Below, piece by piece: positions 1 through 37,106 of a stretch of DNA of 37,106 nucleotides. The notes under the pieces were generated by a model that saw nothing but the letters and a program-made list of their open reading frames with translations, ran no database searches and was not told where the DNA came from. The stretch spans positions 1 through 37,106 of the forward strand of contig JAPHSS010000054.1 of assembly GCA_026195255.1 (NCBI GenBank). The letters are read 5' to 3'. The position numbers and the translations under genes were made by a program. Source of the stretch: Gammaproteobacteria bacterium. GTDB lineage: Bacteria > Pseudomonadota > Gammaproteobacteria > SZUA-229. Position 1 is the first letter of the stretch. Each line of letters begins with the position of its first letter.

Positions 1-15
1 TCGTTCAGATGCGCC

Positions 16-68
16 ATCCAGGCTTACAGAACTTAAAATTACATCCCTGTAATTTTACCCCTCGATGG
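16..68. repeat. Nested inverted repeat at left edge
   Basis: An inner perfect 9-bp stem (positions 35-43 and 48-56, arms aaaattaca/tgtaatttt, loop tccc) sits inside an outer 8-of-9 inverted repeat (ccatccagg at about 17-25, cctcgatgg at 60-68). It is REP-like in form and intergenic. There is no U-tract directly after it, so it is not a convincing terminator for a plus-strand gene. The window edge may cut the element. Confidence 0.4.
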
Positions 69-168
69 AAACATTTTTTGGCTAGCTCCAGAGGGGATAC
101 AAATCAAAACCAATATAAAGCGGTTATTTAAAAGAAGATAAATATGGATTTCAGTTAAACAGTTTTAC

Positions 169-266
169 TCTGTTAAGGCTCATCTCCATCGGGGAAAGAC
201 CGCCGATTTTTGGCGCTCTGTCCCCTTAACCCATACCACCAGGAGATGTTCGGTGTAGCAACCCAG
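169..266 (+). repeat. Dispersed repeat, copy A (single-ended form)
   Basis: This copy carries the family end (catctccatcggggaaag at 181-198), then the shared core with gaccgccg, gctctgtccccttaaccc and ataccacca, then gatgttcggtgtag. The arms catctcc (181-187) and ggagatg (242-248) make it a short palindrome. It lies just downstream of ppk1. Related copies are at 10813, 17486, 18227 and 27424. The rest of 1-339 shows no gene that I can support. Confidence 0.8.
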
Positions 267-339
267 TCCTGTTAAAAGCCTGAAAAACCAAAAGCAAATA
301 CATAAACTCATAAAGCTAAACTAAACTTTGCTATAACCT

Positions 340-2472
340 TTAACTGCTTTCAGCCAGGTCTTCTAATAACTTTTCCTGCGCAATAAATGCTTCTTTGCCA
401 TCTTCTGGTGTCGCCCGCGTGTAGATACCGTCCTGATCCATTTTCCAGGCTTGTGTATTATCCAGTAAATAATATTCCAGTTCATTAATTATGCGGTCTT
501 GAAGTGCTTTGTTTTCTATTGGTATGGCAATTTCAACACGGTGGTATAAATTGCGTTCCATCCAGTCTGCACTGGAGATATAAACTTCAGGGTTCTCATC
601 ATTTTTAAAGTATATGACCCTGTCATGTTCAAGAAATCTACCGACAATAGAGGTTACTTTTATATTTTCAGATACACCCGCAAGGCCTGGTCTTAGTGCG
701 CACATGCCACGGATGAGTAGATCGATTTTTACACCATACGATGATGCCTGATATAAGGCGCTAATCATCTCAGCATCTACCAGCGAGTTGAGTTTTATAA
801 TAATACGGCCTTCTTTACCCTGGGCCGCATGTTGTCTTTCTCTCTCGATTTTTGCTTCGAGTGCATCCTGAAGTGTGAACGGTGATTGCAGTAGTTTGTT
901 CAGGTTCTTAGTCTGACCCATGCTGGTTAACTGATGAAATACCCGGTTAACATCTTCACATATTTTTTTGTTTGAAGTGAATAAACCATAATCAGTGTAT
1001 AAACGGGCAGTACGTGAATGGTAGTTCCCCGTGCCTAAATGTGCGTATTGTCTTAAATGTTGTGCCTCACGACGTATAACCAGTAACATTTTGGCGTGGG
1101 TTTTATAACCCACAACACCATATACAACATGGGCTCCCGCTTCCTGTAATTTAGCCGCCAGTGTTATATTGGCTTCTTCATCAAATCGGGCGCGTAACTC
1201 AACAACCACGGTGACTTCTTTACCCAGTTTAGCGGCTTTTACCAGTGCATTAACGACGGCGGAGCTTGGGCCTGTTCTATAAAGAGTTTGTTTTATGGCT
1301 AGTACGTTCGGATCATTGGCTGCCTGACGAATAAAATCTACAACAGGCGCAAAGGACTCGTAGGGATGGTGTAATAAAACATCCTGATTACTGATGGTTT
1401 CAAAAATATCAGATTTAAGAGTGACCTTGGTTGGAATAGCCGGTACAAAAGGTTTGTATTTTAATTCAGGACGGTTTATTAAATCATAAACCTCATTTAG
1501 TCGGTTTACGTTAACCGGACCATCAACTCGATATAAATCCTGTTCTGAAAGTTCAAATTTATCTAACAGATAATTACATATTTTTTCAGGGCAATCGTGC
1601 GCGGCTTCAAGACGCACCGCATCGCCATAACGCCGTGAACCCAATTCACCTTCTACGGCGCGTAACAAATCATCAATTTCTTCTTCGTCAACATATAAGT
1701 CACTGTTACGGGTAACGCGAAACTGGTAACAGCCTTTAATATTCATGCCCGGAAACAGGCTACTAACATAAGCATGCACAACCGATGATAAGAAAACAAA
1801 ATCATTGGGCCCACAGTCGCATTCTTCATGGGGTAGCTGAATAATACGTGGCAGTGCTCGTGGAATTTGTACAATAGCTAAACCGCTATTACGTCCAAAT
1901 GCATCTTTACCCTTTAAGGAAACAATAAAATGCAAACTCTTATTTAGTATACGTGGAAACGGGTGGGCCGGGTCGAGTGCAAGTGGGCTGATAATAGGTA
2001 ATAACTCATTATCAAAATAATCTTTTAACCAGCTATCCATGCAGGTATTCCATTCTGTACGGCGTACAAAACGAATGTTCTCAGCTGACAGTAGATCATC
2101 TAAAATATGGTTGAGTAACTGGTACTGCTCGTCAACCAGTTCGTGCGCTCGTTGACTAATAGATTTTAGAACCTGCTTAGGTGAAATATTATCAGGCTCA
2201 TTATGCTGCGCGCCCAGTTCCACTTTCTGTTGCATGCCAGCAACTCTTATCTCAAAAAACTCATCCAGATTGGTGCTGAAGATACACAAAAAACGTAACC
2301 GCTCAAGCAGCGGAATGCTCTCGTCCCTGGCCTGCTGTAACACACGCCAGTTGAACTCAATCAGGCTCATCTGGCGATTGAGGTAATATTCCGGTTTCTT
2401 GAAATCAATAGAGGCTGTCTTGCCTGATGTCTTTTTCTTAGAAATCTTCTTGTTTGTGTCTGGCTTCGTCAT
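340..2472 (-). CDS. ppk1: Polyphosphate kinase 1
   Basis: PPK1 reversibly polymerises the gamma-phosphate of ATP into inorganic polyphosphate, at or near the inner membrane. At 710 residues it has the usual family length (E. coli about 690), with an N-terminal lysine-rich extension of about 25 residues. Residues 30-80 hold the N-domain signature (LNRQMSLIEFNWRVL, then STNLDEFFEIR). The phosphorylated histidine is probably H459 in YKTHAKMLL, followed by HLGTGNYHSRTA, and the second conserved histidine is H616 in EHDRVIYF. These belong to the two phospholipase-D-like catalytic domains. It is divergent from the membrane protein gene at 2688, with a palindrome in the shared 215-bp spacer. No ppx neighbour is present. 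Identification is secure. Confidence 0.97.
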   Translation of the reverse strand: MTKPDTNKKISKKKTSGKTASIDFKKPEYYLNRQMSLIEFNWRVLQQARDESIPLLERLRFLCIFSTNLDEFFEIRVAGMQQKVELGAQHNEPDNISPKQVLKSISQRAHELVDEQYQLLNHILDDLLSAENIRFVRRTEWNTCMDSWLKDYFDNELLPIISPLALDPAHPFPRILNKSLHFIVSLKGKDAFGRNSGLAIVQIPRALPRIIQLPHEECDCGPNDFVFLSSVVHAYVSSLFPGMNIKGCYQFRVTRNSDLYVDEEEIDDLLRAVEGELGSRRYGDAVRLEAAHDCPEKICNYLLDKFELSEQDLYRVDGPVNVNRLNEVYDLINRPELKYKPFVPAIPTKVTLKSDIFETISNQDVLLHHPYESFAPVVDFIRQAANDPNVLAIKQTLYRTGPSSAVVNALVKAAKLGKEVTVVVELRARFDEEANITLAAKLQEAGAHVVYGVVGYKTHAKMLLVIRREAQHLRQYAHLGTGNYHSRTARLYTDYGLFTSNKKICEDVNRVFHQLTSMGQTKNLNKLLQSPFTLQDALEAKIERERQHAAQGKEGRIIIKLNSLVDAEMISALYQASSYGVKIDLLIRGMCALRPGLAGVSENIKVTSIVGRFLEHDRVIYFKNDENPEVYISSADWMERNLYHRVEIAIPIENKALQDRIINELEYYLLDNTQAWKMDQDGIYTRATPEDGKEAFIAQEKLLEDLAESS

Positions 2473-2590
2473 TATTTAAATTTTTTGCTGTTTTTATAAG
2501 GATCTCAACATCAATATTAGACCAAGTTTGTGTTTTTAGCCATAATTATGAGTCAGGTTTATTAGCAGTATCATGTATTTAGCGTTAATT

Positions 2591-2608
2591 CTTTACAAAT
2601 TTGTTAAG
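2591..2608. promoter_or_regulatory. 18-bp palindrome, candidate operator
   Basis: ctttacaaatttgttaag is an almost perfect dyad: arms CTT(T/A)ACAAA and TTTGT(T/A)AAG with one mismatched pair. It stands in the divergent spacer, about 120 bp from the ppk1 start and 80 bp from the start at 2688. It does not match the direct-repeat Pho box expected for phosphate control. The cognate regulator is unknown. AT-rich dyads arise by chance, so confidence is modest. Confidence 0.35.
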
Positions 2609-2687
2609 ATTGGGCGAAGTCTATTTCTATGGTGTATCCTCTATACTCATGATAATAATTATAAATTTTTAACTGTGGAGTCATGGT

Positions 2688-4148
2688 ATGACGTCTGATT
2701 TCTGGGTCAATCTAATAAAAGGCCAGCCCGAGTTATCGATACTCATTTGGGTATGTATATTGATTTTAGTGATGTATATCGCCAGGCAGCCTGCGCACCA
2801 GATGATTCTTTTACTAACACGGAGTCTGCGTAACGCATTACGCCTGATGGCACAGTCGGTGATGATAGCCGAAAAGCAACTAAAAAAGCGTAATCGAGAA
2901 GTATTATTAGCCCAGGGCCAGGAGCATGCAGAACGATTTATCGAACGTGAGTTTCAACGTGTAGAAATATTAGTAAATCGTGATTTAAGTGGTTATCCGT
3001 CATTACAACGTGACTTAAAAGAGCAAATCACCCGCATTGATGAGGATTATGTTCAATCTAGTGAGGTTCCACCAAAACCGCCCGAATGGCTTAAAGCGGT
3101 GAAGGCAGTGGCTGATATACCAGATAATGGCTCCCCGGTTGTCGCTAAAATATTAAACGATATACATAACACGTTAAAAAAAGCATTAGAAACAGACTTG
3201 CAGGAATATCGTCGGGCAAGTCGAGATCGCCATGGCTTATTGAAAAAAATGATGCCCTATTGGCGATCACTTAACAATAGTCTGAACTCTGTTGAAAGAA
3301 AAATAACAGGCCTTGAGCAACGTTCAATAATTATTGATGGACAAATGCAAACGTATGAAGATATCAGAAATCAAACCGGCTATGCGGAACGAATGTTATC
3401 TTCATCATCACTTACACAGTTTTTTATATCAGGTCTGGCTCTTTGCCTGGCTGTAATCGGCATGTATGTAAACTTTCAACTGATCGCTTTACCTATGGAA
3501 GAAATGGTCGGAGCAGCAAGTTATTTAGGCTCAAGCTCTATTCGTGCATCAGATGTATCTGCTTTGTTCATAGTCAGTATTGAGGTTATTTTAGGATTAT
3601 TTTTAATGGAATCGGTAGGCATAACCCGATTATTCCCGGTTATTCATTTATTAGAAGATCATAAGCGTAAACTCATTTTCTGGATCATGCTTAGTTTCCT
3701 GGTTGTTTTTGCGGGCATTGAAGCATCACTTGCATATATGCGAGATATGTTAGCAGCTGACCGTGAAGCCTTGTCACAACTCCTCACGGGGGTAGAAGTG
3801 ACAGAACCGCCATTGCGCTGGATACCCTCGTTAGGGCAAATGGTAATGGGTTTCATACTGCCTTTTGTTTTAACGTTTGTGGCCATTCCCCTGGAGTCAT
3901 TCATTCACTCATTCAGAACGGTAAGTGGTTTATTTATTGTATGGTTATTACATTTGCTGGTAGTCAGTATTCGATTTGTTGCTTATATAATTTACGCAAT
4001 GGGAAAAATGCTAATGAATGTTTACGATTTAATTATTTTTATTCCATTAAAAGTTGAAAGTAGTTTTTCAAACAAACCTGATAAAAAGAAAAAAGATTTA
4101 ATAAGCGGTGTGTTAACTCATCAGCAAGAAGAAGTGAGTGAAAAATGA
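2688..4148 (+). CDS. Multi-pass membrane protein, partner of VWA lipoprotein
   Basis: I do not recognise this 486-residue protein. A first hydrophobic segment lies at about 15-32. It is followed by a charged, helical, probably coiled-coil region (about 45-235) with many Lys, Arg, Glu and Gln. Four or five more membrane segments follow, at about 242-264, 291-309, 329-349, 381-401 and 413-440, and then a lysine-rich tail (about 460-470). The layout suggests a large soluble helical domain between the first and later membrane helices. The start is supported by gtggag at 2675-2680, 7 nt before the ATG. The stop overlaps the next start (ATGA at 4145-4148), so the two products are probably made together and may form one complex. 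The function is open. Confidence 0.8.
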   Translation: MTSDFWVNLIKGQPELSILIWVCILILVMYIARQPAHQMILLLTRSLRNALRLMAQSVMIAEKQLKKRNREVLLAQGQEHAERFIEREFQRVEILVNRDLSGYPSLQRDLKEQITRIDEDYVQSSEVPPKPPEWLKAVKAVADIPDNGSPVVAKILNDIHNTLKKALETDLQEYRRASRDRHGLLKKMMPYWRSLNNSLNSVERKITGLEQRSIIIDGQMQTYEDIRNQTGYAERMLSSSSLTQFFISGLALCLAVIGMYVNFQLIALPMEEMVGAASYLGSSSIRASDVSALFIVSIEVILGLFLMESVGITRLFPVIHLLEDHKRKLIFWIMLSFLVVFAGIEASLAYMRDMLAADREALSQLLTGVEVTEPPLRWIPSLGQMVMGFILPFVLTFVAIPLESFIHSFRTVSGLFIVWLLHLLVVSIRFVAYIIYAMGKMLMNVYDLIIFIPLKVESSFSNKPDKKKKDLISGVLTHQQEEVSEK

Positions 4149-4813
4149 AAACATTTATCGCAAAGGGGGTGTTTCTTGGCTTAAGTTTTATGTTGCTGAT
4201 GAGTTTACTGGCACAACATGGCTGTTCTGAACCCAGAGAGAAAAAAGCGGTTTATGTGCTGGTAGATACCTCGGGAACCTACAGTAAGCAGTTTGATAAA
4301 GTACAAATAGTAATGCGTTATCTACTAGGTTCATTAACGCCCGGTGAATCTTTAGCGCTGGCACGAATAGATAGTGAGAGTTTTAATGAAAAAGATATTA
4401 TTGCCCGCATGAGTTTTGACTTAAGACCGTCTATGGCAAATGCCCAGAAACGCGCATTCATAGAATCTATTGATATGTTTGGTAAGAATATTCAAGCAAG
4501 TAGATACACTGATATAACCGGCGGTATCTTACAGGCAATAGAATATTTAAATGAAACTCAGGCAACGCAAAGAACAATTCTTATCTTTTCAGATTTAAAA
4601 GAAGAAATTAAAAAAGGTCAGGTACGAGATTTTCCAATTAGTTTTAATGGTATTCATGTAGTGGCTATCAATGTGACTAAATTAAAGAGTGACAACGTTG
4701 ACCCCAGGGAATACCAGAATCGCCTTGACGCATGGGCTAAACGAGTTGAGCAGGGCGGGGGTAACTGGAAGTTAATTAATGATATGAATAACCTGAGTCA
4801 GATCATTGAATGA
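4145..4813 (+). CDS. VWA-like domain lipoprotein
   Basis: A 222-residue exported protein. The N-terminus is a signal peptide (residues 5-26) ending at a possible lipobox cysteine, C27, although the preceding residues (AQHGC) are not ideal. The rest resembles a von Willebrand factor A fold: a central strand ending in DTSGT (41-45), which is a variant of the DxSxS metal site, then TDITGG (about 122-127) and the strand ILIFSD (145-150). The modified DxSxT raises the question of whether metal is bound. It overlaps the upstream membrane protein gene by ATGA. By analogy with other VWA-membrane pairs it could act as a periplasmic assembly or binding partner, but that is inference. Confidence 0.7.
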   Translation: MKTFIAKGVFLGLSFMLLMSLLAQHGCSEPREKKAVYVLVDTSGTYSKQFDKVQIVMRYLLGSLTPGESLALARIDSESFNEKDIIARMSFDLRPSMANAQKRAFIESIDMFGKNIQASRYTDITGGILQAIEYLNETQATQRTILIFSDLKEEIKKGQVRDFPISFNGIHVVAINVTKLKSDNVDPREYQNRLDAWAKRVEQGGGNWKLINDMNNLSQIIE

Positions 4814-4930
4814 TCTGTGAGAAAGGTCACAAAGTGAAAGCATTACCGACAGTTGTCTAAAATAAGTAAATAGTTAACTTATTGATATATATTAGTTTAT
4901 TTTATAGTGCTGTCAGTTTATTTAAAGTAA

Positions 4931-4954
4931 AAAAACGCCTGTAATCACGTTTTT
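4931..4954 (+). terminator. Weak AT-rich hairpin, possible terminator
   Basis: aaaaacg (4931-4937) pairs with cgttttt (4948-4954), so the stem carries its own A- and T-tracts. It has only two GC pairs, so termination would be weak. It sits 118 bp after the VWA lipoprotein gene and upstream of the sigma-54-type promoter of the next gene. Confidence 0.3.
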
Positions 4955-4994
4955 AATCTCTAATTGATTGAAAAATATACTAAAAACCAGGCTC

Positions 4995-5010
4995 TGGGAT
5001 GATTATTGCA
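4995..5010 (+). promoter_or_regulatory. Sigma-54 (RpoN) promoter for PEP-CTERM gene
   Basis: TGGGATGATTATTGCA matches the RpoN consensus TGGCACG-N4-TTGC(A/T), with the invariant GG and GC exactly 10 nt apart and two mismatches in the -24 box. Transcription would start near 5020, giving a leader of about 63 nt. PEP-CTERM genes are known to be controlled by RpoN with the PrsK/PrsR two-component system in other bacteria, so the context supports the match. An upstream dyad aataagt/acttatt (4861-4867, 4877-4883) could be an activator site, but this is weak. Confidence 0.65.
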
Positions 5011-5035
5011 TTTATGAACATCAAAGAATAAAAGA

Positions 5036-5056
5036 TATAACCACTTTCAGGTTATA
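5036..5056 (+). promoter_or_regulatory. Leader hairpin of PEP-CTERM gene
   Basis: tataacc (5036-5042) and ggttata (5050-5056) form a perfect 7-bp stem with a 7-nt loop. It lies in the predicted leader, 27 nt before the preferred ATG. It could stabilise or tune the mRNA; no function is shown. Confidence 0.35.
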
Positions 5057-5083
5057 TAAAAAGTGTTAACAGGATTGTGTGTG

Positions 5084-5794
5084 ATGAGTGTTTTTTCGCA
5101 GTTTTTAAAGGTATGTGCGATCTCAGGTGTGACCTTATTAAGTACATCGGCAACTTCTGCCAGCTTTACAGGTTTTGCATATGGTGATTTTAGTAACCCC
5201 GTTTCAGGTGTTAACGATTATATAAATATCGTTAATAACGATTTGGGTTATCACCGCAAGGACAATAGTGTTTTTGACTGGGGTATAGATAAAAGAGGTA
5301 ATAGTAGCCGCTTTCGTTTCGATGGTACCGCCAGTGATTATTTCGAGCCTAATTTTACAGTAACAGAGGGCACTGCTTTTTCATTAGGTGAATTTACCTA
5401 CGTAAATCGTGCTACACGTTACTCTGCGAATGTTACCGGCATAGATTTTGATCTAAATGTAAATTTGCTGGGTATTGGCTGGTCGACTTTTAATTATTCA
5501 TTGAGTATTGACAATACCCCTAACGGATCAAAAAATGTACCAGATTATGTCAGCCTGATTAGTCAGGGTGAAGACTCATCATTTAGCTATCTGGGTAATT
5601 CATATCGTTTTGAAATTTTAGGCTTCAGTCGTGATGGTGGTTTAACCTTTGAAGACTCTACATTTGCTAATGAACGGTCATATACAACGGCTGAAATATA
5701 TGGTCAAATTCAGGCGGTGCCTGTACCTGCAGCCCTGTGGTTATTTGGTTCAGGTTTATTAACTCTTGGTGCCTTATTAAAAAGAAAAAAATGA
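5084..5794 (+). CDS. PEP-CTERM sorting domain protein
   Basis: This is a secreted protein of about 236 residues, counted from the ATG at 5084, which has AGGA at 5071-5074 upstream; an in-frame GTG at 5063 is less likely. An N-terminal signal peptide of about 25 residues is followed by a Ser/Asn/Asp-rich, beta-type body without cysteine pairs, typical of exosortase substrates. The C-terminus is diagnostic: VPVPAALWLFGSGLL, a further hydrophobic stretch, then KRKK. Here VP replaces the PEP motif, as in many gammaproteobacterial members. In such systems exosortase (EpsH/XrtA) removes the tail and the protein is delivered to the surface or biofilm matrix. No exosortase gene is in the window. It has its own RpoN-type promoter. 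Confidence 0.85.
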   Translation: MSVFSQFLKVCAISGVTLLSTSATSASFTGFAYGDFSNPVSGVNDYINIVNNDLGYHRKDNSVFDWGIDKRGNSSRFRFDGTASDYFEPNFTVTEGTAFSLGEFTYVNRATRYSANVTGIDFDLNVNLLGIGWSTFNYSLSIDNTPNGSKNVPDYVSLISQGEDSSFSYLGNSYRFEILGFSRDGGLTFEDSTFANERSYTTAEIYGQIQAVPVPAALWLFGSGLLTLGALLKRKK

Positions 5795-5861
5795 TAATAA
5801 GATTTACACATGTAGCCACTCATAATTTTTATTAATTATACCTGGCAGGGAAGGTTTAAAA

Positions 5862-6290
5862 ATGGCTCTGCAGGAATGTTGGGGTTTATACGAGAAAGAA
5901 TATGAGGGTAATCCGCTAAGGATACGTCTTAATGAAGGCATAGAAGATTATGTCTGTCACCCTCGTTATATGCATCAGATTTGTATTGCGGTTCCACTGA
6001 ATGATGCAGATGACACCGGGTTTCCTTTTCCTGAGGAGTGTAAATTACTCGATGAACTGGAAATGTTACTAAAAGAGAAACTGGAACAACAGCAGATATC
6101 TGTATTTGCAGCCGTTGTTACCTCTAATGGATATAGAGTATTTATTCTTTATACCTACCTCCCCGATTATTGTTTAAAAACCGTAAACGAATTAAATAAT
6201 GACTGGATATATCATCCCATCACATCAACTGCCCAGGAAGATCGTAACTGGGAAACTATAGAAGAATTGATAGAAAACACCAAAAGATAA
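5862..6290 (+). CDS. DUF695-like hypothetical protein
   Basis: A 142-residue soluble protein without signal or membrane segments. The pattern (FPxxEE at about 54-59, a helix, then a strand pair around VVTSNGYRVFILYTY) resembles DUF695 family proteins, whose function is unknown; I am only fairly sure of the family. A strong ribosome site (agggaagg) precedes the ATG. The gene lies 67 bp after the PEP-CTERM gene on the same strand and could be read through from it, but nothing ties their functions together. Confidence 0.65.
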   Translation: MALQECWGLYEKEYEGNPLRIRLNEGIEDYVCHPRYMHQICIAVPLNDADDTGFPFPEECKLLDELEMLLKEKLEQQQISVFAAVVTSNGYRVFILYTYLPDYCLKTVNELNNDWIYHPITSTAQEDRNWETIEELIENTKR

Positions 6291-6395
6291 CTTTAAATTT
6301 CGTCAATAACTAAGTGAAACCCCGCTTAACTGCCTTTATCTCTGGCGGTAGTAAAAATAATTGATTTTTTTAACCCCATTGTTAAACCCCGGACG

Positions 6396-6421
6396 TTTAT
6401 AGTTTTGAACCTATAAAGGAG
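6396..6421 (+). promoter_or_regulatory. Hairpin touching the ribosome site of the VWA gene
   Basis: tttatag (6396-6402) and ctataaa (6411-6417) form a 7-bp inverted repeat whose right arm runs into the Shine-Dalgarno sequence aaaggag (6415-6421), just upstream of the ATG at 6429. Folding could mask the ribosome site, or the dyad could be an operator. Either role is inference. Confidence 0.35.
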
Positions 6422-6428
6422 TTTTACA

Positions 6429-8189
6429 ATGAATAATACAATCACGCCTCTTTCGTTATCTATCGTATGTGTCTCTGGTGTGCTTTTATCGGCATGTGGG
6501 TCGGTAGAAAAAAACGACACAGATCTAACTCAGCTTACTTCAGATAAACAGATAAAAACAAATCAGCAGCAAAATATCAAAGAAACAGAAAAAACACAGC
6601 TTACCAATACACCCGAAATAATCACACGGGGGCTAACGTCGGCAGCAGTAAAAGCCAGCGCCAAACATAAGAATTATATTATGTCAGAAAGATCGGCTAC
6701 TGCGTTTAAACAACGGCCGCAGCCTTCTGTTATTTATAATCAAGATTCATTTATGCATGCTGCCGAAGAAAATAGAGAAAATTATAATCATTTCACCGAC
6801 AACGTTATTAATAAGTCTATAGAGAGTCCACTGTCTACATTTAGTATTGACGTAGATACAGGGGCCTATTCAAATGTAAGACGTTTTATAAATCAGGGGC
6901 AACTGCCACAAAGAGATGCGGTGAGAGCTGAAGAGTTAATAAATTATTTTAGTTACAATTATGAATACCCGCAGAGTAAAAGTCAGCCCTTCACTATCAA
7001 TACAGAAATAGCGCCATCACCCTGGAACAAAAATAGTCATTTATTACATATTGGCTTACAGGCATACCAGTCGTTTAATGAGCAGCGCCCTGCAAATAAT
7101 CTGGTGTTTTTAGTCGATGTATCCGGTTCCATGCAGAGCAAAGATAAATTGCAGTTGCTTAAGTCAGGTTTAAAATTGCTGGTTAAAAATTTAGATGAAA
7201 ATGATCGAATTTCCATTGTTACCTATGCGGGTTCCAGCGGTGTAGTTTTAAAACCAACAAAAGGCGATCAAACGGCAGAAATATCTATGGCGCTTGATAA
7301 CTTAACTGCTGCAGGCTCAACCAATGGCGCGAGTGGTATAAAACTGGCGTATCAGATGGCACAGCAGTCATTTATTAAAGAGGGCGTGAATCGCATTGTT
7401 TTAGCCACTGATGGTGATTTTAATGTAGGTGTTACAGATTTTGAGGCACTCAAACAAATCGTTGAAGAAAAGCGAAAAACAGGTGTGTCATTAACAACCC
7501 TGGGTTTCGGGCAAGGTAATTATAATGACCATTTAATGGAGCAACTCGCCGATGTGGGTAATGGTAACTATAGTTATATCGATAATTTAAATGAGGCAAG
7601 AAAAGTACTGGTTGAAGAAATGAGTTCAACCCTGAATACAGTTGCAAATGATGTGAAAATTCAGGTTGAATTTAATCCTCATCAGGTTTCAGAGTATCGT
7701 CTTATTGGTTATGAAAATCGCGCATTGAAACGTGAAGATTTTAAGAATGACAAGGTTGATGCAGGTGATATTGGTGAAAGCCATACAGTAACGGCTTTAT
7801 ATGAAGTGACATTTACAGATAGCCCGGTTCAGCAGCTTGGTTCGCAGCGTTATACTCGATCGAGTGAGGCTGTTGTAAATAATTATAATAATGAACTGGC
7901 CTTTCTTCGTTTAAGGTATAAGAAAAACAGTAAATCGAGTAGCCAGTTGATAGAAAAGCCATTATATAAAAGTGAAATTATTACTAATATGCAACAGGCG
8001 AGTAATAACTTTAAGTTTTCTGCCTCTGTGGCCGCATTTGCACAACAATTACGTGGTGGAAAATATCTACAAAACTTTAGCTATAATGATATTCTTGAGC
8101 TGGCTAGAAAATCTAAAGGTGATGATGTTTATGGTTATCGTGGTGAGTTTATTCAACTGGTAACACTGGCTCAGTCATTAGATAGCTAG
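6429..8189 (+). CDS. YfbK-type VWA domain lipoprotein
   Basis: A 586-residue probable lipoprotein. The signal peptide ends in LLSAC (C23), followed by a Gln/Lys/Thr-rich linker. Residues 130-175 carry the YfbK-family N-terminal signature (STFSIDVDTGAYSNVRR, then RAEELINYF). The VWA domain follows with an intact metal site: DVSGS at 220-224, T298 in GSTNG, and D328 in ATDGD. The C-terminal part (about 470-580) matches the region usual in YfbK homologues (DUF3520), ending in LARKSKGDD and YRGEFIQL. A strong ribosome site (aaaggag) precedes the ATG. The ECF sigma factor, candidate anti-sigma and FecR genes follow on the same strand, which suggests an envelope signalling or assembly role. The ligand is unknown. 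Confidence 0.9.
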   Translation: MNNTITPLSLSIVCVSGVLLSACGSVEKNDTDLTQLTSDKQIKTNQQQNIKETEKTQLTNTPEIITRGLTSAAVKASAKHKNYIMSERSATAFKQRPQPSVIYNQDSFMHAAEENRENYNHFTDNVINKSIESPLSTFSIDVDTGAYSNVRRFINQGQLPQRDAVRAEELINYFSYNYEYPQSKSQPFTINTEIAPSPWNKNSHLLHIGLQAYQSFNEQRPANNLVFLVDVSGSMQSKDKLQLLKSGLKLLVKNLDENDRISIVTYAGSSGVVLKPTKGDQTAEISMALDNLTAAGSTNGASGIKLAYQMAQQSFIKEGVNRIVLATDGDFNVGVTDFEALKQIVEEKRKTGVSLTTLGFGQGNYNDHLMEQLADVGNGNYSYIDNLNEARKVLVEEMSSTLNTVANDVKIQVEFNPHQVSEYRLIGYENRALKREDFKNDKVDAGDIGESHTVTALYEVTFTDSPVQQLGSQRYTRSSEAVVNNYNNELAFLRLRYKKNSKSSSQLIEKPLYKSEIITNMQQASNNFKFSASVAAFAQQLRGGKYLQNFSYNDILELARKSKGDDVYGYRGEFIQLVTLAQSLDS

Positions 8190-8209
8190 AGGTTTTATTT
8201 AAACGCTGG

Positions 8210-8244
8210 AATGTTGCCTGAATAAAATTGATAAGGGCAGCATT
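8210..8244 (+). terminator. Hairpin between VWA and sigma factor genes
   Basis: aatgttgcc (8210-8218) pairs with ggcagcatt (8236-8244) with one G-U pair, followed by the T-rich ttatta. The loop is long (17 nt) and the U-tract is poor, so it may act as an attenuator that lowers sigma factor expression rather than as a full terminator. Confidence 0.4.
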
Positions 8245-8295
8245 TTATTAGTTTAGTGAGCTTAAAAATTTAAATATCAATATTAATGGATACAA

Positions 8296-8880
8296 TTGAA
8301 AATACTTTCTTCAAATGAACTTGATGATCTAAGCGATGAAGATTTAATGTTAAGTTATCGAGATGGAACTGCAGCCGCTTTTGATGTGTTATACGCCCGC
8401 CATAAAGGTGGGTTGTATCGTTATGTATTGCGCCAGTTGAATAACCGGCCAGATATTGCTAATGAGCTGTTTCAGGATATCTGGATGAAACTCATTAATG
8501 CCCGTAAAAATTACCAGGCCACTGCCAAATTTACAACCTGGTTATATCATCTTGCACATAATCGACTGGTTGATTACTGGCGTAGTGAAAAATTTATAAA
8601 AAATGATGTGTCATATGATGAGACAGGTGAGTTGTCTGATGAATATTCTGATCCGCATAAAGAACTACAGAATAGTCAGTTACAAAAAAAAATAAAACAG
8701 GCAATAGCAGAATTACCAGAAGAACAACGTAGTGCTATTTTATTAAAGGAGGAAGCATCACTGAGTTTGGCTGAAATTGCCGAAGTGACGGGTGTAAACA
8801 GAGAAACCGTTAAGAGTCGCTTACGTTATGCTATAAAACGATTGCGCGGTATATTGCATCCATTGAGGCCCGTATCATGA
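8296..8880 (+). CDS. ECF-type RNA polymerase sigma factor
   Basis: A 194-residue sigma-70 family protein of the ECF group. Region 2 spans about residues 27-95 (AFDVLYARHKGGLYRYVLRQ; DIANELFQDIWMKL; TTWLYHLAHNRLVDYWR). Region 4 spans about 137-188, with the helix-turn-helix around LSLAEIAEVTGVNRETVKSR. There is no region 1 or 3. The preferred start is TTG at 8296, since the nearest ATG (8286) is out of frame and in-frame later starts would remove conserved sequence. The stop overlaps the next ATG (8877-8880), the usual sigma/anti-sigma arrangement. It probably directs RNA polymerase to a small regulon that may include its own cluster. No clear ECF-type promoter was found upstream. Confidence 0.93.
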   Translation: MKILSSNELDDLSDEDLMLSYRDGTAAAFDVLYARHKGGLYRYVLRQLNNRPDIANELFQDIWMKLINARKNYQATAKFTTWLYHLAHNRLVDYWRSEKFIKNDVSYDETGELSDEYSDPHKELQNSQLQKKIKQAIAELPEEQRSAILLKEEASLSLAEIAEVTGVNRETVKSRLRYAIKRLRGILHPLRPVS

Positions 8881-9878
8881 GTAATAAAGACACCGAGCAG
8901 AATAAACTTGATCAGGATAAAACTGACCAGAAAGAAGTTGACCAGGTAAAAGTGGGCCAGGAAAAAGTGGATCAGGAAAAAATTTATAAGGATGAAGAAT
9001 TTATAACACTCCATAAAGAATATCAGTCAGTGTCTACCGAGATGCCTGCTGAGTCTACTGATTCAAATATCTTACGTGCAGCCCATTCAGCGCTAAATTC
9101 ACAAGATGAAAAAAATCATAAAATTGTTACCGTTAAACCCCGAAAAGTTAATAAACATGCCTGGTATGTGCCTGTATCGTATGTGGCAATTATTGTAATA
9201 AGTTTAAGTGTCTTTTTGAAACTGGCATTTGAAACAGAACTCATAGAAATAGAGCCAAATGGCGCAGGTTTTGCTGAAGAGTCCTTTTTGCTCGAAGTAG
9301 ACAGATCCTATTCGGACAAACAGGATAAGTCACTTAGTGAACAAGAAATAAGCATTGAAAGTCTTCAGCGACAGAAAACTGAATTGCAGGCAGCGCGTTC
9401 AGATGAGATGTCGAGACTAAAAAGAAAACAAAGAGCGGCATCTGAAAAAAATGTACAGTTGCAACATCAAGCTGCTTCAGCATCTCTGGCGACACCGGCC
9501 CCGCTTAAAAGCGAAGCAGTGAAGGAAAACGCCGCAGCAGCTGAAATCGTGTCACCAAAGGCGCTAATGTCGTTACCCGCTGACGAGTCAAAATCTGTAA
9601 TGGATTCAGCTGCAGAAGTAGAATCAGAATCAGGCTGGAAACCGCAGTCGCTAATTGAGAAAATGCCCATAGAGGCTGAAAATGAGAGGCAAATGGAACA
9701 GATAAGTGAATTGGTAAGGTTATTCGAAAACAGGCAGCTTGAGAAGCTCAGGAAAGCCCTGCTGGTTTATAGAAAGTCTTATCCATATAATAAAGAAACA
9801 GATCTTCTGCCTCAGGCGATACAGGAGCAGGAAAAACGCTGGTTAGCAGAGAAAGAAGTCAAATCCTCACATAATTAA
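8877..9878 (+). CDS. Single-pass membrane protein, candidate anti-sigma factor
   Basis: A 333-residue protein coupled to the ECF gene by ATGA. Residues 8-35 are a charged low-complexity run with repeated DQ-K/E units (LDQDK, VDQVK, VDQEK). A short helix follows (about 63-75, SNILRAAHSALN), then one membrane helix at about 95-117. The rest (about 120-333) is a helical, Glu/Lys/Gln/Ala-rich periplasmic part with probable coiled coil at about 155-200. No zinc-binding HxxxCxxC anti-sigma motif is present. Position, overlap and topology support a sigma-sequestering role with a periplasmic sensor, but no known anti-sigma domain was recognised. Confidence 0.6.
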   Translation: MSNKDTEQNKLDQDKTDQKEVDQVKVGQEKVDQEKIYKDEEFITLHKEYQSVSTEMPAESTDSNILRAAHSALNSQDEKNHKIVTVKPRKVNKHAWYVPVSYVAIIVISLSVFLKLAFETELIEIEPNGAGFAEESFLLEVDRSYSDKQDKSLSEQEISIESLQRQKTELQAARSDEMSRLKRKQRAASEKNVQLQHQAASASLATPAPLKSEAVKENAAAAEIVSPKALMSLPADESKSVMDSAAEVESESGWKPQSLIEKMPIEAENERQMEQISELVRLFENRQLEKLRKALLVYRKSYPYNKETDLLPQAIQEQEKRWLAEKEVKSSHN

Positions 9879-9952
9879 TGGATTAGACCTAATGCGGAGA
9901 ATCCAATTCTAAGCTAGTATTATGCAACGGTTGCCCGAACCCATAGCAAAAA

Positions 9953-9959
9953 GGGGGGG
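9953..9959 (+). other. G7 homopolymer tract upstream of fecR-like gene
   Basis: A run of seven G residues lies 30 bp before the ATG at 9989, in the 110-bp spacer after the candidate anti-sigma gene. Slippage here could alter promoter spacing or the leader. There is no evidence of variation from a single sequence. Confidence 0.4.
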
Positions 9960-9988
9960 CTAAAAGATATATTCAGGAAAGGTTACTA

Positions 9989-10783
9989 ATGAAATTAACT
10001 AAGTTGACGGGCATTTTACTCGTTTCATCATCACTTCTATTTCAATCTGCATTACAGGCTGAAAACTTCAGAGCCCGAATTGTTAAAGTTCAGGGTGAGG
10101 TATATGTTGTCAATTCAGAAGGTGATAAAAGAGAGCCTGAGAAAAAACAATTTCTGGTTAATAGTAATGAAACGGTTGTCACTAGCAAAGAGAGCAGGGC
10201 AGTCATACAGTTTGAAGATGGTGCTATGTCGGTGCTTGATGAGAAAAGTAGCTTGAGGGTTGAGCAATCAGGCTGGTTATCTCAACTGGGTGGTAAAATT
10301 TATTATGTCTTTAGAAAAGTCATCGGCAAGAAAAAGCCAAAGAAAGTACGCACCAGGTTTGCCACTATTGGTATCCGTGGCACAACCTTTATCGTTGATG
10401 CTGAAGAGGCCAGTCAGCAGGTTGCATTACAGGAAGGCAAACTAAACCTTGAGTCTCCAGGTGATGACTACGAGATTCATAAAGCAGTATCAGACACGCA
10501 AGATTTCGCGGCCTTTAAACAGCAGGCAGCGCAACGCCAACAGGAGCTTGATGATGAGTTTAGTGATTACAAGCAAAACATAGGCGAAGAGTTTATAGAA
10601 TATAAAAAGAGTTTTGATTTAGAGGCGAATAAAGTCGTTAGCTTTAACGGTAATCGTGTAGACGAAAATACATTAGATAAAAACTGGGAATCATCGTTTG
10701 ACGATTTTGCTGAATTCTCAAAAGACTATATCGATGCCTATAAAGAGTTTGAACAATCGTCACAATCAGACAGTATTAATTAA
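9989..10783 (+). CDS. Secreted FecR-domain protein
   Basis: A 264-residue exported protein. The signal peptide (1-24, ending ALQA) is followed by a FecR domain (about 28-155): RIVKVQGEVYV, an insert, then AVIQFEDGAMSVLDEKSSLRV and the typical FATIGIRGTTFIV with VALQEGKLNL. The C-terminal 100 residues are acidic and helical. Classical FecR spans the inner membrane and controls an ECF factor; this one has a cleavable signal and no other membrane helix, so it is probably a periplasmic or surface member. Being the last gene behind an ECF sigma factor suggests that it senses or responds in the same pathway. The ribosome site aggaaagg precedes the ATG. Confidence 0.87.
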   Translation: MKLTKLTGILLVSSSLLFQSALQAENFRARIVKVQGEVYVVNSEGDKREPEKKQFLVNSNETVVTSKESRAVIQFEDGAMSVLDEKSSLRVEQSGWLSQLGGKIYYVFRKVIGKKKPKKVRTRFATIGIRGTTFIVDAEEASQQVALQEGKLNLESPGDDYEIHKAVSDTQDFAAFKQQAAQRQQELDDEFSDYKQNIGEEFIEYKKSFDLEANKVVSFNGNRVDENTLDKNWESSFDDFAEFSKDYIDAYKEFEQSSQSDSIN

Positions 10784-10812
10784 TAATTAGTTTTTTTTCT
10801 GTAAAAATACAA

Positions 10813-10994
10813 CCTGCTGTGGCACATCTCCCTCGGGGAAAGGTCTCGTTTTTTGAGCCCTGTCCCCTTGACCGATACCACTATCTGCTGACAGTGTAGT
10901 TAGCCGACTCCGTACAACTCTTGGTGGTTTAGGTTAAGGGGACAGAGCACTAAAAGGCGGCGGTCTTTCCCCGAGGGAGATGTTCCACAACAGG
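10813..10994. repeat. Dispersed repeat, copy B (full 182-bp MITE-like form)
   Basis: The best preserved copy. The terminal inverted repeats are 30 bp and match at 28 positions (10813-10842 and 10965-10994), reading from the ends cctg(c/t)tgtgg(c/a)acatctccc, then tcggggaaag. Inside, ccctgtcccctt at 10858 faces aaggggaca at 10936, and the centre is gctgacagtgtagtta. It has no coding capacity. It sits between the convergent FecR-domain and desulfhydrase-family genes, where it could also fold as a long hairpin in both transcripts. No clear target-site duplication was seen. Confidence 0.85.
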
Positions 10995-11016
10995 GCACAA
11001 AACTTCTGGCTTAGTT

Positions 11017-11937
11017 TTAAATTTTTAAAGATTGATAAAGTTGAGGAAAACCCCGTAAGCCCTGTAAACCTCCTCCGTGTATAGCTAAAATTCTTGTGCC
11101 TGGCTTGAAATAATCCAGCTTAAGCAGATCTAAAATTCCCCATAACATTTTTCCGCTATACACAGGTTCCAGTTGAATGTTGTGTTTCAGTTTAAAATTT
11201 ATAATAAACTCATCAAGTTCAGGTGATGTTTTTGCAAAGCCACCAAAGTGGTAATGGTGATTGATTTCCCATGTTGTGGAGTCAGATTTTTCAATTAAAC
11301 TCTCTTTTATTTCGTTATCGAGCTGCGGGTTTTTCATTACAGCAAAACCTAAATATTTAGTCTCAGCTATTTTGTTGTTTTGAATAAGTGAGCTTAACAT
11401 TGTGCCGCTACCAACTTCACAACAGATTACGTCATACTTATCATCTAACTCATCTAATAATTCAGCGCAGCCTTTCATTCCGGCTGAATTATTTCCACCT
11501 TCAGGTATTAAATAAAAATCACCAAACGCCTGTTTTAAATTATTAAGAAACTCAATGCTGGTTTTTTGCTTATATTCCAGACGTGAAATGAATTTAAGTT
11601 GCATGCCCCAGTGCTGCATATCCTGCAAACAGGGGTTAAGGTGTTTAGGTGCCTCGCCACGAATTATACCAATGGTTTTAAGGTTTAACTGGTTGCCCGC
11701 CGCAGCCAGTGCGTGCAAGTGATTTGAATATGCGCCACCAAAACTCAGTAATGTATCTTGCTGTTTTTTTTCAGCATCAAGAAGATTGTGTTTTAATTTT
11801 CGCCATTTATTTCCTTGTATAACAGGATGAATTAACTCATCACGCTTAATAAATAATTTAATATTTTTGCTGTCTAAAAGTTGATTATGTATTTGTGTAA
11901 TCGGGGAGGGGAGATTGAGACTTGTTAAAGATTTCAC
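11017..11937 (-). CDS. PLP-dependent D-cysteine desulfhydrase / ACC deaminase family protein
   Basis: A 306-residue fold-type II PLP enzyme. The lysine expected to hold PLP is K44 in GNKWRKLKHNL, followed by LSFGGAYSNHLHALAAAG (about 64-81), which contacts the cofactor and substrate. The C-terminal phosphate/glycine region shows YSGKMLWGILDLL and HGGGLQGLRG. The family includes ACC deaminase, D-cysteine desulfhydrase (DcyD) and close homologues of unproven substrate; the sequence does not decide between them. A role in D-cysteine breakdown to pyruvate, sulfide and ammonia is a reasonable default. It is a single gene with repeat B at its 3' side. Confidence 0.88.
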   Translation of the reverse strand: MKSLTSLNLPSPITQIHNQLLDSKNIKLFIKRDELIHPVIQGNKWRKLKHNLLDAEKKQQDTLLSFGGAYSNHLHALAAAGNQLNLKTIGIIRGEAPKHLNPCLQDMQHWGMQLKFISRLEYKQKTSIEFLNNLKQAFGDFYLIPEGGNNSAGMKGCAELLDELDDKYDVICCEVGSGTMLSSLIQNNKIAETKYLGFAVMKNPQLDNEIKESLIEKSDSTTWEINHHYHFGGFAKTSPELDEFIINFKLKHNIQLEPVYSGKMLWGILDLLKLDYFKPGTRILAIHGGGLQGLRGFPQLYQSLKI

Positions 11938-11950
11938 GAATTTTTCAATT

Positions 11951-11976
11951 ACAGATACACCTGATGGTGCATCTGT
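11951..11976 (-). terminator. Hairpin, possible weak terminator
   Basis: acagatacacc (11951-11961) pairs with ggtgcatctgt (11966-11976), 10 of 11 positions, loop tgat. It lies just beyond the stop of the minus-strand gene at 12006. The following minus-strand sequence (aattgaaaaatt) lacks a real U-tract, so termination is uncertain. Confidence 0.4.
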
Positions 11977-12005
11977 ATGTTATTAATGCTCGAATTGATG
12001 TGTTT

Positions 12006-12497
12006 TTATTTTGCAACCACATGTATAACTGATGAGTATTCAAAATAAACGGTGCGATCATCATAAACCCAGCGGCTAATCGGGGGTTGCCCAACAGAAG
12101 GAATAATTTCAGCAGGTCGGCCTAATTCATTCTCTACTTTGTCAGTTGTCATGCCGCGACGTGGGAAGTCGAGTATTCTTACGGCTGCTACCTGTGGTGC
12201 GTCGTTAATATTAAGTACATCGCCTTGCTGCATAGTTTCTGTCTCTACTTTGCTGGCAGGCTCAGGCGTGTCCTGCGAATCTGTTTGCACGATACCAACA
12301 GGCTCGACGATTTCTTCATGCATCACCGGCTGCTCATTTTCATGTTGTTGTACAGGCATAGATTGCGCTGTGGCAGGCTCTTCTGTTATCACCTTTTCTG
12401 TTTCAGTGTCATCTGCCCATGGGCTACTCGCCATGACCTGTGTACTGAAGAACGCCAGTATTATTAGACCTGCTGATTTCAAGGAATTGTTTTTCAT
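12006..12497 (-). CDS. Secreted hypothetical protein with SmpA/BamE-like C-terminus
   Basis: A 163-residue exported protein with a signal peptide (1-23, ending VMA). A Pro/Glu/Thr/Gln-rich linker with no predicted fold follows (about 27-95). The compact C-terminal segment (about 105-163) contains RRGMTTDKVENELGRP, RWVYDD and FEYSSVIHVV. This GMxxxxVxxxLGxP plus W-Y-D strand pattern is like the SmpA/OmlA (BamE) fold, but it is short and the family call is tentative. There is no lipobox. It lies between srkA and the desulfhydrase-family gene on the same strand. The function is unknown. Confidence 0.65.
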   Translation of the reverse strand: MKNNSLKSAGLIILAFFSTQVMASSPWADDTETEKVITEEPATAQSMPVQQHENEQPVMHEEIVEPVGIVQTDSQDTPEPASKVETETMQQGDVLNINDAPQVAAVRILDFPRRGMTTDKVENELGRPAEIIPSVGQPPISRWVYDDRTVYFEYSSVIHVVAK

Positions 12498-12617
12498 TGT
12501 GCTTCGCCATTATCTCTTTTCATAGATTCTAGCCTTTTTTCATAAAAAATACAGGTGCTTAGCCTTAATAATTCATGGGTTTTCGAGAAATGTGAGTTAT
12601 TTTGCTTATCTTATCGC

Positions 12618-13619
12618 TTATAAGTGCAGGTTTTCACTTTCCTGAAGCAGAGAAAATTGTTCACGTAACTCAAGAATATGTTGTTCCCAGTAGTTTGGGG
12701 TATTAAACCAGGGGAAGTTTAACGGGAAAGTAGGGTCTGTCCAACGTTTAGCCAGCCAGCTTGAGTAATGCATTAAACGCAAAGTACGTAAAGGCTCAAC
12801 CAGGCGTAATTCAGCGGGATTGAGTTCAGCGAATTCGAAATAACCGTCTAACACATGGTTGAGCTGTTGCTGTTGTTCGTTTCTGTCACCAGAGAGCAAC
12901 ATCCATAAATCCTGTATCGCAGGGCCACTTCGGCAGTCATCAAAATCTACAAAGTGGGGGCCCCTGTCGGTCCATAGAATGTTACCACTGTGGCAATCAC
13001 CATGTAGACGTATATTGCTAACTGAGGCGTTGTTAAATCGCGGTTTAAGGAGCTCTATCAGGTCAGCGCTCAGCGTTTGATAAGCTTCCAGTAGGTAATC
13101 GGGGATAAAGTTGTTTGTTAATAAGAAATCGGCACTGTCTATGGCATAGGCTTCAACAGAGATACTCGGTCGACTAGTAAATGAGCTGCTTGCTCCTACC
13201 AGGTGTATACGCCCCAGCATTCGCCCAATCCATTCCAGGTGTTCTACGTTATCAAGCTCTGCGGTGCGTCCGCCCCTTTGAGGGTAAAGTGCAAACCTGT
13301 AGTTCCTGTAATTAAGCAGACTTTGCTGATTGAACTGTAACGGCGCCACAACAGGAATTTCCAGTTCTGATAATTCAGTCGTGAAATCGTGTTCTTCCTG
13401 AATTTGTTCATTGCTCCAGCGATTGGGGCGGTAATATTTGCCGATTATTTTCGGCGCGAATTCCGAACCTTCTTCGAGGCCAATCTGATATACCCTGTTT
13501 TCATAAGAGTTTAATGCAAAGATGCGTGCATCGCTTTGCAAACCCAGCGATTCCACTGAGTCGATAATCAGGGTGGGGTCAAGGGCTGCAAAATCGTGTG
13601 AGGGAATAGAAGAGTCCAT
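12618..13619 (-). CDS. srkA: Stress response kinase A (SrkA/RdoA/YihE)
   Basis: A 333-residue Ser/Thr kinase with an aminoglycoside-phosphotransferase-like fold. N-terminal ATP-site sequence: ALNSYENRVYQIG (about 35-47) and KIIGKYYRPNRWSNEQIQEEH (about 58-78). The catalytic loop is LHGDCHSGNILW (about 208-219) and the metal site is FVDFDDCRSGPAIQDLW (about 227-243). The length and motif order fit SrkA, which in E. coli protects against stress-induced death and Cpx-linked damage. In many genomes it is next to dsbA; here it is not. The identification is secure, the physiological role is known only from E. coli. Confidence 0.93.
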   Translation of the reverse strand: MDSSIPSHDFAALDPTLIIDSVESLGLQSDARIFALNSYENRVYQIGLEEGSEFAPKIIGKYYRPNRWSNEQIQEEHDFTTELSELEIPVVAPLQFNQQSLLNYRNYRFALYPQRGGRTAELDNVEHLEWIGRMLGRIHLVGASSSFTSRPSISVEAYAIDSADFLLTNNFIPDYLLEAYQTLSADLIELLKPRFNNASVSNIRLHGDCHSGNILWTDRGPHFVDFDDCRSGPAIQDLWMLLSGDRNEQQQQLNHVLDGYFEFAELNPAELRLVEPLRTLRLMHYSSWLAKRWTDPTFPLNFPWFNTPNYWEQHILELREQFSLLQESENLHL

Positions 13620-13652
13620 AATGGTAAGCTGAATCCCTGTTGGTGGGTATAA

Positions 13653-13689
13653 GGTTTGTTGCCGAGAATAAAATCGACAGCAACAAACC
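13653..13689 (-). terminator. Stem-loop after fabAB
   Basis: ggtttgttgc (13653-13662) and gcaacaaacc (13680-13689) are a perfect 10-bp inverted repeat with a 17-nt loop. It lies 16 bp beyond the fabB stop. On the minus strand it is followed by ttatacc, a poor U-tract. It probably ends or stabilises the fabA-fabB message. Confidence 0.5.
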
Positions 13690-13705
13690 CTGACACACGG
13701 CAGAT

Positions 13706-14923
13706 TTAGTCGTTGTATTTACTCAATACAAGGCAGGCATTCGTGCCACCAAAACCAAAGTTATTGGTGAGGACGTTATTTAGTTCAGCGTTATCTACAC
13801 GTTCTGTCACCAGTGGCATGCCAGCTACCTGTTCATCCAGATTTTCAACATTGGCTGAAGCCTGAATAAACCTGTTCTGCATCATTAACAGGCAGTAGAT
13901 GGCTTCCTGAACGCCAGCAGCACCCAGTGAATGACCACATAGTGATTTACTTGAGCTAAACGGTGGTACATTGTCACCAAAAACTTCCTTGATAGCGCCG
14001 GTTTCAGCTACATCACCCACAGGTGTGCTAGTGCCGTGAGTATTAATGTAATCAACAGGGCCTTTAACAGTTGAAAGTGCCATTTGCATACAGCGAACAG
14101 CGCCCTCACCTGAAGGTGCCACCATGTCATGACCATCTGATGTGGCGCCATAACCGGTTAGTTCAGCATAAATGGTAGCACCGCGAGCTTTTGCGTGTTC
14201 AAGCTCTTCTAAAACAACTACGCCACCACCACCGGCAATAACAAAACCATCACGATCAGCATCATAACTGCGAGAAGCTTTATTAGGTGTTTCGTTATAC
14301 TTCGAAGAGAGTGCGCCCATGCCATCAAACAACATGCTCATTGCCCAGTGTTCTTCTTCGCCACCACCGGCAAAAACGATATCCTGCTTACCTAACTGAA
14401 TTTGCTCCATGGCATTGCCAATGCAATGCGTGCCTGTGGCACAGGCCGAGCTAATTGAGTAGTTAAGGCCTTTGATTTTAAAAGGTGTTGCGAGGCAGGC
14501 CGAAACCGTACTGGACATAGTGCGAGGCACCATATAAGGCCCTACGCGGCGAATACCTTTCTCACGAAGTATGTCAGCAGCCAGTACCTGGTTTTCAGGC
14601 GAGCCGCCACCCGAGCCCATAATCAGGCCGGTTCGTGGGTTTGAAACCAGTTCATCTGGTAATCCCGCATCTTCAATCGCCTGTTTCATCGCCACATAGG
14701 TGTAAGCCGCAGCATCACCCATAAAACGTTTTACCTTGCGATCAATATGTTCATTTAAATCAATATCAATAGAACCTGCGACATGGCTACGCATACCCAT
14801 TTCTTTGTATTTTTCTTGAAATTTTATGCCAGAGCGGCCTTCACGTAGTGACTCTGTTACGGATTGCTTGTCATTTCCCAGACAGGAGACAATACCAAAT
14901 CCAGTTATTACAACTCGTTTCAT
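13706..14923 (-). CDS. fabB: 3-oxoacyl-ACP synthase I (KAS I)
   Basis: A 405-residue condensing enzyme of type II fatty acid synthesis. The Cys-His-His triad is visible: C161 in [15 protein letters not shown]296 in [11 protein letters not shown], and H331 in [11 protein letters not shown]. The length equals E. coli FabB (406). It elongates the cis-3-decenoyl-ACP made by FabA and so is needed for unsaturated fatty acids. It follows fabA by 11 bp on the same strand, giving the usual fabA-fabB operon. Pairing with fabA supports FabB rather than FabF. Confidence 0.97.
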
Positions 14924-14934
14924 TTAATACGTAC

Positions 14935-15453
14935 CTAAAAATCTTCTGTTGAGCTAAACAGGCCAACTCTAAGCCCTTTAGCGGAGTAAATTTCGCGCCC
15001 ATCAACCTTGACCACGCCATCTGCAATACCCAATATTAAACCACGGGCAATTACACGTTTGATATTAATCTGGTAACTTACTTTTCCAGCACTGGGTAGA
15101 ACCTGGCCAGTAAATTTAACTTCACCTACACCCAGTGCCCGGCCGCGGCCAGGGTGACCTTTCCAGCCTAGATAAAAACCAACAAGTTGCCACATGGCGT
15201 CTAACCCAAGGCAGCCTGGCATGACCGGATCGCCGGGAAAGTGGCATTCAAAAAACCATAAGTCCGGATTGATATCTAATTCAGCATGAATTTCGCCCTT
15301 ATCAAACTCACCACCGTTCTCAGAAATATGCATGATACGGTCCATCATGAGCATATTATCGACCGGAAGTTGCGCGTTACCAGGGCCAAATAATTCGCCA
15401 TGGCCGCATTTAAGAAGTTCTTCCCTGGTGTATGAGCTTTGTTTATTCGTCAT
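14935..15453 (-). CDS. fabA: 3-hydroxydecanoyl-ACP dehydratase/isomerase
   Basis: A 172-residue hot-dog-fold enzyme, the same length as E. coli FabA. The catalytic pair is H71 in [13 protein letters not shown] and D85 in [12 protein letters not shown]. It dehydrates 3-hydroxydecanoyl-ACP and isomerises trans-2- to cis-3-decenoyl-ACP, the branch point for unsaturated fatty acids. It is the first gene of the fabA-fabB operon; transcription starts in the 15454-15570 spacer. I did not find a convincing FabR or FadR operator there. Confidence 0.97.
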
Positions 15454-15567
15454 TGCTTAATTTGGCCTTCGGCTGGTTACATTGTTGTTTCGGGAGGGAA
15501 TTGTAACGGAAATAAGTTGATGATGGTATGGCTGATAAGAGGCGATTAAGAGTATTTGTCATATGTC

Positions 15568-15598
15568 AAAAATTAAGCCCTGAATAACAGGGCTTAAT
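15568..15598 (-). terminator. Rho-independent terminator of DUF4426 gene
   Basis: attaagccctg (15572-15582) and cagggcttaat (15588-15598) form a perfect 11-bp stem with loop aataa. Read on the minus strand it is followed by a short U-run (positions 15571-15568), 25 bp after the stop of the minus-strand gene at 15623. It separates that gene from fabA. Confidence 0.8.
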
Positions 15599-15622
15599 AA
15601 CTGCTTTTGGAGTAATAAATCT

Positions 15623-16072
15623 TTAGTCGGTATAAAACTTTTGACTAAATTTAAATTTGGCCACCAGTGACTCACCAGCAGGGGTCGCCTGGATATCAAA
15701 CTTTAATGTTTCGCGGTTAGAAACCTGCGACTGGGCCAGATAATAGATAGCTTCACCATCGTGTATTTCTTTGAACTCCAGATCTTTTATCTGACCTGTT
15801 AAATTACTGGCAAAACCGCTTATTTTGGCTTTTACAGGCCTGGTCACGTCACCATCTTTTTTCTGAACCGTGATATTAACAACCATGCGGTTATTACGTC
15901 GTGTCAGTGAATATGCTTTGGCTATTTCAGGCGTTAAAGTGTCACTACGGAAAGCGTTGTAATGAATTACATAGTTGCCAAATTCTTTAGCGTTTTCTGC
16001 ATTGATAACACCGGAAAACAGAGTGAAAAACAACATTAATACACTGATAATAGTTTTTTTATATTGGGTCAT
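15623..16072 (-). CDS. DUF4426 family periplasmic protein
   Basis: A 149-residue exported protein with a signal peptide (about 1-25, ending INA) and a single small beta domain. The pattern FGNYVIHYNAFRSDTLTPEIAKAY, then NRMVVNITVQ and a closing FKFSQKFY is that of DUF4426, a family of unknown function common in gammaproteobacteria. It has its own terminator and is divergent from the HDOD gene. No partner gene gives a hint of its role. Confidence 0.85.
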   Translation of the reverse strand: MTQYKKTIISVLMLFFTLFSGVINAENAKEFGNYVIHYNAFRSDTLTPEIAKAYSLTRRNNRMVVNITVQKKDGDVTRPVKAKISGFASNLTGQIKDLEFKEIHDGEAIYYLAQSQVSNRETLKFDIQATPAGESLVAKFKFSQKFYTD

Positions 16073-16244
16073 ATTTATATTCTCTCTAACGGGGATATTA
16101 GGACTATACAGACACTATAGACTAAAAAAAGAAGATTTGCCCTGTTTTAAAATGTGGAGATTATTTTTAGTAAAATCATAAAGATATTACAGATCTGTGC
16201 TATTTTTATTACAATCAAACTAACAGTTAAAAAGAAAGAATACA

Positions 16245-17468
16245 GTGCAATTTGATAATACACTTTTGAAGTATCTTGTGCCCATCAGACAGTTACAAAC
16301 TGAGCATCGATTACAGATAGCTTCTCAGTCAAGGATGCTGGAGCTTAGCCCGGGTGATGAACTGTCAGCCAATGAAGAACATCGCTGGTTTGATTATTTG
16401 ATAAAAGGAAAACTGGACCTACTGGCACTGGACAGTGAGCCGGTTTTATTAAGTGCGCATGATGAACGAGCGTATCACCCGTTGTTCAAAGAAGGCGAAT
16501 ATAAAACGCGTCTGCTGGCACAAAGCACCTGCCTTATTGCGCGTTTCGAAAAGCAGCTTTTTCATACTTTTATTGATCAGGAATTAATTACAGGTGAAGA
16601 GCTGGAAACAGTTGAAATGAGTGAGATTGAAGGCAACCTGTTTAATGAAATAATGCATGCATATAATATGGGTAATTTAAAATTACCCAGCTTGCCTGAC
16701 ATAGCCGTGAAAGTTCAAAAGGCCTTGCAGAGTTCAAATGCAAGTGCAAATGACATGGCGCGTATTATTTCAGCTGACCCGGCAATGGTTACGCGTCTGA
16801 TTAACGCCGCAAATGGGCCACTAAATCGAGGTGTTGATCCGATAGCTAGTATACAGGCTGCGATTATTCGCCTGGGCATGCAGACAAGTAAAGAACTGGT
16901 AACCAGTTTTGCAATTAAACAGTTATTTAAAACTAAATCAAATATGCTTAATCAACGCATGCATGAACTTTATGATCACAGTGTTGATATAGCAGCAATC
17001 AGTTTTGCATTATCAAAACAAAGTGGAAAATTATCGCCTGATCATATGTTACTGGCAGGCCTGTTACATGAAATAGGTGTCATACCCATTTTAAGTTACA
17101 TTGAAGACACGGGTTTGATAGTAACTGACGAGGCTGAGCTGGATAACATAATTAAAAACCTGCGAGGTGCTGTTGGTAGCATGGTAATTCATCACTGGGG
17201 GTTGTCAGGTGATTTGCTTGCAGTGGTAGAAGAATTTGAAAACTGGCAACGTGATGAAGAAGGTGAAATCGATACCTGCGATATGATAATTATTGCGCAA
17301 ATCTATCGACGATTAAAACATCATCAAATAGAAGGTTTGCCGAGAATTGATCAGGTGCCCGCATTTAAAAAATTATATCCAGATAATCAGGATAAGAACT
17401 TTGCTCAAAAAGTTTTTCAACAGGCACATGATGAAATCGCAGCAGTTATGCAGTTGTTAAAGATGTGA
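16245..17468 (+). CDS. HDOD domain signalling protein with cNMP-binding-like N-terminus
   Basis: A 407-residue cytoplasmic protein. Residues about 10-115 resemble a degraded Crp-type cyclic-nucleotide-binding barrel (LSPGDELSANEEHRWFDYLIKGKLDLL). The HDOD domain spans about 143-340: LPSLPDIAVKVQKAL, ISADPAMVTRLINAANGP, and AIIRLGMQTSKELV, with LLAGLLHEIGVIPIL near 268. HDOD proteins are non-catalytic HD-fold scaffolds in signalling (chemotaxis, motility, c-di-GMP). The GTG start at 16245 follows the weak purine-rich aaagaaaga. The target is unknown. Confidence 0.88.
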   Translation: MQFDNTLLKYLVPIRQLQTEHRLQIASQSRMLELSPGDELSANEEHRWFDYLIKGKLDLLALDSEPVLLSAHDERAYHPLFKEGEYKTRLLAQSTCLIARFEKQLFHTFIDQELITGEELETVEMSEIEGNLFNEIMHAYNMGNLKLPSLPDIAVKVQKALQSSNASANDMARIISADPAMVTRLINAANGPLNRGVDPIASIQAAIIRLGMQTSKELVTSFAIKQLFKTKSNMLNQRMHELYDHSVDIAAISFALSKQSGKLSPDHMLLAGLLHEIGVIPILSYIEDTGLIVTDEAELDNIIKNLRGAVGSMVIHHWGLSGDLLAVVEEFENWQRDEEGEIDTCDMIIIAQIYRRLKHHQIEGLPRIDQVPAFKKLYPDNQDKNFAQKVFQQAHDEIAAVMQLLKM

Positions 17469-17485
17469 GGTTTACGCATCTGACG

Positions 17486-17664
17486 CCTGATTGACATACT
17501 CAGGTCTCCGCTTTTTGAGCCCTGTCACTGTGGTGATGCCATCAAGAGCTTTACAGAGTCGTTTAACTACACTGTCAGCTCCTGGTGGTATGGCTGGGCA
17601 GAGCGGCCCATGCCCATTGAAAGCGCACGGCGGTCTTTCCCCGAGGGAGATGTGCCTGAGCAGG
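17486..17664. repeat. Dispersed repeat, copy C (inverted relative to B, one end degraded)
   Basis: The right end (17635-17664) is intact: ctttccccgagggagatg then tgcctgagcagg. The centre, read on the minus strand, is gctgacagtgtagtta, as in copy B. The left end keeps cctgattgacata and ggtctc but has lost the tcggggaa part. It fills the spacer between the convergent HDOD and S24 genes. An open frame across it is an artefact of the repeat. Confidence 0.8.
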
Positions 17665-17668
17665 GTGA

Positions 17669-18130
17669 TTAAAAGCTGCGGATTACGCCTGATACGATAC
17701 CTAAAACCTGGACCTCTTCATTCTTTAAAATGATAGGTTCCATATCGGGGTTTGCGGGTTGTAAACGAATACCGTCGGCTTCTATGTAAAACTTTTTCAA
17801 TGTAACCTGTTCGTTATTAATTAATGCAACAACTGACTGGCCATTTTCGGCATTCATCTGTTTTTCAACAACAATGATATCGCCATCCTGAATATTGTCA
17901 TCAATCATAGAATGACCCTGCACCTTCAATGCATAGGTGTTTTTACGCACCATATTGGCAGGCACTTTTACCAGATCGTGGTTTTCAATTCGTTCTATAG
18001 GCTGGCCAGCTGTGATAGTGCCCAGTAAAGGGATTTCTACTAGATCAGAAGCAAGTGTTTCCATCTCATCAAGTTCAGAAACCCAGGTAGGGTGCTGGTG
18101 TTTTGGAATTAACATACTGACGTTATTCAT
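17669..18130 (-). CDS. Stand-alone S24 (LexA/UmuD-like) autoprotease domain protein
   Basis: A 153-residue protein made almost only of a LexA/UmuD C-terminal domain. The cleavage-site pair is A41-G42 in TITAGQPIE. The catalytic serine is S74 in QGHSMIDDNIQDGDII and the lysine is probably K112 in QVTLKKFY. The N-terminal 30 residues are too short for the LexA winged helix, so it should not bind DNA by itself. It is longer than UmuD (139) and no umuC lies beside it. It could be a UmuD-like polymerase subunit, a co-regulator, or a protease-only relic. It has a strong promoter with an overlapping palindrome, and repeats C and D stand on either side. Confidence 0.87.
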   Translation of the reverse strand: MNNVSMLIPKHQHPTWVSELDEMETLASDLVEIPLLGTITAGQPIERIENHDLVKVPANMVRKNTYALKVQGHSMIDDNIQDGDIIVVEKQMNAENGQSVVALINNEQVTLKKFYIEADGIRLQPANPDMEPIILKNEEVQVLGIVSGVIRSF

Positions 18131-18147
18131 TTTTATTTCTCAATTAA

Positions 18148-18188
18148 AGCTGTTTCTAGATAATAGGTATAAACAGCTTGTTTATCAA
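18148..18188 (-). promoter_or_regulatory. Sigma-70 promoter with overlapping operator-like palindrome
   Basis: On the minus strand TTGATA (18183-18188) and TATTAT (18160-18165) are separated by exactly 17 bp, a very good sigma-70 promoter for the S24 gene; the leader would be about 22 nt. The perfect inverted repeat agctgttt (18148-18155) and aaacagct (18171-18178) encloses the -10 box. The half-sites contain CTGT/ACAG like a LexA box, but the arm spacing is too wide for the E. coli operator. A repressor bound here would block the promoter. Confidence 0.65.
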
Positions 18189-18226
18189 GAAGATTGTTTC
18201 AACTAAGTTTTAACACTGGAGAAAAC

Positions 18227-18320
18227 CCTGTTCAGGCACATCTCCCTCGGGGAAAGGTCAGTGCTTTTCTGCCCTGTCCCCTTAATCCATACCATCAAGG
18301 GCTGAGCGGAGTAGAGTCTA
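18227..18320 (+). repeat. Dispersed repeat, copy D (single-ended form)
   Basis: The family end is intact at 18227-18256 (cctgttcaggcacatctccc, then tcggggaaag), followed by ccctgtccccttaatccataccatcaa. No facing right end was found, so the element is truncated or single-ended. It lies between DUF3549 and the S24 gene, 97 bp upstream of the S24 start, in the orientation opposite to the intact end of copy C. Confidence 0.75.
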
Positions 18321-18366
18321 GCTCTGTCAATCTTTCGTATATTTGATCGAAGAAAGACTAACCCGC

Positions 18367-19392
18367 CTAAGTAAAACTCTTAAAAAGTTCACCAATGGCT
18401 TTTGATAAAACTTCTGAGCGCTCGGCTGATTTAACCGCTTTTAAAATACTTTCCTGCATACCGGGTATATTTATTAAATCCACTATTACCAGATTAAAAA
18501 ATTCCTGACCTTCACTGCAACTGGCCAGTGCTTCAAGAAACAGGTTAATGGTGTTGGTATTTTTTAAACTGAGCCAGCAGCGCCCGGAGATAGAGGCTAA
18601 AACTTCAGGGTGTTTACCCGTTTCGCTCTCTAAAACGCTGTTTAATATCGGTTCTAATTGAGGCTGATCTTGTGTATTGGATAAAGCGCGAATCCCCAGC
18701 GAAATAAAATTAGCATCTGGTTTTTCATTATCAAGTTCACGGTTTATAACATTAACAATCGCCTGTGTAATATTGGCATCAATTTTTTCATGTTCAAGGC
18801 ATTGTGCTAAAGCTTCAAATGGTAATGCAGGAATTTTTTCGATTGCAGTGGCAATTAACTCAGCATTATTTTCTTCGTCCAGTCTTGTTGCAATATCCGC
18901 TATGCCCTGAAAACCAACAAATGACCATTGATCATAACCGGGTTTGCCAGCAAAATAATCTTTACTATGTTCATAATAACTTGATGCTGGCTGGTTTAAT
19001 AACTTTGCAGCTTTAGCATGGAAACTTGCCATGTGCTCCTGTTTTGGTTTGAAACCATAAGGGTTAGATTCATCCTGTTGAGGTGATTCTTCGCCTTCTT
19101 TATTGATCAGGCGCAGCACAAAATCATCTCGAATACCGGCTGTAAGTTTACCTGCGGCATCCAGCGGAAAACGTAAAAACCAGATGACCAGTTCTGATTT
19201 TTTATCTTCCGTCCATACCAGAAAACCTAACCAGGCCTGTTGTTGTAAAGGCAGCGGATAGGCTGTTTCTCCCTGTTCGAAACTGAGAAAGTCAGCTTGA
19301 TCTATTTCTTCAATCCGACGTCCCATATCAAATATTTTAAATTGTGTGCCAGCCTGATTTAGAAAATCAATTATGCCGTTTACCTGAGTCAT
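18367..19392 (-). CDS. DUF3549 family protein
   Basis: A 341-residue cytoplasmic protein. The N-terminal half matches DUF3549 as I know it: GIIDFLNQAGTQFKIFDMGRR, PLPLQQQAWLGFLVW, and VIWFLRFPLDAAGKL (about 5-85). The C-terminal half (about 165-341) is helical with repeat-like HEAT character. The function is unknown. Its start overlaps the rnd stop at 19392, so it is translationally coupled to ribonuclease D, which suggests RNA metabolism without proving it. Confidence 0.85.
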   Translation of the reverse strand: MTQVNGIIDFLNQAGTQFKIFDMGRRIEEIDQADFLSFEQGETAYPLPLQQQAWLGFLVWTEDKKSELVIWFLRFPLDAAGKLTAGIRDDFVLRLINKEGEESPQQDESNPYGFKPKQEHMASFHAKAAKLLNQPASSYYEHSKDYFAGKPGYDQWSFVGFQGIADIATRLDEENNAELIATAIEKIPALPFEALAQCLEHEKIDANITQAIVNVINRELDNEKPDANFISLGIRALSNTQDQPQLEPILNSVLESETGKHPEVLASISGRCWLSLKNTNTINLFLEALASCSEGQEFFNLVIVDLINIPGMQESILKAVKSAERSEVLSKAIGELFKSFT

Positions 19393-20549
19393 TATTTACC
19401 CTCTACCTGAAGCTGTAACTCACCGGAGACCAGTTGAAGGAAACTTTTTCCGTCTAAAAATTGTTCAATCACCTGACCCGCGTGTGTATAACGCCAGCCC
19501 TGCATTAATGGAATGTCAGTATTGCCCTGTAGTAAAGATTCCAGTGCTTTACGAGAAGCCAGGTTTAACGGGGTAATGCGGTGCTCGTGTGCTTTTAGTC
19601 TTAATAATGCCATGAGTGCATCAACTAAAGCTTCTTCGCGCATATTTAATTTGTGACGTTTTACCTGTTTAGGCCAGTGCTCCTTAGATATGCGAAGCGA
19701 ATTGTTCAAACGCTGTAATATTTGATCCGCATCTTCAGAACTTAGACGAGTTTTATTTAAAGTGCGTAATTTTTTAATTTTTTCAGCACTGTCTGGTTTT
19801 AAACGAGCGATATCTACTAAAGCATCATCGGGAATAATACGTCGTCTTGGCCTGTTGCGTTGTTGAGCCATCTCTTCACGCCATGCAGCAAGCGCCTGCA
19901 GAGTGGCAAGTTGTAAACCATGTAGTTTCTGGTTTCCTTTAACCTTTTTCCATATATTATTGGTGTCAACTTTATACTTTGCAGGCATACAAAGTTCAGA
20001 GAAATCACCCTGTAACCACTCAAGCCGGTTTAGTGATTTAAGTTGATCAACCATTTTAGGGTAGGCCTTTGCCAGATAATAAACATCGCTGGCGGCGTAG
20101 CGTATCTGATCTTTATTTAATGGTCGTTTTAACCAGTCGGTGCGTGACTGAGATTTATCAATATCTATATTTAATTCTTTATGAATTAACGCGGCGTAAC
20201 CTATCTGGTCACCGTAACCTAATAATCCTGCGGCTATCTGGGTATCAAATACAGGTGAGGGCAGTGTATTGAACTGATGATTGAAAATTTCCAGATCCTG
20301 ACCACAGGCATGTAAAACTTTAGTTATATTTGGATTGGTTAAAAGTGCCAGAAAAGGTGTGAAGTCTGTAATTGGCAAAGGGTCAATGCAGCAGGTATAT
20401 TCACCATCTGAAATCTGAATAAGAGCGAGTTCAGCGTAATAAGTGGTTTCGCGGTGGAATTCTGTGTCAATGCAAATTGTTTTACTCATGCGAATTGTGT
20501 CACAGGAAAGCGCCAGGGCTTCATTGGTATCAATATAAACTATATCCAT
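19392..20549 (-). CDS. rnd: Ribonuclease D
   Basis: A 385-residue 3'-5' exoribonuclease of the DEDD family that trims tRNA precursors. Exo I is CIDTEFHRE (about 26-34, acidic residues D28 and E30). Exo II is VLHACGQDLEIF (about 98-109) and Exo III is RYAASDVYYLAKAYP (about 170-184). An HRDC domain follows at about 205-290 (LATLQALAAWREEMAQQRNRPRRRIIPDDALVDIA). The length is typical (E. coli 375). It is the first gene of a two-gene unit with DUF3549 and is divergent from the diguanylate cyclase gene. Confidence 0.95.
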   Translation of the reverse strand: MDIVYIDTNEALALSCDTIRMSKTICIDTEFHRETTYYAELALIQISDGEYTCCIDPLPITDFTPFLALLTNPNITKVLHACGQDLEIFNHQFNTLPSPVFDTQIAAGLLGYGDQIGYAALIHKELNIDIDKSQSRTDWLKRPLNKDQIRYAASDVYYLAKAYPKMVDQLKSLNRLEWLQGDFSELCMPAKYKVDTNNIWKKVKGNQKLHGLQLATLQALAAWREEMAQQRNRPRRRIIPDDALVDIARLKPDSAEKIKKLRTLNKTRLSSEDADQILQRLNNSLRISKEHWPKQVKRHKLNMREEALVDALMALLRLKAHEHRITPLNLASRKALESLLQGNTDIPLMQGWRYTHAGQVIEQFLDGKSFLQLVSGELQLQVEGK

Positions 20550-20622
20550 GGATCGCTTACTTGTTAGTTAAAAACAGGCTATATTGTACATATAAATAAA
20601 ATAATAATTTAAAATTTTAATC

Positions 20623-21804
20623 ATGCAACTTCCAAAATTTATAAGTACTCGATCAACACTGTTCGGGTTTGCAGCTGTGATAGTGCTTTGTGCTGCAATT
20701 GTAGGCACATTGCTTATTCAGGTTGATACCTGGAGCAGAGCCGCATTTGACCTGGTAAAAAACAATACCGAGCAGGTGCGTCTGATTATGAGCATGCGCG
20801 ATACGGTGCAGAAACGAGAATTGTTGATTCAACGCATGATCAACATGAAAGAAATGTTTGATCGCGATGAAGAAGCTGTGAGTTTTCGTCAACTGGCGGC
20901 TGTTTATGCTGATGCACGTGACAAACTGTTACAGACAAAGGTTGATGATTTATTACTCGAAAATTTAAGTAAACTGGATGAGTCAGTTGCTTACGCCCAG
21001 CCATATCATGAAAATCTGGTAGAAGCTCTGGTCTTTGGCGGAATTAATGATGAAGATCTTAAAGTCATCATTAAGGATGGGCGTGTGGCCTCTGCCAGAG
21101 TTTTGTTTTTACTGGATCGTATTGTTGAAAGTCAGTTAGAAACCCATAATAGAGTTGAGGCTAAATATGAGCAGTCTCATCAAATAACATTAGTTGTCAT
21201 TGCTTTAATCTTTGCCGTAATCGGCATTATCATTACGCTTGCGGTGCGCACATCTGGTCGACAGTTTAGCCGTGTTTCCCGCATGCCGGTTATTGATGAT
21301 GTTACCGGTACCTATAATCGTCGCTATTTTGATATGGTGTTAGAAGAAGAGTGGAAACGCAGTATGCGTGAATACACACCGTTGAGTATATTGATGGTGG
21401 ATATTGATTACTTTAAGGCATATAACGACAATTTCGGGCACCAGGCAGGTGATGTATGTTTGTTTAGTGTTGGTAAGTTACTGTCTAGCCAGTTAAAACG
21501 CAGCGCAGATTTTACCGCACGTTATGGTGGTGATGAGTTTGCCATTGTTTTACCAAACACCAGTGTTGAGCATGCACGTTTATTAGCTGAACGATTAAAA
21601 CGTTCGGTAGAAGAGGCCAGAATAAAGGCCGCTAAAGAAGATGTAAGCCCCTGGGTAACTGTTAGCATTGGCCTGGCAACCACAACAGCAGAGTTTGATC
21701 AGTCAAGCACAACACTGGTTAAGGCCGCTGAAGGCTGCCTTCAGGAAAGCAAACGCGCAGGGCGTAACCGGGTAACAGATAAAATGATGGACGATTTAAA
21801 TTAA
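20623..21804 (+). CDS. Membrane-bound diguanylate cyclase
   Basis: A 393-residue inner-membrane sensor. Membrane helices at about 12-33 and 188-208 enclose a periplasmic helical domain (about 35-185), probably a four-helix-bundle sensor. The GGDEF domain (about 225-390) has an intact catalytic motif GGDEF at 302-306. It also has an RxxD inhibitory site, R293 to D296, five residues upstream, so c-di-GMP feedback is expected. DDVTGTYNRRYFD starts the domain. It should make c-di-GMP from two GTP. The signal is unknown. The HDOD gene at 16245 is a signalling gene nearby but not in the same operon. Confidence 0.95.
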   Translation: MQLPKFISTRSTLFGFAAVIVLCAAIVGTLLIQVDTWSRAAFDLVKNNTEQVRLIMSMRDTVQKRELLIQRMINMKEMFDRDEEAVSFRQLAAVYADARDKLLQTKVDDLLLENLSKLDESVAYAQPYHENLVEALVFGGINDEDLKVIIKDGRVASARVLFLLDRIVESQLETHNRVEAKYEQSHQITLVVIALIFAVIGIIITLAVRTSGRQFSRVSRMPVIDDVTGTYNRRYFDMVLEEEWKRSMREYTPLSILMVDIDYFKAYNDNFGHQAGDVCLFSVGKLLSSQLKRSADFTARYGGDEFAIVLPNTSVEHARLLAERLKRSVEEARIKAAKEDVSPWVTVSIGLATTTAEFDQSSTTLVKAAEGCLQESKRAGRNRVTDKMMDDLN

Positions 21805-21843
21805 TTTTTCATTGTCGCTGTTTATGTAACAACGAGATTATTT

Positions 21844-22236
21844 TTACTTGCTACTTTTTGGCTCAAGTAGTTCAATTTGATAACCGTCCGGGTCTTCAAC
21901 AAAAGCAATAATAGTTGTTCCCGCATTCATTGGTCCCGCTTCACGAAGTATTTTCCCACCCTGTTTTTTTATGTTTTCAACTGCCGCATATACATCGTCC
22001 ACTTCCAGCGCAATATGCCCATAACCGGTTCCCAGGTCATAACTGTCGGTATCCCAGTTATGAGTTAACTCTAATGCTGAATTGCTGGCTTCATCACCAT
22101 AACCTAGAAATGCCAGTGTAAACCTGCCTTCCGGGTAGTCTTTTTGACGGAGTAATTGCATATTAAAAATCTCAGTATAAAATTTAACTGATTTTTCTAA
22201 ATTTCCTACACGAAGCATAGTGTGTAAAATACGCAT
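21844..22236 (-). CDS. gloA: Lactoylglutathione lyase (glyoxalase I)
   Basis: A 130-residue metalloenzyme converting the methylglyoxal-glutathione hemithioacetal to S-lactoylglutathione. All four metal ligands are in place: H5, E56, H74 and E122. The signatures LRVGNLEKSVKFYTEIFNM and FVEDPDGYQIELLE flank the fold. The short form without the extra loops corresponds to the Ni/Co-type bacterial GloA. The gene is divergent from the unknown gene at 22310 and convergent with the diguanylate cyclase gene. Confidence 0.96.
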   Translation of the reverse strand: MRILHTMLRVGNLEKSVKFYTEIFNMQLLRQKDYPEGRFTLAFLGYGDEASNSALELTHNWDTDSYDLGTGYGHIALEVDDVYAAVENIKKQGGKILREAGPMNAGTTIIAFVEDPDGYQIELLEPKSSK

Positions 22237-22309
22237 TAAGGCACCTCTTTATAAAGCCAGATTTTTCGTGGCATTAGTATATCGCAATCTATATCAGGAT
22301 GAGCAGGTA

Positions 22310-23044
22310 ATGTTAAATTTAGATATTAATGATTTAAGTAGCGAATATGAAGTAATTGTAGAGGCCTTAATATTAAGTCTTAAATCTTCTGCAACACCTG
22401 AATCAGATCAGGTATTAAAAATGATTGAGGCATTACGTCAGAATATACAAATCATCTCGCGACTTTCATCAGGTGTCGATAATAAAAATAAGCCAGATAT
22501 TGAGGATGATGAGGTAACAAAAACAGGAAATTATGCATTAAATCTGCTTGATGAAATTTCTGTTAGTTGTGCCTCTAGAGGCATGCAGGATCAGATGCTT
22601 GCTTTGCATCGTTTATCATTGCCGATTGTTTACTGGTTAAAAAGTCATAACGGAAAGCTTATAAAACTCGATATTGTTGTTAATGCCATTGCCAGTTATG
22701 CAAATACAATAAAAGATAATAAACAGCTCGAAGTTTTATGTGCTGTTATTGAAAATACAATTGATGTAACTGATGAGTCAATTAAAAAAGATGTCGAGGC
22801 AACAAATCCAATGCGTCCCTGGCGCATACTGAATCTTAACTGGGGCATAGTTGCTACGCGCACCCATAATCCGCAAATTATGCAGCATGTTTTTGATCAG
22901 TTAATAAAAAATATACCTGATGATAGTCAGCAGTTTTTCAATGAAGGTATGCAGCAAATGGATTTAGTGGCTTATCCTGATGCGGTGCGTGAAATCATGC
23001 AAAAGTATGCGGGTGGTTTTGGTGTGCACGGTGTGCGACATTAA
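22310..23044 (+). CDS. Hypothetical helical protein
   Basis: I do not recognise this protein. From the ATG at 22310 (after gcaggta) it has 244 residues. An open frame extends back to 22220 but would overlap gloA and lacks a ribosome site. The product is soluble, mostly helical and acidic in the first third, with NPMRPWRILNLNWG (about 163-176) and a C-terminus ending in GGFGVHGVRH. No catalytic motif, signal or membrane segment is visible. It is convergent with prc. Confidence 0.7.
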   Translation: MLNLDINDLSSEYEVIVEALILSLKSSATPESDQVLKMIEALRQNIQIISRLSSGVDNKNKPDIEDDEVTKTGNYALNLLDEISVSCASRGMQDQMLALHRLSLPIVYWLKSHNGKLIKLDIVVNAIASYANTIKDNKQLEVLCAVIENTIDVTDESIKKDVEATNPMRPWRILNLNWGIVATRTHNPQIMQHVFDQLIKNIPDDSQQFFNEGMQQMDLVAYPDAVREIMQKYAGGFGVHGVRH

Positions 23045-23108
23045 TTAATGCGAGCTTAAAATAAAGAAATATTTTTGAAAGATTAACTTATATGCAGGAA
23101 ATATCAAA

Positions 23109-23142
23109 CAGCTCGGCAGCAAATTAAGAAGCCGCCGAGCTG
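23109..23142. terminator. Inverted repeat between convergent genes
   Basis: cagctcggcagc (23109-23120) pairs with gccgccgagctg (23131-23142) with one A-C mismatch and a 10-nt loop. It lies between the convergent stops of the unknown gene and prc and could end both. The flanking T-runs are short on both strands, so it is only a moderate terminator. Confidence 0.55.
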
Positions 23143-23177
23143 AATGTAAAATAACTAAAAAATACTTACCAGTAAAC

Positions 23178-25313
23178 CTAAAGCTGATTAGCGATAGAGT
23201 GGTGATTCATATTAAGAAAATCAACCAGTATATTGCCCGTTTCAGTTAACAAAGGTGTCGGGCCTTCTTTCTTTTTGAATTCGTCTTCAGTGTCAACTGC
23301 TTCGTCGTCATCGTTAATTTTATTATCGAGTTCTTCAAGGCTGGTGATTAATTTCATGCCCAAAGCCTTGCGTCGATCATTTTCCAGTTTTATCTGAATG
23401 TCTTCCAGCTCTTTTTTCTCCTGACGACGAACCTTTTCATTAAGTGAAATTTCTTTTTGCTGGCGACGTTTCTCAATCAATTTATTAGTTTCGGTTAAAT
23501 GTATAAAATCAGGGTCTTTACCGATTCGATTATTATGTAACTCTTCTAATTTAGGTATTTTTAAAGAAAAGTTTTCATAGGTATTAAAAGGTGCCGCTTT
23601 AATTTTATCCCACGGAAGCGCTGCTTCTAATGAGCTTTCACCTACCTCTGTTACGTTATAAATAGAGGGCAGTGATATATCTGGAATGACGCCACGATTC
23701 TGCGTGCTGCCGCCGGTTATGCGGTAAAACTTTTGCTGCGTCAGTGTTATCTGGCCACTTGATAAGGGTAACATAGCCTGTACTGTGCCCTTACCGTAAG
23801 TTTGCGTACCGACAATGATGCCGCGGTGATAATCTTGAATGGCACCGGCAAAAATTTCTGATGCCGAGGCGCTGATTCGATTAACTAAAACAGCCAGCGG
23901 GCCGCTATAACTAACCTTCTCATCTTTATCGTTTGATATATAAACGCGACCGCTAGTGTCTTTTACCTGAACCGTTGGGCCAGACTTTATAAATAAACCT
24001 ATTAAGGTGTTTACTTCATGTAAAGATCCACCACCGTTATCACGTAAATCAACAATTATGCCATCTACCTTGTCGGCTTTAAGTTCATTTAATAATTTTT
24101 TTACATCACGTGTTGTGCTTTTGTAATTAGGTTCACCCTTATTGGCGGCTTCAAAATCAATATAAAACTTGGGTATATCAATAACACCTAAACGGTATTT
24201 TTTACCGTAATTTTCATATTCGATAATTTTTTTACTGGCATCCTGTTCGTCCAGGCTTACCTTGTCACGTGTAATAGAAATAACTTGTGTTTTTGATGTA
24301 TCAACCGCATTTGCTTTTAAAATAGATAAACGCACAACCGTGTCTTTTTCGCCACGAATCAAATCGACAACATCATCCAGTCGCCAGCCGATTACATCAA
24401 CTATCTCGCCGTCCGGGCCCTGGCCAACACCGGTTATTCTGTCGTTGGCTTTTAATTCACCCGCTTTATCAGCCGGGCCTGCTGGAATGAGCCGAGTTAC
24501 TTTGGTGTAGTCATCATCAGATTGCAGCATGGCACCTATGCCCTGCAGAGAAAGGCGCATGCGAATATTGAAGTTTTCTGTGCCGCGAGGTGAAAAGTAT
24601 TGAGTGTGAGGGTCGTAACTCAAGGTTAATGCATTCATATAAATTCGATATGCATCTTCAGAATCATTTTGCTGTATACGTTTTAACTGACTGCTGTAAC
24701 GCTTAGTTAAAAGCTCAGTTATTTTGTCGTTTTCTTTGCCCGAAAGTCTTAGGTTTAATGCGCTATTAATTAAGCGTTTATGCCAGAGTTTATCAAGTTC
24801 TTTGGTGTTTTGCGGCCAGGCATGATTTTCACGGTCGATATGAATCGTATCGTTACTGTTAAAGTCAAGTTTGTCAGTGCCCTGTTTGATTGTCGTCAAA
24901 AGATATTGCAGACGTTCAGCTACACGCTGTTGGTAACGATTAAAAATGACAAAAGCCGGGTCTACTTTACGGGCACGGAAGGCATCATCCAGGCGATAGC
25001 GATATTTTTCAAACTCATCAATATCGGCCTGTATAAAATAACTACGATTGCCATCTAGTTCTTTAATAAATCGATTGAAAACGGTTGAAGAAAGGTTATT
25101 ATCGAGACGAATTTGAGTTCGTTGGTAATGCTGCTGGGCCAGGCGGTTAACAATTTCAGCTGTTGTGCGATTATGCTGGTCGAGTGGCTGCAGAGGCTCA
25201 AGCGAGGCAGCGGTTTTGGCGCTGGCTGCTGATAAACCTAGAATAAATAACAGGCCGCTAACCTGAAGTGGTGCCTTAATAAGGGCTTTAATAGAAAAAG
25301 TCATATAAATCAA
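23178..25313 (-). CDS. prc: Carboxy-terminal processing protease (Tsp/Prc)
   Basis: A 711-residue periplasmic serine protease of family S41A that degrades SsrA-tagged and other proteins with nonpolar C-termini and trims envelope enzymes. The signal peptide is about residues 8-32. The N-terminal helical domain (about 40-240) includes LSYDPHTQYFSP. The PDZ domain spans about 250-335 (GIGAMLQ, IPAGPADKAG). The catalytic dyad is probably S483 in SASASE and K508 in YGKGTVQ. A C-terminal DUF3340-type helical part ends in a charged tail (EEAVDTEDEFKKKEG). Starts at 25313 and 25304 are both possible. The length is near E. coli Prc (682). Confidence 0.95.
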   Translation of the reverse strand: MIYMTFSIKALIKAPLQVSGLLFILGLSAASAKTAASLEPLQPLDQHNRTTAEIVNRLAQQHYQRTQIRLDNNLSSTVFNRFIKELDGNRSYFIQADIDEFEKYRYRLDDAFRARKVDPAFVIFNRYQQRVAERLQYLLTTIKQGTDKLDFNSNDTIHIDRENHAWPQNTKELDKLWHKRLINSALNLRLSGKENDKITELLTKRYSSQLKRIQQNDSEDAYRIYMNALTLSYDPHTQYFSPRGTENFNIRMRLSLQGIGAMLQSDDDYTKVTRLIPAGPADKAGELKANDRITGVGQGPDGEIVDVIGWRLDDVVDLIRGEKDTVVRLSILKANAVDTSKTQVISITRDKVSLDEQDASKKIIEYENYGKKYRLGVIDIPKFYIDFEAANKGEPNYKSTTRDVKKLLNELKADKVDGIIVDLRDNGGGSLHEVNTLIGLFIKSGPTVQVKDTSGRVYISNDKDEKVSYSGPLAVLVNRISASASEIFAGAIQDYHRGIIVGTQTYGKGTVQAMLPLSSGQITLTQQKFYRITGGSTQNRGVIPDISLPSIYNVTEVGESSLEAALPWDKIKAAPFNTYENFSLKIPKLEELHNNRIGKDPDFIHLTETNKLIEKRRQQKEISLNEKVRRQEKKELEDIQIKLENDRRKALGMKLITSLEELDNKINDDDEAVDTEDEFKKKEGPTPLLTETGNILVDFLNMNHHSIANQL

Positions 25314-25478
25314 TAAATTAGTAGTTGTAAGGTGTCTTTCAAGTGTAAAAGTAGGCTAAATGGTTATTAACCGGTGTGTCGATTATATCAAACTCTGTTA
25401 ATGTACGCCTTGATCGATGGCTGTGCACTGTTTAAGATGCCTCAGAATTACAATAAGTTCAATCAAAAGGTTTTAAAA

Positions 25479-25970
25479 ATGCGTAGTACTAATAAATTTT
25501 TTGCTGTTTTGGCAGTAACATTACTATCTTTAACGCAAATATCTTCAGTGTTTGCAGAAGGTAGTAAGCCTTTACTGGATAAAAACAAGTTTTCAATCGG
25601 AGCGGGACTATCATTAAACTCAGTTAGTGGCCCTGCTGATGATGAACTGGGCTTCCAGTTTTTTGGTGCTTACAACCTGACACAGGTGAATTTAATGGAG
25701 GGCGTTTACAGCTCTGTAGAATTCGGTGTAATGGATTATGGTTTTAACAATGACAGCACGGGCATCTGGGGAACCTATGTTATAGATGGCGGAATTAATG
25801 GCCGGCTTGGCTGGTTAGCTCGTTTGGGCCTGGATATCGGTGATGATGATGGTGTAATGCTGGGGGCCGGTGTCGATTTTGCGCTTAACAAACAACTGGA
25901 TATGCGTGTGGAATATGTTATTCGTGATGAGATTGATTCATTACAGTTTAATGTGATTTTCAATTTATAA
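25479..25970 (+). CDS. Small outer-membrane beta-barrel-like protein
   Basis: A 163-residue exported protein from the ATG at 25479, which has aagg upstream; the open frame continues back to 25374 but without a signal-like start. The signal peptide is about 1-27 (ending VFA). The body alternates hydrophobic and polar residues in strands (FSIGAGLSLNSV, LGFQFFGAYNL, SVEFGVMDYGF, GVMLGAGVDFAL, MRVEYVIRD) and ends in FNVIFNL. A C-terminal strand of this kind is usual for small eight-stranded outer-membrane barrels. The role is unknown. It ends with a strong terminator. Confidence 0.72.
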   Translation: MRSTNKFFAVLAVTLLSLTQISSVFAEGSKPLLDKNKFSIGAGLSLNSVSGPADDELGFQFFGAYNLTQVNLMEGVYSSVEFGVMDYGFNNDSTGIWGTYVIDGGINGRLGWLARLGLDIGDDDGVMLGAGVDFALNKQLDMRVEYVIRDEIDSLQFNVIFNL

Positions 25971-26015
25971 GAAAATCAGCTAACAGTGCTTGTGTGCTGT
26001 TTTGATTTTATATGA

Positions 26016-26047
26016 AACAGGGCTCACTATGAGCCCTGTTTTTGTTT
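26016..26047 (+). terminator. Rho-independent terminator of the beta-barrel gene
   Basis: aacagggctc (26016-26025) and gagccctgtt (26031-26040) form a perfect 10-bp stem with a 5-nt loop, followed by tttgttt. It lies 46 bp after the stop of the plus-strand gene. The opposite gene (M67 protease) ends at 26086. Confidence 0.85.
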
Positions 26048-26085
26048 CTGCTTATATAAAGTCGAAAGTCGTGAGTTCTCTCGTG

Positions 26086-26496
26086 TTACTCAATAATTAA
26101 ATCTACGGTTTCTACTTTGTCGTTCTTATAAAAGTAGCCACGCATATCTAACACGCCTTTGGTGCTTAGAGAAATAATAATATTCAGCGCCTCTGTATAA
26201 GCCGCATCATTTAAATCTTTTTTCGACGGTATGGCTTCACTGTCCGGGTGGCTGTGATATATCGCGAACAGGTCTTGCTGTTTTTCTCTAATTAATTTAA
26301 ACGCATTAATCTGTTGCTCGGGCTGCATTTCAAAAACGCAGCTTTTATCGCTGGCAATATTATCAATAGGGTAAACCTGATATTTTTGCTGATTGTTTTT
26401 TGAAATTAATCCGCAGATTTCCACATCAGGTGTCAGTTGTGCCAGGGTGAGCAATCTATTAGCAAGGGTGCGAGGTATGATAATTGTTTGATTCAT
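26086..26496 (-). CDS. JAMM/M67 family metalloprotease (Mov34/MPN/PAD-1 type)
   Basis: A 136-residue zinc protease domain. The JAMM signature is complete: EICGLIS (E26) near the N-terminus and HSHPDSEAIPSKKD (HxH-x7-S-x2-D). Bacterial members such as Mec remove C-terminal residues from, or deconjugate, ubiquitin-fold sulfur carriers (CysO, ThiS/MoaD-like). The gene follows moeB by 22 bp on the same strand, a known E1-like plus JAMM pairing. No sulfur carrier gene (thiS, moaD or cysO) is visible beside them. Confidence 0.9.
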   Translation of the reverse strand: MNQTIIIPRTLANRLLTLAQLTPDVEICGLISKNNQQKYQVYPIDNIASDKSCVFEMQPEQQINAFKLIREKQQDLFAIYHSHPDSEAIPSKKDLNDAAYTEALNIIISLSTKGVLDMRGYFYKNDKVETVDLIIE

Positions 26497-26518
26497 TGTT
26501 TTTTATATAAAGTGATTA

Positions 26519-27277
26519 TTATTTATCTGATTCTGACTGACCACACACAGGGCAGTCAGGTGATTTTTTAAAATTCATACAACGCCAGTCCTGATACATG
26601 GCATCGGCAATTAATAATTTTCCGCTTAAGATTTCGCCATAAGAGGTTAACAGTTTAATGGCTTCCATAGCCTGGATAGAGCCGATAATACCTACCATAG
26701 GTGACATCACGCCATTCTCGCTGCAGCTGGTATTCTCTTCACCTTCTTCATCATAAAGGCAGCGGTAACAGGGGCCTTCTGTATTTCGAAAATCAAACAC
26801 ACTGACCTGTCCTTCCATTCTTATGGCGGCACCAGAAACCAGGGGCGTGCGAGTATTAAAACAGGCGCGATTTATCATAAAACGGCTGGCAAAATTATCC
26901 GTAGCATCAACCAGTAAGTCAGCATTTTCTAACAGCTGCTCAAGTTCAGTCTGTGCTAATTTTTTATTAATGCAAACGCTTTCAATATCAGGGTTGAGTT
27001 CTTTTATAGTCGCCGAGGCCGATTCAACTTTAGATTGATTAATGCTGCGGGTGCGGTGAATGACCTGTCTCTGCAAATTAGATAAATCAACATGGTCAAA
27101 ATCAACCAGTGTCAGTTTGCCCACACCCGCCGCCGCAAGGTACATGGCAACAGGCGAGCCAAGTCCGCCCAGCCCCATAATTAAAACATGGGCATCAAGT
27201 AGCGATTGTTGTTTGTCTTCATCAAAACCAGGCAAAAGAATTTGTCGGCTATAGCGAAGTAGTTGCTCGTCATTCAT
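26519..27277 (-). CDS. moeB: E1-like adenylyltransferase (MoeB/ThiF/HesA family)
   Basis: A 252-residue ATP-dependent activator of a ubiquitin-fold sulfur carrier. The nucleotide-binding site is MGLGGLGSPVAMYLAAAG (about 34-51) with the acidic strand LVDFDHVDLSNLQRQ. ADLLVDATDNFASR binds ATP/Mg. Two zinc pairs are present: CYRC (about 173-176) and CPVC near the C-terminus. It is named moeB by length and by the conserved place near prmC-prfA-hemA; ThiF or a HesA-type protein paired with the M67 protease remains possible. It ends the hemA cluster, after a 411-bp repeat-bearing gap. Confidence 0.9.
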   Translation of the reverse strand: MNDEQLLRYSRQILLPGFDEDKQQSLLDAHVLIMGLGGLGSPVAMYLAAAGVGKLTLVDFDHVDLSNLQRQVIHRTRSINQSKVESASATIKELNPDIESVCINKKLAQTELEQLLENADLLVDATDNFASRFMINRACFNTRTPLVSGAAIRMEGQVSVFDFRNTEGPCYRCLYDEEGEENTSCSENGVMSPMVGIIGSIQAMEAIKLLTSYGEILSGKLLIADAMYQDWRCMNFKKSPDCPVCGQSESDK

Positions 27278-27423
27278 AAGGGGCGATAATAACAGGTTTG
27301 CTCGGTTTACTCATTTAATGAGTAATATGTACTCTCAAACACACTTGTTTCTAGAGAAAACGCGCTGTAAAGGAACATGATAATTGTATTTTTTAATGAG
27401 AGTGCCCAGTTAAACAGATTTGC

Positions 27424-27640
27424 CCCGCTAAGGAACATATCCATCGGGGAAAGACCGCCGCTGTTTGGCGCTCTGTCCCCTTAACCCATACCACCAAAAG
27501 AAGACTAGAGTAGAGAAAATATCTTATAACTCGTTCCCACGCGGGAGCATGGGAACAAGATAACACGCTTATTTCACGATGAGCATGGGAACAAGATATA
27601 CCACCAAAAGATGTTCGGTGTAGTAACCCAGTCTAGTTAA
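27424..27640 (+). repeat. Dispersed repeat, copy E (interrupted)
   Basis: The family end is at about 27424-27453 (aaggaacatatcc, then atcggggaaag), followed by gaccgccg and gctctgtccccttaaccc as in copy A. The copy A sequence ataccaccaggagatgttcgg is here split: ataccaccaaaaga appears at 27488-27501 and again at 27598-27611, after which gatgttcggtgtagtaaccc continues. It lies in the 411-bp gap between moeB and the next gene of the hemA cluster. No gene was seen in the gap. Confidence 0.8.
27488..27611. mobile_element. Small hairpin insertion flanked by 14-bp direct repeats
   Basis: The direct repeats ataccaccaaaaga (27488-27501 and 27598-27611) enclose 96 bp absent from copy A of the host repeat. 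The insert contains gttccca/tgggaac (27533-27539, 27550-27556), part of a gttcccacgc hairpin resembling REP-like repeats seen widely in bacteria. It also holds the 18-mer gagcatgggaacaagata twice, 18 bp apart. It is non-coding. Insertion with target duplication is the simple reading; local duplication is an alternative. Confidence 0.55.
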
Positions 27641-27688
27641 ACGACCCGAAAGGTCAAAACCAGAAGAAAACAAAGCAGAGAAAAAATA

Positions 27689-28093
27689 TTATAAATATTT
27701 ACGCCAGTGCTCGGGGCGTTTATCCCGGCAACCATGGTAATTACTGGAGTAGCGTTTTACAAACACCTGAGTGGTGTTATCGGTGTTCACAGAAACGCCT
27801 AAATTCGCGCGTTGGGTTTCTTCAGAATAAATATAGAGTGCGCGTTTCATTCGATATAATAAACGGCTATCCAGGTGATAACCCAGGCGGACTAAAACTT
27901 TTTCAATGGCGTCCAGCGTCATGTACCTAACATCATAGGAAATATAAAGACATAACTCATCGGCTAGTGTGATATCAACAACACCAGCAGCATCTGACAG
28001 TAACAACAAGGCACTGTGTGCCTGGTTAGGGTCAGGATGAAGGTGGCAGAACCGAAGTTCTCGCCGTTTAATTAGCTCTTCTGCTTCGCTCAT
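27689..28093 (-). CDS. Small hypothetical protein, HMA-like pattern
   Basis: A 134-residue cytoplasmic protein that I do not recognise with certainty. Residues about 25-75 (HSALLLLSDAAGVVDITLADELCLYISYDVRYMTLDAIEKVLVRLGYHL) show the strand-helix-strand rhythm and YD/GY signature of heavy-metal-associated ferredoxin folds, but the CxxC metal site is missing. The C-terminus is basic and aromatic (KRPEHWRKYL). It lies between prmC and moeB on the same strand, with 109 bp to prmC. A non-metal-binding HMA-like protein is a guess. Confidence 0.65.
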   Translation of the reverse strand: MSEAEELIKRRELRFCHLHPDPNQAHSALLLLSDAAGVVDITLADELCLYISYDVRYMTLDAIEKVLVRLGYHLDSRLLYRMKRALYIYSEETQRANLGVSVNTDNTTQVFVKRYSSNYHGCRDKRPEHWRKYL

Positions 28094-28202
28094 AGATAAT
28101 AAGTTAGAGGAAGTGTGGTTATTTTACAAGTGTTTTTTTAGATAGGATCTGGAATTTGCGGAGCTGTAAAAATGCAAAAATAAATATGTAACATATTGAA
28201 TA

Positions 28203-29069
28203 TTAAGCTTTAATTCCGCAGGTGAGTCGGGCCTGCTTTGATAAATCATCAAATTGCCGGATATTTTTATAAGCTGAAGCCATAAATATGTCATGTAATT
28301 GAGCTTTTTGGTCAAATCCGTGCTCAATTATTAATAAAGCCCCTGATTTCATGTATTTATGAGCCTGTTGGCAAATAAGGCGAATATCGTCCAGCCCGTC
28401 CTCGCCCGAGGCTAGCGCGGTTATCGGTTCAAATCGAACATCACCCTGAGACAGGTGGGGGTCAGTGCGGGGGATATAAGGCGGGTTGCTGGCAATAATA
28501 TCAAATAGTTGAACTTGTCGGCTCGCCTGTTCTGGTGACTGAACAAGTAATGGCTCAAACCAGCTGCCGTTTAAAAAATTAATATTATTCAGCTTTAGCT
28601 GTAATGCGTTCTGTTTTGCAATCTCCAGAGCGGCCTCTGATATATCCGTTGCGGTGATCTTCCAGTCGGGCCGCTCAGAGGCTAAAGCCAGTGCAATAGC
28701 GCCACTGCCGGTGCCCAGGTCGAGGCAATTAATGCCCGAAGTCTGGGGGTAGAGATTAAGAATTTCCTCAATCATTAATTCTGTTTCAGGGCGGGGAATT
28801 AAGGTGTCTTTACTAACATTTAAATCGAGTGACCAGAATTCGCGTGAGCCGATAATGTGAGCAATGGGTTCACCATTAACTCTTCTTTTTAAAAGACGAT
28901 TAAAAGACTCTTCTTCATCTTTATTCAGTTCTTTTTCAGGCCAGGTAATCAGCCAGGTGCGATTTTTATTCAGGCTATAAGCAAGCAAAACTTCAGCATC
29001 CAGACGTGCTGAGTCACTTAAACTTTCAAGTTGTTGAGTCGCGTTTTTTAAATGCTGGATAATTTGCAA
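28203..29069 (-). CDS. prmC: Release factor glutamine methyltransferase
   Basis: A 288-residue SAM-dependent methyltransferase that methylates the glutamine of the GGQ motif in RF1 and RF2. Motif I is CLDLGTGSGAIALALA (about 115-130). The diagnostic NPPY motif lies in IASNPPYIPRTDPHL (about 190-204). The N-terminal helical domain (1-80) is present. The length matches E. coli PrmC (277). It lies downstream of its substrate gene prfA, but with an unusually long 224-bp gap for this operon, holding no visible gene. Confidence 0.96.
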   Translation of the reverse strand: MQIIQHLKNATQQLESLSDSARLDAEVLLAYSLNKNRTWLITWPEKELNKDEEESFNRLLKRRVNGEPIAHIIGSREFWSLDLNVSKDTLIPRPETELMIEEILNLYPQTSGINCLDLGTGSGAIALALASERPDWKITATDISEAALEIAKQNALQLKLNNINFLNGSWFEPLLVQSPEQASRQVQLFDIIASNPPYIPRTDPHLSQGDVRFEPITALASGEDGLDDIRLICQQAHKYMKSGALLIIEHGFDQKAQLHDIFMASAYKNIRQFDDLSKQARLTCGIKA

Positions 29070-29146
29070 TTTATAACCCGGGTATTTAAATAATGGCAGT
29101 GTTGCGGGTGAGAGGCCTGTTGAAAGTGCCCGTAATAAAATTAATA

Positions 29147-29174
29147 TATTTTAAAACTAATATTTTAAAACTAA
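29147..29174. repeat. Perfect 14-bp tandem duplication
   Basis: tattttaaaactaa occurs twice head to tail (29147-29160, 29161-29174) in the prfA-prmC spacer. The sequence is AT-rich and non-coding. It is probably a slippage duplication. Confidence 0.6.
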
Positions 29175-29293
29175 AACGATATCTGAATTTATATCTTCTG
29201 GCGCACTTCCAAATGCCAGAACGTGGCTATGTGCATAAAGCTTAAATCAGAGTCAGAAACTTAAGTTTATTAATGTAAAAAACTATCTGAAAT

Positions 29294-30379
29294 TTACAGT
29301 TCAGACAATGCCGCTAACTGCTCAGCCTGGTACTCATTAATTAACGGTGAAATAACGTGTTCTAAACCACCCTGCATAAACTCGTCGAGTTTATAAAGCG
29401 TTAAATTTATGCGGTGATCCGTAACCCGGCCCTGTGGAAAATTATAAGTACGAATGCGTTCAGAACGGTCACCACTGCCCACCAGTGACTTACGTGTTTC
29501 GGCCTGTTCAGCCGCCTGTTTTTCTTCTTCTGCGCTAACTAATCGAGCCTGCAATAAAGATAAAGCACGGGCTTTGTTTTTGTGTTGAGAGCGTTCGTCC
29601 TGACATTCAACAACTACCCCGGTGGGGATGTGAGTCAAGCGAACAGCCGAGTCGGTTTTATTAACGTGCTGTCCACCTGCGCCAGATGCGCGGTAAGTAT
29701 CAATACGTAAATCAGACATGCTGATATTAATTTCTTCCATCGCATCGGGCTCAGGAATAATAGCAACCGTTGCAGCAGAGGTGTGTACACGCCCCTGAGA
29801 TTCTGTTTCAGGCACCCGTTGCACACGGTGTGCTCCCGATTCAAATTTTAGTTTTGAATAAGCGCCCTGGCCCACAATGCGTGCAATCACTTCTTTGTAA
29901 CCACCGTGTTCACCAAAGTTCTCGCTCATGACTTCTACTTGCCAGCGTTGCGTTTCTGCATAACGGCTATACATTCTAAATAAATCACCGGCAAAAATCG
30001 CCGCTTCATCACCACCTGTGCCGGCGCGCACTTCAAGGTATATATTGCTGTTATCGTGAGGGTCTTTAGGTAATAAGAGCTTTTGTAACTCGAACTCTAA
30101 GGTTTCCATACGGGCAGTGGCGTCCTTTTTTTCTTCCATTGCCATTTCACGCATTTCGGGGTCTTTTTCTTTTAACATATCTAAGGCAGCGGTTATATCG
30201 TCTTCTGCTGTCTGGTAATCGTTAAATGCTTTAGTGATGGGTTCCAGGTGGGAATACTCCATCGATAATTCGCGAAATTTATTCTGATTAGAAATAACAT
30301 CGGGCTCACTAAGTAACATGCCCACTTCTTCCTGTCGTTCACATAATGTTTCTAGTTTTCGACGTATTGAATCTTTCAT
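29294..30379 (-). CDS. prfA: Peptide chain release factor 1
   Basis: A 361-residue class I release factor reading UAA and UAG. The GGQ catalytic motif is at 235-237 (GAGGQHVN) and the codon-recognition tripeptide is PET at 190-192 ([14 protein letters not shown]), the RF1-type PxT rather than the SPF of RF2. Its Q237 is the expected target of PrmC. The start lies 21 bp after the hemA stop, on the same strand. The length equals E. coli RF1 (360). Confidence 0.97.
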
Positions 30380-30400
30380 AGAGTGTCTTTTTAATTAAAA

Positions 30401-31720
30401 TTATTTTTTCTGTTTAGGGGCTTTTTTAGCTGCGTTTTTTGGCGAGCCTTTATTTGAACTTATAAATAACTGGCGTGCGAAGTCGAGTAAGTCATGGCGA
30501 CTGTTTTCACCTGTTTGACGTAACGTCGCGCTAGGTTGATGTAATAATTTATTAGTTAAATTTCGTGCTAAAAAAGCCAGTGCTTCATCGGCTGATTTAC
30601 CCTGAGCCAGTTGCGCCTGTGCTTTCTGTAAAATTTCATTTGAGATAACTTCTGCGCTTTCACGTATGTCTCGTATTACTTCTACCGAGTCGAGGGCGCG
30701 CTCCCAGGTTAGAAAATCGTCGACCTGATTCTCAATTATTTTGCGGGCCTGTTCTGCGGCTTCCTGTCGAGACTCAATGTTTTCCTGAATGATTTCATGC
30801 AGGTCATCTACAGTGTATAAAAACACATCATCAAGGTCATTTACTTCTGCTTCAATATCTCTGGGCACCGCAATGTCACACATAAACATGGGTTTGTGTT
30901 TGCGTTTTTTCAAGGCTTTTTCTACTGTGCCCTTACCTAAAATTGGCAAAGGGCTGGCGGTAGAAGAAATAACAATATCTGCCTTGTATAAATAATCAGC
31001 AATTTGCGGCAGTGTAATTGCTTCACCGTCAAACTGATCGGCTAAAACCTGGCCCTTATCAATGCTGCGATTAGCGATAATCATGTGTTTAATATTATTA
31101 CTTTTCAGGTGCCTTGCTGCCAGTTCAATGGTTTCACCAGCACCAATCATTAATGCGGTGTGCTCGTTCAGGTCACCAAAAATTTGTTTAGACAGGCTAA
31201 CGGCGGCAAACGCCACAGAAACCGGGCTAGAGCCAATAGCCGTATCGGTGCGCACCTGTTTGGCTACAGAAAAAGAGTGCTGAAATAACTTTCCTAACAG
31301 GCTGCCCGTGGCACCCTGTTCATTTGCCTGAGCATAGGCCTGCTTCATCTGTCCTAAAATTTGTGGCTCACCCAGCACCAGTGAATCCAGGCCGCAGGCA
31401 ACCTGAAGGGCATGGCGAATAGAGTCTTCATGCTGGTGTGTATATAAATGATCACTAAATTCAGAGCTTTTCATATTATGAAACTGACTTAACCATTCAA
31501 CTATCTGCTCAACAGCCTGTTGGTTTATGGCTTCATCATTATCAGTAGCGCAATATAATTCTGTTCTATTACAGGTCGAAAGAATAGCGGCTTCATTAAT
31601 ATTTCCTAACGCAGACAATGACTTAACGGCAGACGCAAGGCTTTCTGGCGAGAACGCCAGGCGCTCGCGAATGTTTACCGGAGCGGTTTTATGATTTAAG
31701 CCAAGAGTAATTATCGACAT
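30401..31720 (-). CDS. hemA: Glutamyl-tRNA reductase
   Basis: A 439-residue NADPH enzyme making glutamate-1-semialdehyde from glutamyl-tRNA, the first committed step of C5-pathway heme synthesis. The catalytic cysteine is C50 in LSTCNRTELYC. LGEPQILGQMKQAYA (about 116-130) and the NADPH site with MIGAGETIELAARHL (about 190-204) follow. The dimerisation domain is at about 320-420. The C-terminus has a lysine-rich tail (KKAPKQKK). It leads the minus-strand cluster hemA-prfA-prmC and is divergent from the TPR lipoprotein gene. Confidence 0.96.
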   Translation of the reverse strand: MSIITLGLNHKTAPVNIRERLAFSPESLASAVKSLSALGNINEAAILSTCNRTELYCATDNDEAINQQAVEQIVEWLSQFHNMKSSEFSDHLYTHQHEDSIRHALQVACGLDSLVLGEPQILGQMKQAYAQANEQGATGSLLGKLFQHSFSVAKQVRTDTAIGSSPVSVAFAAVSLSKQIFGDLNEHTALMIGAGETIELAARHLKSNNIKHMIIANRSIDKGQVLADQFDGEAITLPQIADYLYKADIVISSTASPLPILGKGTVEKALKKRKHKPMFMCDIAVPRDIEAEVNDLDDVFLYTVDDLHEIIQENIESRQEAAEQARKIIENQVDDFLTWERALDSVEVIRDIRESAEVISNEILQKAQAQLAQGKSADEALAFLARNLTNKLLHQPSATLRQTGENSRHDLLDFARQLFISSNKGSPKNAAKKAPKQKK

Positions 31721-32031
31721 ACTGTGAAAAGTGGTGGCAGGGCCTGATTCGCCAATCCCGCTATCTAGCGCCCCTGAACGTCCGGTTAATGAAACCCATA
31801 ATTTTGAGGCAATGAGCCCGATATTACAAGGTTTCAGTGATCTATCTTCAAAAGCGCCGACGGGCGTTGCCAGCGGCTATGTATTATATTTCTAAGAGAA
31901 GATTGAACTTCATCATATATAACCCCATCTGAAGAGTATGAATCGGGTAAAATAGATTATTTAGGTTATTATTAATAAAAGTGCTTAATTTAGAGTCTAT
32001 TTAGCCGTCAAACTATAAAGGTTGGTTGTTA
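31721..32031. other. Divergent promoter spacer, hemA / TPR gene
   Basis: These roughly 310 bp separate the divergent hemA and TPR lipoprotein genes and must hold promoters for both. I saw no gene, no repeat of the A-E family and no strong hairpin. Candidate -10-like boxes (taaaat at 31948, tattat at 31967) lack good -35 partners, so no promoter is assigned. Confidence 0.5.
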
Positions 32032-33834
32032 GTGTCTATGAAACGGCTGTCGCATAAATTTCGTTTTATTCTGTTTTCTCCCCTGCTGGTGGTGTTTATA
32101 ACGGCCTGTAATGTATCGTCTGTAAAAAATCAGCCAGATGAAATGCCGCCTGAAAATAAAGAAGAATTAATTAAAGGCGATGATATCGCAGAAACCACTG
32201 GTAGCGGTGCAGCTAAGGTTGGTGAATCTGCAAATTCAGTAATAATGGACAGTGATTTGTTATTTAATTTACTGGCGGGTGAGTTTGCGGGTGTGCGGGG
32301 TAAAATGCAGCAGTCTATAAATTACTATAGCAAGGCTGCAGAGCAGTGTAGTGACCCGGGTGTCATCAGTCGTGCTGCCTATATCGCCTTATATGCCGGT
32401 GAATATGAACAGGCACTTGAGTTAACCGAAAGCTGGTTTGAGCTTGGTCTGCAAGCTGATGAAACTATAGATCGCATTAGAATAATTTCATTTTTACATC
32501 TTGAATATCTAGAGCCTTCGGTTGAGGCGATTGAAACCATGTTAATAACTGATGGTGAGCTTAATGAGAAAGTCATTGCCCCCGTCACGCACCTGTTAAG
32601 CAAAGAAACTACCCCTCTGTTTGCAAAACAGGTTGTTCAACAACTGAATAAAAAAAACCCGCAGCAGGCCTTTTTGTTATTGCTGTTAGCCAAATTTGAG
32701 GCAAACCTGGGTGAATATGAAACGGCCCTGTTACATGTAAATCAGTTAATCGCGCTAAATGAAGACCTGGCAGATGCCTATTTAATACAGGCGCAAATTT
32801 ATGCCGGATTGAAAAACCAGCCGGCAGCGGTAGAGTCAATTGCTACCGCAGTAAAAAAACGCCCGGAAGATACCCGCCTAAGGCTTCAGTACGGCCGCAT
32901 GCTGGTGCAGATGAAGTTGTTTGAGAGAGCACTTGAGCACTTTAAAATTTTACATAAAAGCATGCCCCACGATGAAAATGTTTTATTAAGTCTGGGTTTG
33001 TTATCTATTGAAACAGATAATAATCAGCAGGCAAAAGAATACTTGCAGGAGCTGCTGGACAACGGTTATCACAATCAGCAGGCGCATTATTATCTGGGGC
33101 GCATTCAGCAAAACGATAATGAGCTCATGGCGGCCATTGCCAATTATGAGCGTGTTTTAAGTGGTGAATACTGGTTAGATGCGAGACTTCGTGCGGCGGG
33201 TTTACTGGCAAAATCGGGTGAAACCGAAGCCGCGTTAATAAAACTTGAATCTTTAACACAGCTTGAGCATACCGATAAATCAAAAATTCAGGTTTATCTG
33301 GCCAAAGGTGAAGTATTACGTTCGGCAAGCAGAAATAAAGAAGCCTATAAGTTGTATAACACAGCACTGGCTATGTCACCGGAAAACACCGATTTATTAT
33401 ATGCGCGTGCTTTAACCGCTGAAAAACTCGATATGTTAGATGTAACCGAGTCAGATTTAAAAATGGTGATCATGCATGAGCCAGAAAATGCCAGCGCACT
33501 CAATGCACTGGGTTATACACTGGCAGACAGAACCGAACGTTTAATTGAAGCCCGTGAATATATTTTAAAAGCCGCTGAGTTATTGCCAGATGATCCGGCA
33601 ATATTAGATAGTTTAGGCTGGGTATATTTTCGTCTGGGGCAGTATAGTGAGTCTATAAAGTGGCTGACTAAAGCGTTTGAATTTTTGCAGGATGCGGAAA
33701 TAGCCGCACATCTAGGTGAAGCTTTATGGATGGACGGACAAACTCAAAAAGCAAAAAGTATCTGGGCGAAGGGCATAAAACTTAGTGGTAATCAGGACGT
33801 GCTCAGGGATACAATGCAGCGACTAAAAAAATAG
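32032..33834 (+). CDS. TPR-repeat lipoprotein
   Basis: A probable outer-membrane lipoprotein of about 600 residues. The signal sequence is basic (KRLSHKFRF), hydrophobic, and ends in the lipobox FITAC (cysteine near residue 26). A Glu/Asn linker is followed by at least a dozen tetratricopeptide repeats from about residue 75 to the end, for example around ALNALGYTLADR and DSLGWVYFRLGQYSESIKWL. The start is uncertain: TTG 32026, GTG 32032 and ATG 32038 are in frame, and aaagg at 32017-32021 best fits 32032. This TPR gene upstream of lolB is conserved in Pseudomonas-type genomes and may act in envelope assembly. The function is not established here. Confidence 0.9.
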   Translation: MSMKRLSHKFRFILFSPLLVVFITACNVSSVKNQPDEMPPENKEELIKGDDIAETTGSGAAKVGESANSVIMDSDLLFNLLAGEFAGVRGKMQQSINYYSKAAEQCSDPGVISRAAYIALYAGEYEQALELTESWFELGLQADETIDRIRIISFLHLEYLEPSVEAIETMLITDGELNEKVIAPVTHLLSKETTPLFAKQVVQQLNKKNPQQAFLLLLLAKFEANLGEYETALLHVNQLIALNEDLADAYLIQAQIYAGLKNQPAAVESIATAVKKRPEDTRLRLQYGRMLVQMKLFERALEHFKILHKSMPHDENVLLSLGLLSIETDNNQQAKEYLQELLDNGYHNQQAHYYLGRIQQNDNELMAAIANYERVLSGEYWLDARLRAAGLLAKSGETEAALIKLESLTQLEHTDKSKIQVYLAKGEVLRSASRNKEAYKLYNTALAMSPENTDLLYARALTAEKLDMLDVTESDLKMVIMHEPENASALNALGYTLADRTERLIEAREYILKAAELLPDDPAILDSLGWVYFRLGQYSESIKWLTKAFEFLQDAEIAAHLGEALWMDGQTQKAKSIWAKGIKLSGNQDVLRDTMQRLKK

Positions 33835-33867
33835 ATTCGGCTAATTCGTTTCTATATTCAAAAAATG

Positions 33868-33894
33868 GCACGGCTTTATTAAATAAAACCGTGC
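33868..33894. terminator. Hairpin before lolB
   Basis: gcacggcttta (33868-33878) pairs with taaaaccgtgc (33884-33894) with one G-U pair and a 5-nt loop. On the plus strand it is followed by A residues, not T, so it is not a classic terminator there. It contains the GTG at 33891, which argues against that codon as the lolB start. It may be a processing or mRNA-stability element. Confidence 0.45.
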
Positions 33895-33923
33895 AAAAAA
33901 CATTTCAGGTTATAAGCCATTCA

Positions 33924-34577
33924 ATGAAATTTATATATCTTTTGCCCTTCCTGTTATGGCTCAGTTTATTGCTTAGTGCCTGCACAACGATTCAGGAAAA
34001 AGATCAGACAACTGAACCCGCCAGCTGGAAACAGCAGCAGAAAACACTTGGCCAGCTGCAGAGCTGGGCTATCAATGGTCGAATATCGGTGCAAACAGAA
34101 ATTGAAGGTGGTCAGGCTGACTACCTTTGGCAGCAACATAATAAAACCGATTATGATATTCGCCTGCAGGCACCCATGGGCGCAGGCACCACACTTATTG
34201 AAGGTCGTTTAACAGGCGTGAGTTTGAAAACCTCATCCGGTGATGAGTTGTTTGATACAGACGTTGATAAATTAATGTTAAGGCTAAATGGCTGGCCAGT
34301 GCCGGTGAGTGGTTTGCAATATTGGGTAAAAGGTTTACCCGCACCCGGCAGCCCGTTTGAAATTAATAAGTGGAATAAAACAGGCTTGCCTGCGGTGATG
34401 CTGCAGGATGGCTGGCGCATTGAGCTTAGAAAATATAAAAAGGTTGGTGAACTGAATTTACCAGGTAAGTTATTTATTAACAGGCAGAATGGCGAAGAAG
34501 TAGATGTGCGATTAATTATTCGCCAATGGCAGCCGGGCTTAAATAAAGCTGGAATCAAAGCAGCTGGAATCAAATAA
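33924..34577 (+). CDS. lolB: Outer-membrane lipoprotein receptor LolB
   Basis: LolB takes lipoproteins from LolA and inserts them in the outer membrane. From the ATG at 33924 it has 217 residues. It has a signal peptide ending in LLLSAC (C20 from this start) and then the LolB barrel: WAINGRISVQTE, ADYLWQQ, IRLQAPMGAGTTLIEG, and GWPVPVSGLQYWVKG, followed by QDGWRIE. An upstream in-frame GTG at 33891 would add 11 polar residues and lies inside a hairpin, so I prefer the ATG, although no strong ribosome site is visible. The stop overlaps the ispE start (TAATG). The C-terminus has a short repeat, AGIKAAGIK. Confidence 0.93.
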   Translation: MKFIYLLPFLLWLSLLLSACTTIQEKDQTTEPASWKQQQKTLGQLQSWAINGRISVQTEIEGGQADYLWQQHNKTDYDIRLQAPMGAGTTLIEGRLTGVSLKTSSGDELFDTDVDKLMLRLNGWPVPVSGLQYWVKGLPAPGSPFEINKWNKTGLPAVMLQDGWRIELRKYKKVGELNLPGKLFINRQNGEEVDVRLIIRQWQPGLNKAGIKAAGIK

Positions 34578-35458
34578 TGTCTAGTTATAAATTCTGGCCC
34601 GCACCGGCCAAGTTAAACCTGTTTTTACAAATCACCGGTCAACGAGAAGACGGTTACCATAACCTGCAAACCGTATTTCAGTTTTTAGATGTAGGTGATC
34701 GTTTACGTTTAGTGCAGCGTGATGATGGCAAAATTCTACGCAAAACAGACACAGAAGGCGTAAAAGCTGAAGATGACCTGGTGGTAAAAGCCGCCAGAGC
34801 ATTACAGAAAGCCGCCGCCACAGATAAAGGTGTCGATATCTATGTGCAAAAAATACTACCCATGGGTGGCGGTGTAGGCGGCGGCAGCTCAGACGCAGCA
34901 ACCACACTGGTGGTTTTAAACCAGCTATGGGAAACCGGCCTCGATGTTTCAGCTCTGGCCGAAATTGGCCTAACCTTAGGGGCCGATGTGCCAATATTTA
35001 TTCACGGCCACGCGGCATTTGCACAGGGCATAGGTGAAAAAGTGGAAGAAGTTTCACCCGCAGAACCCTGGTATTTAGTTGTTCACCCGGAAGTTCATGT
35101 AACAACATCTGAAATTTTTAACAATTCGCAATTGACACGAGACTGTCAAGCCATCAGAATATGCGACCTTCAAATCGGCACTGTAAATGAAGCAGCAAAA
35201 TTTGATGAGTTAGGGAATGTGTTCGAGCCAGTAGTTGCCAGACAACACCCTGAAATAGCTGAAGTTATCCAGCACCTCAGAAAATTTTCAGACGCCAGGC
35301 TAACCGGAACCGGTGCATGCGTATTCGCCGCATTTGAAAGTAAAGAAGCCGCACAGGAAGTGTTAGCAAAACTGCCAGATGACTGGACAGCTTTTGTAGC
35401 TAAAGGTTTGAATAGGTCACCGCTTCAAGTTATGCTTGCGGCTGAAGAAAGTGACTGA
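34577..35458 (+). CDS. ispE: 4-diphosphocytidyl-2-C-methyl-D-erythritol kinase
   Basis: A 293-residue GHMP kinase of the MEP isoprenoid pathway, phosphorylating CDP-ME with ATP. PAPAKLNLFLQITGQREDGYHNL (about 8-30) carries the conserved lysine. The phosphate-binding loop is LPMGGGVGGGSSDAATTL (about 93-110). LTLGADVPIFIHGHAAFAQGIGE (about 132-154) and RLTGTGACVFAAF (about 239-251) complete the fold. It is coupled to lolB by TAATG and followed by tRNA-Gln and prs, a conserved order. Confidence 0.97.
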   Translation: MSSYKFWPAPAKLNLFLQITGQREDGYHNLQTVFQFLDVGDRLRLVQRDDGKILRKTDTEGVKAEDDLVVKAARALQKAAATDKGVDIYVQKILPMGGGVGGGSSDAATTLVVLNQLWETGLDVSALAEIGLTLGADVPIFIHGHAAFAQGIGEKVEEVSPAEPWYLVVHPEVHVTTSEIFNNSQLTRDCQAIRICDLQIGTVNEAAKFDELGNVFEPVVARQHPEIAEVIQHLRKFSDARLTGTGACVFAAFESKEAAQEVLAKLPDDWTAFVAKGLNRSPLQVMLAAEESD

Positions 35459-35506
35459 ATAAAATTATCAACTATATTGGTAGAGTTGAAAAATTAAAAA
35501 GTTTAT

Positions 35507-35577
35507 TGGGCCGTCGCCAAGCGGTAAGGCAACAGCCCAAAAAATAGAAAATCGATCCTGTCATGCGGAGGTTCGAA
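35507..35577 (+). pseudogene. Broken tRNA-Gln copy
   Basis: Positions 35507-35535 are identical to the first 29 nt of the intact tRNA-Gln at 35748, and the identity extends 9 bp upstream. The anticodon-loop segment ggttt is replaced by an unrelated stretch (cccaaaaaatagaaaatc). gatcctgtcatgcggaggttcgaa then matches again, and the T-arm is cut off. A T-arm-like remnant (cgaataatcctcccgg) appears 126 nt further on, at about 35703-35718. With no acceptor 3' strand and a destroyed anticodon arm, it cannot be a functional tRNA. Confidence 0.8.
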
Positions 35578-35729
35578 AAAATCGTCAGGAACGATTTTTA
35601 ACAATGATTGCTTTTTAATCATTGGCCCCGAAGGGAATGACAACAGGGTTAAATGTCGACCGATTATCATTCTATCGGTGGTGTGATTGGGCAGGGATAG
35701 CCCGAATAATCCTCCCGGTGGTAGGGAGG
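35548..35729. repeat. Series of four hairpins between the tRNA copies
   Basis: The successive inverted repeats are: aaaaatcgt/acgattttt (35577-35585, 35591-35599; also a longer imperfect pairing of 35548-35560 with 35586-35598); caatgatt/aatcattg (35602-35609, 35617-35624); accgat/atcggt (35659-35664, 35674-35679); and cctccc/gggagg (35711-35716, 35724-35729). There is no credible coding frame. It may be a hairpin-rich insertion in the damaged tRNA copy or a structured RNA. Confidence 0.5.
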
Positions 35730-35747
35730 ATGGAAAGCAAAGTTTAT

Positions 35748-35822
35748 TGGGCCGTCGCCAAGCGGTAAGGCAACAGGTTTTGATCCTGTCATGCGGAGGT
35801 TCGAATCCTCCCGGCCCAGCCA
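35748..35822 (+). tRNA. tRNA-Gln (anticodon TTG)
   Basis: A complete cloverleaf: acceptor tgggccg/cggccca, D-stem gcc/ggc, anticodon stem acagg/cctgt with loop ttttgat (anticodon TTG), T-stem ggagg/cctcc with ttcgaat, discriminator g at 35819 and an encoded CCA (35820-35822). The total is 75 nt with CCA. It reads CAA. Its place between ispE and prs is conserved in many gammaproteobacteria. Confidence 0.96.
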
Positions 35823-35829
35823 TATTTAA

Positions 35830-35857
35830 ATACTTCGTAATACACACAACGAAGTAT
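35830..35857 (+). terminator. Hairpin after tRNA-Gln
   Basis: atacttcgt (35830-35838) and acgaagtat (35849-35857) form a perfect 9-bp stem with a 10-nt loop, 8 nt after the tRNA CCA. It is followed by cccg, not T residues, so it may mark 3' processing rather than termination. Confidence 0.4.
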
Positions 35858-35860
35858 CCC

Positions 35861-35906
35861 GTAGGTGCGATTTCAATCGCACAAAGTGCCCAAAAGGCAC
35901 ACCTAC
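35861..35906. repeat. Cloverleaf-like palindromic repeat
   Basis: An outer stem gtaggt (35861-35866) with acctac (35901-35906) encloses two hairpins: gtgcgat/atcgcac (35865-35871, 35876-35882) and gtgcc/ggcac (35886-35890, 35896-35900). The form resembles REP-like gtaggtgcg palindromes found between genes in gammaproteobacteria. It is non-coding. Confidence 0.6.
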
Positions 35907-35910
35907 AAAA

Positions 35911-35949
35911 AAGAAAGAGATTTAATATATATCAACAATTCTCTTTCTT
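35911..35949. repeat. 10-bp inverted repeat upstream of prs
   Basis: aagaaagaga (35911-35920) and tctctttctt (35940-35949) are perfect complements with a 19-nt AT-rich loop. The right arm is a pyrimidine tract about 75 bp before the prs start. It could be an operator, or the end of the tRNA transcript. The function is unknown. Confidence 0.4.
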
Positions 35950-36023
35950 GCACAAACCGGATTTGATAAGGTTGGCCCCTAAGCGCCGACACCCATTGTT
36001 TCTAACCCAATAGCGAAACCATT

Positions 36024-36983
36024 GTGAACGAAAACAACTCCGAGTTGATGATTTTTACCGGTAATGCCAATCCGAAACTGGCCCGCCGCATAGCCTCGCA
36101 CCTACATATTTCCCTTGGTAAATGTACTGTTCAAACCTTTAGCGATGGCGAAGTCAGCGTTGAAATTGAAGAAACGGTGCGTGGTCGTGAAATATTTATA
36201 ATTCAGCCAACCAGTCAGCCCAGCAATGACCATATTATGGAATTGATGGTGATGATTGACGCACTACGTCGTGCATCGGCTGAGCGAGTCACCGCGATTG
36301 TGCCTTATTTTGGTTACTCCCGTCAGGATCGTCGCCCCCGCTCAGTACGTGTGCCGATTACCGCTAAAGTAGTCGCCAATATGCTTGAAAGCGTTGGTTT
36401 AGATCGAATTTTAACGGTAGACCTGCATGCAGACCAGATTCAGGGTTTCTTTAATATCCCCGTCGATAATGTATATGCATCACCGATTCTATTAGGTGAT
36501 GTCTGGCGCCAGCGTCACGATAACTTACTCGTAGTTTCACCCGATGTGGGTGGTGTAGTGCGCGCCAGAGCTTTAGCAAAACGTTTGGGTGATGCAGATT
36601 TGGCGATTATCGACAAACGCCGTCCTAAAGCGAATGTATCTCAGGTTATGAATATTATCGGTGATGTAGAAGGCAAAAACTGCGTGCTGGTTGATGACCT
36701 GGTAGATACCGCCGGCACACTGTGTAAAGCCGCTGCTGCATTAAAAGAGCACGGCGCAATCAGTGTTTCAGCCTATTGTACCCACCCGGTATTATCTGGC
36801 CCGGCTATCGATAACATCACCAACTCAGATCTTGATGAGCTGGTAGTAACCGATACCATAGCACTAACAGAAAGAGCCAAGGCCTGTGGCAAGATACGTC
36901 AGTTATCTATAGCAACCATGCTGGCAGAAACAATTCGTCGAATCGACCAGAATGAATCAGTTAGCTCCATGTATATGGATTGA
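36024..36983 (+). CDS. prs: Ribose-phosphate pyrophosphokinase
   Basis: A 319-residue enzyme making PRPP from ribose 5-phosphate and ATP for nucleotide, histidine, tryptophan and NAD synthesis. [23 protein letters not shown] (about 37-59), [10 protein letters not shown], and [12 protein letters not shown] are family signatures. The PRPP-binding loop is [17 protein letters not shown] (about 222-238). The start is either GTG at 36024 (319 residues) or ATG at 36048 (311); the first gives a length closer to E. coli (315), but neither has a clear ribosome site. It follows tRNA-Gln in conserved order and ends at a strong terminator. Confidence 0.97.
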
Positions 36984-36993
36984 AAACATAGTC

Positions 36994-37021
36994 GTAAGTC
37001 AGAAGTCTTAAGTCATTAGTC
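36994..37021 (+). repeat. Degenerate heptamer tandem repeat (NNAAGTC)
   Basis: Four units in exact 7-nt phase: gtaagtc, agaagtc, ttaagtc, attagtc. They lie between the prs stop and its terminator. The consensus is the reverse complement of the perfect gactcac array on the far side of the terminator. Confidence 0.7.
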
Positions 37022-37026
37022 AAAAG

Positions 37027-37057
37027 CGGGTTCTCCTTTGGAGAAGCCGTTTTTTTT
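37027..37057 (+). terminator. Rho-independent terminator of prs
   Basis: cgggttctcc (37027-37036) pairs with ggagaagccg (37040-37049) with one mismatch and loop ttt, followed by eight T residues (37050-37057). This is a clear intrinsic terminator 44 bp after the prs stop. Confidence 0.9.
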
Positions 37058-37058
37058 A

Positions 37059-37106
37059 GACTCACGACTCACGACTCACGACTCACGACTCACGACTCAC
37101 GACTCA
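37059..37106 (+). repeat. Perfect heptamer tandem array (gactcac)n
   Basis: Almost seven uninterrupted copies of gactcac run to the window end and probably continue. Such perfect 7-bp arrays are prone to slippage and can vary between strains. No spacers are present, so this is not a CRISPR. Confidence 0.9.

Follow-up and report, generated by a model that had tools for sequence, protein, structure and literature searches.

A hairpin repeat unit homologous to the core of E. coli tRNA-linked repeats lies in the T-loop of an interrupted tRNA-Gln copy

RESULTS

An interrupted second copy of tRNA-Gln lies upstream of the intact gene

The window (the whole stretch of DNA analysed, 37,106 nt, from contig JAPHSS010000054.1 of a gammaproteobacterial assembly) carries a tRNA-Gln locus between ispE and prs, with the following features. 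A slash in a sequence below marks the border at which a unit stands or would stand.

34577..35458, + strand: ispE, the upstream neighbour (TIGR00154, 287.3 bits)
35498..35535, + strand: start of copy 1, a 9-nt leader plus the 5' 29 nt of tRNA-Gln, identical to 35739-35776 (repeat search)
35536..35553, + strand: 18-nt replacement CCCAAAAAATAGAAAATC for the 5-nt GTTTT in the anticodon arm (sequence)
35554..35576, + strand: anticodon-stem 3' strand, variable region and T-arm of copy 1 as far as GGTTCGA, identical to the intact gene (repeat search)
35577..35708, + strand: whole T-loop insert, 132 nt, which holds a hairpin unit of the TLR/RtT type (cmsearch with models R1 and R2)
35709..35718, + strand: T-arm 3' half of the interrupted copy, ATCCTCCCGG (repeat search)
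35709..35731, + strand: 8-bp hairpin of ATCCTCCC with GGGAGGAT (fold)
35748..35822, + strand: intact tRNA-Gln, anticodon TTG (ARAGORN; Rfam tRNA, 62.9 bits)
36024..36983, + strand: prs (ribose-phosphate diphosphokinase), the downstream neighbour (NF003428, 570.3 bits)

An earlier sequence-only reading saw here two copies of tRNA-Gln, the first of them destroyed by two insertions, and our analysis agrees. The reported duplication of the 5' 29 nt together with 9 nt upstream, 241 nt apart, is an exact 38-nt direct repeat (100% identity, 35498-35535 versus 35739-35776, spacing 241). Both interruptions are also real: 18 nt of CCCAAAAAATAGAAAATC (35536-35553) stand where GTTTT was in the anticodon arm, and the T-arm is split by the 132-nt insert at 35577-35708, with its remnant ATCCTCCCGG resuming at 35709. 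The borders of this insert were set by comparison with the intact T-loop. The reading was correct about the 5' 29 nt but overlooked a second exact block of 24 nt, GATCCTGTCATGCGGAGGTTCGAA, shared by 35554-35577 and 35782-35805, so that copy 1 is more complete than it had supposed. Since this block of anticodon stem and T-arm is kept, along with an exact 11-nt block (AATCCTCCCGG) common to the T-arm 3' half and the intact gene, copy 1 is a nearly whole tRNA-Gln interrupted twice. Its first block takes in the 5' acceptor strand, the D-arm and half of the anticodon arm. Its acceptor 3' strand is gone after ATCCTCCCGG, and the remnant is followed by an inverted copy of the T-arm end, with which it forms the hairpin at 35709-35731; a similar arrangement is found in loci L010 and L011. 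ARAGORN and Rfam (gathering scores) call the intact gene alone as a tRNA, leaving copy 1 uncalled. Elsewhere in the window we observed a REP-like palindrome at 35861-35885 (TAGGTGCGATTTCAATCGCACA), which has matches at several places in relatives, and a tandem heptamer, ACTCACG, that runs from 37060 to the contig end at 37106.

The T-loop insert holds a member of a four-hairpin repeat family

A BLAST search of 58 genomes with the locus as query, the genome of the window among them, matched the insert at many other places. We aligned 17 single units chosen by pattern (MAFFT, window copy excluded), and used two covariance models. R2 was built from the unit letters of 17 rows alone, with no tRNA letters, no window copy and no E. 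coli row, and R1 is a model with flanks that includes T-arm letters. The R2 match starts exactly at the insert border, 35577 (48.7 bits, E 3.1e-9 over the whole genome), and R1 matches the insert with a genome-wide E of 1.5e-10, which together indicate that the insert is not chance sequence. The parts of the insert are as follows.

35577..35599, + strand: hairpin H2, 9-bp stem with loop CAGGA
35603..35623, + strand: hairpin H3, variable stem
35624..35635, + strand: hairpin H4, GGCCCCGAAGGG
35577..35657, + strand: plain unit of 81 nt in the R2 placement (R2, 48.7 bits)
35658..35708, + strand: 51 further nt after the plain unit (R1 and R2 parses)

The repeat unit is about 70-90 nt long with four hairpins, the fourth being 35639-35657 under the R2 placement. 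In order, the consensus has a stem of 9 bp (loop CNGGA), AAC, a stem that varies between units, GGCCCGAAGGGC, GGA, a further stem whose loop is AGGA, and finally GGAGTA. Among the 17 aligned units 97.9% of cells are paired, 17 of 24 pairs show double changes, and none of 500 shuffles reaches four of the five covariation measures (the fifth, pair types, is reached in 17/500). Sliding the partners by 1-3 columns lowers pairing to 30-41% in these units. Fitting 43 units to the model gave similar values, with 97.1% paired, four measures at 0/500 and pair types at 11/500 shuffles. The region 35500-35747 folds 4.2 sd below shuffles. The 51 nt that follow the plain unit end in a hairpin at 35689-35703 (GGGC AGGGATA GCCC) and GAATA, the usual unit end; they are either a decayed second unit or, by the longer R1 parse (35571-35713), the result of 53 nt inserted between H4 and H5.

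The complementarity between 35548-35560 and 35586-35598 that had suggested a template switch or hairpin origin of the insert is present (13 nt, 92%). The segment 35586-35598 falls on the loop and the 3' arm of the unit's first hairpin, which is paired in 100% of cells in the 17 aligned units. In this one sequence the reported pairing can compete with that hairpin, the duplex being calculated at -12.7 kcal/mol, versus -5.7 for the hairpin alone; the pairing appears in the MFE fold of 35500-35747 and is absent from that of 35507-35731. The proposed origin is not supported, the insert being a member of a repeat family that is dispersed and has a covarying structure of its own, and we have dropped the template switch in favour of that family.

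The unit is widespread in the family and class

In the genome of the window, R1 gave 34 matches at E ≤ 1 and 27 at E < 0.01 (three of the 27 being training rows), and R2 gave 26 at E ≤ 0.01 with the same three training rows included. All 54 family genomes examined, counting this one, have between 1 and 76 matches at E ≤ 0.01. In the class, at least 159 of 369 genomes (this one counted) carry a unit at E 1e-4, and in the phylum at least 73 of 397 at 1e-5, 30 of them outside the class and 27 of these 30 in one family. All copy numbers are lower bounds, with 150 candidates scored in the genome of the window, 81 per family genome and 11 per genome at class and phylum level, and given these few candidates some genomes without a match may be misses. 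A strict 23-nt pattern occurs in at least 119 stretches of named records. Among the matches listed, carriers include Dyella, Rhodanobacter, Thioalkalivibrio, Dokdonella, Idiomarina, Bowmanella and Parahaliea, as well as single MAGs labelled Acidobacteria and Eremiobacteraeota (labels as recorded and unchecked). The exact pattern had no match in viral_contigs, a strict test that says little on phage origin.

The sequence-only reading had set a conserved RNA in relatives against a tRNA duplicate. Both are present: tRNA-Gln copies and a conserved unit. A second tRNA-Gln 5' part lies upstream in 11 of 31 tRNA-Gln loci of relatives by alignment score, and in two further loci by pattern. By our reading, 10 of the 13 upstream copies have an enlarged anticodon loop, with letters that vary among genera and are comparable to, but different from, the replacement in the window. 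Enlarged D-loops were likewise seen in L030, L073, L091, L026 and L035. In a genome of the same genus (G001, locus L015), 17 of the 18 nt of the replacement are shared and no unit lies upstream; therefore the duplicate and its anticodon change are probably older than the T-loop insertion.

Homology to E. coli tRNA-linked repeats and the rrnB spacer

TLR/rtT repeats were described in 1978 and their function is mostly unexplained (PMC8144298). When applied to E. coli K-12, R1 matched the rrnB T1-T2 spacer (67.7 bits), the four rtT copies of tyrTV (34.4-47.8) and two places at argQ (29.3 and 23.5), these matches falling in three of the eight E. coli stretches given. R2 scored the rrnB T1-T2 spacer at 68.8 bits, the four rtT copies at 21.9-34.7 and the two argQ places at 27.9 and 19.3. 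Because R2 keeps the same seven places, the kinship is independent of shared tRNA letters. Judged by sequence and structure models, the window unit and the core of the E. coli tRNA-linked repeats (TLR) are homologous.

The window unit resembles these repeats in several ways. R2 finds the E. coli rtT, the rrB and the window unit alike, indicating a shared core hairpin unit. By position the window unit lies within a tRNA operon, its insert ending 39 nt before tRNA-Gln on the same strand. In E. coli rtT, too, the unit is flanked by GGTTCGA and ATCC of a T-arm. There are also differences. In TLR, 18-19 bp at the 3' end match the gene immediately upstream and the unit is downstream of its tRNA, whereas the window unit is upstream of the intact tRNA, inside a nearly whole interrupted copy, and is followed by only 10-11 nt of tRNA 3' part. 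Relatives such as L013, L015 and L016, among others, have 18 nt of tRNA 3' end and units downstream of their tRNA. Many units of this genome also lie away from tRNA genes. The Rfam RtT family (RF00391, gathering score 45 bits) has no match in the window at that score, and none at E ≤ 1 in the window locus (L001) or in the whole genome of the window. It gave full-length matches below the threshold in relatives (L038, 40.6 bits; L016, 39.4; L010, 36.2; L015, 28.4) and none in the other seven non-E. coli sources scanned. Given the Rfam threshold and the departure from the 3'-end rule we do not file the window unit as an RtT member. It is best read as a unit of the TLR/RtT type in the T-loop of a tRNA-Gln copy, which is a new placement and a much wider range for a known repeat family.

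The strongest E. coli match by R2 (68.8 bits) corresponds to the rrnB copy of the RrA/RrB/RrF sRNAs, which lie between the rrn terminators T1 and T2. Like the window unit, the rrnB copy has GGA-bearing loops, in its case in H2 and H5. It differs in lying behind 5S rRNA, and in that CsrA binding, which we can only suppose for the window unit, is reported for it (PMC8144298). The same source places rrB conservation within the order Enterobacteriales and notes that the rrnB T1-T2 spacer is present on many plasmids. In two other sources, rttR is entered as REP-containing (PMC12306157) and an rtT length variant is recorded (PMC2658671). Our literature search, of mainly open-access text and in part of each source, found no report of TLR-like units outside Enterobacteriales or as mobile.

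Units share borders at tRNA T-loops and also lie elsewhere

To describe unit positions we used a set of 108 units, comprising 83 of 95 R1 rows and 25 of 43 further rows; the 12 and 18 rows left out include, for the R1 rows, cut ends and the same place in overlapping loci. In this set 82 units lie at most 600 nt from an intact tRNA, 80 of them on its strand. This proportion is inflated, because T-arm letters are part of R1 and the loci fetched were its best hits. With R2, 9 of 26 units in the genome of the window are at most 600 nt from a tRNA or tmRNA gene, 7 of them on the strand of that gene. At least 9 nt of the 3' flank equal the 3' end of the nearest tRNA in 50 of the 108 units, the tRNAs concerned being Gln, Arg, Pro, Tyr, Val, Asp, Lys, Ser and Glu. 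These flank letters change with the neighbouring tRNA, being ATCTCTCTACCCCGACCA for Pro, GTCCCGTCCGGTCCGCCA for Asp and ATCCTCCCCCCTCCACCA for Tyr, which indicates that they belong to the target and not to the unit. Many units stand at TTCGA/ATCC of T-loops. When the unit was removed in silico, a tRNA was predicted across the junction in 7 of the 108 (Pro twice, Ser twice, Gln, Val and Arg); all seven have a degraded 3' end, and the window copy is not among them.

These data bear on a plain pseudogene explanation, in which a tandem duplicate of tRNA-Gln decayed through insertions that are unrelated and belong to no family. Consistent with such decay, copy 1 is not called as a tRNA, has neither acceptor 3' strand nor anticodon, and adjoins an intact tRNA-Gln. 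However, the T-loop insert is one of a family of covarying units present in 54/54 family genomes examined, and several other tRNAs show this T-loop border as well. As a whole this explanation is very improbable; it is refuted for the T-loop insert and may hold for the 18-nt replacement in the anticodon loop.

Units are also found at other kinds of site. They interrupt the D-loop of partial tRNA-Ser copies at GGCTGA/unit in L054, L055 and L086, and palindromes such as that of L047 (CATACCCGA/unit/ATGCTTGTGTCGGGTATCC). Tandem units occur in L024 and L010, and one unit lies inside another in L029. The tandem arrays of L025 and L038 repeat a tRNA 3' end. Several features of individual loci were recorded. 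In G000:C25:73069-73483 (L054, L291), about 165 nt past a csrA domain match, a unit in a broken tRNA-Ser D-loop is followed by an intact tRNA-Ser. At about 1350-1500 of L004 (G000:C25), a tRNA-Ser 3' end, a terminator palindrome and an inverted tRNA 3' end form a large palindrome before the unit, and inverted T-arms are found ahead of many downstream units. A TwoAYGGAY RNA (Rfam RF01731, 44.9 bits, threshold 43) lies at L047:1656-1782 (G000:C64), 74 nt from the unit. In the genome of the window a subgroup away from tRNA genes (L057, L059, L062, L063, L311, L315 and L316) has the 3' border GTAGTA/AATG, and may be a separate lineage with another target.

A tyrosine integrase acting at tRNA 3' ends could also be considered, with small circles of unit plus tRNA 3' end integrating to give direct repeats and tandem arrays. 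This would account for the exact 3' end, from T-loop to CCA, carried by TLR-type copies (at least 9 nt in 50/108) and for its repetition in the arrays of L025 and L038. It does not account for the units of IS91 genes, palindromes and D-loops, which come without a tRNA 3' end, for the 17 of 26 units of this genome that are not near a tRNA or tmRNA gene, or for the window unit itself, which is upstream of the tRNA and has lost the 3' end. We regard it as decidedly unlikely.

Filled and empty sites

IS91-type genes provide three unit sites with filled and empty versions in different contigs. The sites, together with the 5S end of E. coli, are listed here.

IS91 site A: empty GGTTCGA/AGATGAC; filled GGCTCGA-unit-ACATGAC
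IS91 site B: empty GATGCCGA/ACACCC; filled GATACCGA-unit-ACACCC
IS91 site C: empty CCTGGA/TTTTATC; filled GATGGA-unit-CTTCATC
E. coli 5S end: empty GTAGGGA/ACTGCC; rrnB copy TAGGA-unit-AACTGCC, two bases off

At the IS91 junctions, sites A and C are one base off and site C reads GA/T. Units were found in the IS91-type transposase genes of L154, L179, L184, L193 and L245, antisense at two of the three sites and sense at one; the identity of these genes rests on Pfam matches in L179 (Zn_Tnp_IS91, Y2_Tnp) and L154 (Y2_Tnp), to which the others were joined by BLASTP. The inserts counted, one per site and two at site B, are each 71 nt, and the idea of in-frame insertion into IS91 was dropped on account of this length. 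The palindrome CCCGA/ATGCTT is filled in L047 and empty at nine places of the genome of the window, and the window T-loop, compared with that of the intact tRNA-Gln, counts as a further pair. Empty and filled versions of sites are thus found between genomes or between paralogous copies, rather than between strains of one species.

From the comparisons at IS91 genes, the 5S end and the palindrome, we read the insertion as being mostly after GA, with no clear target duplication. In the genome of the window, the 5' flank ends in GA for 11 of 26 units, or 14 of 26 when a one-base shift is allowed (R2). A group of units with ..GCA before and AATG after departs from the GA rule. Near-identical scattered copies occur at eight places in G291 and seven in G171. 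The units of G291 (L252-L258) are near-identical, 72 nt long, and lie inside a longer dispersed repeat that starts near TTAACGTGAAAG and contains a CCCTCTCCC...GGGTGAGGG palindrome. The location of eight near-identical copies within the larger repeat suggests that this composite, including the unit, has spread as a whole. General targeting of hairpin loops was rejected, as the test for complementary flanks was not significant (463/2000 permutations for 25 sites of this genome, 182/2000 for 76 non-redundant sites out of 83 rows); single hairpin-loop cases stand (T-loops, D-loops, L047, L048 and L052). Overall, the filled and empty sites and the insertion mostly after GA point to a mobile unit.

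Search for a mobilising gene

A Y1 transposase (RAYT) was considered as a resident mobiliser and rejected, no unit being near any of the eight Y1_Tnp hits of this genome. In the 22,653 bases around these hits (seven of them over the cut-off), R1 had no match at E ≤ 1, and Y1_Tnp is absent from three of 25 chosen unit-bearing genomes (G607, G633 and G714), each 100% complete. REP/BIME elements with RAYT are likewise small, palindromic and dispersed, and some REPs are reported to lie within other palindromes (PMC3733652). They differ from the unit in having one tagged palindrome instead of four hairpins, and the units of this genome do not flank a Y1 gene as REPs do. A screen of neighbouring genes grouped 2886 ORFs near 123 pattern matches, in the 119 named stretches listed, into 130 clusters, and no recurrent candidate was found among the larger clusters examined. 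The three largest (60, 16 and 9 loci) mostly cross the unit itself, with 202/270, 30/35 and 9/9 ORFs overlapping it. In the 8-locus cluster and in one of the 5-locus clusters, two members each were identified as ABC transporters and histidine kinases. The second 5-locus cluster corresponds to the IS91 gene, present as a target.

GGA-bearing loops and CsrA

In the window, GGA is found in the loop of H2 (CAGGA) and of the hairpin at 35689-35703 (AGGGATA). Among 43 units outside the family, one of which is at the place of a training row, GGA is present in the loop of H2 in 36, H5 in 33, H4 in 12 and H3 in 2, counts that lean towards GGA since the hits were chosen by a model containing GGA loops. 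A csrA gene is present in this genome. According to PMC8144298, three TLR copies bind CsrA, the rrnB RNA (RrB) binds CsrA in vitro, and an RrB mutant in three GGA motifs gives no CsrA shift in the tested range. By analogy with RrB, it is plausible, and a lead, that the unit may be a CsrA-binding RNA. Alternatively, the like loops of H2 and H5 may mark the two ends of the unit for a moving enzyme.

These observations would also fit a functional RNA that came first, namely an RrB-like RNA titrating CsrA/RsmA that was selected in stable-RNA transcripts and spread by duplication or gene conversion without being mobile. The GGA loops of H2 and H5, the reported loss of the CsrA shift in the three-GGA mutant and the compensating pairs by which the stems vary all argue for it. 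Against it, units occur within IS91 genes and at scattered places far from any tRNA, G291 and G171 have near-identical scattered copies, GGA loops are missing from the four rtT copies of E. coli, and PMC8144298 gives prediction scores below 0.01 for the 19 tRNA-operon TLRs. We consider this explanation unlikely, although less so than the integrase.

DISCUSSION

We think it quite probable that the T-loop of a second tRNA-Gln copy (35507-35718) was entered at TTCGA/ATCC by a mobile multi-hairpin unit homologous to the rtT/TLR core. We base this on the observed homology, the paired structure, the tRNA borders, the same border at several other tRNAs, and the filled and empty sites. The unit would move by a transposition-like event through a putative enzyme and, when inside a stable-RNA gene, would survive only if an intact gene is also left. 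The stretch of 18-19 nt from the tRNA 3' end by which TLR are defined would then represent the tRNA sequence that follows the insertion point, this hallmark arising because the unit inserts into the T-loop of a second copy. Copy 1 might be transcribed together with the tRNA-Gln precursor, and the hairpin loops in it that carry GGA could perhaps bind CsrA, by analogy with what is published for the rrnB copy.

The small dispersed repeats of cyanobacteria and the double-hairpin elements of Allomyces mitochondria are likewise very small, form hairpins and insert into genes for structural RNAs, in other organisms. More tentatively, as a proposal somewhat short of an even bet, TLR/rtT may be a single branch of a miniature mobile element, about 70-90 nt long and made up of four hairpins, that has spread over Gammaproteobacteria and one or more other classes of the phylum. 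Such an element would insert often after GA, among other places in tRNA loops, 5S copies and palindromes, with no clear target duplication and by means of a putative enzyme, and would seed CsrA-binding GGA hairpins into stable-RNA transcripts.

Overall these results place the rrnB T1-T2 spacer in the same family as the tRNA-linked units, extend the range of the unit well beyond Enterobacteriales, and give the tRNA-linked repeats a testable origin. If the unit is mobile, it would be a very small element able to use structural RNA genes as landing sites, and it may carry CsrA-binding hairpins into tRNA and rRNA transcripts.
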